A stretch of 45,390 bases of DNA, taken from a virus. The notes under the pieces were generated by a model. That model searched no databases, had not been told where the DNA came from, and saw nothing but the letters and a program-made list of their open reading frames with translations. The stretch is taken from the IMG/VR virus record IMGVR_UViG_3300032322_001014, positions 1 through 45,390 of that record. The stretch is one strand, 5' to 3'. A program made the translations under genes and the position numbers. The stretch's first letter is position 1. Each line of letters starts with the position of its first letter. Shown here one piece after another: positions 1 through 45,390 of this stretch.

Positions 1-824
1 CCCCCACCACTTGCTGTAGTTTGTATACTACCATCAGGGAAAGTGATTGTATTCGCATACATATCAGGATTAGGCATTACTGCTGGACTTAAATCTACCC
101 AACTATTACCATCGTAGTTAATGTATGCACGACCTTCATCATTGTCAAACCATAAATGGCCCTGTGGCAAATTAGGAGCACTATTACCTATGTAAATTGG
201 GACATCATCTGCCCAGTATAAATTACCTGCACCATCTGTGGTTAGATAATTAGTAGCGTTGCCGCCTGTTATTCTTACATTCGCATTTGAACCTAAATTA
301 ATACCATTGTTTGATATAGTTACAACATTAGCAACTCCATTACTACTAAAGGCTATATTTCCATTTGCATAGACAATTACATTGCTATTGCCATTATACA
401 AAGATGCAGTGGTGTTTGGATCAGGGCTTATCCAATTTACATTGCCTGCACCATCTGTAGTTAATACATATCCATTGGCGCCACCAGACAAATGAAAGTT
501 GTTTAAATTAGTTTGTATGTTTGCAAATAAATTGCCTGTAACATATAAATTGCCACGTAATTGTAAACGTGAAGTTGATTCTGTGTAAGTTAAGTTACTT
601 GAACCACCAAAGCCTCTACTATTATTAAATTGTAGTTGTCCATTAGCACCACCTGCACTGTTTAATATTTGTAGTTGTGGATTATTAAATAATGTAGGAT
701 CATTATAGTTAGCAACAAGCGTGTTGGTATTGTTTGGATTTTGTTGTGTATAAATGACATTAGCAGTATTTGGTAGTCCTTCTGTGTCATTTATAAAAGT
801 ATACGGACTTGGTTTTGTTGCCAT
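1..824 (-). CDS. Tail fibre-like protein, 3' end cut by window edge
   Basis: An open frame runs from ATG at 824 to the left edge without a stop, giving 274 codons, so the C-terminus is missing. A good Shine-Dalgarno (AAGGAAAT) precedes the ATG. The translation is rich in Asn, Gly, Thr and Ala and holds short beta-type repeats such as TTDGAGNVNWISP and TTDGAGNLYWADD, followed by a segment with GHLWFDNDEGRAYINYDGNSW. Such sequences are typical of phage tail fibres that fold as trimeric beta-structures. It follows the two fibre genes at 846-3408 on the same strand with a 21-nt gap and is probably the last or a middle member of that late transcript. The receptor-binding part, if any, lies outside the window. 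Confidence 0.75.
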   Translation of the reverse strand, partial: MATKPSPYTFINDTEGLPNTANVIYTQQNPNNTNTLVANYNDPTLFNNPQLQILNSAGGANGQLQFNNSRGFGGSSNLTYTESTSRLQLRGNLYVTGNLFANIQTNLNNFHLSGGANGYVLTTDGAGNVNWISPDPNTTASLYNGNSNVIVYANGNIAFSSNGVANVVTISNNGINLGSNANVRITGGNATNYLTTDGAGNLYWADDVPIYIGNSAPNLPQGHLWFDNDEGRAYINYDGNSWVDLSPAVMPNPDMYANTITFPDGSIQTTASGG

Positions 825-845
825 TTTATTTCCTTGTTATTCTTA

Positions 846-2213
846 TTATGTTATTTTCCAAAATTGCATATATGCTGATTGATATCCAGCAGATCCTAAT
901 ATGGATCTACTTCCGATGACAACAGGATCAGACCATCTAATTTGTAAAGAAAGAGTTGTAGTTCCTGATAATGTAAATTGACCTGTACCATTTAAAATGG
1001 TTGTACCACTTCCACTTACATTACCTAAAAATGAACCTAAAGCATGGCAAATATTTTGTAACACAGTGGTAGTGTCAGTATTTAAAAGTCTTAAGTAAAT
1101 ATTCCCTTGGCCAAAAAATGGTGCATACGCATTGTATACATATGTTCCAGCAGGTAAGTCAAAGTTATTTCCATCAAATACTGCTCCTGCTACTATATTT
1201 CTATCAAATGTATCAAATGGAATATTTGTCCAAGTATCTCCAGGTACATTTAGATTAGTTCCTATTCTCCTAGACATAATAATACTAGGTGCCCCTGAAC
1301 TTCTAGCAAAACTTACGGTTGCAATTTGATTTGAAGTTGCATTTGCGTTTGGATTAGGTGCAGTAGGTATCCCTGCTAAATTTAAATTAATCTTCTGATT
1401 TTGCACAAACTGTGTGGTAGCTACAGCATTACTATTTGAACTTGCAATCTGTGTAGGTGCAGTAATATTACCAACTAAACTTACATTAGTTAATGTTATG
1501 TTTGATAAATTTGCTTTCGTATTTGCTACTAATTGAACAAATGCTGTTGTAGCAATAGAATTTGTAGAAGTAGAAACATTTGTTAATGTTGGTGCTGTTG
1601 GGTTACCTGTAAAATTAGGACTATTGATATTAGCTTTAAGTGATAAAATATTATTGAACAATCCAAGTGGTACAGGTGCACTGATAGGTCCATTTAATGA
1701 CACATTGGGCACAGAAACATTACCAGTAAGTGTTGGATTATTCTGTAATAAAATGCCAGTTAATTGACTACCGTTACCTACAAAAACATTAGCAGCAACT
1801 ACATTTGATGTAATGCGATTACCAACGACAAGATTTGCTAATGATTCAATCCTAGCAGCTATTAAAGTTTCAGCTTGGATATTACCATTAGCTATAGCAC
1901 TTTTAAGTTGTATGGTTTCTGCTTCAATAGATTGTATAACTTTTAGATTACCTGAAACTTGTAGATTAGCAGTATTTGGGTCAAACACTAAACTACTACT
2001 AGCTGACAATTGATTTGCGTTACTTGCAAATTGTAGTGATCCAGGGGTTCCGGCAGCATTTGGATTTATTACCGTAATATTTGTTACGTTTCCTGCTCTA
2101 CTAGCAGAAACTCCTGCTTGTGAAGCTGCTATTTGAGCCGTATTGGCAGCTTGAAGTGCTACATTTGCTGCTTCTATTGCAATAATTGCTGCTGTATTTG
2201 CTGTAGTTGCCAT
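846..2213 (-). CDS. Tail fibre-like protein with C1q-like C-terminal domain
   Basis: 455 aa. The N-terminus (about 1-40) is an Ala-rich helix (IEAANVALQAANTAQIAASQ) likely to form a coiled coil. The middle carries the phage fibre repeat of the type NFTGNPTAPT...IATTAFVQ, at least three times between about residues 195 and 305. The last 145 residues change character (from about SGAPSIIMSRRIG) and read like a C1q/TNF-type jelly roll, with an aromatic-rich GTYVYNAYAPFF strand and a closing AYMQFWKI strand. Such domains commonly end phage fibres as trimeric receptor-binding heads. The fold assignment is by eye. It sits 10 nt downstream of the next fibre gene and is probably co-transcribed from the late promoter at 4517-4524. 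Confidence 0.75.
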   Translation of the reverse strand: MATTANTAAIIAIEAANVALQAANTAQIAASQAGVSASRAGNVTNITVINPNAAGTPGSLQFASNANQLSASSSLVFDPNTANLQVSGNLKVIQSIEAETIQLKSAIANGNIQAETLIAARIESLANLVVGNRITSNVVAANVFVGNGSQLTGILLQNNPTLTGNVSVPNVSLNGPISAPVPLGLFNNILSLKANINSPNFTGNPTAPTLTNVSTSTNSIATTAFVQLVANTKANLSNITLTNVSLVGNITAPTQIASSNSNAVATTQFVQNQKINLNLAGIPTAPNPNANATSNQIATVSFARSSGAPSIIMSRRIGTNLNVPGDTWTNIPFDTFDRNIVAGAVFDGNNFDLPAGTYVYNAYAPFFGQGNIYLRLLNTDTTTVLQNICHALGSFLGNVSGSGTTILNGTGQFTLSGTTTLSLQIRWSDPVVIGSRSILGSAGYQSAYMQFWKIT

Positions 2214-2223
2214 AATTACCTAA

Positions 2224-3408
2224 TTAAAATGATGTTAATGCTACACGTTTCCAAACGTTAGTTGCTGTACAAACATAAATGTAATTTGTATCCCAAACAA
2301 TTTGCCCTGGTTGTCCAGTAGAACTACCTAATTTAGTAAATTGATTTTGTTTTATTCCACCAGTTACACTTAAACTACTAGCGATAGTAGCATTACCAGC
2401 AGTTACATTGGATGACACACTAAGTATGTTTCCTAAGAAGGCTGCTCCAAGAACGTTACCAGTTGCGCTCATGCTTCCTGTTGTTCTTAAATTACCAGCC
2501 TGAACATTACCAGTTGAAGTTAAACTAGCTGCCGTAATATTTCCAGAAAATGTACCAGCTCCACCAACAGTTAAATTACCTCCTGATAAAATATTGCCTG
2601 TTGCAGTTAAAATGCCAGATGTTCTTAAATTACCACCAGTGACGTTACCAGTTGACGTAAGTACACCTGAAGCAACAACATTATTTGATGTTATGATATT
2701 ACCAGTAACTGAAAAACTATTTCCACTTATTCCGGTTATATTAGAAATTGCCTGATTAACGAAAGCAGTTGTTGCTATTTGCGTAGTACTTGTTCCAAAT
2801 CCAGCAGTAGGAGCTGAAGGTGTTCCGGTGAATGTAGGGCTATTTATACTAGCTACTCCAGTAAGACCTGCACCACTCCCAATAATTGATCCAGAAACGC
2901 TTAGCGTAGTGAAACTTGCACCAACTCCTATAACATTGCCGGTTGTGCTAATCATTCCGTTAGAAGTTAAATTGCCACCAGTTACATTTCCTGAGGTTAC
3001 GAATCTACCTGCAGAGACAAGTCCTACTGCTGATATATTGCCTATTACTGAAGCACTACCAATAAGAGATAATGAACTACCATTAAATGTAAAATTGCTT
3101 GAGCCGCTGAAACCGTTTCCAGAACTAAATTGCACCCAACCTGCACTTCCTGCAGCCTGATTAGTTACGCTTGTTAACCGAATTGTGTTTGCCGTTCTTG
3201 CAGTGTTAGCGTATGTTGCAGCTAGTGAAGCTGAACCACTTGCTTGCACCGCTGATCTGTTAGCTTGAAATGCAGAAAGTGCTGCATTTGTTGCTGATGT
3301 TTGTGCCTGACTAGCAGCAACAGTCGCTACATTTGCCTGATTGCTTGCTACGTTAGCAGACGCTGCTGCTTGATCTGCTATGAATTGATACGGATCTAAT
3401 GTTGCCAT
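2224..3408 (-). CDS. Repeat-rich tail fibre-like protein
   Basis: 394 aa, with a strong Shine-Dalgarno (AAGGAAA) before ATG 3408. Residues 1-75 are Ala-rich heptad-like sequence. The body is built from a degenerate repeat of the form (S)ATGNVTGGNLRTSG, repeated roughly eight times, plus one SPTFTGTPSAPT...QIATTAFVNQAI module. The last 30 residues (GQPGQIVWDTNYIYVCTATN, then a WKRV motif) match the end of the separate fibre protein encoded at 18985-20010, suggesting a swappable tip or chaperone-recognition cassette. No enzymatic motif is visible. Role: distal or side tail fibre component, inferred from repeats and neighbours. Confidence 0.75.
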   Translation of the reverse strand: MATLDPYQFIADQAAASANVASNQANVATVAASQAQTSATNAALSAFQANRSAVQASGSASLAATYANTARTANTIRLTSVTNQAAGSAGWVQFSSGNGFSGSSNFTFNGSSLSLIGSASVIGNISAVGLVSAGRFVTSGNVTGGNLTSNGMISTTGNVIGVGASFTTLSVSGSIIGSGAGLTGVASINSPTFTGTPSAPTAGFGTSTTQIATTAFVNQAISNITGISGNSFSVTGNIITSNNVVASGVLTSTGNVTGGNLRTSGILTATGNILSGGNLTVGGAGTFSGNITAASLTSTGNVQAGNLRTTGSMSATGNVLGAAFLGNILSVSSNVTAGNATIASSLSVTGGIKQNQFTKLGSSTGQPGQIVWDTNYIYVCTATNVWKRVALTSF

Positions 3409-3426
3409 GATTTTTCCTTATAATTT

Positions 3427-4512
3427 TTATGGTCTTAGTAGAGGGGGTATACCTGCTCTACTTATTTTGCTTCCTAATTTTTTAGCATTATCTTGTATGC
3501 TATATGGAGTAACATCTACGGTTAATCCTGTTTTATATCGAGGGTCATTTTTTTGTTTAGGACTAGGTATATACCCACTCGCTCCCTCTTCTAAACCAAC
3601 TTTACTTAATTCATCGTAATAATATGGATTTTCAGCTAAATGATCCATTGCGATTTCTCTTGCAACACTAGGATGATTAGTATGCTCCATTTCAACACCT
3701 ATGCCCTTTTTTAGTTGTTGATATAGGTCTTGTATTAACACATGATGCTTACTAGCAAGTTTCCTTAGTGTTTGTGTTGGTTTATCTAATAACTTTTCTT
3801 CTTCGGCTAAACTTAAATTATCGCTGTGCAATGAATTTATTTTGTCGTATAATTTTTTAAGAATTCCCTTACTACGTAAGGCCTTATATGCTAAATTTTC
3901 AGGACCAAACTCTCCATGCATATCAAGTCCTGCTTGTCTATATTTTTTAACTGTTTTTAATAAATTTTTAATTCTTTTTTCATCATCATTCTTAAGTGCC
4001 AATTCTGCCAATCTTGCTAGTTTATTGAATTTTAACCTAGTAGCTGCTTGATCTAAATTACTACGATGTTTCTTAGGTAATCTTAACCAATTGTCATTTA
4101 GTACAGAGTATTCGCCCAAACTTATTACTGGTTGATTTGCGTCCTGTACATATAATTCAACATCATACCCACCAATTTTAATGTCGTGTGTATCATTGTA
4201 AATTGTTTTTTTGGCATCAAACAACTCTCTATAAATTAAATCATCATTTAATTTTTTCATGTCTACCAAAATGTGTAGGTCTATGTCACTATGTTTGGTA
4301 TATGTATATGCAGCATTTGAGCCAGACAGTGTGACATCTTCTATTTCTAAATGCGGAATACCTAAATGATCAATGAAATCTTCTGCTATTACTAATAGTT
4401 GATTTCTAACTTCAGGACGTATCTTATCTCCCAAAAAAATCACTGGATTTAGTTGGTCGTGAAAAAATACTGCATCGTGCAGCTTAAAATTGGCTAGTTC
4501 CTTAAGGTTCAT
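3427..4512 (-). CDS. Pol-beta-type nucleotidyltransferase domain protein
   Basis: 361 aa. Residues 62-79 carry the nucleotidyltransferase signature: Gly64-Ser65, then the SDIDL motif with Asp76 and Asp78 as metal ligands. The third acidic residue is in GGYDVELYVQD (Asp117 or Glu119). All key residues of the minimal nucleotidyltransferase fold are present, so the enzyme is probably active in transferring an NMP group to an unknown acceptor. Residues 150-280 are helical and charged. The gene has no Shine-Dalgarno; a late promoter box ends 4 nt upstream of the ATG, directly after a terminator. It is the second nucleotidyltransferase of this kind in the region (the other is at 7707-8450). The substrate cannot be predicted. 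Confidence 0.8.
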   Translation of the reverse strand: MNLKELANFKLHDAVFFHDQLNPVIFLGDKIRPEVRNQLLVIAEDFIDHLGIPHLEIEDVTLSGSNAAYTYTKHSDIDLHILVDMKKLNDDLIYRELFDAKKTIYNDTHDIKIGGYDVELYVQDANQPVISLGEYSVLNDNWLRLPKKHRSNLDQAATRLKFNKLARLAELALKNDDEKRIKNLLKTVKKYRQAGLDMHGEFGPENLAYKALRSKGILKKLYDKINSLHSDNLSLAEEEKLLDKPTQTLRKLASKHHVLIQDLYQQLKKGIGVEMEHTNHPSVAREIAMDHLAENPYYYDELSKVGLEEGASGYIPSPKQKNDPRYKTGLTVDVTPYSIQDNAKKLGSKISRAGIPPLLRP

Positions 4513-4516
4513 AGTG

Positions 4517-4524
4517 TATTTATC
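4517..4524 (-). promoter_or_regulatory. T4-type late promoter box GATAAATA
   Basis: GATAAATA on the minus strand, followed by CACT and then the ATG at 4512. T4 late promoters are TATAAATA with initiation a few bases downstream. Here that places the transcript start at or near the start codon, so the mRNA may be leaderless. The same extended string GATAAATACACTAT occurs upstream of the fibre gene at 24929. Confidence 0.7.
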
Positions 4525-4528
4525 AAAA

Positions 4529-4560
4529 AAGGGCTATAACAGATGTCTGCTATAGCCCTT
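4529..4560 (-). terminator. Rho-independent terminator after glycosyltransferase gene
   Basis: Perfect 10-bp arms AAGGGCTATA (4529-4538) and TATAGCCCTT (4551-4560) with a short inner CAGA/TCTG match in the loop. On the minus strand the hairpin is followed by a run of six T, which is the classic intrinsic terminator layout. It ends the glycosyltransferase transcript just before the late promoter at 4517-4524. Confidence 0.85.
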
Positions 4561-4579
4561 GTATTAGAGACAGTGTAAT

Positions 4580-5506
4580 TTATGCTGTCTTTTTGCTTTT
4601 CTTAGTTGCTTTTGTGGTTCCTGCATCAACGGGAGCAGCACTTGCTTGTGCTTGTTGTGCAGCTAGGTTTTGTTGCTCCTGAACATACATAGGTCCAATT
4701 GTGTTCAACAAGTGTTGCTGATTTTCCATACAGAATACATATGCTCCACTGTGACGTAATAGAACACGCTTGTCAACATAAACTTTACCGCCTAGATCAC
4801 GCCAGTTTTCACAGAAGGTCCAGTCTTCACTGTAGTAGCGATTCTGACGAACTGCTGTGTCAAAGTAAGTCTTTAGGTACTTGTCATACTTTGGATCTAG
4901 TCCAATGTCGTTCTTGTACTGCTTAACTGCAGGGTGAACATTTAATTTCTCAAATACATGCTTCTTCATTAGTAAGAAACCAGTACCTGCTTTGCTGACT
5001 TCTTGCAATCCATCTGGTCCTTCTTCAGCACCCTCAAATCCGTTAACTACCCACTTGATTGGCATAGTCTTCATAGGATATAATCCACCGATAACGTCTT
5101 TGTCACGGTTCAACAATACTAGTAAGTGCCATGGCTCCCAACCAATGTCAGCATCAACAAAGAATAAATGTGTTGATTCTTGTTGGTCTAAAAACTTTGC
5201 AGTTAGTGTATTACGGGCACGACTGATTAGACTTTCGTTGACCATTGTTTCCAATGTCCAGTCGATTCCTAGTTGACGTGCGGTGTTTGCCCATTTAATG
5301 AAACTCATAAATGTGGATTCAGTTAACATACCACCATAGCATGGCATAGCTATGTGTACACGGGTAGTTTTTAAGAAGTCTACATTAACTTGTACTTGAT
5401 TTTGCGCGGGCTGCGCAGGAGCGTCTTGCTCTTTAATTTCTTGAATTGCTTCTACAGCCTGCTCTACAGGAATAGTAGCTTCTTGTGTTTGTTTTTTCTT
5501 AGCCAT
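4580..5506 (-). CDS. GT-A type glycosyltransferase
   Basis: 308 aa. Residues 1-40 and the last 30 are low-complexity Lys/Ala/Gln tails. The core begins at about residue 48 (TTRVHIAMPCYGGMLTE). It contains ARNTLTAKFL and the DAD motif at 118-120 (FFVDADIGWEP), the metal- and nucleotide-sugar-binding DxD of GT-A enzymes. It ends with a YYSEDWTFCENWRDLGG acceptor-side motif, as in family 2-like phage glycosyltransferases. Likely role: transfer of a sugar from an NDP-sugar to DNA, a virion protein or a host surface molecule; the acceptor is unknown. The start is fixed by a GAGG Shine-Dalgarno lying inside an inverted repeat (5510-5545). It ends at the terminator 4529-4560. Confidence 0.8.
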   Translation of the reverse strand: MAKKKQTQEATIPVEQAVEAIQEIKEQDAPAQPAQNQVQVNVDFLKTTRVHIAMPCYGGMLTESTFMSFIKWANTARQLGIDWTLETMVNESLISRARNTLTAKFLDQQESTHLFFVDADIGWEPWHLLVLLNRDKDVIGGLYPMKTMPIKWVVNGFEGAEEGPDGLQEVSKAGTGFLLMKKHVFEKLNVHPAVKQYKNDIGLDPKYDKYLKTYFDTAVRQNRYYSEDWTFCENWRDLGGKVYVDKRVLLRHSGAYVFCMENQQHLLNTIGPMYVQEQQNLAAQQAQASAAPVDAGTTKATKKSKKTA

Positions 5507-5509
5507 TTG

Positions 5510-5545
5510 ATCCTCATGAAAATGTACTATTATTTACATGAGGAT
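5510..5545 (-). promoter_or_regulatory. Inverted repeat that can hide the Shine-Dalgarno of the glycosyltransferase gene
   Basis: Perfect 9-bp arms ATCCTCATG and CATGAGGAT separated by 18 nt. In the minus-strand RNA the 3' arm contains GAGG, the Shine-Dalgarno, 5 nt before AUG 5506. A late-promoter-like TGTAAATA (5531-5538) straddles the 5' arm and loop. RNA arriving from upstream could fold and block translation, while RNA started at the TGTAAATA box would lack the 5' arm. The box deviates from consensus at its second base, so its activity is uncertain. Confidence 0.6.
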
Positions 5546-5557
5546 TTAGTGGTCAAA

Positions 5558-6565
5558 TTATTTTTCGTCTAGATAATCTTCGTTTACGTCTTGTTCCGGG
5601 AATACTTGTTGATACAAATCGGTCAATTCTTCGTCACTAGCTAGACTTAATGCACTGATTTCATAGTCTGTAGCTTTGGCTAGTCTGTGAATCATTGTCT
5701 TACGCATCCCGTAATCCATTGTGTGACGTTGCGGTAGATTATATGGTTCTTCCGCTTCTGCAACGCCTTGCTTCGCAATTGCCTCTTTAATTAGTTTAAG
5801 AACTTGCACTTTCTTTTCTACACTTGCTTCTTTGAGCATAGGACGAACACGTTGAATGAACTCTTTAATCTTTGCTTTTGGTGTTTTAGGTGGCGCAACT
5901 TGTTCTGCTCTGCCCAATCTTTGTTGCGCTCTTTGCATTAAATCAAGCACTTCCCTATCGTCTAGTGCGTCTGGCATAGCATCCCGCCATACTGCAAACT
6001 TTTGTTCGTCACTAACTTTCGGGTCTAATAGAACCTGACGCATAGGAGTCGCTCTTGGACCCTCTATGTCACTACCAGGTGCTTGTGTTTCTTGTCTGCT
6101 CATAACTACTAAATTCTGTAAACCCATTTGCTGATATGGTATTGAACCATCTTTACTTGGATTTACCAAATATTGAAATGCAGCTTTTTGATCTGCACCA
6201 ACTACTAGTACTACATTACTAAAGCCTTGCTTAGCTAAATTTGCTAATGCATCATTAAGTGATCCTGATTCTCCATCTGCTACAGTAAAAATTTTTGCGT
6301 TTTCAGGAAATGTTTTTTGATATATTGCTAGTTTTTCTTGTGGCGTTAATGGATCATCTTTTGTTGATCTAACTTTTTTAGTATCAGCCCATAAATCACC
6401 AGTACTAGGATCTATTAAGCTTGTTCTGCTTAAAATAAAAATAGGTGTAGCATTTATAGCTTTTGCTTGATGTATAACTGCGCTGGCTAATAACATGTGA
6501 CCTTTATGTCCCATGCCGCGACCCCATCCTACTACTGCTGTTTTACCTTTTGTACGCTGTATCAT
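5558..6565 (-). CDS. HxGH-type nucleotidylyltransferase (cytidylyltransferase-like)
   Basis: 335 aa. ATG 6565 overlaps the previous stop as ATGA and has GAGAAA just upstream; a longer reading from TTG 6583 is less likely. Near the N-terminus, VVGWGRGMGHKGH gives the H20-x-G22-H23 motif of the nucleotidylyltransferase superfamily (NMN adenylyl-, glycerol-P cytidylyl-, PPAT-type). A second signature, RATPMRQ with Arg176, corresponds to the ISxTxxR motif of the family. Together they predict NTP plus phosphorylated substrate giving an NMP-linked product and PPi. Residues 230-335 form an extra charged C-terminal region. It is translationally coupled to the ligase-like gene upstream. Substrate unknown; a CDP- or NAD-type product is the family expectation. 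Confidence 0.75.
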   Translation of the reverse strand: MIQRTKGKTAVVGWGRGMGHKGHMLLASAVIHQAKAINATPIFILSRTSLIDPSTGDLWADTKKVRSTKDDPLTPQEKLAIYQKTFPENAKIFTVADGESGSLNDALANLAKQGFSNVVLVVGADQKAAFQYLVNPSKDGSIPYQQMGLQNLVVMSRQETQAPGSDIEGPRATPMRQVLLDPKVSDEQKFAVWRDAMPDALDDREVLDLMQRAQQRLGRAEQVAPPKTPKAKIKEFIQRVRPMLKEASVEKKVQVLKLIKEAIAKQGVAEAEEPYNLPQRHTMDYGMRKTMIHRLAKATDYEISALSLASDEELTDLYQQVFPEQDVNEDYLDEK

Positions 6566-7710
6566 AATTTTCTCGGTTGCCAACTAAGTTGGTCTATTAA
6601 TTTTAAAAATTGTCCGGGTAATGCATATTTGAAATTAATTTCAGGATGTGCTTGAACATATCCTTCTGGATTAGTTTGCATTATACCACCGTGTAATCCT
6701 AAACTTAATGATTTTATCACTTTCGTTTTTTCATTAGTGATAGCTTCTACTGCACCCAATGTTGCTTTTAATCCTTCTGGGTCACTTAATAATGTTTGTG
6801 CTTTCTTTGCACTTAAATTACTTTGAGCCCATGCGGGGAAATCTCTTAATAAGCCACTTGTTCTTAAATGCTGATTCAAGTAAGTATATAATTCTCCACC
6901 GGGATTATTCATGCCTGGTTTAGGAGCAAGATAATTGTCTATCTTTTGTGCATTTGATTGTATGAAGTTAGCTAGTTTATCTAACCCTGATGTATCTACA
7001 CCAGGCATTTCTTCTACATATGTTGTGCCTTGTACTATTACATCTGATGTAGACAAGCTTTCTGCGTTAGGATATCTACCTTCCTCGCTGCTACCTAATT
7101 TATCATAATATCCCGTTGCTGCAATCATAACTTTTGCACTAGCAATTCGTTGACCTAACTTGCTATCAATTGGTACATGGAATGCAGTTATGTTAGGCTT
7201 AAAATCATATGTGTTTGTTTTTTCGTTTTTAATTGGCATTGCAGTTTGCCCATTGGGTTTAGCACCTGGGTAAAACAACAATCCACCTTCTAAGAAGCCA
7301 CGTTTAGGACTTGCTTTTTCTAAATAAGGCCACAAACTTGCAAACTGTTTGGCAAATTGCACACGGCTTTCATCTGCTTCGCCACCAGTACCTAAGATGA
7401 ACTTCATAACATCTTGTGGAGTTTTAGGTAATGTAGGCGCACCTGTTTTTGTTTGCATTGTGCCTGACTTTAAGTATTGCCAAGCATTTTTTGGTATCAT
7501 ATAAAATGTACCACTGTCATCACGCCCCCAGTATACAACGGGCATACCGTCCCACTTTAATTCAATAGAATCATATCTATCAATCATGTTACTCAAACGC
7601 TCTACGGCATGCATTGCACCATGACTACCGTTGGCAATTACTAGGTCTTCAATGTGTTGATATTTGCGACCTACCTGTCCTGCTGCCTCTAGTAATGATT
7701 GTATTTTCAT
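6562..7710 (-). CDS. Ligase-like KxDG protein (DUF6267-like phage family)
   Basis: 382 aa. SIELKWDGMPVVYWGRD gives Lys52-x-Asp54-Gly55, the nucleotidyl-lysine motif I of DNA/RNA ligases and capping enzymes. RGFLEGGLLFYP around Glu141 may be motif III. These resemble the phage DUF6267 group (KWDG followed by FGRD-type strands), recalled from memory and not searched. Predicted chemistry is enzyme-NMP formation on Lys52, but motifs IV and V cannot be assigned by eye. The N-terminus MKIQSLLEA loosely resembles the short leader of T4 capsid-targeted proteins, cleaved after (L/I)xE. The gene overlaps both neighbours by 4 nt (ATGA), so it belongs to one coupled translation unit with the two nucleotidyltransferases. 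Confidence 0.6.
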   Translation of the reverse strand: MKIQSLLEAAGQVGRKYQHIEDLVIANGSHGAMHAVERLSNMIDRYDSIELKWDGMPVVYWGRDDSGTFYMIPKNAWQYLKSGTMQTKTGAPTLPKTPQDVMKFILGTGGEADESRVQFAKQFASLWPYLEKASPKRGFLEGGLLFYPGAKPNGQTAMPIKNEKTNTYDFKPNITAFHVPIDSKLGQRIASAKVMIAATGYYDKLGSSEEGRYPNAESLSTSDVIVQGTTYVEEMPGVDTSGLDKLANFIQSNAQKIDNYLAPKPGMNNPGGELYTYLNQHLRTSGLLRDFPAWAQSNLSAKKAQTLLSDPEGLKATLGAVEAITNEKTKVIKSLSLGLHGGIMQTNPEGYVQAHPEINFKYALPGQFLKLIDQLSWQPRKL

Positions 7711-8450
7711 TTTAATAAATTAATTGTGCGTCTGAACCAGTCATGTATATTTTCATTTAGTTCTAAGTTAGGTGCCCACTTATCTTTTATTGCTTTGTAT
7801 TTGTTCGGATCACTTCTTAATGCTGAGAGTATTGAATGCACACTTCCCATATCTTCTGCACTCGCTTTAGGACCAATTATAATCTTAGCAATCTGATCTT
7901 TATTGTTAGTAATCAATTCTTTTGTTTCACGATTAACTAATCCTTTATAAGGACTCATCATTAAACTAGGATGATCAGGTAATGAACTCATGTTAGTTAA
8001 GTCAGCCCATATACCATGTAATGTTCCGCCCTTCATACTTGGATCTTTGCTATAGTCATGCGTGTGTAATGGAACAACATCTCTTGCATTTTCTACAGCC
8101 ATTATGTCAACTTGTGTTACATCACCATCTTCACCTGTAGGGATGCCAACATGTACGCTGACTCCAGTTCGTGCAGCAAAATATCCATTCTCTTTAAAGT
8201 AGTTTTCTAAACCCTGTCTTGCAGTCTTTAAATCCTTTACAGGAAAAATCTTCATCAACTCGGCAGCATCAATTAGTACATCCATGTCGCTACTTACGTC
8301 TTTTTTCCCCGCACTTCCTATAGGATAAACATTGATACCCTTAGGCATGATACCCTGCAGATTCTTTACGACTGTCTGAACATTTTTGCGTGTGATTGGT
8401 TTAGCGTCAGGTACTACATTACCACCCTCAAAAAACATTTTAGTGGTCAT
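7707..8450 (-). CDS. Pol-beta-type nucleotidyltransferase
   Basis: 247 aa. VYPIGSAGKKDVSSDMDVLID contains Gly45-Ser46 and Asp55-x-Asp57, and TQVDIMAV supplies the third acidic residue Asp115. This is a complete minimal nucleotidyltransferase active site. The protein lacks any tRNA-binding or polymerase domain, so it is most like MNT/antibiotic-NTase or small adenylyltransferase families. Its acceptor is unknown. It begins by a TAATG overlap with the small virion-like gene upstream and ends by an ATGA overlap with the ligase-like gene, so its amount should track both. The late promoter at 8978-8985 would place it late in infection. Confidence 0.8.
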   Translation of the reverse strand: MTTKMFFEGGNVVPDAKPITRKNVQTVVKNLQGIMPKGINVYPIGSAGKKDVSSDMDVLIDAAELMKIFPVKDLKTARQGLENYFKENGYFAARTGVSVHVGIPTGEDGDVTQVDIMAVENARDVVPLHTHDYSKDPSMKGGTLHGIWADLTNMSSLPDHPSLMMSPYKGLVNRETKELITNNKDQIAKIIIGPKASAEDMGSVHSILSALRSDPNKYKAIKDKWAPNLELNENIHDWFRRTINLLK

Positions 8451-8788
8451 TAGTAGCTTACCTTTATGTATTGAATAACGCCGGTAGTAAAGTTAGTTAT
8501 GTTAGCCCTTAACCAAACAAAGTTACCAGACAAGTTGTAGAATCCCAGTTCTGTAGTAGAACTAGGAGTCAATGTATAAACATTGAACCAGTCTGTATTA
8601 GTTGGATTTTCCGACAAGCTTGCTTGCACAACAACGGTAGCTGAAACGTTTGTAAAGTTCCAAGTAAGTGTTTGCAAGTCGCTTTTACCTAAGTAATAAG
8701 AAGCTGCAGGTTGCTTTTCTCCTGTTAAGTTTGGGCCTGACCCAAACGGAGTTTGTGAGAGCAAAATAAGGGTAGTGGCTTGTGACAT
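8450..8788 (-). CDS. Small beta-rich phage protein, probable virion component
   Basis: 112 aa of Thr/Ser/Asn-rich beta-strand sequence with no charge clusters. A central stretch WFNVYTLTPSSTTELGFYNL is followed by a FVWLRANITNF strand. Proteins of this size and composition occur among structural genes of marine T4-like phages; I do not know a precise name. It starts by a 1-nt TAATG overlap with the 55-codon gene upstream and hands over to the nucleotidyltransferase by another TAATG. Being at the head of a late operon fits a structural role, but this is an inference. Confidence 0.55.
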   Translation of the reverse strand: MSQATTLILLSQTPFGSGPNLTGEKQPAASYYLGKSDLQTLTWNFTNVSATVVVQASLSENPTNTDWFNVYTLTPSSTTELGFYNLSGNFVWLRANITNFTTGVIQYIKVSY

Positions 8789-8955
8789 TATGCTTGCACC
8801 AGTTCTACTACCACAGAATCTCCGACTAATTCCTGAACCACTTGCTCAAGTGCGGTTTGAATTTCAGGGCTAACGATTCCAGCTTGTGCGGAATCACTAT
8901 CTTTGACAATTTTGCTTAGTTTAATTACGATTACATCTTCTACGATTTTCGCCAT
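8788..8955 (-). CDS. Small conserved-looking protein, 55 aa
   Basis: A short frame from ATG 8955 (MAKIVEDVIVIKLSKIVKDS) to a TAA that overlaps the next ATG as TAATG. Its start has a GGAG Shine-Dalgarno 8 nt upstream, within the inverted repeat 8958-8983. The sequence alternates Val/Ile with charged residues and is mildly acidic at its C-terminus (VGDSVVVELVQA). Function unknown. The tight overlap, the Shine-Dalgarno and the position directly behind a consensus late box make it a real first gene of the 8955-to-5558 operon rather than a chance frame. Confidence 0.7.
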   Translation of the reverse strand: MAKIVEDVIVIKLSKIVKDSDSAQAGIVSPEIQTALEQVVQELVGDSVVVELVQA

Positions 8956-8957
8956 GG

Positions 8958-8983
8958 TAAATACTCCATTAATAGAGTATTTA
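8958..8983 (-). promoter_or_regulatory. Inverted repeat covering the Shine-Dalgarno of the 55-aa gene
   Basis: Perfect 9-bp arms TAAATACTC (8958-8966) and GAGTATTTA (8975-8983) with an 8-nt loop. In RNA the 3' arm plus the last loop base spell GGAG, the Shine-Dalgarno of ATG 8955. The 5' arm overlaps the late box GATAAATA (8978-8985). RNA running in from the clpA operon can form the hairpin. RNA begun at the late promoter should start in the loop and cannot. Confidence 0.65.
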
Positions 8984-8985
8984 TC
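8978..8985 (-). promoter_or_regulatory. T4-type late promoter box GATAAATA
   Basis: GATAAATA followed by CTCTATT on the minus strand, close to the T4 late consensus TATAAATACTATT. It lies 22 nt before ATG 8955 and only 4 nt after the stop codon of the preceding early operon (stop at 8990-8992). It should drive the 55-aa gene, the beta-rich protein, the nucleotidyltransferase, the ligase-like and the nucleotidylyltransferase genes. Confidence 0.75.
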
Positions 8986-8989
8986 AAAA

Positions 8990-9673
8990 TTAGTCTCGCT
9001 GTTCTACTTTATAGGTTTTGCCCAAATATTGATCAAAAGTCAGTGCTAGGACCGTACGGAACGATTCATGGTCATACTCTATGAAGTAACTAGCTTCTAA
9101 ATACTTCTTTCTCCACTGACGATTTTTTGGTAAATTACTTATCCAATTTTTTAATGCGCCGCAAGGAAAAGCTGAATTTTTGTAAGATTCTAGGAAAATA
9201 GTAACTTCATTATGAAAACCTGTCGGGACTGTTTTGCTTTTAAAGTAAGTCCTATATGAGTGTTTAGGGTCTTTTCTCAACAAGATATCCGGGCTTCCAG
9301 TAAGTTCAATTTCATAATAACTGACTGTAAGTCCCAAAACTTCTAGTGTCTTTAACAACTTCAAATCATTACCATACACACTGATACTATTATAGTCCAT
9401 GCGTATTGTAACCTTATCACTGTTAGCATTTCTCCAATCAATAAAGTTTGATAGAAGCTCTTTATTAATTAGTTCAGTTTTTGAATTTCTATTAGAACCA
9501 GTTATTGCATAGTAATAGACATTGTTAACATAACGATTTTCAATAGCCCGTTGCAATTCAAACTCATTTTTTGCGTAACGGGCTATATTAAAATCTTGAT
9601 GATAAAGAGATGCCCTATACTTGTATTTGTCATAATACAGTTTGGGCTTCTCTACCTTTTTGATTTTATTCAA
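8990..9673 (-). CDS. Unknown protein, third gene of the dnaJ-clpA operon
   Basis: 227 aa, basic and Tyr-rich, with no motif I recognise. The N-terminus KPKLYYDKYKYRASLYH and the FELQRAIENRY stretch look like a small alpha/beta fold. The likely start is TTG 9673, which overlaps the last codons of clpA and has GGAG 9 nt upstream; there is no early in-frame ATG. Its place after a J-protein and a Clp ATPase raises the possibility that it is an adaptor or a modulator of that machinery, but nothing in the sequence proves this. Confidence 0.65.
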   Translation of the reverse strand: MNKIKKVEKPKLYYDKYKYRASLYHQDFNIARYAKNEFELQRAIENRYVNNVYYYAITGSNRNSKTELINKELLSNFIDWRNANSDKVTIRMDYNSISVYGNDLKLLKTLEVLGLTVSYYEIELTGSPDILLRKDPKHSYRTYFKSKTVPTGFHNEVTIFLESYKNSAFPCGALKNWISNLPKNRQWRKKYLEASYFIEYDHESFRTVLALTFDQYLGKTYKVEQRD

Positions 9674-11939
9674 CTGTAATTACTCCGTCATATCCTACAA
9701 ATGCAGTTACTTTAGGAGTGACTGTGAATTTGATTTCGTCATCTTCCATCACAGCAAATACGTTAGAATTTTTAACGTTTTCAAACACAATCTTTTTAGA
9801 TAGTGGAACACGGATCAGTTCATCAATCTTACGTGCTAGTGGACGTGCGCCCATCTTGCTGTCGTATCCTTGCTCAGCCAAATAATCTACGACCGGTTCA
9901 CTTAGTGTCAACGCAATGTCATGTGTGTTCTTCAATGACTTCTTAAGATCGTCGGTAAATTTAACAACAATTTTCTTAATAGCCAAGGTATCAAGTTTGT
10001 TAAACTTACAGATTAGGTCAATACGGTTACGGAACTCAGGCTTGAAGAACTCCTTCATTGCACGTTCATCTTCACCTGTCTTTTCTTGCTTACCGAATCC
10101 AATAGCATTGCGTTCACTATCACTTGCACCCAAATTACTGGTCATGATAATGATACAGTTTTTAGCATTAACTTCTTTGCTGTTGCTTCCAGTTACACGA
10201 CCTTCATCAAGTAATTGCAAGAAGATATCAAATACTTCTGGGTGTGCTTTTTCAACTTCATCAAACAATAAGATTGAATACGGGTTCTTACTCAAATCAT
10301 TAATGAGTTTGCCGCCACCCAATTGACCTTCACCGTAGCCTACATAGCCAGGAGGCGCACCAATCAGTTTAGCAACACTGTGTTTCTCACCGTATTCACT
10401 CATGTCATACTTGAGTAATGGCATGTCAAGATTCTTACTGAGTAGTTTAGCAAGTTCAGTTTTACCAGTACCAGTAGGACCTAAGAACAAGAAACTACCA
10501 ACTGGTTTTGTCTCGTTATTGATGCCAGCAAAGCTTACATAAACACGCTCAAGTACCTTGTCAACTGCTTCATCCTGACCGTACAATTTGTCCTTAACAT
10601 TTTGTTCAAGGCTCTTAATACGATCACCGAAGTCATCACTGAGTTTATCCGCAGGAACGCCTGTCATACGTTCAACTTGTTCGTGGATTAACTCTTTAGT
10701 GATAATTGCTTCTTTGTTTTCAAGTACACGCTGTTTAGCACATGCTGCATCCAATAAGTCAATACTCTTATCTGGATTCTTACGATCATGGATATAACGA
10801 TGTGAACAATCTACTGCAGTTTCAATCGCTTCATCAGAGATTTTTACGTTATGAAAATTATTTAGTCTTTCACTTAGTCCACGCAAGATACGAATCGTGC
10901 TATCATGACTTGGCTCATCAATACCAACACGATAGAATCTACGCATCAATGCACGATCCTTCTCAAAACTTTCGTAGTACTCTTCCCAAGTAGTGCTTGC
11001 AATAATCTTTAATGTGCCCTTAGTGATTGCAGGTTTAATCATACTTGCAAAGTCAATACTGCCATTATTAGTATTACCACTACCCTTCATTGTGTGTGCT
11101 TCGTCAATGAATAGGATAGCTTTCTTTTTAGTATTAAGTGCATCAATGATGTTCTTAATCTTTTCTTCAAAGTCACCGCGATATTTACTACCAGCAAGTA
11201 GCATACCAACTTCTAAACTGAATAGTTCGTGATTCTTTAAGAATTCTGGTACAGCATCCTCTATAATCATTTGTGCAAGTCCTTCTGCAATAGCAGTTTT
11301 ACCTACACCAGGATCACCTACCATTAACACATTTGATTTAAAGCGTTTTGCCAACACATTAATAATGTCGTTTAGTTCAGTGCTACGACCAATTAGTGGC
11401 TCAAGCTTTCCTTCTTGTGCCATTTTTGTCAGATTTATTGTGTACTCGTCAAGAATTTCGTTTGCTTGACTATCTGTGAGATTACCAGAATATTCTGCAC
11501 CTTTGTAAGTTTTCTGCCAATGTGGCACGAACTCATTTTTAGTCATGCCGTACTTAAGTAGAAAGTAATGAGCATGACTGTTGTTTTCACTCATGATACT
11601 TAAGTATAGATCAACAGTTGTTACATTCTTTCTTCCTGTAAACAATACCTGCGTCACACTACGATTGATAACACGCTCAAGGCTGTTTGTTTTTTTAGGA
11701 TGAACATCTTGACCTTGATCTATAGTAATTACAATATACCGTAAACTATCTAAATATGCGACCAGTTCTTTTGATAGATTTTCAACGTCAACACCAAATT
11801 GTTCAGAACACTTTTTGAATGGTGTATGTGTTACTAGTGCGAGTAGTAGATGTTCTACTGTGCAATATTCATGGCATCTGTCTTTAGCTAGAACAATAGC
11901 TTGTTCAATAATTGATTCAATTTCTACAGAACTATTCAA
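9666..11939 (-). CDS. clpA: ClpA-like AAA+ unfoldase
   Basis: 757 aa, the length of bacterial ClpA. An N-terminal Clp repeat domain (1-140, with YCTVEHLLLALV) is followed by NBD1 (Walker A GDPGVGKT 208-215, Walker B ILFIDE 275-280). NBD2 follows directly with GPTGTGKT at 487-494, a sensor region and FRNRID. No ClpB middle domain lies between the two ATPase modules. The IGF tripeptide at 613-615 occupies the place of the ClpA IGL loop that docks into ClpP, so the phage enzyme could use host ClpP. Start is TTG 11939 with AAAGGAAA 6 nt upstream. It lies 1 nt after dnaJ in an early operon. Probable role: redirecting host proteolysis or unfolding during infection. Confidence 0.9.
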   Translation of the reverse strand: MNSSVEIESIIEQAIVLAKDRCHEYCTVEHLLLALVTHTPFKKCSEQFGVDVENLSKELVAYLDSLRYIVITIDQGQDVHPKKTNSLERVINRSVTQVLFTGRKNVTTVDLYLSIMSENNSHAHYFLLKYGMTKNEFVPHWQKTYKGAEYSGNLTDSQANEILDEYTINLTKMAQEGKLEPLIGRSTELNDIINVLAKRFKSNVLMVGDPGVGKTAIAEGLAQMIIEDAVPEFLKNHELFSLEVGMLLAGSKYRGDFEEKIKNIIDALNTKKKAILFIDEAHTMKGSGNTNNGSIDFASMIKPAITKGTLKIIASTTWEEYYESFEKDRALMRRFYRVGIDEPSHDSTIRILRGLSERLNNFHNVKISDEAIETAVDCSHRYIHDRKNPDKSIDLLDAACAKQRVLENKEAIITKELIHEQVERMTGVPADKLSDDFGDRIKSLEQNVKDKLYGQDEAVDKVLERVYVSFAGINNETKPVGSFLFLGPTGTGKTELAKLLSKNLDMPLLKYDMSEYGEKHSVAKLIGAPPGYVGYGEGQLGGGKLINDLSKNPYSILLFDEVEKAHPEVFDIFLQLLDEGRVTGSNSKEVNAKNCIIIMTSNLGASDSERNAIGFGKQEKTGEDERAMKEFFKPEFRNRIDLICKFNKLDTLAIKKIVVKFTDDLKKSLKNTHDIALTLSEPVVDYLAEQGYDSKMGARPLARKIDELIRVPLSKKIVFENVKNSNVFAVMEDDEIKFTVTPKVTAFVGYDGVITVE

Positions 11940-11940
11940 T

Positions 11941-12738
11941 TTAGTTTCCTTTATTTTTGGATTTCAAAATACTAATAATAATATCATTGTCTATTTTATC
12001 AGACACAAACGGTTTTATCAACAACAATTGGTCTCCGTTGTACTGATCATTGGTTAGACCTTGCCCTGCAATACGTAATGTAGTATTAGGTTGTGTTTTG
12101 GGTTTGATAGATACACTGAATGTTTTACCAGAAATAGTTTGGAACTCAATAGTAGTTCCAACAATTAAATCTAATACATCAACTTCAATTTCGCTTGTTA
12201 AGTTGAATCCGTTTCTTTGAAATTTTGGGTGATCATAAATTCTAAACTCAACGATAAGTACACCATTTGGAATTAAGTTGTCATAGCGTAGTTGCTGTCC
12301 ATTCTCAATACCCTTAGGTACATCAATGCGAACACTATGTGGTCCTGTATTAGTTGAGAAATTTAGTGTTTGTTGATCGCCATTGTACACTTGTTCTAAT
12401 GTAAGATTTACAATTGTTTTGTAAGTGGGTACATGGTGTCTGTGACCAAACATTTGACCAAATATATCATCAATATTCATTGGTCCAGTTTGGAAACTAA
12501 ATCCGCCTGGGAATCCATTAAATGCAAATCCTCCACCTGGGAAACCTCCCCTAGGCATATCATACTCATTTTTTTTCTGAGGATCAGATAATGTTTCGTA
12601 TGCTGATTGAATTTCTTGGAATCTAGCAGTATCACCACCCTTATCTGGGTGATGAATACTTGCTAGTTTTTTATATGCTTGACGAATTTCGTCCGGTGAT
12701 GCGTTACGGTCAACGCCTAATGTTTTGTAATGGTCCAT
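11941..12738 (-). CDS. dnaJ: DnaJ/CbpA-like co-chaperone
   Basis: 265 aa. An N-terminal J-domain (1-65) carries the HPD tripeptide at 30-32, needed to stimulate Hsp70 ATPase. A Gly/Phe linker (about 65-85) follows, then a C-terminal substrate-binding region with the GPHSVRIDVPKGI and GQGLTNDQYNGDQLLLI segments seen in CbpA/DnaJ. There is no CxxCxGxG zinc finger, so it is a type II (CbpA-like) J-protein. No DnaK gene is in the window, so it presumably works with host DnaK. It begins the operon with clpA. The ATG has no Shine-Dalgarno and lies 5 nt after a TGTTATAAT promoter element, which suggests a leaderless message. Confidence 0.9.
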   Translation of the reverse strand: MDHYKTLGVDRNASPDEIRQAYKKLASIHHPDKGGDTARFQEIQSAYETLSDPQKKNEYDMPRGGFPGGGFAFNGFPGGFSFQTGPMNIDDIFGQMFGHRHHVPTYKTIVNLTLEQVYNGDQQTLNFSTNTGPHSVRIDVPKGIENGQQLRYDNLIPNGVLIVEFRIYDHPKFQRNGFNLTSEIEVDVLDLIVGTTIEFQTISGKTFSVSIKPKTQPNTTLRIAGQGLTNDQYNGDQLLLIKPFVSDKIDNDIIISILKSKNKGN

Positions 12739-12743
12739 AATTG

Positions 12744-12771
12744 ATTATAACATACCTTTGTTAGTAATCAA
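12744..12771 (-). promoter_or_regulatory. Sigma70-like early promoter of dnaJ-clpA operon
   Basis: On the minus strand TTGATT (12766-12771) is separated by 16 nt from TATAAT (12744-12749), with the extended TGn element directly before the -10. Only 5 nt separate the -10 hexamer from the dnaJ ATG at 12738. A normal start 6-8 nt downstream would make the transcript begin at the AUG. Confidence 0.7.
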
Positions 12772-12772
12772 A

Positions 12773-12780
12773 TATTTATG
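12773..12780 (-). promoter_or_regulatory. Late promoter-like box CATAAATA
   Basis: CATAAATA on the minus strand, two bases beyond the holin stop codon and 34 nt before the dnaJ ATG. It matches the ATAAATA core but not the G or A seen at most other sites. It could give a late transcript of dnaJ-clpA in addition to the early promoter next to it. Weak on its own. Confidence 0.35.
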
Positions 12781-12781
12781 G

Positions 12782-13279
12782 TTACGCTGCTCCGGCTACT
12801 TTTTCTTTTGTACGACCGTATGCTGCGATACCAAGAACTGCACCCATTGCAATATGGTATAAACCTGCACCTTGCAATGTTAATGGTTGCCATTGCATTG
12901 TAACTTGTCCACCTTGTAATGTTTGTAGTATACTCCATAAAATTGGGAATACAACAAAGTCTGCTGTACATGTAGCCATATACACCCAACCCATAACTGG
13001 ACGCCATTTCTTATTGATCCAATCTGTGTTGTCATTCTTTACAAAGTCTGCACCTTGTGCAGCATTGTCACCTGCTTGTGTTAGTACTGGTTGTGGTTGT
13101 GCTGGCATACTTGCTCCTGTATTTGAAAACGCAGGTGCAGATTGTGCTGGCGCACCAAAACTACTACCTGCAGGTATTTGACTTATTGTTGGGTCATTTG
13201 CCATTGATGTATGATGATCATCGCTTGTTCCGAATGGATTTTCACCATTTGCTTTTTTTGCTAATAAAGTTGTTCCCAT
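12782..13279 (-). CDS. Holin-like membrane protein (3TM type)
   Basis: 165 aa. Residues 1-90 are a polar, Pro/Ala/Gln-rich tail. The C-terminal part has the pattern WRPVMGWVYMATCTADFVVF, a second hydrophobic region, and WQPLTLQGAGLYHIAMGAVL followed by a short basic end. This matches the three-helix phage holin group in which KWRP precedes the first membrane segment and GRTKEK ends the last. Expected role: holes in the inner membrane that release the endolysin, possibly the GH19 enzyme at 22208-22825. The start is set by AAGGAG 6 nt upstream. It is the last gene of the late unit that begins at 14448. Confidence 0.7.
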   Translation of the reverse strand: MGTTLLAKKANGENPFGTSDDHHTSMANDPTISQIPAGSSFGAPAQSAPAFSNTGASMPAQPQPVLTQAGDNAAQGADFVKNDNTDWINKKWRPVMGWVYMATCTADFVVFPILWSILQTLQGGQVTMQWQPLTLQGAGLYHIAMGAVLGIAAYGRTKEKVAGAA

Positions 13280-13288
13280 GTTTGCTCC

Positions 13289-13825
13289 TTATAATCCTGC
13301 CATTGCTTTAAAGTTTTTTACTTCAGCGTCCTGTTCACCGAAAAGTTTTTGTGGTTCTAACCCAGATAACTCACGCATTTCATTTAAATCAGTTTCTTTT
13401 GTTTCTCTATATAAATGCGGAGATAAAATAATCTGATCTTTTAACTGGTCAATGTCTGCTTCTATTTCGGTATCATTAATTTCAATTGTCCAATCGGGTA
13501 ACTCAAGGTTAGTTAGTGTTTCTAAGTCTTGTAGCATTTCTATTATTCTTTCTGGAACTTTAGTTCTACGTTCCATTTCAACAAAAACAACATGCTTACC
13601 TCGCCTTATCTCACCCTTACTTACTTGAGCATCTATTACAAAATCATATCCTTTTTCAAACCAACTAGCTAAATCTTGGCTCGCTTCTTTGCCCTTTACG
13701 GTAAATGCTAACGTAACTGTTTCATCATCAGTGCCTGTTTTTGCTTCATACTCATCAATTGAAAGTACAGGTACAATCTGTCTTACAAAATCCTTGTAAT
13801 CAACTCCCTCAGTTAGTTTGTTCAT
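13289..13825 (-). CDS. Conserved marine phage protein, unknown function
   Basis: 178 aa, acidic, with no catalytic motif I can name. GVDYKDFVRQIVPVLSIDEY is followed by a beta-rich domain (about 35-85) ending in GKHVVFVEMERR. A helical half follows with EMLQDLETLTNLELPDW and Asp/Glu-rich loops. It overlaps the preceding gene by ATGA and is followed by the holin gene after 9 nt, so the three are one late translation unit. Similar pairs are common beside structural genes in marine T4-like phages, as far as I recall. A virion or assembly role is likely. Confidence 0.6.
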   Translation of the reverse strand: MNKLTEGVDYKDFVRQIVPVLSIDEYEAKTGTDDETVTLAFTVKGKEASQDLASWFEKGYDFVIDAQVSKGEIRRGKHVVFVEMERRTKVPERIIEMLQDLETLTNLELPDWTIEINDTEIEADIDQLKDQIILSPHLYRETKETDLNEMRELSGLEPQKLFGEQDAEVKNFKAMAGL

Positions 13826-14448
13826 ACTGGTGCTCCTGGCATTGGAGCTGGGGCGCCGCCCGGCATTGGTCCTGGCATCGGCATTCCGCCTCCCATGTTC
13901 ATATCTTGATTCAATTGGTCGTCTTGTTTGGTTTCCTGATCATAATCTTTTTCGTAGGCCTCATCCAACTCATCTAAGTTGATAGTTTGGTCAGCTAAGT
14001 CAATGGAACCCTCACGGATTTCGTTCATTAACTGTTTCGGCATTTCAATACGCACTAACCAAACTTTTCTTTTGATCATTTTTGGATAATGTGTTCCTGG
14101 TTTATAATCATCAGGGGTTTCAATTCTTATAGGAATCTCTATTTCTGTCTTTTTAAAGTGTACGCTGCATCCTATCCCAATCAGTCTTTTTCCACCTCTT
14201 GGGTCTGGCATTAGATTTAATGGGTACATAAACACACAGGCCACAGAATATTTTTTAATGTCTGGTCCATCAACTAATTCCCCTAAGTCCCAGTTCTTGA
14301 AAGCATAGAGGTCAGCTTCGTCTAAAACACGTTCATAGTCAAGTAATGTTGACATTGACCCGTCGCTTGTATAGATACCCTTTATAGTATCGATAATACT
14401 TACGTAGTCAACATCGTTAAAAAATTCGGTCGCAGGTAATTTCTTCAT
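13822..14448 (-). CDS. Probable virion structural protein with Pro/Gly/Met-rich tail
   Basis: 208 aa. An N-terminal TEFFNDVDYVSIIDTIKGIY region is followed by ERVLDEADLYAFKNWDLGEL and a beta-rich core with LMPDPRGGKRLIGIGCSVHF. A charged helical stretch (about 150-180) follows, and the last 25 residues are a flexible tail rich in Met, Pro, Gly and Ala. The core looks like a conserved structural protein of marine T4-like phages; its exact place in the particle is unknown to me. It has no Shine-Dalgarno. A GATAAATA box ends 7 nt upstream of the ATG, with a second box 57 nt further up, so it is late expressed. Confidence 0.6.
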   Translation of the reverse strand: MKKLPATEFFNDVDYVSIIDTIKGIYTSDGSMSTLLDYERVLDEADLYAFKNWDLGELVDGPDIKKYSVACVFMYPLNLMPDPRGGKRLIGIGCSVHFKKTEIEIPIRIETPDDYKPGTHYPKMIKRKVWLVRIEMPKQLMNEIREGSIDLADQTINLDELDEAYEKDYDQETKQDDQLNQDMNMGGGMPMPGPMPGGAPAPMPGAPV

Positions 14449-14455
14449 AGTATTG

Positions 14456-14463
14456 TATTTATC
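14456..14463 (-). promoter_or_regulatory. T4-type late promoter box GATAAATA
   Basis: GATAAATA followed by CAATACT and the ATG at 14448 on the minus strand. The spacing of 7 nt leaves almost no 5' leader. No Shine-Dalgarno is present between box and start. Confidence 0.7.
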
Positions 14464-14512
14464 AAGGAAGGGAGTTACTTATGGATATGTAAAAAGCTAC
14501 TGGACAGCTTAA

Positions 14513-14520
14513 TATTTATC
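14513..14520 (-). promoter_or_regulatory. Second late promoter box upstream of the 14448 gene
   Basis: A second GATAAATA on the minus strand 57 nt upstream of the first. A transcript from here would have a leader of roughly 60 nt with no evident Shine-Dalgarno before ATG 14448. It lies in the divergent region shared with phoH. Confidence 0.5.
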
Positions 14521-14578
14521 AGGAATAAATGCTCAAAAAGTCTACTAATAAACAATTGATTCAGACCTTTAAATAAAG

Positions 14579-14608
14579 ATGAGTCATGTACTCATTCACA
14601 TTTAGGAG
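14579..14608 (+). promoter_or_regulatory. phoH leader: small hairpin and strong Shine-Dalgarno
   Basis: Perfect 6-bp inverted repeat ATGAGT (14579-14584) and ACTCAT (14590-14595) around a 5-nt loop. It is followed 8 nt later by AGGAG (14604-14608), 7 nt before TTG 14616. The Shine-Dalgarno decides for the TTG start over the ATG at 14586, which lies inside the hairpin and has no ribosome site. A role of the hairpin in stability or control is possible but unproven. Confidence 0.55.
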
Positions 14609-14615
14609 AAGCAAC

Positions 14616-15389
14616 TTGAGCAAGAGAAAGACTGGCGCTTTAAGAAAAGCAGACGCAAAAATGACAAATATTAGAAAAAACACAGACCAAACTTTCTACA
14701 CACACGAATCTAAGACGATACATTTTGACACTCACAGACCAAAAAAATCAACAATCCTTCAACTAGTACCAAAATCAACTAACCAAGAAAAATACATTTT
14801 AGAACTACTAAATCCCGATACACACATTGTTGTAGGGACTGGCCCAGCAGGAACTGGAAAAACGTATTTGGCGATGTTGGCTGCGATAAAAGCACTAAAG
14901 TCACAAGAAATTGACAAGATTTTAATGACAAGACCTGCTGTCGGCGTTGAGGATGAAAAACATGGCTTCTTGCCCGGGGACATAAACGCAAAAATGGAAC
15001 CTTGGACAAGACCTCTTTTTGACGTACTTCGTGAATTTTACACAGCCAAGGAAATAACCCACATGCTAGATGAACAAATCATAGAGATTGCACCCCTAGC
15101 CTTTTGTCGAGGTAGAAATTTCAAAAATAGCTTTGTAATTTTAGATGAGTCTCAAAATTGCACCCCAAACCAACTAAAAATGATTATGACTAGAATCGGA
15201 GTTGGTACTAAAATTGTGATTACAGGAGATATTGAACAAACTGACAGGAAAAAACCAGACAATGGCCTTTTAGACTTACAAAAAAGATTAGAAACTTGTA
15301 AAGTTAAAGGTATTGAGGTTTGTCATTTTAATTACAAAGATGTTCAACGGCACCATCTAATTGAACATATTTTAACTATGTATCAATAA
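14616..15389 (+). CDS. phoH: PhoH-like ATPase
   Basis: 257 aa from TTG 14616, chosen for its AGGAG at the right distance. Walker A GPAGTGKT is at 76-83, Walker B VILDE at 174-178, and ITGDIEQTD further on is the family sensor-like motif. PhoH proteins are P-loop ATPases of superfamily 1-like fold, very common in marine phages, with a suggested RNA-related role; their phage function is not settled. The N-terminal 40 residues are basic. The gene stands alone on the plus strand, divergent from the late 14448 unit and convergent with the gp44 operon, and ends at a shared terminator. No clear PHO box was identified upstream. Confidence 0.93.
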   Translation: MSKRKTGALRKADAKMTNIRKNTDQTFYTHESKTIHFDTHRPKKSTILQLVPKSTNQEKYILELLNPDTHIVVGTGPAGTGKTYLAMLAAIKALKSQEIDKILMTRPAVGVEDEKHGFLPGDINAKMEPWTRPLFDVLREFYTAKEITHMLDEQIIEIAPLAFCRGRNFKNSFVILDESQNCTPNQLKMIMTRIGVGTKIVITGDIEQTDRKKPDNGLLDLQKRLETCKVKGIEVCHFNYKDVQRHHLIEHILTMYQ

Positions 15390-15414
15390 AAAGAGGGGCT
15401 TACTGCCCCTCTTT
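15390..15414. terminator. Bidirectional terminator between phoH and the gp44 operon
   Basis: Perfect 10-bp arms AAAGAGGGGC and GCCCCTCTTT with a TTACT loop. Plus strand continues with ATTTG, minus strand with TTTTTATTG, so both convergent transcripts can end here. The minus-strand gene at 15400-15657 has its stop codon in the loop, and its final codons form one arm of the hairpin. Confidence 0.9.
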
Positions 15415-15657
15415 ATTTGAATCTTCTAAGCTTTGAAGAATCGTTGGGTATACCTTTTTATAGTATTCTACTATAGTAGTCCAATCTGTGTCCATTCTTT
15501 TACCGTCAATCATGCATCTATCCACACTGCGCTCTTTAAAGTCTAGTATAATATTACATGTTTGAATATCAGAGTTACGTAAACTCTTAACAACTGCCGC
15601 CTCTTCGTCTATTTGCCCACCGGCTTTTTTCTTAAATGTTACTAAAAAATATCTCAA
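15400..15657 (-). CDS. Small conserved phage protein downstream of gp44
   Basis: 85 aa. The start is TTG 15657, overlapping the gp44 stop as TTGA; there is no nearby ATG, so translation is probably coupled to gp44. MRYFLVTFKKKAGGQIDEEA followed by NIILDFKERSVDRCMIDGK suggests a compact alpha/beta domain. In T4 the gene after 44 is the small clamp-loader subunit 62 (about 187 aa), but this protein is far shorter and shows no likeness to it that I can see. I recall similar short proteins in other marine phages without a known function. The last codons lie in the shared terminator. Confidence 0.65.
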   Translation of the reverse strand: MRYFLVTFKKKAGGQIDEEAAVVKSLRNSDIQTCNIILDFKERSVDRCMIDGKRMDTDWTTIVEYYKKVYPTILQSLEDSNKEGQ

Positions 15658-16577
15658 TTTGTAAGCTCCGCTAATGTGGCTGCTAATGTAATTTCTGGTA
15701 TTCCAACCATAGATAAATTAACCAATCCGTTTCTGATTTTTATGATAGCAGCGTCACGTGTTTCGTGTGTGCTGCCCCATAAATCTAGATTGTTATACAT
15801 CCAACGATAGATATCTTCCAATCTCGTAGGATACATATCTAGATATTGCATTAATTCTTGACGACCTTCTAATACTTTACCTTGCTTAAAAAGTGTTGTA
15901 GCCTTGATTAGCAAATCATCTTCAGTGTTACCAACTTCTTGTATAGCAACAAGTTTACCTGTGCTACTATTGACCTGCAATTGATTTAAACATTTTCTTA
16001 AATCTGGATATGTTGCACGAACATATGTGTCAAGTACATCAATATCAAAATCAATTGATTCGTTTAACAGAACTGTAGCCGCACGTGCTGTAAATTCTGC
16101 TAAATCAGTTTTACTAATGTGTACCTGATGACAACGACTTTTTAGTGCAGGAATAATTCTGTATTCATAGTTACACGTAAGTATGAACCTACATGTTTGA
16201 TGATATGTTTCCATATCACTGCGTAATGCAGCCTGACCTTGTGGGGTTAAGTAGTCTGCCTCGTCAAGTAATACGATTTTGAATGCGCCGAAAGGCATAG
16301 TCTGTGCGAAACCTAATATTTTATTTCGCACAACATCAACGCTATTCTCACGACTTGCATTTATTTCCAGTACGTCATACTCGTTCACACCTAGTTCATT
16401 AATAAGAACCTTAGCAAGTGTTGTCTTACCAGTACCGGGATCGCCGCTAAACAATAAATGCGGAATTGATTCGTCTGTTATCCAGCCCTGTACTTGTTCT
16501 TTTTGTTTGTTATCAACAAAAACATACTCGTCTACAGACTTTGGACGATATTTTTCAACCCATAATTGATTCTTCAT
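15654..16577 (-). CDS. gp44: Sliding clamp loader large subunit (T4 gp44-like)
   Basis: 307 aa, close to T4 gp44 (319 aa). WVEKYRPKSVDEYV opens an RFC-type AAA+ ATPase. Walker A GDPGTGKT is at 45-52, Walker B LLDEAD at 103-108, and the SRC arginine-finger motif at 147-149 (ALKSRCHQ). A helical lid and collar region follow. It loads the phage sliding clamp onto DNA for replication and, in T4, for late transcription. The window shows T4-type late promoters, which in T4 need the clamp, so gp44 connects replication with late gene expression. It starts by an ATGA overlap in the early operon from 18079. No gp45 or gp62 gene was recognised here. Confidence 0.93.
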   Translation of the reverse strand: MKNQLWVEKYRPKSVDEYVFVDNKQKEQVQGWITDESIPHLLFSGDPGTGKTTLAKVLINELGVNEYDVLEINASRENSVDVVRNKILGFAQTMPFGAFKIVLLDEADYLTPQGQAALRSDMETYHQTCRFILTCNYEYRIIPALKSRCHQVHISKTDLAEFTARAATVLLNESIDFDIDVLDTYVRATYPDLRKCLNQLQVNSSTGKLVAIQEVGNTEDDLLIKATTLFKQGKVLEGRQELMQYLDMYPTRLEDIYRWMYNNLDLWGSTHETRDAAIIKIRNGLVNLSMVGIPEITLAATLAELTN

Positions 16578-16921
16578 TTTTTCAACATTTCAAGTGTGAT
16601 GATTTTACTAATCTCATTCCCTATATCTTTATCGCTGGGGATAATATATAATGATCGATTTGGCATTGTATTAATAGTCAAACTACTACTAACTTCAGGT
16701 GCATAAACTTCTACGACATGACCACCATTCGCAGGATAAATTTGAAAATTTATAGACTGTGCATGAGGAGAGTGTGACACTGATGGCATTTTGGCAATAG
16801 CCTGATTCATTGCATAAGCTTTGTGCATATCTACCTCTCTTGTATATTCGTCACGTGATTTAATTACGGTTTCCCAAACTTCTCTGGATTTTTTTGTGAA
16901 CCAATCATCAAACCATTTCAT
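16574..16921 (-). CDS. Unknown protein between groES and gp44
   Basis: 115 aa. The first 50 residues are charged and helical (MKWFDDWFTKKSREVWETVI). The rest is beta-rich, with INFQIYPANGGHVVEVYAPE and a short hydrophobic IITLEMLKK end. No known motif. It is coupled on both sides: TAATG with the groES-like gene and ATGA with gp44. Its place suggests a replication or assembly-factor role, but that rests on location only. Confidence 0.65.
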   Translation of the reverse strand: MKWFDDWFTKKSREVWETVIKSRDEYTREVDMHKAYAMNQAIAKMPSVSHSPHAQSINFQIYPANGGHVVEVYAPEVSSSLTINTMPNRSLYIIPSDKDIGNEISKIITLEMLKK

Positions 16922-17280
16922 TAAATCACCTTATCACTCATAGTTTCATCTTGTACAGGTTCATCGCTCACCATTAGTACATCATTCGGATCAACCTTTC
17001 TAATGGTTTTTTCTCCTTCTTCATCTTCTATTTTAATGCCTCTTGTCCAACGACCGTGAGCGATTAGGACATATTGACCTACTTGTACAGAGTTTTGTTC
17101 AGGACCAACTGCATATACTTTTGCCCATCTAGGACGTATTCCCGAAAGCTTAGTATCATCACCGGGCAATATAATTCCACCGGAAGAGATTCTAGCATCA
17201 AAACTCATATCGCTCACAATGATATTATCATGTAATGCAGTTAGTGAATTAACTTTTTTAGGTGCAAACTGAAAGTTCAT
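16921..17280 (-). CDS. groES: GroES-like co-chaperonin (T4 gp31 analogue)
   Basis: 119 aa from ATG 17280, which has AAGGAA upstream; a longer frame from 17310 lacks a ribosome site. TALHDNIIVSDM and SGGIILPGDDTKL match the GroES first strand and mobile-loop border, and KVYAVGPEQNSVQVGQYVLI the GroES V-G-x-V core. T4 gp31 replaces GroES so that GroEL can fold the large capsid protein. This protein probably caps host GroEL in the same way. It is longer than bacterial GroES (about 97 aa) through an acidic C-terminal extension. It is expressed in the early operon with gp44, together with the phage DnaJ and ClpA encoded elsewhere. Confidence 0.85.
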   Translation of the reverse strand: MNFQFAPKKVNSLTALHDNIIVSDMSFDARISSGGIILPGDDTKLSGIRPRWAKVYAVGPEQNSVQVGQYVLIAHGRWTRGIKIEDEEGEKTIRKVDPNDVLMVSDEPVQDETMSDKVI

Positions 17281-17290
17281 ATTTTCCTTT

Positions 17291-17563
17291 TTATTCATCA
17301 TCAAAATCATTTAGTTCAGATAAATTTATTTGATCACGTACAGTTGGAGCAGTTTTTACAATTGGTTTAGGTGCATTAACAACAGTTTTATTATACTGTT
17401 CCGCCACTCTGCTTGAGGCATCTTGAATAATTCTATTTTGTGCATCAAGTAAATCACCTCTTGCATTAGATTTCATGTTACCAACGGCACGTACTTTTTC
17501 ATTTCTTGTAGCCATTGCACCCATATCAATGCTTCTACCCATCGCTGTTCTATATTTTGACAT
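17291..17563 (-). CDS. Small conserved phage protein upstream of groES
   Basis: 90 aa, starting at ATG 17563 with AGGAG 7 nt upstream. MSKYRTAMGRSIDMGAMATR and NEKVRAVGNMKSNARGDLLD are well-ordered, basic segments. The C-terminus is acidic (ELNDFDDE). I recall similar short proteins in other marine T4-like phages but no function. It is 10 nt upstream of the groES-like gene in the early operon. A nucleic-acid or virion-core role would fit the basic N-terminus; neither is shown. Confidence 0.6.
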   Translation of the reverse strand: MSKYRTAMGRSIDMGAMATRNEKVRAVGNMKSNARGDLLDAQNRIIQDASSRVAEQYNKTVVNAPKPIVKTAPTVRDQINLSELNDFDDE

Positions 17564-17572
17564 AATTTTCTC

Positions 17573-18079
17573 CTATTTTAAAAATTCGTCAATTGACAAA
17601 TCGTAATACAAGCTATTTATTCTATGGACTTCTAGTAAAAACAGAACATAGCTAGCCACACTTGATCCTCTTCCTACTCCCCAAACAATTTCATTTGCTC
17701 TCATCGTGTCTACAAGGTATTTCAAATATTGTAGTAGTGAAAATAAACCACGCTCCTGAAATAAGATAAGTTCCTCACCTGCTCTTTGTAATTCGGCTTC
17801 ACTATTACATTTACTCAACACATATAGAGCAATATCCATGGTCTTATACTCGTCTGGCATAAACCATTTTTGTTGCTGGATTGAGTCAAATTCTTGCTTT
17901 GTAATTTTCTGTTCAATATATTGAATTACTTTTGGCATACTTGAAAGTTCAAGTTCGGGAGGTAAGGATATAACGTTTTCGGTTAGGAAAACTTTTATAT
18001 TTTTATCTGGGTTGGAAAGATAAAAGTTACAAACATCGTCCTCTGTAACAATTTGCTGACCAAATAAATCGTTTCTCAT
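17573..18079 (-). CDS. DnaE-like fragment protein (DNA polymerase III alpha palm-entry motif only)
   Basis: 168 aa. The C-terminal 40 residues, VWGVGRGSSVASYVLFLLEV then INSLYYDLSIDEFLK, align by eye with the bacterial DnaE/PolC stretch GPGRGSAAGSLVAYLLGI...LLFERFLN. In full polymerases the catalytic PDxDxD motif follows at once; here the stop codon comes exactly at that point, so no catalytic aspartate is present. The N-terminal part (1-125) is helical and resembles the finger/PHP-linker region only vaguely. It is thus either a remnant or a repurposed binding module. The gene is first in the gp44 operon, with a good promoter 6 nt upstream and no Shine-Dalgarno, and its sequence is otherwise intact. 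Confidence 0.6.
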   Translation of the reverse strand: MRNDLFGQQIVTEDDVCNFYLSNPDKNIKVFLTENVISLPPELELSSMPKVIQYIEQKITKQEFDSIQQQKWFMPDEYKTMDIALYVLSKCNSEAELQRAGEELILFQERGLFSLLQYLKYLVDTMRANEIVWGVGRGSSVASYVLFLLEVHRINSLYYDLSIDEFLK

Positions 18080-18085
18080 AAGTCT

Positions 18086-18114
18086 ATGATAACATAGAAA
18101 TTTATAAGATGCAA
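18086..18114 (-). promoter_or_regulatory. Sigma70-like early promoter of the gp44/groES operon
   Basis: Minus strand TTGCAT (18109-18114), 17-nt spacer, TATCAT (18086-18091) preceded by an extended TGn. The -10 ends 6 nt before ATG 18079 and there is no Shine-Dalgarno, so the transcript is probably leaderless. Same architecture as the dnaJ promoter at 12744-12771. Confidence 0.65.
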
Positions 18115-18121
18115 TATATTT

Positions 18122-18739
18122 TTAACCTTTTTTCTTATCAAAGTTTACAAATACTATTTCAGAATTTTTGGGATTTTCAAATGGATCCCTTAGATCATAA
18201 CTAAGACTTAGTTCTTCCCAAGATGTTGGTTGTTTTACCAATTTAATAAGTTTTTTGGATTTTAGTGAACTAATTGAATTGATGCTATTGTATTTAGGAG
18301 AAGAGTCATTCCACCAACCAGCTTCGTTAAATGGTCCAAAGTTTTCCTCAATTGAATGTAAATGATGTATATCGTCACTGTAGAAACTGGTAACAGAAAT
18401 GTCAGTTACAATCATTCTTCCTTCTAATATTGAGTTAAGCTTTTTAACTAACATTATAGCCACAATTTGATCGAATGGATCCGTGGGCAATGTACAAACT
18501 TTGAGTGACGCTTCTATATATTTTTCAATAACTTGAGTGTGGTTTTCATTGACAAGAATTGAATTTTCTAAGCATTGAGAGAAAAAGTGCTTAATTCTTT
18601 CCATTGAGACAAATTGTTCCATTGCAGATGTAGTTTCAATGTCAAAGTATATTAAGATTGTATACATGTTAAGATAGAAATTATCCTTAAAATACACACC
18701 AGATTGAAATGAAAAATTCTTTTTTATTCTTGCGGTCAT
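18122..18739 (-). CDS. Unknown protein, end of the fibre operon
   Basis: 205 aa, mixed alpha/beta. It holds a YTILIYFDIETTSAMEQF segment that superficially recalls an exonuclease DxE motif, but no further exonuclease motifs follow, so I do not assign one. DIHHLHSIEENFGPFNEAG and a Lys/Ser-rich C-terminus are the other landmarks. It overlaps the upstream 78-aa gene by ATGA. It is probably the last gene of the late unit starting at 24929, although an internal promoter cannot be excluded. Confidence 0.55.
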   Translation of the reverse strand: MTARIKKNFSFQSGVYFKDNFYLNMYTILIYFDIETTSAMEQFVSMERIKHFFSQCLENSILVNENHTQVIEKYIEASLKVCTLPTDPFDQIVAIMLVKKLNSILEGRMIVTDISVTSFYSDDIHHLHSIEENFGPFNEAGWWNDSSPKYNSINSISSLKSKKLIKLVKQPTSWEELSLSYDLRDPFENPKNSEIVFVNFDKKKG

Positions 18740-18972
18740 GTTCTGTCGCTTGATATATTGATTTGCTTTTCTATATTATTTTTCTTATACATTTCATCTA
18801 TTCTTTTTTTATACTCTGTATTATAGCTTTCTATTGCCATACGTAATTGATTTATCAGTGCCCCATTCTGCGCACGATAAGCAAAGTTGAGTTTTTGATT
18901 TAAGTCCGATAGGGTTTTGGAAATATCTTCCAAAGATTTATCTGACAAGTCTGTAATGAATGGATGCTGCAT
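18736..18972 (-). CDS. Small helical conserved protein
   Basis: 78 aa. MQHPFITDLSDKSLEDISKT and LNQKLNFAYRAQNGALINQL predict two long amphipathic helices, probably a helical hairpin or coiled coil. I recall very similar short proteins in T4-like marine phages without a known function. It lies 12 nt after the fibre gene and overlaps the following gene by ATGA. Confidence 0.65.
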   Translation of the reverse strand: MQHPFITDLSDKSLEDISKTLSDLNQKLNFAYRAQNGALINQLRMAIESYNTEYKKRIDEMYKKNNIEKQINISSDRT

Positions 18973-18984
18973 TCATTTATTTAG

Positions 18985-20010
18985 TTAGTAGGAACTAGGC
19001 GTAACTCTTTTCCAAATTGCTGTTGCACCGTCGTAATTAGCCGTACATAGGTAAATATATGTTCCGTCAGTTTCAATTGCTCCAGTTGTATCACCGGGAC
19101 TACCAATGGGCATTTGCCTTCTATAATTTCCACCGGTTACTGCCACAGCAGCATTTGCAGTTAATGTAAGTGCTGTATTACTAGAAATGCTTGATACTGT
19201 CCCTATCACAACATTAGACGAATTCAAGATTACACGTCCTGCAACAAGCTCAGTTAAAAATATAGTTCCTGAACCAGTTACCGTTGTGCTGTTAGTAGCA
19301 GCAGTAATGGTATTTGATGCTGCTGCGTTTGTAACTGCAGGAGTACCACTTAAAAGAAATGATGATTTTTTTGGTCTGTTGATTGGATAAATGTCCATTA
19401 ACGTACCGCAGTTTGTAGTTGTTACTAGATAATTGAGTTGTGTTACTCCGGCAGGCACGCTTACTTGATTGGTGTAAGTATTTCCTGCACTTGGCGTAGT
19501 ATTACTTGAATAATTTTCAAGCTGTAATGCTGTATAGGTTAACCCAGTTGTTGGTACATTACTACCATCGTTTGTTGTTGTAGGGAATGTTATATTTGCA
19601 CTTGCATTTGCAATAGTCAAATAAAGTTCAACATTACTTTGTGTGCCAACTGGTGCCCATCCACCGAAGTTAATTGTAGTATTTGCGGTTATAGTTCCAT
19701 ATTGCACATCGCCCTGACTTACATTAATTGTAGTAGTACCCTGTACATTATTTCCCAAATTATAAGTACTTGCTCTAAATGATTTTGTAGTGGCGTTACT
19801 AATTAAAGTATTAGCCATGTCATTATTAAGTGTCTGTCCATCTAGTGCTGCCTTTAAAACAACTTTGTTTTGCAAGTCAGTGATTTCTGTTCCCGCAGCG
19901 TTTAAGTTTGTTTTTATAGAGGTAAAGTTATCTCTAAAACCTTGAGTGGTATTATTGACACCTGGAACAGGGTAATTTACATTAATGTTGTTTGTGTTTA
20001 TTGAACTCAT
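18985..20010 (-). CDS. Tail fibre-like protein with shared C-terminal cassette
   Basis: 341 aa, rich in Asn, Thr and Ala. The N-terminal NTTQGFRDNFTSIKTNL motif recurs in related form in the fibre at 22836-24929 (DAIRVAFQKTQNNFNELF) and may attach these fibres to the baseplate. The middle is beta-repeat sequence. The last 35 residues (GSPGDTTGAIETDGTYIYLC, then an IWKRV motif) match the end of the 2224-3408 protein. No enzyme motif. It is the fourth gene of the late fibre/lysis unit. The ATG sits in a perfect 10-bp palindrome ATACTAGTAT. Confidence 0.7.
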   Translation of the reverse strand: MSSINTNNINVNYPVPGVNNTTQGFRDNFTSIKTNLNAAGTEITDLQNKVVLKAALDGQTLNNDMANTLISNATTKSFRASTYNLGNNVQGTTTINVSQGDVQYGTITANTTINFGGWAPVGTQSNVELYLTIANASANITFPTTTNDGSNVPTTGLTYTALQLENYSSNTTPSAGNTYTNQVSVPAGVTQLNYLVTTTNCGTLMDIYPINRPKKSSFLLSGTPAVTNAAASNTITAATNSTTVTGSGTIFLTELVAGRVILNSSNVVIGTVSSISSNTALTLTANAAVAVTGGNYRRQMPIGSPGDTTGAIETDGTYIYLCTANYDGATAIWKRVTPSSY

Positions 20011-20030
20011 ACTAGTATTCTTCCGTCATT

Positions 20031-20038
20031 TATTTATT
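20031..20038 (-). promoter_or_regulatory. Late promoter-like box AATAAATA
   Basis: AATAAATA on the minus strand, 20 nt before ATG 20010, in the 33-nt gap between two structural genes. GGAAGA between box and start may serve as a weak Shine-Dalgarno. It fits the ATAAATA core seen at other late genes. Confidence 0.45.
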
Positions 20039-20043
20039 ACAAT

Positions 20044-22206
20044 TTAAGGGGTGATCGTTTTTTGTGGGAACGTAATCACGAAATCTTGTGAGTTTATAGG
20101 ATTAGGGGTAGGAGTAGCACTTGGTAGGTCACTCCAACTAGGAATACTAAGATTATCATTCCAGTTATATGTGTTGCTCTTGTCTACATAATATCTATCC
20201 ACAGTAAAATCAATAGCATTTAATTCATAAGGCCAATTTTCATTTATGTTAGTTAAGATTTCAGTAGATTTGCCCGGTAATGTGTAACATATAACCCATG
20301 CTCTAGTATAGCCCAAAACGTTTCCATTTAATTGTTGTGTATTCATCCATTTTGGCAATAAACTACTAGTACGATTTTTTCCTAATACGCTACCTAGTTG
20401 GGTTGACATATTATCCAAACTTGCAGGATAAAATGTATTTGTTGAACCGGGTGTCAAGCTGGTATAAAATGAATTATTTTGTACGTTCGCAAAGCTAGTA
20501 TATAGAAAATCTTCACTAGTTAAATATGGTCCTAATTCTAAACTTACATAAGTAGGCCAAGTTATTTGTGACGATACACTTTGACCTTTTTCATTAATTA
20601 AATCATCAATAATTTGACTATATACCACTTCGTAAACTATGTCACCATTATCATCTCTTGCGATAGCAGTTTTTAACTCCCCTAGTACTAGATTTCTCCA
20701 ATAGTGATTTTTCTTCATTGCTTCAATGTAATTTGGCACACTACTAGCGTCTATCCCATAAGCATGAACAAAAGAAACATCTTTTGCTTTTCCAAAATTA
20801 TAATCGTTTGGTCTATACAAAAAATCAGTAGGTATTAACGCTGTGTTATTCAATAAATTGTTTATTATTGATCTTTGTGCTAACGAAGGTGATGCCTTAA
20901 GATAGACATTTTCTGTCACTAATTCATAATATTGATAAACATCTAACGTGAAAGTTTTTGTGCTTTTTACTAAAGGATATTCTAAAGAAACTGCCTCTAC
21001 AGTAAATGTAAAGGTTGATGTACTAAACTGCGGTAATAGTTCTCTCGTAGGCTGGTAAGATGTTTGACCTATTAATTCACCATTTGTATCTAATGTAAGT
21101 TGCGCCGGTAGATCACCTTCAATAAGCCTATAAGTTAAATTTTGTTCTGAACTTGCTTCTATCTTATAAGTGCTTACTGTATTATTATATATTGTGCCTA
21201 AATATGAATTAGTTTGCCAAACTATGTCATTAACTATTTCGTTAGAGACAGTTATTTTAAATTCATATTTATTACTATAAAGACCGTTTGGTTTAGTTAC
21301 AAAAACTGTAAAAATATACTGACTTAAACCTGTAGCAATATTTACAGTTCCTGTTATCCATCCACTGTTAGGGTCTCCCGTCAATCCAGGAGGCAAACTA
21401 GAAAAGTCATAAGTTACTCTACCACCATCAAAATCATAACCAATTATTTTAAATGAGAAAAAATCACCACTTTTAGTGACTGGAATAGTATTTCCATCCA
21501 CTAAATAATATTCGTAAAAAGGATCAGTTTCAAGTATCGGCAATCTTCTAGGAAAATAATTTAATATTACAGGTGGTCTAGGACTAACTGTTGGATTAAC
21601 TAATTGCACATTTTTAACTGTTATACTATATGACGCAGAAACGCTTCCCAAAACACTAGATAATGTTATAGTAAAATCACTTCTTTTACTTGTTGGGCTG
21701 CCATTTATTGCCACTGGCGGAACTGGATACCCTGATATAACTCCGGTATCTTCATTTAAAAATAACCCTTCTGGTAAATCACCGGACGCTATAAAAAATT
21801 TTAATGTATCAGATGCAACAGGTGTTGAATATTCTATTTGATAATTTACAAACTCGCTGTCAAACACAGTTAGTAAATTACCAGAACTTACTAGTAATTT
21901 AGGAAAACCCGCTGTGAGTAAATCAATAGAAAAAGTTCTGTCTGCAATATTTCCTATTTCATCATTTACACGTAATGTAAAAGTGTATGTAGTATTTTTA
22001 TTTTCTCCTTTAGGGAGACCACTTATAATACATGAATTATTAACTGATGTAATTATAAATCCATCCGGTAACTTACCGTTCAACACAGTGTAGGTTAAAA
22101 ATAACGCAGGCTCTACCGGAACGGCCCTTACTGGCACATTGAAGGGCAAAGTAGATGAATAGTCACCTAAAGATCCTGCAGGGGTTTCCCAAATAGGTTG
22201 TGCCAT
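20044..22206 (-). CDS. Large virion protein with Ig-like (cadherin-like) repeats
   Basis: 720 aa. Four copies of the pattern LPxGLxL...GxIxG occur near residues 45, 143, 271 and 365, each followed by beta strands ending in TFTLRVND-type sequence. This is the putative Ig / dystroglycan-type cadherin-like module often found in phage adhesins and baseplate-proximal proteins. The C-terminal 300 residues are different and begin with YYELVTENVYLKASPS. They probably form a separate domain that I do not recognise. It starts 1 nt after the endolysin stop and is followed by a fibre gene. Likely a baseplate or fibre-associated adhesion protein. Confidence 0.65.
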   Translation of the reverse strand: MAQPIWETPAGSLGDYSSTLPFNVPVRAVPVEPALFLTYTVLNGKLPDGFIITSVNNSCIISGLPKGENKNTTYTFTLRVNDEIGNIADRTFSIDLLTAGFPKLLVSSGNLLTVFDSEFVNYQIEYSTPVASDTLKFFIASGDLPEGLFLNEDTGVISGYPVPPVAINGSPTSKRSDFTITLSSVLGSVSASYSITVKNVQLVNPTVSPRPPVILNYFPRRLPILETDPFYEYYLVDGNTIPVTKSGDFFSFKIIGYDFDGGRVTYDFSSLPPGLTGDPNSGWITGTVNIATGLSQYIFTVFVTKPNGLYSNKYEFKITVSNEIVNDIVWQTNSYLGTIYNNTVSTYKIEASSEQNLTYRLIEGDLPAQLTLDTNGELIGQTSYQPTRELLPQFSTSTFTFTVEAVSLEYPLVKSTKTFTLDVYQYYELVTENVYLKASPSLAQRSIINNLLNNTALIPTDFLYRPNDYNFGKAKDVSFVHAYGIDASSVPNYIEAMKKNHYWRNLVLGELKTAIARDDNGDIVYEVVYSQIIDDLINEKGQSVSSQITWPTYVSLELGPYLTSEDFLYTSFANVQNNSFYTSLTPGSTNTFYPASLDNMSTQLGSVLGKNRTSSLLPKWMNTQQLNGNVLGYTRAWVICYTLPGKSTEILTNINENWPYELNAIDFTVDRYYVDKSNTYNWNDNLSIPSWSDLPSATPTPNPINSQDFVITFPQKTITP

Positions 22207-22207
22207 G

Positions 22208-22825
22208 TTATCCTAAAGCTTTTAACGCAATTTCATAATGATGCTTACGATCTTCTAAACCAATTGTTCCGCCATTAATGCGTTTTGTTAATGTGACAAA
22301 ATCATCTTTATCACACCATTGATTTAAATTGTTTTGATCCCAAAACCAACCTGCACTACTAACTGCGCCTTCAGGTGTTTCAAGATATTTTACAGTTTCA
22401 TCTAGACTTATACCCAAATCTTGTGAGAATTTTGTATAGTTAGCACGACCTGTCAATTGAATTAATCCACGTCCACAAAACTTATAACCATCACCGCTTG
22501 CTTCATCACCGTTACTCATGCGGTTAGCGTAAACACGATTAGCAATCTTTTCAGGTTGTCTCTCATATTGCTTAGCTATTGCTTCATTAGGGAAATATTT
22601 TTTAAATGTTCCCATCAAGCCTTTGGCACTGTAATTTAAATTTTCTTTGACAAAATTAAAACCACCGCTTTCATGTGCTATTTGTGCTAAAAAGGCCGCA
22701 GCACGTTTTTTGTTGACGTACATATCATAGTACTCTGCAGTTTCATGTAATGAAAGTGCATATTTTTTTAATACTGCTTCTTTTGTTTTTGGACAAATTT
22801 GTTTTAAAAGTTCTACTGTTATCAT
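22208..22825 (-). CDS. GH19 chitinase-like endolysin
   Basis: 205 aa. AAFLAQIAHESGGFNFVKEN carries the catalytic glutamate Glu52 with a second acidic residue at Glu61. GYKFCGRGLIQLTGRANY (about 113-130) is the substrate-groove signature of glycoside hydrolase family 19. The length is that of single-domain phage endolysins of this family, which cleave peptidoglycan glycan strands. No signal peptide or membrane segment is seen, so export would need a holin (candidate at 12782-13279). It may instead be a baseplate lysin, as it lies between two tail-structure genes. The start has AAGGAAAT upstream. Confidence 0.9.
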   Translation of the reverse strand: MITVELLKQICPKTKEAVLKKYALSLHETAEYYDMYVNKKRAAAFLAQIAHESGGFNFVKENLNYSAKGLMGTFKKYFPNEAIAKQYERQPEKIANRVYANRMSNGDEASGDGYKFCGRGLIQLTGRANYTKFSQDLGISLDETVKYLETPEGAVSSAGWFWDQNNLNQWCDKDDFVTLTKRINGGTIGLEDRKHHYEIALKALG

Positions 22826-22835
22826 TTTTATTTCC

Positions 22836-24929
22836 TTATAGTCTTCCTACTGCAATTTCTATCGTACCTTCTACACCTTCAAAATCCTGTAATGCTTTTC
22901 CTAAAACAGTTCCTATTGGAGGTTGGCTATACGATTTAGCTAACCCATTTCCAGCACTCACTAATAAATCACCTTTACTTATTGATCCTGTAACTTTGAC
23001 TGGTACTCTTCCTTGTAGTGCTACCATTACAGGGTATTCTGTTTCTATCATACTGTTCATAACATACGCTGGATTAGTTGAAACTACACCTGCTACCTTA
23101 GGACTCAACTCGTTATTACAAATTGTTATTTCTGCAACACCTCCAAATTCTACTATAGTACCAGGCTCTATATCACTATCTGCTGCGTAATATTCTGCTA
23201 AGTCAGCGTATGTAGATTGTAAAAGTGAACCTGCTGTTAATATCCAATTACCTGTAATGTTACCTTGCGTAGTGTTTGCCCCTGTTGTTAGTGTTCTGCC
23301 TGTTAAAATACCAGTTCCTACATTAACGTTATTAGCAACAATATTTCCTGTTATACTTAATGCACCAGCACCAAGAACTTTAGAACTTGCATTGTATGTT
23401 AGTACACTGTCAGCAACTAGATTAGCATTTCCACTTGTTGAATTAACAAATGGTACGAACGTTACTACATTAGCATTCGCTGTAGTTGTTATATTTGCAA
23501 AGTAACTTACATTTGCTGCTACAACATTACCTAATATATTAGAGCCTTGGATGTTGCTTAGATTATTACCACTACCTATAAAAAAGTTTGCTGTAACTGA
23601 GTTTCCTAAATTCGCAGTGCTTGCAGTTAAATTACCTGTTGCGCTGATAAGACCTATGGTTCGTAAATTCAATGCTTGTACATTGCCAGACGCACTTACT
23701 ATAGTTGTATTAATATTGTTAGCTATGATATTTCCACCTGCACTTATTACACCAGTTGTGGCAAAACTAGAATTTGAAATAATTGTACCAGTTGCACTTA
23801 CATTACCCGTAGTTGTAATATTAGTTCCTAAAACATTACCAATTACACTTACTGTATTTCCTATAGTAATATTATTTGCTGTTATATTACCGGTTGCGCT
23901 AATTAGTCCACCTGTTAAAAAATTACTACCTGTAATATTGCCTGTAGCACTAACTGCTTGTGTAGCAAATAAATTCCCTACGTTTGCATTACCGGTTGCT
24001 GATATGATAGCAGTATTTAAATTTCCTACATCTGCATTACCTGTTACATCCAAAAATCCATTGACGTTAGAACCTAATCCTGATATTACTAATATATTTG
24101 CGTTGCCTGCAGCACTAAGATTAATATTTCCATTAGCACTAGGAATTCTTATATTAGAAGTTCCATTAGCTAATCTACCAAAAAAATTGTTTGCAGTTAT
24201 ATTTCCTGTAGCACTTATACTTGCACTTGCAGTTATATTTGCATTACAGGATATGTTACCAACTGTACTTATATTTCCACTGTTTATAAAATTTTGTCCA
24301 GTTATATTACCAGTTGCAGAAATTGCTCCTGTAACTGTCAGTAAGTTTCCAGTAAATGTTAAATTAGACGTTGCATCAATATTACCTAAATTATTTAATA
24401 AAATTTGATTATTGCTGCCTGGTGACGCCATATACGTAGCACTAAAGTTTAATGCGTCTACGTTGTTACTAACAAAGCTATTTGATCTAATAGTGCCCAC
24501 AACTGACAAGTTAGCTAAATTTCCTACTGTAGTTATGTTGGGTTGACTGTTAGAAGTAGCTGCAATAACACCTCGTATAGATCCTGTAGTAGTTATATTA
24601 CCAGTACTAATTGAGTTAGACAAATTAAGAACAAATGGGGTAGTTCCTGAGTTTATAGTTGCTGTATTACTTGTTGCTGTAGTGACACCTATACGTAAAT
24701 TTGCGTCTGTCTGTATAGTAATATTGGCAATCCTATTTGTAACAGTTACATTTCCTGTATTTTGATTTACAGAAATTCCAGCACCCTCTATTATCTGAGA
24801 AACACCAGTTTGATACTGAATTGAAAACAATTCATTAAAATTATTCTGTGTTTTTTGGAACGCTACACGTATAGCATCCGAATCTGGGTCGTTGGGGTAT
24901 GCACCGAAGTCTATAGTTTCTTGAGCCAT
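22836..24929 (-). CDS. Long repeat-rich tail fibre protein
   Basis: 697 aa. The N-terminal IDFGAYPNDPDSDAIRVAFQ module is probably the particle-attachment part. Residues about 90-560 consist of a degenerate repeat, (I)SATGNITANN, present more than 12 times, typical of a trimeric beta-helical shaft. Residues 572-697 form a distinct globular domain starting STYADLAEYYAADSDIEPGT, with VAGVVSTNPAYVMN and VPVKVTGSISKGDLLVSAGN. I recall this domain at the end of other marine phage fibres but cannot name the family with certainty; a chaperone or autoprocessing role is possible. Late box GATAAATA lies 23 nt upstream. First gene of the unit running to 18122. Confidence 0.8.
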   Translation of the reverse strand: MAQETIDFGAYPNDPDSDAIRVAFQKTQNNFNELFSIQYQTGVSQIIEGAGISVNQNTGNVTVTNRIANITIQTDANLRIGVTTATSNTATINSGTTPFVLNLSNSISTGNITTTGSIRGVIAATSNSQPNITTVGNLANLSVVGTIRSNSFVSNNVDALNFSATYMASPGSNNQILLNNLGNIDATSNLTFTGNLLTVTGAISATGNITGQNFINSGNISTVGNISCNANITASASISATGNITANNFFGRLANGTSNIRIPSANGNINLSAAGNANILVISGLGSNVNGFLDVTGNADVGNLNTAIISATGNANVGNLFATQAVSATGNITGSNFLTGGLISATGNITANNITIGNTVSVIGNVLGTNITTTGNVSATGTIISNSSFATTGVISAGGNIIANNINTTIVSASGNVQALNLRTIGLISATGNLTASTANLGNSVTANFFIGSGNNLSNIQGSNILGNVVAANVSYFANITTTANANVVTFVPFVNSTSGNANLVADSVLTYNASSKVLGAGALSITGNIVANNVNVGTGILTGRTLTTGANTTQGNITGNWILTAGSLLQSTYADLAEYYAADSDIEPGTIVEFGGVAEITICNNELSPKVAGVVSTNPAYVMNSMIETEYPVMVALQGRVPVKVTGSISKGDLLVSAGNGLAKSYSQPPIGTVLGKALQDFEGVEGTIEIAVGRL
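23600..24420 (-). repeat. Degenerate in-frame repeats in the fibre shaft
   Basis: The coding strand repeats ATTTCTGCAACTGG(T/A)AATATTAC-like units at irregular spacings, with matching protein motif SATGNI. Related units occur in the fibre gene at 2224-3408. Such repeats allow slippage or recombination that changes shaft length or exchanges tips between fibre genes. Boundaries are approximate. Confidence 0.6.
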
Positions 24930-24952
24930 TTTAAATTTCTACCTTTATAGTG

Positions 24953-24960
24953 TATTTATC
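24953..24960 (-). promoter_or_regulatory. T4-type late promoter box GATAAATA
   Basis: GATAAATA followed by CACTAT on the minus strand, 23 nt before ATG 24929. AAGGTAG in the leader may act as Shine-Dalgarno. It directly follows the terminator at 24990-25008 and starts the fibre/lysis unit. Confidence 0.75.
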
Positions 24961-24989
24961 GTAATTTTACAAAGCTTCTGCCCAAAAAA

Positions 24990-25008
24990 AGCCCGTCTAA
25001 GACGGGCT
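24990..25008 (-). terminator. Rho-independent terminator after the 1473-aa gene
   Basis: Perfect 8-bp arms AGCCCGTC and GACGGGCT with a TAA loop. On the minus strand the hairpin is followed by seven T. It ends the unit 30258-25026 just before the next late promoter. Confidence 0.9.
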
Positions 25009-25025
25009 ATATAAGTGTGGTTTTA

Positions 25026-28000
25026 TTATTTTATACCACTTAATTTCTTCCATTCATTGATCATTTCTTTACTCTCATTTACTTTGACTGCAGTGTAGGG
25101 TAATGTTGTCTGATCACGTTTTTCTTTGTTCAGACCACCTGCTAAAGTTTTGATAAGAAACTTAATATCTTGCATAGTAGTGTCATCTGCTCCATTTGCT
25201 AGTTCTTCTTCAATAGGACGTGCGCTTTCTAGGTTCTCATTTTGAAATGGGCTATCTGCTTCATCCATTCTGTTATGACTGCATTCGCTTTCAGACATAC
25301 CGCACTCTTGACACATATCTTCACCTTCTTCTAAGCTACTTGTGTCTTTGTACTTTTTACCGTCAAGTTCAAAATCATCACCTTTCTGAGTATGAGCTAG
25401 TTTACCTGTAAATGCATTACCCTCGTCTGCTTGACCATAGGCTTCATCTACTTTTTCTTCCTCGTCATCACTATCTTCTTCATCAGAATCTTCTTCAGAA
25501 TTGTCCTCTTCCTCACCTTCATCTTCGTTTCCTTCTTCGTCTTTGTAATCTGCAGAATCTTCTTCGTCATGTTCTGAATCTGATTCTTCCTCATCATGAT
25601 CAGGACCCATGTCTGTGTCAATTACATGCACTTCGGCTGAATCATCCATATCACCCATCGTTAGACCTGATAGCTTTTGCATTAATGCCATAATATCGTC
25701 ATTGCCTGAACTAGATTCTGCTGAATCATTTGACATTGGCACTCCATAAGCAGATAACATTTGCTCTGGCTCTGCAACAGATACTTCAGGTGCGACTTCC
25801 GGTGACATTGAATCCATACCTGCATTTCTTAATAATGCCATAATTTCAGTAGCTTTTTCACCACTAGCTGTAATGCTTACGCTGTCATCTTGACCATGAT
25901 CACCCTGAGTTGTAGTTACAGTTAAACTTTCATTTAACATTTTCTCAAGTTGACTGTCCCAAAGGTTGAATTCTAAACTTTCCTTTACTGATTTTTTCAT
26001 CGCTTCTTTTCCATATGGTTCGCTAATGCTTAATCCTTTTGGTGGAGTAACCATTCTACCCGTTTTTGGATCTCTATATGGCTTTTCACGATCAAAAATA
26101 TCAGGCGCAACGACCTTTGGTATGTCACTAAATTCGGATGGCGCCATAATGGGCATCGGTTGCATTTTACCTTTCGCCCCTTCAGGTTTAGTATCAAATC
26201 TAGGTATGGTTGATGGATTATAACCACCACTTCCCGGTCTACCACCTGAACCATCAGGCCATTTGATTGAATCCCATCTATCTTTTTTAGATTGCTCACG
26301 ATCATTCCACGCATCAATGCCTTTGTTTGCTAATTTTTTAAGTGAATTAACTGGGTCAAAATCGCTATCACCATCACCGTATAACTGTGCTGAGCCTGGA
26401 CCATCTTCATCCATCTTGTCATGTTTAGCACGAATAGAAGCCATCTTTTCTTTACTTGCACCCTCACGTCCTGCCTTACGTAATGCATCCATGCCTTCTT
26501 TACCATACTTTTTATTTCCTAAGTATGCCTGTAGGCCACTTTCTTCCACTGCAGATTCTTTAACTGGGAAAGTTTCACCACCTAATTTAAAACTAGATTC
26601 ACCGTCTTTTTTAGCTTCTCTAGCTGCATATGTGAATGGACTTTCTTCCACTGGTTGTTCCACAACTGGTTGACTCATCATAGACATTTCGCCCATTAGT
26701 TTGTCTTTATTGCTGTGACGATGTATGTCTAACGCATCACGCAACTTTTCACCCATGTGACCAGTAGCCTTAAATTCAGCGATTTCTTGCTGTAGTCCTT
26801 CTAGCATTTCTTCTATTGTCATTTGTGTCTCTTTCATCATCTCTGCGAAATTAACACCTTCTTTTACCTTCTTTTTACCTGATCTTAGCATTTTAAAATC
26901 CTCTGAATCTAACTTACCGTTACTGTTCTTATCTAAATTCTTTTGACCGCCTTTTAATTCTTCTTTAACTTTTTCAGGACTAGGTTGCTTACCTGCAGCC
27001 TTCATAAGCGTATCGTATTGATCCTTGCTTACTCTTTTTCCGTTAGAAGTAAATTTCTCACCTTCTTTAACTTTTTTCTTGTTCTTGTTGTCTAAGTAAC
27101 CACGCTTGTTAGCAGTTGCCCAAGCAATGTTTTCGGCTTCTTTTTTACTTTTACCTAAACCGCGTTCACTTTTTTCAATATGTTTTACCATACGGTCAAC
27201 TTTAGCACCTTCTACAATTGCTTCTTCAGTACTCTCAAACCAATCTTTTAGTGTATGCTTTTTGCTAGGTAATTTTGACTTACCTTTAGGTGCACTACCG
27301 CCAATAACATGCTTAGCTGCATCATCTGCACCTTTGTATTTACCAGCTTCTACGTTGGAGTCTTTCTTAGGACGACCACGGCCTTTTTTCTCTGCTGGTT
27401 CAGCTTTGGCTTTAGTTTTCTCGTCACCTTCTTCATCAGTGTCGTATTCTTTACCATACTTACCAGTATGCTTCTTGCCTTTAATATCGGCCATTTTTGA
27501 TGCCTCAGTCATTAACTCTAGCATTTTTCTCATGTCTAAATTCATAGTTGACTCCACAATTTCTTTCTTGGTTATATTTGATAATCCTAAAATGTGTTCC
27601 AGTGATTCTCTAACTGGTTCCATTCTTGGTATATTTTCTAGATCAGCATCACTTGCGCCTCTTTTTGAACGCTGACGTAATTGATCACGTAATCTTGTAG
27701 CTCTATCGTCAGGCTCATACTTTCTTTCTTCTGGAGGAGGAGCCCAATTTATCGCATTATCTCTACCTGTTGTCGCTGGACCTATATCAACAGCACTATC
27801 TGTTTTTCTTGTTGTAGTATCTGAACCCTTTTTCTCTGTGTCCTTAGGTAATTCATTTTTCTCATCCTTTTTAAATTTTGGATAAGCTTCTTTTTCATCA
27901 CCCTTTTTATCAGAATCACCTTTTTCAGCATCAGCCTTACCTTTGCCGTCCTTCGGTTCAGTTGTAGGTTCTGGTTTAGGTTCGCCCTTTTCAACGTTTG

Positions 28001-29447
28001 GTTCTTGTTTTGGCTCTGGTTTAGGTTCAGCTTTAGGTTCAGCTTTAGTTTCAGGTTTTGGTTCTTCAGAGGGTCTATCAAAAAGTTTTAATAATCTTTT
28101 TAATATGTCATCTTCACTTTCTGGTTTTTCTGCTGGTTTTGTAACAGCGGGTGTTGTTTGAGTAGTTTCTTTATCATCTACTTTGTCTGCTTCAGCACTT
28201 TCAGGATCTTTATCTGTTGGTGTCTCCCATGAAGAAGGTTTAGTTGTAGTCATAACTTGATCGGCTTTAGGTTCTTCTGCTTTTTTAGTCGGCTCTGATT
28301 TGACAACTGGTTGTTCTTTTTTAGGGGTTTTTTCAGGTTTAGCTGTAACAACAATCGGTGGCAATGATTTTTCTCCACCATCATCAACTGTTGCGGTTAT
28401 CGCATTAGAACTAGGAGCTGATGTATCTGCTGATGTTGTAGCTGCAGTACTAGGACTAGTTGTTGCTGCTGCATCCGATGCTGTTTGCGATCCCGGATCT
28501 ATCAAATTTACTGTTAAGGGTTTATCAGCGTCACCTTGTTGTGCTGATTTTGATTGTTCTGCTCCTGATTTCTTTTCATCCGAATCCATGTTTGATAAAG
28601 CGTAAAGCAATGCAGCATGTAATCCAGTGCTAGCTAAGGCTGATTTTATATCAGATTTTTCTGGTTTTATAGGAGTATTTCTTGCGGAAGGCAACACGCC
28701 ACCATCAGAGGTTTTAGAAGGTTCCCATTTTCCAGTTTTATTATTAAAGTTAAACCCAGGTCTAATTTCTTTGCCATCTAATGTTTTATTAGCAGTAGGT
28801 GTTTGTACTGCTGGTTGGTCTGTTGATTTGCTAGTAGCTGGTTGTTCGGCTGATTTTTCTGTTGATTTACTAGCAACTGGTTGTTCGGCTTTTTTATTTG
28901 CACCTCTAGGTTTAAAATTACTTACTGTTCCTGGCGCAGGTTCTTTAAAACCTTTACCTAATAATTTTTGTTGCAGTTGTGCTTGAATATTGGCAGGAAT
29001 TGGCTCGCCTGTTTTTGGATCTCTTGTATATCTTGGCTGAGAACTTTTATCTGCAGCTGCCGCATCTTTTGCAGCCTTATCTGCTTCTGCTTTTCTTTGA
29101 ACAGCAGGACGATCAAGTTCTTTATAACTTCTTTGTTGAGCAGTTAATTCAGGTGCATCACGTTTTACTATAGGCTCTTCAGGACCTCTTGATTTACTAG
29201 GTTTTACTTGTGCAGGTGTACGTAATAATTCAGGTGCTAACTCTCTTCCTGATTGAGGTGTTGTAGAGGGTTGTGTTGGTTGATTTGGCTTAGTTCTGGT
29301 GAACCAGCCACCAAAAGGATTTGGGCCACCACCGCCACCACCGAAACCACGTTCAGGTCCCATTTCAGGTCCAGACCTTCCCCTGTTCATCATGTCACTA
29401 GGGTCTCTCCATTCAGTGATCTTGTTGGTAATATCTTTTGATTTCAT
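25026..29447 (-). CDS. Giant disordered virion-type protein with AT-hook, EF-hand and acidic segments
   Basis: 1473 aa, mostly low complexity: Pro/Gly/Gln-rich at 20-140, Ala/Ser/Thr-rich at 300-350, KPEP repeats at 460-500. An AT-hook-like KKGRGRPKKD lies at 687-696. A canonical EF-hand loop lies at 839-850 (DKNSNGKLDSED, ligands at positions 1, 3, 5, 9 and 12). A KSERGLGKSKKEAENIAWAT motif is near 760 and an almost purely acidic stretch near 1285-1332. CQECGMSESECSH (from 1379) may bind a metal. The segment from SLTVTTTQGDHGQDDSVSIT near 1175 looks like a small folded domain. Several (L/I)xE sites could be cut by a T4 gp21-type protease. No tape-measure or enzyme signature. A DNA-associated internal or scaffold protein is the best guess. 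Overlaps the preceding gene by ATGA. Confidence 0.6.
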   Translation of the reverse strand: MKSKDITNKITEWRDPSDMMNRGRSGPEMGPERGFGGGGGGPNPFGGWFTRTKPNQPTQPSTTPQSGRELAPELLRTPAQVKPSKSRGPEEPIVKRDAPELTAQQRSYKELDRPAVQRKAEADKAAKDAAAADKSSQPRYTRDPKTGEPIPANIQAQLQQKLLGKGFKEPAPGTVSNFKPRGANKKAEQPVASKSTEKSAEQPATSKSTDQPAVQTPTANKTLDGKEIRPGFNFNNKTGKWEPSKTSDGGVLPSARNTPIKPEKSDIKSALASTGLHAALLYALSNMDSDEKKSGAEQSKSAQQGDADKPLTVNLIDPGSQTASDAAATTSPSTAATTSADTSAPSSNAITATVDDGGEKSLPPIVVTAKPEKTPKKEQPVVKSEPTKKAEEPKADQVMTTTKPSSWETPTDKDPESAEADKVDDKETTQTTPAVTKPAEKPESEDDILKRLLKLFDRPSEEPKPETKAEPKAEPKPEPKQEPNVEKGEPKPEPTTEPKDGKGKADAEKGDSDKKGDEKEAYPKFKKDEKNELPKDTEKKGSDTTTRKTDSAVDIGPATTGRDNAINWAPPPEERKYEPDDRATRLRDQLRQRSKRGASDADLENIPRMEPVRESLEHILGLSNITKKEIVESTMNLDMRKMLELMTEASKMADIKGKKHTGKYGKEYDTDEEGDEKTKAKAEPAEKKGRGRPKKDSNVEAGKYKGADDAAKHVIGGSAPKGKSKLPSKKHTLKDWFESTEEAIVEGAKVDRMVKHIEKSERGLGKSKKEAENIAWATANKRGYLDNKNKKKVKEGEKFTSNGKRVSKDQYDTLMKAAGKQPSPEKVKEELKGGQKNLDKNSNGKLDSEDFKMLRSGKKKVKEGVNFAEMMKETQMTIEEMLEGLQQEIAEFKATGHMGEKLRDALDIHRHSNKDKLMGEMSMMSQPVVEQPVEESPFTYAAREAKKDGESSFKLGGETFPVKESAVEESGLQAYLGNKKYGKEGMDALRKAGREGASKEKMASIRAKHDKMDEDGPGSAQLYGDGDSDFDPVNSLKKLANKGIDAWNDREQSKKDRWDSIKWPDGSGGRPGSGGYNPSTIPRFDTKPEGAKGKMQPMPIMAPSEFSDIPKVVAPDIFDREKPYRDPKTGRMVTPPKGLSISEPYGKEAMKKSVKESLEFNLWDSQLEKMLNESLTVTTTQGDHGQDDSVSITASGEKATEIMALLRNAGMDSMSPEVAPEVSVAEPEQMLSAYGVPMSNDSAESSSGNDDIMALMQKLSGLTMGDMDDSAEVHVIDTDMGPDHDEEESDSEHDEEDSADYKDEEGNEDEGEEEDNSEEDSDEEDSDDEEEKVDEAYGQADEGNAFTGKLAHTQKGDDFELDGKKYKDTSSLEEGEDMCQECGMSESECSHNRMDEADSPFQNENLESARPIEEELANGADDTTMQDIKFLIKTLAGGLNKEKRDQTTLPYTAVKVNESKEMINEWKKLSGIK

Positions 29448-29659
29448 TTTCTACCTGAATCAATCTTGTTTTCTATTCTATCTAATTGCGTTTGTAATAA
29501 ACTTAGTTTTTCATTCATTGATTCTGCTCTGGCATTAGAGACTTCAATTTTTTTATCTAATTCACCTACGGTAGAGGTAATTGTTAAATAGCCGCCACCA
29601 CCTAAGCTACATGCGCCTACAACTATCCATGTCAATTGACTTGTTGTAAAATCTATCAT
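29444..29659 (-). CDS. Small membrane protein with coiled coil
   Basis: 71 aa. One transmembrane segment at about residues 8-29 (LTWIVVGACSLGGGGYLTIT) is followed by a 40-residue charged heptad region (VGELDKKIEVSNARAESMNE). This layout fits a small holin, a spanin-like component or a membrane anchor; no family can be fixed. It overlaps both neighbours by ATGA and is thus tightly linked to the candidate internal-protein gene and the 1473-aa gene. Confidence 0.65.
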   Translation of the reverse strand: MIDFTTSQLTWIVVGACSLGGGGYLTITSTVGELDKKIEVSNARAESMNEKLSLLQTQLDRIENKIDSGRK

Positions 29660-30258
29660 TTGTTAAAACTAGCTCCTGTTTTTGGCTTAGGTGCTCTAGT
29701 TACTTGAGTCATTGGACTCTTTGTCTGAATACCTTCTTTAGTTTTATTAGGGGCAGGAGTTGTTTTACCTGCACTATATTGATAGTCAAATGTCGGCTTC
29801 TTAGGTACAACTTTATCTAGATACTGATTAGCATAATCTTTGCTTGCTTCTTTGCCGTTATCTTCTAATTCTGTATGCAGTAGTAATGGGCTATGAGTAG
29901 CTTCATTTGCATACTGTTCTATTTCATGATTGATACTATCATTATATTCTGTAGTAATTAATCTTACTTGATTAACATTTTTACCCATTAATTGAACCAT
30001 CTGCTGAATCATAGGTTCTGTTGCTGGATACTTAAACTCACATTTAATGATAGTTACTGATTCGTTATGTACGTCAGGGAATCCATATGGATCTTTTTGA
30101 ATTGGGGTAGTCTTAGCATCCTCAATCTTGACAGGGTCAAACTTCTTGAGGTTCATGCGCAATAAGTCTAAAAACTTACTGTCTACATCTCCTGCGATTT
30201 TCAATGTGTAACGATATGTACGTACACTCTCTACTAAATATTGGCGAAAGGTTTTCAT
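29656..30258 (-). CDS. Protein with T4 capsid-targeting-like N-terminus
   Basis: 200 aa. The first residues, MKTFRQYLVES, closely resemble the T4 internal-protein capsid-targeting sequence (MKTYQEFIAEA type), which is removed by the gp21 protease after (L/I)xE. Here LVE|S would be the site. The rest is an alpha/beta region (TYRYTLKIAGDVDSKFLDLL) and a flexible Lys/Pro/Thr-rich tail. No enzymatic motif. A protein packed inside the head is a reasonable inference. The start has AGGAA 7 nt upstream and a GATAAATA late box at 30278-30285. Confidence 0.6.
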   Translation of the reverse strand: MKTFRQYLVESVRTYRYTLKIAGDVDSKFLDLLRMNLKKFDPVKIEDAKTTPIQKDPYGFPDVHNESVTIIKCEFKYPATEPMIQQMVQLMGKNVNQVRLITTEYNDSINHEIEQYANEATHSPLLLHTELEDNGKEASKDYANQYLDKVVPKKPTFDYQYSAGKTTPAPNKTKEGIQTKSPMTQVTRAPKPKTGASFNK

Positions 30259-30276
30259 GGTTCAATTCCTATAGTA

Positions 30277-30774
30277 TTATTTATCATTATTTCCGTTTTT
30301 ACTTGCGATTAAGGATTTGAGTAATTCGTTACGATCTAGTAACGTAGATCCATTGCCCTGAGGTATATTCTCAATTTCCTTAGTTTTTTCGTTAAGTTTA
30401 GCGTCTAGTGCTGCTTTTTTTAGCTGAAGTTCAATCATTTTGATCTTCTTATTTACTTTAGCTGTTTTTGCAGTAATCGCATGACCTAACATAGTACCCG
30501 CAGTACTGAATATCTCTGCTGCAAATCTACTATCTACTTGCATACCCAGTTCCATTAAATCTGTATAGCTGTCTTTTGCTAAGTCAGCTAATTCATCCAT
30601 CTCACTATCAGTTGCTTCTAATCCACGGACTTGTGGGAGTGCGTTTTCTATCTTTTCTAGATTATTGTAGGCTTGTGTTGTTATTTCTTCAGGAACAGGA
30701 AAAGTCAGTTCTTCAACTTGAGATTGATCTTCGTCTAAGGGGAGGTCAAATAATTCGCTTAATTTTTTAGTCAT
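30277..30774 (-). CDS. gp16: Terminase small subunit (T4 gp16-like)
   Basis: 165 aa, matching T4 gp16 (164 aa) in length. EKIENALPQVRGLEATDSEM then YTDLMELGMQVDSRF and the long helical segment AAEIFSTAGTMLGHAITAKT (about 85-104), continued by KMIELQLKKAALDAKL, follow the coiled-coil oligomerisation pattern of phage small terminases. It would recognise phage DNA and stimulate the large terminase gp17, which was not found in this window. The upstream box is AATAAATA. Its stop codon lies inside the next late promoter (30278-30285). Confidence 0.8.
   Translation of the reverse strand: MTKKLSELFDLPLDEDQSQVEELTFPVPEEITTQAYNNLEKIENALPQVRGLEATDSEMDELADLAKDSYTDLMELGMQVDSRFAAEIFSTAGTMLGHAITAKTAKVNKKIKMIELQLKKAALDAKLNEKTKEIENIPQGNGSTLLDRNELLKSLIASKNGNNDK
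30278..30285 (-). promoter_or_regulatory. T4-type late promoter box GATAAATA
   Basis: GATAAATA followed by ATACTATAGG on the minus strand, overlapping the stop codon of gp16. It lies 19 nt before ATG 30258, with AGGAA as Shine-Dalgarno. It drives the 200-aa, membrane and 1473-aa genes. Confidence 0.7.
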
Positions 30775-30794
30775 ACTCTATCTTATAATAGTAG

Positions 30795-30802
30795 TATTTA
30801 TT
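30795..30802 (-). promoter_or_regulatory. T4-type late promoter box AATAAATA
   Basis: AATAAATA followed by CTACTATTATAAG on the minus strand, 20 nt before the gp16 ATG. The downstream CTATT-like sequence resembles the T4 extended consensus. Confidence 0.6.
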
Positions 30803-30828
30803 AAGTTTTCATACCATTATAAAATAGG

Positions 30829-31263
30829 TTATTTCTTGCCGTTTCTGAACAAATCATCTTCCGTTATTACTCTAAATGTTAGGCCTTGCGACTTACAGTA
30901 CGCATTGGCTGCTTGCCACTTTGCATGATTAACTGCAACCGTAGCACGGTCTCTAGCACTTGCAGTCCTGCTTTCAATTAAGCTTTGTTTCTTAGGTTTT
31001 ATCTCTACAACTTCAGCGTGTTTTTGCCCAAACTTGTTTTCATATAATATGAAGAAGTCAGGCACATAAATTGTTTGTTTGCCAGTAAGTGGATTACGAT
31101 AGGGGATTCTTATTGATTCACTTGCCCATTTTATGACACTGTTGTTATTGTCACAAAACATCATAAATGTCAGCTCCCAACCTGATCTGTATTTTGGTTT
31201 TTTATTACCAACATATTTGTCAGTGTTTTTTACCTCGTATATTCCTTGGGCCCACTTAGACAT
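30829..31263 (-). CDS. gp4: Head completion protein (T4 gp4-like nuclease fold)
   Basis: 144 aa, close to T4 gp4 (150 aa). YRSGWELTFMMFCDNNNSVI with Glu30, then YVPDFFILY with Asp69, then VEIKPKKQ with Glu87-x-Lys89 form a PD-(D/E)xK-type nuclease site. WASESIRIPYRNPLTGK is a family hallmark. In T4, gp4 (50/65) acts after DNA packaging to make the head competent for tail joining. It starts 1 nt after the preceding stop in the unit from gp19. Confidence 0.85.
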   Translation of the reverse strand: MSKWAQGIYEVKNTDKYVGNKKPKYRSGWELTFMMFCDNNNSVIKWASESIRIPYRNPLTGKQTIYVPDFFILYENKFGQKHAEVVEIKPKKQSLIESRTASARDRATVAVNHAKWQAANAYCKSQGLTFRVITEDDLFRNGKK

Positions 31264-31264
31264 T

Positions 31265-31621
31265 TTATATTACAATATTGCGTTGAATATTTTGATTAGG
31301 AACTGGTAAGTTTGCAACACCGTATAGTGTTGTCTTTGATTTTAAACTATTAAGATAGTACGCCATTGTAGCGTTTAATTGTAGTCCACGTTTGCCTTGC
31401 ACAAACTCTAATAGTGTCATTATAGATTCGCCTGTGTAGGCTGAAATCCTAAACAAGATAGCTGTGAAATTCTTTGCTGTGTTTTCACTCTGACATACAC
31501 TTTTAAAATAACTATAAACCACATCAAATTCAGTTGCGTTTACGGTTACATCAGCAGAATAAAATCTATCAAAGACTTTAACTGTGTTGTCAAGTTGGCT
31601 TGTTAAATCAGTTGTAGGCAT
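31265..31621 (-). CDS. Conserved T4-like virion-associated protein, unknown
   Basis: 118 aa. VFDRFYSADVTVNATEFDVV then ILFRISAYTGESIMTLLEFV and a LNATMAYYLNSLKSK helix suggest an all-helical core with a beta N-terminus. I recall this family next to the tail tube and gp4 genes in marine T4-like phages, annotated only as structural. It is separated by 2 nt from the tube-like gene and by 1 nt from gp4, so a tail or head-completion role is likely. Confidence 0.6.
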   Translation of the reverse strand: MPTTDLTSQLDNTVKVFDRFYSADVTVNATEFDVVYSYFKSVCQSENTAKNFTAILFRISAYTGESIMTLLEFVQGKRGLQLNATMAYYLNSLKSKTTLYGVANLPVPNQNIQRNIVI

Positions 31622-31623
31622 AA

Positions 31624-32796
31624 TTATCTATTGAATGAAGGGAAACTGAACAATGTATTTCTATTTGGTGTGCCCTGAACAGAATTGATAGCACCTGTTT
31701 TAAATTCACTTGTTGCTAATCTACCTAAATCTGCTCCTTTAAAGGTATTGTATGCTCTACCTGCAGTTAGTACTGATCCTAAAATATCTCTACTACCTAA
31801 CCCACCTAATACACCACCTGCAGCATTAACTAATCCACCTTGTCCTAATATTGTTTGATTGGCGCCAGGTCTTGCTATAGGACTCAAAACAGTATCATAT
31901 AGATCCATGCCAAAATCACCAACAACAGGTTTAGCCTTAGGTGTTGTGCCATTACTCATAATTGCACTACCGTCTATAGCCCCTTCAAAATAATTTACAC
32001 CCTCGTAAGCAATTGACATTGTATGTTCCATAGTTCCGTTACCAGAAGAATAGTCATATGTATCATGTTTGAATGAAGTTATCATTGGATTTACAAGTCT
32101 ATATTGTACGAAATTATGTTGATTGAATCCATACACATTAATAGCTTTAAAGAACGGAGCTTTGCTTACACCTAATGTATTTGCTAATGCAGTTAATTGA
32201 TCTTTAGTACTTTGTCCAATATAACCCCACTCATCATCGCCGTATATTGAATTATCGTATGTATTTCTTCTATTATAATCAAATACATTACTACTAGTAG
32301 CAAATTGATTTACAAAGTTTGGAGTCAATGTGTCATTGGGTGTGACGCCCTGTGTTTGTGCAGCATTTTGAGTTGAATCTTTATAATAGTATGTAAAATA
32401 TGCATACCATAAATTACGAATTAAATTAGCATTATCATCGTGGAACGTTAAATTAATATCGTCATACTTGACTTTAGTTTGAACAACACGTTTTCTATTG
32501 TATTGATTCAATGTGGTTGTATCAAAGGTGTATGTAGGCAATTGTACCGTTTTAACTGCTAGGCCAAAATGTGTGTTTGAACCTTGAGGGAAAAATCTTG
32601 TGATACCTACCAATTCAGTGTTAATTTCAAATGTTACATGAAATAGAAACTTAAACTTTGGACTGTAAGAATAGCTATCGCTACGAAAAACCCTACTAGC
32701 ATGTTGGAAATCTCGGAGATATTCTGTGCCGAATAAACCGCCTAGAACACCTTGTCCGAGATTCTCACCTAATAGATTGTCAATGAATCCTGCCAT
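31624..32796 (-). CDS. Tail tube-like protein (possible gp54-type tube initiator)
   Basis: 390 aa. PKFKFLFHVTFEINTELVGI and LAVKTVQLPTYTFDTTTLNQ, followed by VKYDDINLTFHDDNANLIRN and LWYAYFTYYY, follow the order of strands in T4-type tail tube folds (gp19, gp48, gp54). MITSFKHDTYDYSSGNGTMEHTM corresponds to the last part of that fold. It is about twice as long as gp19 and has an extra Gly-rich C-terminus (about 280-390). Together with gp19 directly upstream this suggests a specialised tube ring such as the baseplate initiator. The exact T4 equivalent cannot be fixed by eye. Confidence 0.6.
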   Translation of the reverse strand: MAGFIDNLLGENLGQGVLGGLFGTEYLRDFQHASRVFRSDSYSYSPKFKFLFHVTFEINTELVGITRFFPQGSNTHFGLAVKTVQLPTYTFDTTTLNQYNRKRVVQTKVKYDDINLTFHDDNANLIRNLWYAYFTYYYKDSTQNAAQTQGVTPNDTLTPNFVNQFATSSNVFDYNRRNTYDNSIYGDDEWGYIGQSTKDQLTALANTLGVSKAPFFKAINVYGFNQHNFVQYRLVNPMITSFKHDTYDYSSGNGTMEHTMSIAYEGVNYFEGAIDGSAIMSNGTTPKAKPVVGDFGMDLYDTVLSPIARPGANQTILGQGGLVNAAGGVLGGLGSRDILGSVLTAGRAYNTFKGADLGRLATSEFKTGAINSVQGTPNRNTLFSFPSFNR

Positions 32797-32803
32797 CTAA
32801 CTA

Positions 32804-33433
32804 TTAGGTACCAATACCTGTTATAGTTGTTCCACCTAACGCACGACCAACTGAAACACCAATACCAGAACCAAGAGGACTTTGAATTGCATTATCAAAT
32901 CGTATTGAAAGTGCGATAGTCGCTGGTTCATTTGAACCGTAATTTAGTGTATTGTAGTTTACGTTTTGTATAAAACAACCGTACATTTCCCATGTTTCTA
33001 ATACAGTTGGTGTAGCTGTGCCGTTACCACCGTCTAGAACTTCATAGTTAATTTGGAATTTATAATCCTGACCTGTTGCTGCACTGGCTTGTTCAACAAA
33101 ATCCATTTGCTTTTGTATTTGTTGACCAACTAATCTAGCAACACTGCCAGTGGCATCGTCACGTAAATTAATTGTGGTCATCTGCCACTCATGCTTTCCT
33201 GCCAAATACAGTTTAGAGTTATAGATGTCAATTGGGATCTCTGAAAAACTTACTTGAGGTCTTGAAACGTCTATAACCTGTCTGGTTAATTCTTGAGTAG
33301 AACCGCCCACACCAAAGTTTAAAAATAAAGCTCTAAATCTGTACTGTAATTTTGGCATCAACAGTGCTGCTGTGCTGGGCGTATTGTCTTGCCCTACAGA
33401 CATATTGAACAATGATTGTGATGCTGTTGCCAT
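32804..33433 (-). CDS. gp19: Tail tube protein (T4 gp19-like)
   Basis: 209 aa. LMPKLQYRFRALFLNFGVGG, TRQVIDVSRPQVSFSEIPID, and KHEWQMTTINLRDD then WEMYGCFIQNVNYNTLNYGS follow the tail tube family in order and spacing; T4 gp19 is 163 aa. It would form the stacked hexamers of the inner tail tube. A strong AAGGAG Shine-Dalgarno and a consensus late box precede it, in line with the high amount needed. It lies directly after the sheath gene, as in T4. Confidence 0.85.
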   Translation of the reverse strand: MATASQSLFNMSVGQDNTPSTAALLMPKLQYRFRALFLNFGVGGSTQELTRQVIDVSRPQVSFSEIPIDIYNSKLYLAGKHEWQMTTINLRDDATGSVARLVGQQIQKQMDFVEQASAATGQDYKFQINYEVLDGGNGTATPTVLETWEMYGCFIQNVNYNTLNYGSNEPATIALSIRFDNAIQSPLGSGIGVSVGRALGGTTITGIGT

Positions 33434-33451
33434 TTGTGTATCTCCTTAATA

Positions 33452-33459
33452 TATTTATC
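33452..33459 (-). promoter_or_regulatory. T4-type late promoter box GATAAATA
   Basis: GATAAATA followed by TATTAAGGAG on the minus strand, 18 nt before the gp19 ATG. This gives the tube gene its own strong late start independent of the sheath gene. No sequestering hairpin is present here. Confidence 0.75.
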
Positions 33460-33476
33460 TTAAAAAACGCTCAAGT

Positions 33477-36400
33477 TTAACCGAATATCGCTGAACCGCG
33501 TTCTGCTATTTCACCTGTGTTCATAATTCTAACAGGTATGTAAATAAACTCAGCTGCCTTAACAGGCTCAATTGCAATATCAATCCATAATTGATTTTGA
33601 TCAATTCGTGCAGGAGTATTATTTGTGCCATCACAGACAACTAGGTAATCATATATACCGCGCTTTGCAACTAAGTCTACAAACAATGTTTGAACAACAC
33701 TTGTTATCTGACTTCTTGTTAATGCGTCATTTGGTTCAAACACGAAAGGACGAGCTAACACTGTTAACTTCTCACGAATATAGTTTACAAGTCTAGCAAC
33801 ATTGATTCTATCAAGTGCAGACTGACTGTCAAATGAATTTTTGTTACCATAGTTTAATAATCCAACACTCGTAAAGAATGCAAGTGGATTAATAAAGTTA
33901 CTGTATAAAACGTCACGTATACCTACACGATTCTTAATAACTTGGAACTCTCCTGTATCAGCATCAACATAACCAATGCTTGTAGCATTATCAATCGTGC
34001 CACGGCGAGTACCAGCTGGAGCTAACCAAGGATAAGCGATAGTGTCATTACGTAAGAATGTTCTTAACATCATGTGACTTGGTGGGACAGCTACTGGTGT
34101 ACCAGTTAGGTCTGTGCTTAAACCACTTGGGTAGAACAATCCTAAATAAGTATCACGTGTTACACATCCATCTTCACCTGTGCTTGCTGCACCTGCAGTA
34201 TTTTTAGCCCAAGCTTCAATATCAGTTGCCTGATCACTTAATCTCATTGGAGTATCACCTAGTATATAAGCTGTATTACCACGCTCATTATTAAGTGCTA
34301 CCATTTGAGGTTGTAGTTCAGGATAATTTGGGGTAGCCATTAAGTTAAAGAAGTTATCTTCTTCACGTATTGTTTGATTTGTTGAGATAGAAGCAGTTAA
34401 TGCTTGTACTACCATTGCTCTTTGAGCTTTTCTTCCCATGTATGGGCTACCATCATTCTTTAGACCACTTGTTGATACCCATGCATTTTTAACAACTGGT
34501 AATGTTACCTCACCAAATGTTTGACCATTAAAATAATTTGATCTAAATTGCTTAATGTTATATCCAGAACGGCGTGTGTTGAATAACAACATTCCTTGAG
34601 GGTATAAATCTGGGTTAGGTGCATCTAAGTCAAGGTAATTTGAAGTTAATAAACTTACTATAGTTGGAATCGGATCACTAATAGGATCAGTGCTTCCATT
34701 ACCTGCCCAACGTGCATCAACAAATACGATACCATCTCCTGATGTTTGATCAGTATTATCAATTAATATCCATTGATCAATACCATCTGCATTTTGCCAA
34801 CGACTTATAACAGGATAATTCTCTAAATCGCTACTGTCTACCCATAAATCACCGTAAGCTAATGCAGTACCGTCAGTTTGTGTAGTAGGTGCTGTAGCAC
34901 TTATAATTGGTCCATTAGGATCAGTAGTATTAGAACCTGTAGTGATTGGATTACCAGATGAATCATAATTTACATTTCTGTAACCTTTCCAAGCACCGCC
35001 TTCTTTAACCATAATGTCTACTTGATCTATAGAACTATAGAACCAGTTGGTATTATTAACAGGATTTGTAAATGGTGCGCCCTCGTTAGCAGTATAATCA
35101 ATTTTTCTCCAATTTGACAAGAAATTAAAGTAGATTGGTGCTGCAGATCCAGAAACATAAGCAACTGATGTAACTGCTCCTGAGCTTACAGACATTACTT
35201 TAACAACTAAATTATTTGTAACACTTATGCCTTCTAACGAAGCTCCGTCAATAGTTATAAAATCACCTACATTATATGAAGAACCACCTGATCCAATACC
35301 ATATGGTATATACGAATCACCACTTATAGTAACGTTTACAGTACATCCAGTACCTGCACCAGTCGTACTATATTGAGGTGTATTTATAGCATTTGTATCA
35401 ACTCTGAAATATGGTGTTATGCTTGAATTAGTTGCATATGAAAGTCCTGCTTGATCCAATAAAGTTGGGAACCCTGGACCATTTGCTAAAACTATTTCTC
35501 CACCTATTGTACTGGTAATTTGTATTGCACCGTCAGTAGTAACTGATGCTGTAGTATTAGGTATATTTGCATTTTGCCATGCAATTACAAATTCAGCAGA
35601 ACTAACTGTACCTGCACTAGGTAAAGTTACTGTATATATACTGCTTAAATTAGCCGGCAATACTACACCTATAACTCCGCTGTTTGGCAATGAAGGATTT
35701 TGAACTGTACCAGTTACTACTGTAGGCCCAGTTGCTAATCTTTCAAAATAATAAAGATTATTACATATAGTAGGAGCTAATGCGTCAAATATACCAATCA
35801 ATGTACCTGCCGGTATATTTTGCCCGCCTGCAGTACCTGTAATTAAGAAAGTTGCTTCACTTAGATTAGAATAAATTCCAACTGGTCTTTGAACAAATGC
35901 AGAGGCTGTTGTTACAAACTCTTGCATAATTACATTCATTCCGTTTCCTGCAATAGAAGTTTTTAACCAAATACTTCCAGTAGGATGAGGGGTGTTTTGT
36001 CCTGAAGTCCATAATGGCATTTGTGACGATGTGCCATAAACCATTTCTGGCGGATAGTATTTACTTGTACTTGATATACCAATATCGTTTAATACAGTTG
36101 TAGACGAACTAAATGACAGATAAGATACAAGTGAACTTTTATCAATCGGGTTTTCTATTTGAGGACCGTAATAAACATTTAATCTACCATTTACTACATT
36201 AGCTGTAATATCTCCTAAATCGTAACTATTAATCACTTCTGCTACACCAGCTACAGTGTTGTTAGGTGCTGCAGGCACACTTACAACAAAGTTATAATTT
36301 ATTTTGGGTCCTATTACTGAAATTGTAAAAGTATCTCCTGCATTTAATATTGGATTAGAAACTGTTCCTATCACAGCTGGAACAGAAGATGACCATTCAG

Positions 36401-37052
36401 TTGTGCCTAATTTTACCCATGTGTTAAATTGATTTTTATAGAAAAAAGCACTTTGTGTATATGGATCAATTGTTGCAGGTTGTATTGCATTCACTGCATA
36501 GCTTCCTATATTACCGATGCTTTGTAATGGATATCCACCAGCTAAGTCACTTGAGTTTACAATAACAATTGGAGTCTGCTGTGTGAATTTGCCTGTTGTT
36601 TTATTAAATTCGTAAAGACCCCAATTAGTAGTTGTAGTATCTAACCAATAAGTTCCGTCTACTGGATTGCCTCTAGGACGTGTTAGTGTACCTACTAAAC
36701 TAGCTAAATCAATATCAGCACGTAACACCCAAATTCCATTAGTTACGCCTAATGTAGAGTAAGCTGCGAGAAGTCCATACTCATTAAGTTCATACCCTTG
36801 AATTGGGGTACCATTTGTTGTCTTGTAAAAGAATGGATTTCCATAGAGTGAAACTAAATCACGCTGACTTGTTACTTTATAAACCTTGTTAGCATTAGCA
36901 GCAATAGTACCTGGTGCGACTGAAGTACCTGCAGCATTTGATTTGTTTTGTGCTGTAGCTATAAGCACAAATGGAACTGAATTAGTTTGGGCTGGTGCGT
37001 AGTTGCTTTCGTCAATTATTGTTACTTCTACGCCTGGTGATGTTAGAGCCAT
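33477..37052 (-). CDS. gp18: Contractile tail sheath protein (T4 gp18-like), very long
   Basis: 1191 aa, against 659 in T4. Residues 1-120 (ALTSPGVEVTIIDESNYAP, LYGNPFFYKTTNGTPIQGYE, IWVLRADIDL) and 774-1191 match the sheath core. The latter includes AYPWLAPAGTRRG, VGIRDVLYSNFINPLAFF and a YIPVRIMNTGEIAERGSAIF end. Between them lie about 640 residues of inserted beta-rich modules. Three contain a related GTYWLDT / GSIWLKT / GDLWVDS motif, each probably an outward-facing domain on the sheath. The gene is intact with an AAGGAA Shine-Dalgarno. The late box AATAAATA is at 37106-37113, 53 nt upstream of the ATG. Confidence 0.88.
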   Translation of the reverse strand: MALTSPGVEVTIIDESNYAPAQTNSVPFVLIATAQNKSNAAGTSVAPGTIAANANKVYKVTSQRDLVSLYGNPFFYKTTNGTPIQGYELNEYGLLAAYSTLGVTNGIWVLRADIDLASLVGTLTRPRGNPVDGTYWLDTTTTNWGLYEFNKTTGKFTQQTPIVIVNSSDLAGGYPLQSIGNIGSYAVNAIQPATIDPYTQSAFFYKNQFNTWVKLGTTEWSSSVPAVIGTVSNPILNAGDTFTISVIGPKINYNFVVSVPAAPNNTVAGVAEVINSYDLGDITANVVNGRLNVYYGPQIENPIDKSSLVSYLSFSSSTTVLNDIGISSTSKYYPPEMVYGTSSQMPLWTSGQNTPHPTGSIWLKTSIAGNGMNVIMQEFVTTASAFVQRPVGIYSNLSEATFLITGTAGGQNIPAGTLIGIFDALAPTICNNLYYFERLATGPTVVTGTVQNPSLPNSGVIGVVLPANLSSIYTVTLPSAGTVSSAEFVIAWQNANIPNTTASVTTDGAIQITSTIGGEIVLANGPGFPTLLDQAGLSYATNSSITPYFRVDTNAINTPQYSTTGAGTGCTVNVTISGDSYIPYGIGSGGSSYNVGDFITIDGASLEGISVTNNLVVKVMSVSSGAVTSVAYVSGSAAPIYFNFLSNWRKIDYTANEGAPFTNPVNNTNWFYSSIDQVDIMVKEGGAWKGYRNVNYDSSGNPITTGSNTTDPNGPIISATAPTTQTDGTALAYGDLWVDSSDLENYPVISRWQNADGIDQWILIDNTDQTSGDGIVFVDARWAGNGSTDPISDPIPTIVSLLTSNYLDLDAPNPDLYPQGMLLFNTRRSGYNIKQFRSNYFNGQTFGEVTLPVVKNAWVSTSGLKNDGSPYMGRKAQRAMVVQALTASISTNQTIREEDNFFNLMATPNYPELQPQMVALNNERGNTAYILGDTPMRLSDQATDIEAWAKNTAGAASTGEDGCVTRDTYLGLFYPSGLSTDLTGTPVAVPPSHMMLRTFLRNDTIAYPWLAPAGTRRGTIDNATSIGYVDADTGEFQVIKNRVGIRDVLYSNFINPLAFFTSVGLLNYGNKNSFDSQSALDRINVARLVNYIREKLTVLARPFVFEPNDALTRSQITSVVQTLFVDLVAKRGIYDYLVVCDGTNNTPARIDQNQLWIDIAIEPVKAAEFIYIPVRIMNTGEIAERGSAIFG

Positions 37053-37105
37053 TTTATATTTCCTTATATGTTATGATTTTGAGGGTTAACTCCCTAGTAT
37101 AATTA

Positions 37106-37113
37106 TATTTATT
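37106..37113 (-). promoter_or_regulatory. T4-type late promoter box AATAAATA
   Basis: AATAAATA followed by TAATTATAC on the minus strand in the divergent gap between the sheath gene and the zinc/HNH-like gene. It gives a leader of about 45 nt for gp18. Confidence 0.55.
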
Positions 37114-37137
37114 AATAATTTGAGAAAATACGGTTCT

Positions 37138-37518
37138 ATGAACTCTTCGGGAAGAGTTACGCTAAATATTGGTATGAAAAGACCAATTTGTAGTGTTTGT
37201 AATAAGAATCACTGTGCAGCTAACTACTATAGGGACGGGGTCAGACACTATAGGAGTAAGTGCGAGGAGTGTAGGCGAAAAAACAAGAAATTAGCCCCGC
37301 AGCAACCTAAATGGAAACTAGCAGGGTATAAGAAAAAATCCACATGTGATATATGTGGATTTAAAAAGCAATATGAGAGTCAACTACTAGTGTTTCACGT
37401 TGACGGTAATCTAAACAACATTGATCTGTTTAATTTACGTACAGTCTGTTTGAATTGTGTAGAAATCGTAAAGCGCAGAGAGACTATTTGGAAACGCGGA
37501 GATCTAGAGGTTGATTAA
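37138..37518 (+). CDS. Zinc-binding HNH-endonuclease-like protein
   Basis: 126 aa from ATG 37138 (an in-frame TTG at 37120 is also possible; no strong Shine-Dalgarno for either). Two metal-binding parts are seen. First, CSVC (18-21) pairs with CEEC (42-45) in an Arg/Lys-rich region. Second, CDIC (70-73) pairs with CLNC (104-107), framing VFHVDGNLNNIDLFNLRTV with His87, Asp89 and Asn94, as in HNH nucleases of phages. The HNH signature is incomplete because the usual second His is not obvious, so a DNA-binding factor is an alternative. It is the only plus-strand gene among minus-strand structural genes, convergent with the dNMP kinase gene (stops overlap). Confidence 0.6.
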   Translation: MNSSGRVTLNIGMKRPICSVCNKNHCAANYYRDGVRHYRSKCEECRRKNKKLAPQQPKWKLAGYKKKSTCDICGFKKQYESQLLVFHVDGNLNNIDLFNLRTVCLNCVEIVKRRETIWKRGDLEVD

Positions 37519-38150
37519 TCTAATTCTAGTATATGTTTCACACAACTGAACAAATCATCTATTGTGCTATCGTTATGTATTTCGTGATCAAATTTCAATC
37601 CTACACTACTATATTCGCTAGGATGAATACCCAACTTAGAAAGTCTATCCTTAGATAGTGACCATCCAATATGTTTAGGGCCTCTATTAACTGAGATAGC
37701 ATCATCATACCAGTCAGGTTTAGGACCACGATGAACTCTTATTGTTATTCCACCTAATCTTTGTATAGCCTCAAGTTCGTTTGGAAATCTAGTGTCTGTA
37801 ATCACTATATCATCTTTGGATTTAAGCAATTTGTTTTCTAAACTAGCTATCCAAATATCGTTGTGGAAGCTTTGACGCCCAACCTCAGTTCCCCACTGCT
37901 GTAACGCCCAACGTGGGCTAAACTTATCTATTTTTAATCTTTCACTCCACCATGGATCTATTTGCTCACGCCATTCACGACTATATTTTGTAGTGCCCTC
38001 AAGTAGGTCACGTTCCCAACCAAAAATATGGGCTACAGCGTCTTTGAGACTTCCGGCCCAGCTTTCTTTTTTAAATCCATATTCTGTAATAAGATAGTCG
38101 GCAATAGTATCTTTGCCTGATCCAATAAATCCGGTTACGCTAACTAGCAT
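37515..38150 (-). CDS. Deoxynucleoside monophosphate kinase (T4 gp1-like)
   Basis: 211 aa from ATG 38150, chosen because AGGGAG lies 5 nt upstream; an in-frame ATG at 38168 has none. The N-terminal P-loop GFIGSGKD is at 7-14, followed by TIADYLITEYGF. LQQWGTEVGRQSFHNDIW then IVITDTRFPNELEAI are typical of T4-type dNMP kinases. The enzyme phosphorylates dNMPs to dNDPs to feed phage DNA synthesis. A TATAAT element at 38173-38178 may be its promoter. The end overlaps the convergent zinc-protein gene. Confidence 0.85.
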   Translation of the reverse strand: MLVSVTGFIGSGKDTIADYLITEYGFKKESWAGSLKDAVAHIFGWERDLLEGTTKYSREWREQIDPWWSERLKIDKFSPRWALQQWGTEVGRQSFHNDIWIASLENKLLKSKDDIVITDTRFPNELEAIQRLGGITIRVHRGPKPDWYDDAISVNRGPKHIGWSLSKDRLSKLGIHPSEYSSVGLKFDHEIHNDSTIDDLFSCVKHILELD

Positions 38151-38172
38151 TTTATCTCCCTGTAACATGTCA

Positions 38173-38178
38173 ATTATA
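38173..38178 (-). promoter_or_regulatory. Possible -10 element of the dNMP kinase gene
   Basis: TATAAT on the minus strand, 22 nt before ATG 38150. A convincing -35 at 16-18 nt is not visible. Only suggestive. Confidence 0.35.
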
Positions 38179-38210
38179 TTACAAAAAAGAACAGATTCAT
38201 AAGATAAAGG

Positions 38211-38975
38211 TTAACCTTGTATCCAAGTTAATGGTTGACTGTAATCAACATATCTACGTAAATCTTCAATAAGTTGATCCATTGATGCTTTTGCTTCTGC
38301 TTTTAGTGCTGTACCATTTAATGTTGTGCCACCTGCTGGACCAGCTATACTAGCGAACTTTTCACGTGCTTCACCTAAAATACTCTTTAACTGTGCAAGT
38401 GTCCAATCTCCGATCCAAACACCTGCACCAGGGTCTTGTAATAGTTCTAGTTCAGGTCTTTGTATGTCTGCCCAAATTAGTACTCTTTCGCCGGATCCTT
38501 TTGGATCACGAACAATACGTAATTCTTTAGTTACTGGGTTGAAAGTAAAGATAACATATCCACCAAACATACGTGCTGCTAATTCAATGTAACCAGCATA
38601 GAAATCATAGGTAGCTAGCCCACCAGCATAGTTATAGTTTAATAGATAAGTGTTAAGAATTGCGCTACTGAATGGATCAAAACTGCTTGAAGATGGTCCA
38701 GTTTCTAACCCAACTGTTCTGCGGAATAGTTGTCTAACATTGATGAATTCTTCAGGCAATGTATAAACATTCTGATTTTTATGTATTTCAAATAACGTAT
38801 AGGACTCAATAGTTGCATTCTGCGCACGTTGACGATATACTCTTATAGCATATCTATATGCAGCCTCATAATGTTCAGGATCAAGTTCTACGTCAACTAT
38901 ACCGTCACCCAAACGATATCTTAGGTCACGAAAAAGATTGTCTTTTAATTCTTGTAAATTGTAGGGTGAAGCCAT
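38211..38975 (-). CDS. gp13: Neck protein (T4 gp13-like)
   Basis: 254 aa. LQELKDNLFRDLRYRLGDGI then VDVELDPEHYEAAYRYAIRV, with NVYTLPEEFINVRQLFRR, WIGDWTLAQLKSILGEAREK and a TTLNG segment before the final helix, follow the order of the gp13 neck family of T4-like marine phages as I know it. gp13 with gp14 forms the head-tail connector after packaging. The gp14-like gene is 2.2 kb away on the other strand. The ATG has GGAG 7 nt upstream, but this lies in an inverted repeat that surrounds a late promoter (38981-39009). Confidence 0.65.
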   Translation of the reverse strand: MASPYNLQELKDNLFRDLRYRLGDGIVDVELDPEHYEAAYRYAIRVYRQRAQNATIESYTLFEIHKNQNVYTLPEEFINVRQLFRRTVGLETGPSSSSFDPFSSAILNTYLLNYNYAGGLATYDFYAGYIELAARMFGGYVIFTFNPVTKELRIVRDPKGSGERVLIWADIQRPELELLQDPGAGVWIGDWTLAQLKSILGEAREKFASIAGPAGGTTLNGTALKAEAKASMDQLIEDLRRYVDYSQPLTWIQG

Positions 38976-38980
38976 AAAAA

Positions 38981-39009
38981 TTCTCCAGATGTTGTATTTA
39001 TCTGGAGAA
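38981..39009 (-). promoter_or_regulatory. Late promoter inside an inverted repeat that covers a Shine-Dalgarno
   Basis: Perfect 10-bp arms TTCTCCAGAT (38981-38990) and ATCTGGAGAA (39000-39009) with a 9-nt loop. On the minus strand the late box GATAAATA (38995-39002) starts in the 5' arm and fills most of the loop. The 3' arm contains GGAG, the Shine-Dalgarno of ATG 38975, and is followed by five T. Read-through RNA from the mazG operon would form the hairpin, hiding the ribosome site and perhaps terminating. RNA started at the late box would have no 5' arm and be open for translation. Confidence 0.75.
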
Positions 39010-39017
39010 GGGCCTAA

Positions 39018-39458
39018 TTACAAATCGCCGTCTTTACGATTCTCACTATGGTATGGATTAAAGCTACCACCTGGGTATCGTGATTCTAGTTTCTTTACAT
39101 TCTCTGCAATAACTTCATTTGGATCTAAATTCAATGCTCTACAAGCATTAATCCAGTACCACATTACATCACCCAATTCTCGTTTCATGTGAAACACGTT
39201 TTCATCAGTAAGTGCTTTACCTTGAAATATAATCTTCTTAGGAATCTCAATAAATTCACCTGATTCTGCTGCTAATCCCATACATGCTGTAATTAACAAT
39301 GGTAAATTTACATCAGGACCATGCTTCATTTCACCATCAAATACTTCATAGTTCGCATCTAGCCGATCTAATGTGTCCATAAATGTAGTAAGGTCATCAC
39401 TAGCTTGACTTGTGACTCCCTCTACAAAATCTTTGTACTTGTTTAAATCAATATTCAT
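39018..39458 (-). CDS. mazG: MazG-like nucleotide pyrophosphohydrolase
   Basis: 146 aa. GLAAESGEFIEIPKK gives Glu65-x2-Glu68 and KRELGDVMWYW gives Glu94-x2-Asp97, the four acidic metal ligands of the all-alpha NTP pyrophosphohydrolases. ENVKKLESRYPGG is a common phage MazG end. Marine phage MazG is often proposed to hydrolyse nucleoside triphosphates or signalling nucleotides; the substrate is not readable from sequence. It is the last gene of the early unit from 41096, overlapping the preceding gene by ATGA. Confidence 0.9.
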   Translation of the reverse strand: MNIDLNKYKDFVEGVTSQASDDLTTFMDTLDRLDANYEVFDGEMKHGPDVNLPLLITACMGLAAESGEFIEIPKKIIFQGKALTDENVFHMKRELGDVMWYWINACRALNLDPNEVIAENVKKLESRYPGGSFNPYHSENRKDGDL

Positions 39459-39637
39459 TCGTCATCTTCTCCAAAAAGGTATATTGCCATCTTACGCTCA
39501 GTAGTGTCCGGATCTTTCATCGCACATCCAAAGCAAATTTGTTCATCTTTAGGTCCATATGGTCTGCACTCTGCAATAATACCACACATCTGGCATGCTT
39601 GAGGTGCTTCTTCTGCTATGAATCCCCGTCCACTCAT
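39455..39637 (-). CDS. Small Cys-rich, probably zinc-binding protein
   Basis: 60 aa. CQMCGIIAECRPYGP and QICFGCAMKD supply two CxxC pairs, a typical small zinc ribbon or knuckle. The C-terminus is acidic. It starts with GGAG 5 nt upstream and overlaps mazG by ATGA. Function unknown; small zinc proteins beside mazG could act in transcription or protein binding. Confidence 0.7.
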   Translation of the reverse strand: MSGRGFIAEEAPQACQMCGIIAECRPYGPKDEQICFGCAMKDPDTTERKMAIYLFGEDDE

Positions 39638-39639
39638 AC

Positions 39640-39906
39640 TTACTCCTTTGGTATATTATACTCTCTACCGTATTGCGAATAGTGTCCTATAGCATCAGGT
39701 GATGAGTATTTTATATTACTTTCTACAGGCAGTCCAAAACGCTTACGAATGTTTCGCATGTCTGCTTGTGAGCCGCAGCAGGCTACACATTCATTAATAA
39801 TTAACTCGGCGAATTTTTTACACTCGGGCATATCCCAGTGTCCGATGCCAAAGCCATCTTCCATGTATCCAGCCTGTTCGGCAAGTTCTTTAATTCGTTC
39901 GTTCAT
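39640..39906 (-). CDS. Small conserved phage protein
   Basis: 88 aa. MNERIKELAEQAGYMED then KKFAELIINECVACCGSQAD are common in short phage proteins of unknown function. The Cys pair in VACC could bind metal but is isolated. It starts by TAATG overlap with the 396-aa gene and is followed after 2 nt by the zinc protein gene. Confidence 0.65.
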   Translation of the reverse strand: MNERIKELAEQAGYMEDGFGIGHWDMPECKKFAELIINECVACCGSQADMRNIRKRFGLPVESNIKYSSPDAIGHYSQYGREYNIPKE

Positions 39907-41096
39907 TAGAATGCCTTTAGAATAATCATATTCTCATTAAAACGACCATTAGGTGCAGTCGCCGTTGCTTTAATGCCCTCAAAATATTTACGGGCTGCAG
40001 GCTTACTACCCATAATTTCTTTGAGTTGTTCGCCTGGCTTACGCAATGTTTTGATTTCACTCTTGCCTGTATCAAAACCAATAATCGTATTACCCTTTAC
40101 AGTGAAAGTCTGACTGTATTGATCGGCAATATAGTGATGCAGTTTGCGCTTTGCAGTATCATAAACCCATGCTTCACTTGCACCATGTAGTTTAGTCGGA
40201 TGCACACTTATTAAATCAAGTTTTGCAGTTGGATCCTTAAACTCTTTAAGGTACTTGAGTTTTGATACAATCTTTTCAACTGGCACTGGCTTACGCTTGC
40301 GCGGAGTCTTGTTTGCTTTCTTAATGCTGATATAACTATTGAGGTCGCTAATAACTTGCTCAATAGTCTTAATCATATTTTTGACTTGCACTTTGCCGAA
40401 CTGGCTGTAACCCTCAACTAGTTGTGGGTCTTTGCCTTCTTGTACTTCATACCACTCGTTAAGTTCTTTCTTCCAAACATCTAGAATGATAGGGATGTGT
40501 TGTGGGAGAATGTTATGCTTTGCAAGAATGTCAATGGGCTTGCCTGGCAAACTGCCCTTCATCCCAGCCTGAATAAAATCGTCAAACAATCCAATGATTT
40601 CACCTGTTGCCTCACGTGCCTTTTCACGCATAATTTCTTGTACGTTGGGGCGATTCACAGGTTCTTTTTCTACTTCTACTTCCTGAGGTGTCAGATTACT
40701 TTTAAACACAGTTTCAGGCTTGTGTACGCAGGTAATCAGTCTGCTAATTTCATTTTGCAAACTAAGTTCCTCATGATCTGTCAATTGCAGTCCACGTAGT
40801 GTCATCCTAGCAAGCCAACCGTAAGTAGTAAGAATTTCACTTTCAGGTGCTTTAGCCATAACTTTTGCATCTGCTTTACGGTCATTCTGTTCCAAATATT
40901 GAATCATTAGTTCCTTAGCATCTTTGCGTACATAGAACCTAGTGTACCAACTGAATGCTCGGGCTAGTGCGCTATTGCGAAATTCTGGATCGGGCTGAAT
41001 TGCGAAAAAAGGCTCGTCTCCCGTATACTTTGTATCTGCATCTTTTGGGTTTAGTGCTTTAATGACATGATCGCTATTTTTAGACTTGCGTGACAT
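39906..41096 (-). CDS. Unknown early protein, first gene of the mazG operon
   Basis: 396 aa from ATG 41096, preceded by AGGAG; a longer frame to 41135 has no ribosome site. It is largely helical, basic and shows no motif I can name. FRNSALARAFSWYTRFYVRK and ILTTYGWLARMTLRGLQL suggest a folded N-terminal helical domain, and KKANKTPRKRKPVPVEKIVS a flexible basic linker near 280. A beta-rich C-terminal part follows (HPTKLHGASEAWVYDTAKRK). A nucleic-acid-binding role is possible from the basic linker only. It is transcribed from a strong early promoter at 41124-41152. Confidence 0.65.
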   Translation of the reverse strand: MSRKSKNSDHVIKALNPKDADTKYTGDEPFFAIQPDPEFRNSALARAFSWYTRFYVRKDAKELMIQYLEQNDRKADAKVMAKAPESEILTTYGWLARMTLRGLQLTDHEELSLQNEISRLITCVHKPETVFKSNLTPQEVEVEKEPVNRPNVQEIMREKAREATGEIIGLFDDFIQAGMKGSLPGKPIDILAKHNILPQHIPIILDVWKKELNEWYEVQEGKDPQLVEGYSQFGKVQVKNMIKTIEQVISDLNSYISIKKANKTPRKRKPVPVEKIVSKLKYLKEFKDPTAKLDLISVHPTKLHGASEAWVYDTAKRKLHHYIADQYSQTFTVKGNTIIGFDTGKSEIKTLRKPGEQLKEIMGSKPAARKYFEGIKATATAPNGRFNENMIILKAF

Positions 41097-41123
41097 GCTT
41101 ACTCCTATTATTAATGAAATGCT

Positions 41124-41152
41124 ATTATAACACACCCCGTATTTAATTGCAA
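41124..41152 (-). promoter_or_regulatory. Strong sigma70-like early promoter of the mazG operon
   Basis: Minus strand TTGCAA (41147-41152), 17-nt spacer, TATAAT (41124-41129) with extended TGn directly before it. The ATG at 41096 is 27 nt downstream with AGGAG in between, so this message has a normal leader. Contrast with the leaderless arrangement at 12744 and 18086. Confidence 0.8.
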
Positions 41153-41189
41153 CCTTTTGGAATTGTCATATTAGTAACGGATTTATGAC

Positions 41190-41195
41190 TAAATA
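41190..41195 (+). promoter_or_regulatory. Possible degenerate late box before the gp14-like gene
   Basis: GACTAAATACATTATAAAC on the plus strand contains the TAAATA core 20 nt before ATG 41216, with GGAA as weak Shine-Dalgarno. Two mismatches to the minus-strand boxes make this weak. Confidence 0.3.
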
Positions 41196-41215
41196 CATTA
41201 TAAACGGAATAACAA

Positions 41216-42979
41216 ATGCCTAGATTATCACTATACCGTCCCGAAAAAACTCAAGATTACAAGTTTTTGGATAGAACTATTAACGAAATGTTCACCGTAG
41301 GTGGCACAGACCTATACATACACAAGTATTTGGGTCCTGCGGATCAAGGACCAAGCAACGATTTTACTCAACCGCAGTACAATAATTTAGACCCATTAAA
41401 TATTCAGGATTTATTATTCCTAGAAAACCGTGATAGAAAATACGCCCCGGATATTTACAGGATACGTGGGCACTACAATGTACAGAATCTTGACTTTGAC
41501 CTCAGTCAGTTTGGTCTATTCTTAAACAATGATATTATATTCATAACTGTACATTATAACAACATGATTGATTTAGTAGGGCGAAAGTTAATGGTAGGGG
41601 ACGTACTAGAACTTCCCCATTTAACAGACTATCATCCTCTTAACGAAACGATTCCTATAGGATTACGTAGATATTATCAAATAACCGACGCTAACTATGC
41701 TAGCGAAGGATTTAGTCAAACTTGGTATCCGCACCTGTGGCGTATTAAGTGTGAGCCATTAGTAGATAGTCAAGAATTTAGTGATATTTTAGAACAACCA
41801 ATTAACAAAGAAAATTACTTAGGTGATTGGGATAAGACGAAAACGTATGTTCCTGGTTATGTAGTAACATATGGTGATACAAATTGGACTCCAGTAAAAG
41901 AAGTTCCTGCAGGTATACCTTGTCAAGGTGTAGCATGGTCACAAACAAAAGAATACCCAACTGGCACAACTGTTACATTAGACGGTAAAACTTATGTAAC
42001 TAAACAATTAACTCCTGCAGGTACTCCAGTAACAAATACAAACTATTATGAACTATATTGGGAGCGTGACATTGCAGATAACTTAAAAGATATTATAAGT
42101 CGTTACAATAAGAATATACAAATTAATGATGCTGCAATTGCAGAAGCACAACGCATAGTACCTAAAACAGGTTACGATAGAAGTCAGCTTTACATACTAC
42201 CAACTGAAGCGGATCAGCCTGCACCACCAGTCAGTTTGATTATTAGAAATGGTGATCCTGAGCTTGCATTAGGATCACTTGAGATTATACAACCTTCAGG
42301 CTTTACACCTAGTCCGATCATACGTATCAGTGCTGCAGCCTTAGCGTCATTACAAGAACAAACAGGGGCTGATGATGCGATTACGGCATTTATACAAATG
42401 AGTTTAGAATTAGCAGAGATTGCACCTGAAATGACTGACACTGGTTCTGGGCCAGTTGAGCCTGATATAGTTCTTGCTGTAAAGGCGTTTGGTCCTGTGT
42501 CAGTGCCGTTCGGTACATCAGACAATACATATGCATTCGCAGATGCAGATCCAACTCAACCTAATTTTGATACAACTCAGTTAACACCTGATATGGATTT
42601 CCGTGCAGACTGTGACCCAAGATTTAGATTTATCGTTCGTTCAAGCCCAACTGGATTTGGTTACTTAGATGGTTACTTAGTTGGAACAGGTGAAGCTCCA
42701 AACGGAGAACCAGTAACATCTGCAATTGATTTCCCTCCGAACCCAACTGTTGGTCAGTATGTATTAAGAATAGATTATTTACCACAACAGTTGTTCCGAT
42801 ATGACGGTAATATTTGGGTGAGAATAAGTGAAAATGTACGTACTGGTGTAGCATTTGAAGCTGGTGATGAATCATTACTCTCATCATTTATAAATAACAG
42901 CAATGTTACAGCAACTACAAGTGGTACAATACCACAACAGCAACCTCTTTCCAGTATACTAACAATAACCCCTGATTAA
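41216..42979 (+). CDS. gp14: Neck protein (gp14-like) with inserted carbohydrate-binding-type repeats
   Basis: 587 aa, longer than T4 gp14 (256 aa). The first 195 residues fit the gp14-like neck proteins of marine phages: TINEMFTVGGTDLYIHKY, LFLENRDRKYAPDIYRIR, DFDLSQFGLFLNND, then RKLMVGDVLELPHL and EGFSQTWYPHLWRIK. Two tandem short repeats follow at 205-236 (WDKTKTYVPGYVVTYGDTNW) and 241-272 (WSQTKEYPTGTTVTLDGKTY). These resemble CBM5/12-type carbohydrate-binding modules. The C-terminal 280 residues are beta-rich and unknown. It is the first gene of the plus-strand unit, 8 nt before the gp15-like gene. The neck assignment is from sequence pattern memory. Confidence 0.6.
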   Translation: MPRLSLYRPEKTQDYKFLDRTINEMFTVGGTDLYIHKYLGPADQGPSNDFTQPQYNNLDPLNIQDLLFLENRDRKYAPDIYRIRGHYNVQNLDFDLSQFGLFLNNDIIFITVHYNNMIDLVGRKLMVGDVLELPHLTDYHPLNETIPIGLRRYYQITDANYASEGFSQTWYPHLWRIKCEPLVDSQEFSDILEQPINKENYLGDWDKTKTYVPGYVVTYGDTNWTPVKEVPAGIPCQGVAWSQTKEYPTGTTVTLDGKTYVTKQLTPAGTPVTNTNYYELYWERDIADNLKDIISRYNKNIQINDAAIAEAQRIVPKTGYDRSQLYILPTEADQPAPPVSLIIRNGDPELALGSLEIIQPSGFTPSPIIRISAAALASLQEQTGADDAITAFIQMSLELAEIAPEMTDTGSGPVEPDIVLAVKAFGPVSVPFGTSDNTYAFADADPTQPNFDTTQLTPDMDFRADCDPRFRFIVRSSPTGFGYLDGYLVGTGEAPNGEPVTSAIDFPPNPTVGQYVLRIDYLPQQLFRYDGNIWVRISENVRTGVAFEAGDESLLSSFINNSNVTATTSGTIPQQQPLSSILTITPD

Positions 42980-42987
42980 GGATTTAA

Positions 42988-44364
42988 ATGGCACAATATT
43001 TTTACGACAATCAAATAAGACGTTTTTTAGTTCAGTTCGCTAGAATTTTTAGTAACTGGTATGTTACTAAAGGTAAAGATCCTGCTGGCAATGACATTTT
43101 GATTAGAGTTCCTATTCAGTACGGAGATCAAAGCAGACAAGCATCTACAGTAATTGCTAACAACAGTCCTAGTAGTTTGCCTAGTGCCCCTATGATTACC
43201 TATTACATATCTAGTTTAGAATATGATCAGACACGAACACAGAGTCCTTACTTTGTAGATAAGACAAGTGTTCGTAGAAGAACATTCAATGAAGAAACAC
43301 AATCATTTGAACAAACACAAGGTGACGCATTTAGTGTAGAACGATTAATGCCTGTTCCTTATACATTACGTATTACAGTAGATTTTTGGACAACAAACTA
43401 TAATCAAAAGTTAGAATTACTAGAACAGTTAGGTGTGTTATTCAATCCTAGTATGGAAATACAAAGCACAGATAACTTTATTGATTGGACAAGTTTAAGT
43501 GTAGTATATCAAGATAGACTTACGTTTAGTAGTAGAACAATTCCAATTGGTTCAGGTAATCCTATTGACATAATGACTTGGACATTTTATATGCCTATAT
43601 GGATTAGTTCAAGTGCTAAAGTTAAGAAACTTGGTGTTATATACAAAATTATCGCAAGCATATTCCAAGGAAATGCAATTACTGATATGCAAGATGATGA
43701 TTTATTATTAGGTACTAGACAGAAAATTACGCCATATGGATATAAATTATTATTGTTAGGTAATAGTTTACAAATACTTCCAGACGGTACACCATTCTAT
43801 CCCAATAATGAAAGCATGGATCTACCAACGAATCCAAATACAAACATTTACTGGCAAGCATTTTTAAATGTATATGGAACTGTACGACCTGGTATAAGTC
43901 AAATTTGGTTAGAGAATCCTTATATGGATACAGAGATAGTTGGTACAATTGCATTCAATCCAACTGATGATAGACTATTAATTTTCAATATTGATCCAGA
44001 TACATTACCACAAAATACACTAGGAGCTGTTGACAGTGTTATTAATCCACAGGTTAAGGCACCGGGTAATGGGCTACCTAATGCGGCGGCTGGACAAAGG
44101 TACTTGGTTGTGGAAGATATTGGAAGCAACATACCACTAAGTGCCACAGAAGGTTGGGGCCCACTTGTTGCACATGCTAACGATATCATAGAATACGATG
44201 GTGTTATCGGAGAATGGTTTGTGAGTTTTGACAGTACATTGCTTACTAACGTTGAATACGTTACTAATTTAACTTCAGGATTACAATACAGATTTTTAAA
44301 CAACTCATGGATGAAATCATGGGAAGGTTGGTATGCCGCTGGAGATTTTAGCGTAGTAATTTAA
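42988..44364 (+). CDS. gp15: Tail sheath stabiliser/terminator (T4 gp15-like)
   Basis: 458 aa against 272 in T4. The order AQYFYDNQIRRFLVQFARIF, IRVPIQYGDQSRQASTVIAN, SAPMITYYISSLEYDQ, GDAFSVERLMPVPYTLRI, LFNPSMEIQSTDNFIDWTSL, DIMTWTFYMPIWIS then AKVKKLGVIYKI follows the marine T4-like gp15 family closely. gp15 caps the tail and joins it to the neck. The extra C-terminal 190 residues contain YLVVEDIGSNI and a GWGPLVAHANDIIEYD segment. This looks like an appended beta domain found in other marine phage structural proteins. ATG 42988 has AAGGA upstream, 8 nt after the gp14-like gene. Confidence 0.85.
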   Translation: MAQYFYDNQIRRFLVQFARIFSNWYVTKGKDPAGNDILIRVPIQYGDQSRQASTVIANNSPSSLPSAPMITYYISSLEYDQTRTQSPYFVDKTSVRRRTFNEETQSFEQTQGDAFSVERLMPVPYTLRITVDFWTTNYNQKLELLEQLGVLFNPSMEIQSTDNFIDWTSLSVVYQDRLTFSSRTIPIGSGNPIDIMTWTFYMPIWISSSAKVKKLGVIYKIIASIFQGNAITDMQDDDLLLGTRQKITPYGYKLLLLGNSLQILPDGTPFYPNNESMDLPTNPNTNIYWQAFLNVYGTVRPGISQIWLENPYMDTEIVGTIAFNPTDDRLLIFNIDPDTLPQNTLGAVDSVINPQVKAPGNGLPNAAAGQRYLVVEDIGSNIPLSATEGWGPLVAHANDIIEYDGVIGEWFVSFDSTLLTNVEYVTNLTSGLQYRFLNNSWMKSWEGWYAAGDFSVVI

Positions 44365-44368
44365 ATCT

Positions 44369-44376
44369 GATAAATT
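44369..44376 (+). promoter_or_regulatory. Late promoter-like box GATAAATT before the Nudix gene
   Basis: GATAAATT followed by ACTAT and ATG 44382 on the plus strand, resembling GATAAATACACTATG at 4512. No Shine-Dalgarno is present. If active, the message would be nearly leaderless. The last base differs from consensus. Confidence 0.4.
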
Positions 44377-44381
44377 ACTAT

Positions 44382-44798
44382 ATGAGCAAAGCAAATACAA
44401 GTGCGGGTGTTTTTTTCTATTCAATAGCCACAAACAGATTTTTGTTCTTGTTACGAAATGAAGATTCTTCTTTTTGGGGTATACCAGGCGGTAAACTAGA
44501 AAATAATGAAACTATATTTGAGGGCTTAGAACGTGAATGCCAAGAAGAAATTCAGTTTTTCCCACAACAAGCAAAACTAATTCCTATACAAAAATTCGTC
44601 AACAATACATTCACTTATCATACATTCTTTTGTCCTGTTGAAAATGAATTTCTTCCAGTATTAAATGAAGAACACATAGGTTATTGTTGGGTAGATGTAC
44701 ATAATTATCCAAAACCATTACACCCCGGATTATTCAATACTGTAAACTTTGATATCGTAAAAGATAAGTTAGAACAATTAACGAAGGTTAAAGAGTAA
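44382..44798 (+). CDS. Nudix hydrolase
   Basis: 138 aa. GKLENNETIFEGLERECQEE matches the Nudix box GX5EX7REUXEEXGU in all catalytic positions. The Gly near its end is replaced (EEIQF), which is tolerated in some members. Upstream SFWGIPGGK is the usual entry to the box. The substrate (nucleoside diphosphate linked to X) cannot be told. Phage Nudix enzymes may clean modified nucleotides or act on NAD- or Ap4A-type molecules. It follows the gp15-like gene by 17 nt and overlaps the convergent pirin-like gene by 21 nt. Confidence 0.9.
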   Translation: MSKANTSAGVFFYSIATNRFLFLLRNEDSSFWGIPGGKLENNETIFEGLERECQEEIQFFPQQAKLIPIQKFVNNTFTYHTFFCPVENEFLPVLNEEHIGYCWVDVHNYPKPLHPGLFNTVNFDIVKDKLEQLTKVKE

Positions 44799-45390
44799 CA
44801 TTTCAGGTTCTTCTTCTGGATCAGTGATTATTAATTCACTTTCATTTTCAAAACTAAATCCAGATCCAGTATACGCTTCTATACCATTAATTATAGCAGA
44901 ACCGTTTATTATATAAAGATAGTATCTACGATTAACGTCTAACTTTTCTGTATGGTCTTTTGTAAAGATACCTGCATTTAACTTAGCATAACTTTGTATT
45001 ACCAATGGCCCCTCACTACTTGCGATAGGGCAGAAGTTATCTAGTTTTTCTTCACGATCAAACATCCATACATCATACTTTGGTGAAAAGTTATGTCTTG
45101 CTGCTCTCATCCATAACTGTAGATAGTGGATAGGTTCGTCACTTGGATTACCTTCACAATGCCAAATGCCTGTGCCACAACTCATACGTTGTACTCCACC
45201 ACTAGGCACTTCTACAGTATTCATTATGTTGTCGTTATGGAAGCAAGGACCTTTTACAACATATCCTATGATTTCCATATCGTTGTGCTGATGTATTGGA
45301 GTAAAACTTTTTGGTTGTACACGGTCATCATTAATAACTTCTAAATCGCTGAAGTTAGTATAGTTAGGATCATTGTACGTATTGTTACTA
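44778..45390 (-). CDS. Pirin-like bicupin protein (quercetinase-type), 5' end cut by window edge
   Basis: The frame is open to the right edge with no stop, so the N-terminus is missing; the ATG at 45278 is internal. FTPIHQHNDMEIIGYVVKGP then QRMSCGTGIWHCEGNPSDEP carry the four pirin metal ligands (two His in HQH, His and Glu in HCE). YLQLWMRAARHNFSPKYDV is the family follow-on. The second half, FTKDHTEKLDVNRRYYLYII, is the second cupin. Pirins include YhaK/YhhW-like iron proteins with quercetinase activity and redox- or transcription-linked roles. A phage copy is unusual and could alter host stress metabolism. At least 203 residues are visible, near a full pirin core. Confidence 0.85.
   Translation of the reverse strand, partial: SNNTYNDPNYTNFSDLEVINDDRVQPKSFTPIHQHNDMEIIGYVVKGPCFHNDNIMNTVEVPSGGVQRMSCGTGIWHCEGNPSDEPIHYLQLWMRAARHNFSPKYDVWMFDREEKLDNFCPIASSEGPLVIQSYAKLNAGIFTKDHTEKLDVNRRYYLYIINGSAIINGIEAYTGSGFSFENESELIITDPEEEPEMLLFNLR

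Follow-up and report, generated by a model that had tools for sequence, protein, structure and literature searches.

The hairpin that precedes the gp13-like neck gene in the window (the whole of a 45,390-base IMG/VR virus record) is most probably a cis-acting translational gate that is off early and on late in infection, a reading to which we give, from sequence, a probability of roughly 0.85. RNA begun at an early, sigma-70-type promoter would meet no recognisable terminator in the mazG operon and continue into the neck gene. In this read-through RNA the 5′ arm of the hairpin would pair with the 3′ arm and hide the Shine-Dalgarno (SD) sequence, so that no neck protein would be made. Later, polymerase carrying a gp55-like late sigma would start at GATAAATA, inside the hairpin, and the late RNA, whose 5′ end would fall at or near the start of the 3′ arm, would lack the 5′ arm and have its SD free. 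The proposal draws on the anatomy of the element, its conservation and covariation, the modelled burial of the SD, the consensus of the early promoter, and the gp55 homologues of relatives.

The window belongs to a T4-like myovirus, a relative of jumbo phages. Read on the minus strand, the element consists of the 5′ arm TTCTCCAGAT, the loop AAATACAAC, and the 3′ arm ATCTGGAGAA, followed by TTTTT and the ATG (Table 1). An earlier note on this DNA had described a perfect 10-bp inverted repeat whose 3′ arm carries the GGAG of the neck gene, with five T next, and the sequence agrees in each of these points, coordinates included. Its statement that the repeat encloses the late box holds in part: the repeat surrounds GATAAATA, but the box does not lie wholly in the loop, its GAT being paired as the final three positions of the 5′ arm. 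In all strong hairpins, the box overlaps the end of the 5′ arm and the loop. Taken alone, the repeat is unremarkable: others as long are not rare in 45 kb of AT-rich DNA, and the 25 longest inverted repeats listed for the window do not include it. For the plus strand of the region, the folding energy is −21.2 kcal/mol (z −2.5), and the window has no gathering-level Rfam match. The hairpin owes its significance to the comparison with relatives, that is, to the box at every readable neck locus, the covariation of the stem, and the scans with arm pairs.

Table 1. Features of the neck gene leader and the operon upstream of it (window coordinates)
Feature	Position	Strand	Remarks
Neck / head-tail adaptor gene, gp13-like, 254 aa (putatively gated)	38211..38975	-	phrog_211, E 8e-26; ATG at 38975
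TTTTT spacer, stem to ATG	38976..38980	-	conserved in nearest relatives only
SD of neck gene, GGAG	38983..38986	-	within 3′ arm; 7 nt before ATG
Candidate gate hairpin	38981..39009	-	5′ arm 39009-39000, loop 38999-38991, 3′ arm 38990-38981
Predicted T4-type late promoter box, GATAAATA	38995..39002	-	19 nt before ATG
mazG-like gene, directly upstream	39018..39458	-	phrog_229, E 2e-43; PF03819
Operon gene, 60 aa, no assigned function	39455..39637	-	
Operon gene, 88 aa, no assigned function	39640..39906	-	
First operon gene, phrog_11903, no assigned function	39906..41096	-	likely start ATG at 41096
Early-type sigma-70 promoter, TTGCAA-N17-TATAAT	41124..41152	-	extended -10; operon head

ATAAATA is not enriched overall in the window (17 found, 24 expected). 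Its placement is informative nonetheless, as 16 of the 17 lie on the minus strand, home of most of the window's genes, and 6 of the 17 sit 18–23 nt ahead of a start codon. The box of the neck gene has the marks of a T4-type late promoter, namely a TATAAATA-like sequence, a fixed distance before late genes, and a gp55-type sigma in relatives. Homologues of this sigma (phrog_234, the T4 gp55 family) occur in the related large contigs G001, G002, and G003, as well as in 121Q and Munch, and not in the 45-kb fragment that makes up the window. One genome description (PMC5259590) reports the ATAAATA motif ahead of structural genes in CBB and GAP32, and CBB is reported to encode a gp55-like sigma. Transcription from the box would be expected to start near 38990-38988, in the first bases of the 3′ arm. 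Elsewhere in the window, at 8955-8986, a 16-nt inverted repeat before a start codon has ATAAATA in its 5′ arm and GGAG in its 3′ arm. Another late box, at 30795-30801, lies within a 15-bp stem ahead of the gene at 30277-30774. This stem is unconserved in relatives and the gene upstream of it is one for head closure, so it was rejected as a probable local accident.

Three IMG/VR scans with different neck proteins and one pattern scan gave 281 neck loci. The ATAAATA box is present in all 276 IMG/VR neck loci with readable upstream DNA, in keeping with its predicted role as a T4-type late promoter, which the earlier note had proposed; the two loci where the box was missing have almost no upstream DNA. 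Inverted repeats over the box, which the note had suggested looking for in related phages, are the rule: among 147 distinct leaders, 123 have at least nine pairs around it, and the mean energy of the leaders is −12.5 kcal/mol, as against −5.1 with shuffled flanks. In an alignment of the 60 distinct leaders closest to the window, pairing is kept in 85.2% of the cells of an 11-pair stem. Double-sided changes occupy 99 cells (40 when shuffled), and the covariation score is 0.402, compared with 0.189 for shuffled alignments and at most 0.107 for slid partners. Arm pairs such as TTCTCC/GGAGAA, ACTCC/GGAGT, TTTCC/GGAAA, and TTACC/GGTAA interchange among relatives. The pattern argues for a helix maintained by selection through compensatory changes; the note had staked its proposal on arms that are conserved and covary in relatives, and these do. 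The hairpin is weak in about 15 of the 135 leaders that lack the noncoding RNA (ncRNA) described below, for no apparent cause, and it is kept in L057, L058, and L065 despite a divergent adjacent upstream gene.

The element is almost confined to the neck gene. An IMG/VR-wide scan with CTCCAGATAAATAN(2-7)TCTGGAG returned 60 stretches, 57 of them directly before neck genes, and the same query with its 3′ arm scrambled matched nothing in IMG/VR. With a second arm pair, 70 of the 80 readable matches were before neck genes, and 4 preceded a structural gene, baseplate-like in appearance. For the other late-box genes the count of enclosing pairs was loose, and energies were used instead. None of the 28 other late-box genes of a 260-kb relative has a dG below −10, and the outliers in a 230-kb relative are the neck gene (−18.9) and a single 590-aa gene (−17.1). 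The divergent MPRLSLYRP gene has orthologues with the box and no comparable stem. Because the other late-box genes mostly lack a strong fold, the hairpin is not a general property of late promoters. Box-enclosing hairpins were also seen at a 590-aa gene (G003:228050(+)), a 365-aa gene (L050:973(+)), and, in L398, L406, L407, and L429, a possibly baseplate-like gene. At L020:1912(+), a repetitive 322-aa gene inserted before the neck gene has such a hairpin, and the neck's own hairpin is weak.

Burial of the SD was modelled on a long RNA that includes the 5′ arm and on a short RNA that starts about 6 nt after the box. In the window, opening the SD would cost 12.6 kcal/mol in the long RNA and 2.1 in the short one. 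Over the 133 leaders without ncRNA, the modelled cost averages 10.8 and 1.4 kcal/mol, respectively, and the difference exceeds 3 kcal/mol in 122 of them. Folding with and without the 5′ arm, a check put forward in the earlier note, is thus in line with both of its suppositions: that the hairpin would hide the SD in read-through RNA, and that RNA begun at the late box, with its start placed from the box, would escape the 5′ arm. For T4 gene e, the same code gives 14.8 kcal/mol in the long and 0.3 in the short RNA. The traits that define an e-type gate in T4 appear here as well, with the SD predicted to lie inside a stable helix in the long RNA and the putative late promoter so positioned as to yield an RNA without the 5′ arm. 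A scan of T4 by the same procedure recovers what we take, from recognised translated starts, to be gene e, I-TevI, and segB. Some SD positions in that scan are defaults, so that only its top rows were used, and soc and gene 49 were not found among these top matches.

The gate presupposes early transcription from upstream. The mazG-like gene lies 42 nt from the neck ATG, and among 86 distinct operon heads of relatives, a TATANT -10 is found in 70, most with TTGACA, and ATAAATA within 45 nt in none. The sigma-70 consensus and the missing late box point to an early-type promoter on the mazG operon, as had been supposed. In L009, L032, L044, and L078, an unrelated gene of 193–239 aa replaces mazG before the neck gene and the hairpin is kept; a representative of this protein has no Pfam match.

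Among cultured jumbo phages, long hairpins with the SD in the 3′ arm are found in GAP32, BF, K64-1, Muenster, RaK2, Hallingskeid, Sharanji, 121Q, XaC1, and Munch. They surround CTAAATA or ATAAATA, with a modelled gating of 11.5–16.2 kcal/mol, and since several of these phages are close relatives, the ten amount to about six independent leaders. The candidate gate is present in 10 of the 11 cultured phages whose upstream gene is co-directional and in none of the 4 with a divergent one (Atu_ph07, SCTP-2, Vibrio 2.275, and Phosso; gating at most 3.7 kcal/mol). The exception is PA5oct, with a co-directional upstream gene, a gating of 3.5, and no gate. Sheath gene leaders of 121Q, XaC1, and Munch (L312, L313, and L314) also have a long hairpin, which encloses CAATAAATA and carries GGAGG in its 3′ arm.

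In 23 loci, the neck gene is immediately preceded by a region of about 440 nt that has neither ORF nor tRNA. A tRNA search upstream of the weak-hairpin loci found none; the region is a conserved ncRNA. It is a structured RNA, with compensating changes in 25 of 67 predicted pairs. The ncRNA loci have no gathering-level Rfam match, and this structured RNA of about 400 nt is previously undescribed. Loci outside the window include L051:2491-2930, L040:2526-2953, L060:1090-1532, L171, L177, and L198. Its core motif GACATAGACAATCCTCC occurs in 81 IMG/VR stretches; 62 of the 73 that were aligned precede neck genes and the others lie elsewhere.

Leaders with the ncRNA usually have weak hairpins (mean dG −2.9 in 12 distinct leaders, −13.4 in those without; p 4e-8). 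On the tree the ncRNA trait changes seven times, and six phylogenetically independent pairs agree or are neutral, none being opposite (sign test, p ~0.03). For example, the necks of L166 and L171 are identical in 250 of 254 residues and have the region of the 3′ arm and SD in common, and the 5′ arm of the ncRNA-bearing L171 is unpaired. The first 12 of 12 leaders had suggested an absolute loss of the hairpin, which an enlarged sample weakened to a strong link: a gain above 6 kcal/mol is found in 7 of 29 ncRNA leaders and in 108 of 133 without (Fisher p 7e-9, uncorrected for kinship). Insulation of the neck gene by the ncRNA may explain the weakening.

Other roles for the repeat have to be weighed against the gate. 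The earlier note had seen in the 29-nt element a terminator, a promoter, and a translational gate at once; the last two parts are favoured by the data above, and the first is not supported. Were the hairpin with its five T the intrinsic terminator of the mazG operon, ending early RNA before the neck gene, the TTTTT after the stem in the window and its nearest relatives would be accounted for. Yet at least four T within 6 nt of the stem follow only 12 of 120 strong hairpins, which makes the T5 a feature of the nearest relatives, and the stem is AT-rich, where an intrinsic terminator has a GC-rich stem and a conserved U-run. Further, the SD is always in the 3′ arm, which a terminator does not need. 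A terminator scan found none on the minus strand and did not list this hairpin, but its loop limit of 8 excludes the hairpin's 9-nt loop. Termination is accordingly a quite unlikely function.

The nearness of the repeat's centre to the box would also fit an element acting as DNA, a cruciform or a protein operator in the late promoter. This is very unlikely, as the arms vary freely among relatives while staying complementary, unlike a fixed operator, and most other late boxes of the same genomes have no repeat. Moreover, box and SD persist next to a decayed 5′ arm where the ncRNA intervenes (L166 versus L171), hence the promoter does not need the repeat. Least likely of those considered is autoregulation, in which the neck or another phage protein would bind the hairpin in the way that gp43 and gp32 of T4 bind their own mRNAs: it would suit an element so restricted to one gene, but beyond box and SD neither loop nor stem has a conserved sequence, and the hairpin is expected to be absent from late transcripts.

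If the gate reading is correct, it raises the question of the reason for keeping the neck adaptor protein off early, when its synthesis might be harmful. As a tentative and rather doubtful extension, the neck gene could serve jumbo T4-like phages as a dedicated checkpoint between early and late, with lineage-specific compensatory arms, in which an intervening ncRNA insulates the gene and renders the gate dispensable. The clade supplies arms with compensating changes and cases of natural loss, and these ideas can be tested in cultured E. coli and Klebsiella phages.

The late promoters of CBB and GAP32 have the same motif before structural genes and a gp55-like sigma; the published passages on their promoters, terminators, and sigma factors mention no neck-gene hairpin (PMC5259590), whereas GAP32 has one here. 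The nearest likeness is with T4 gene e, whose leader hairpin has late promoters in its 5′ strand (review PMC3014915). Both leaders would have the SD buried in read-through RNA, a late promoter in the 5′ part of the hairpin, and a late RNA without the 5′ arm. Among the differences, gene e serves lysis and has two late promoters, where the neck gene has one box; the arms are unrelated in sequence, and the phylogenetic spread of the neck element is far wider. The SD or AUG is also sequestered on early RNA in T4 I-TevI, soc, gene 49, and segB and in Aeh1 mobE (PMC3014915). These are mostly homing endonucleases and a nuclease, unlike the neck gene; soc, being a virion gene, comes closest as a precedent. 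Thus far the T4 gate concerns a handful of genes, and here it would concern one gene clade-wide, with more than 100 natural variants. As the mechanism is known from T4, the neck gate would represent not a new mechanism but a new, exceptionally well conserved member of the e/I-TevI kind.
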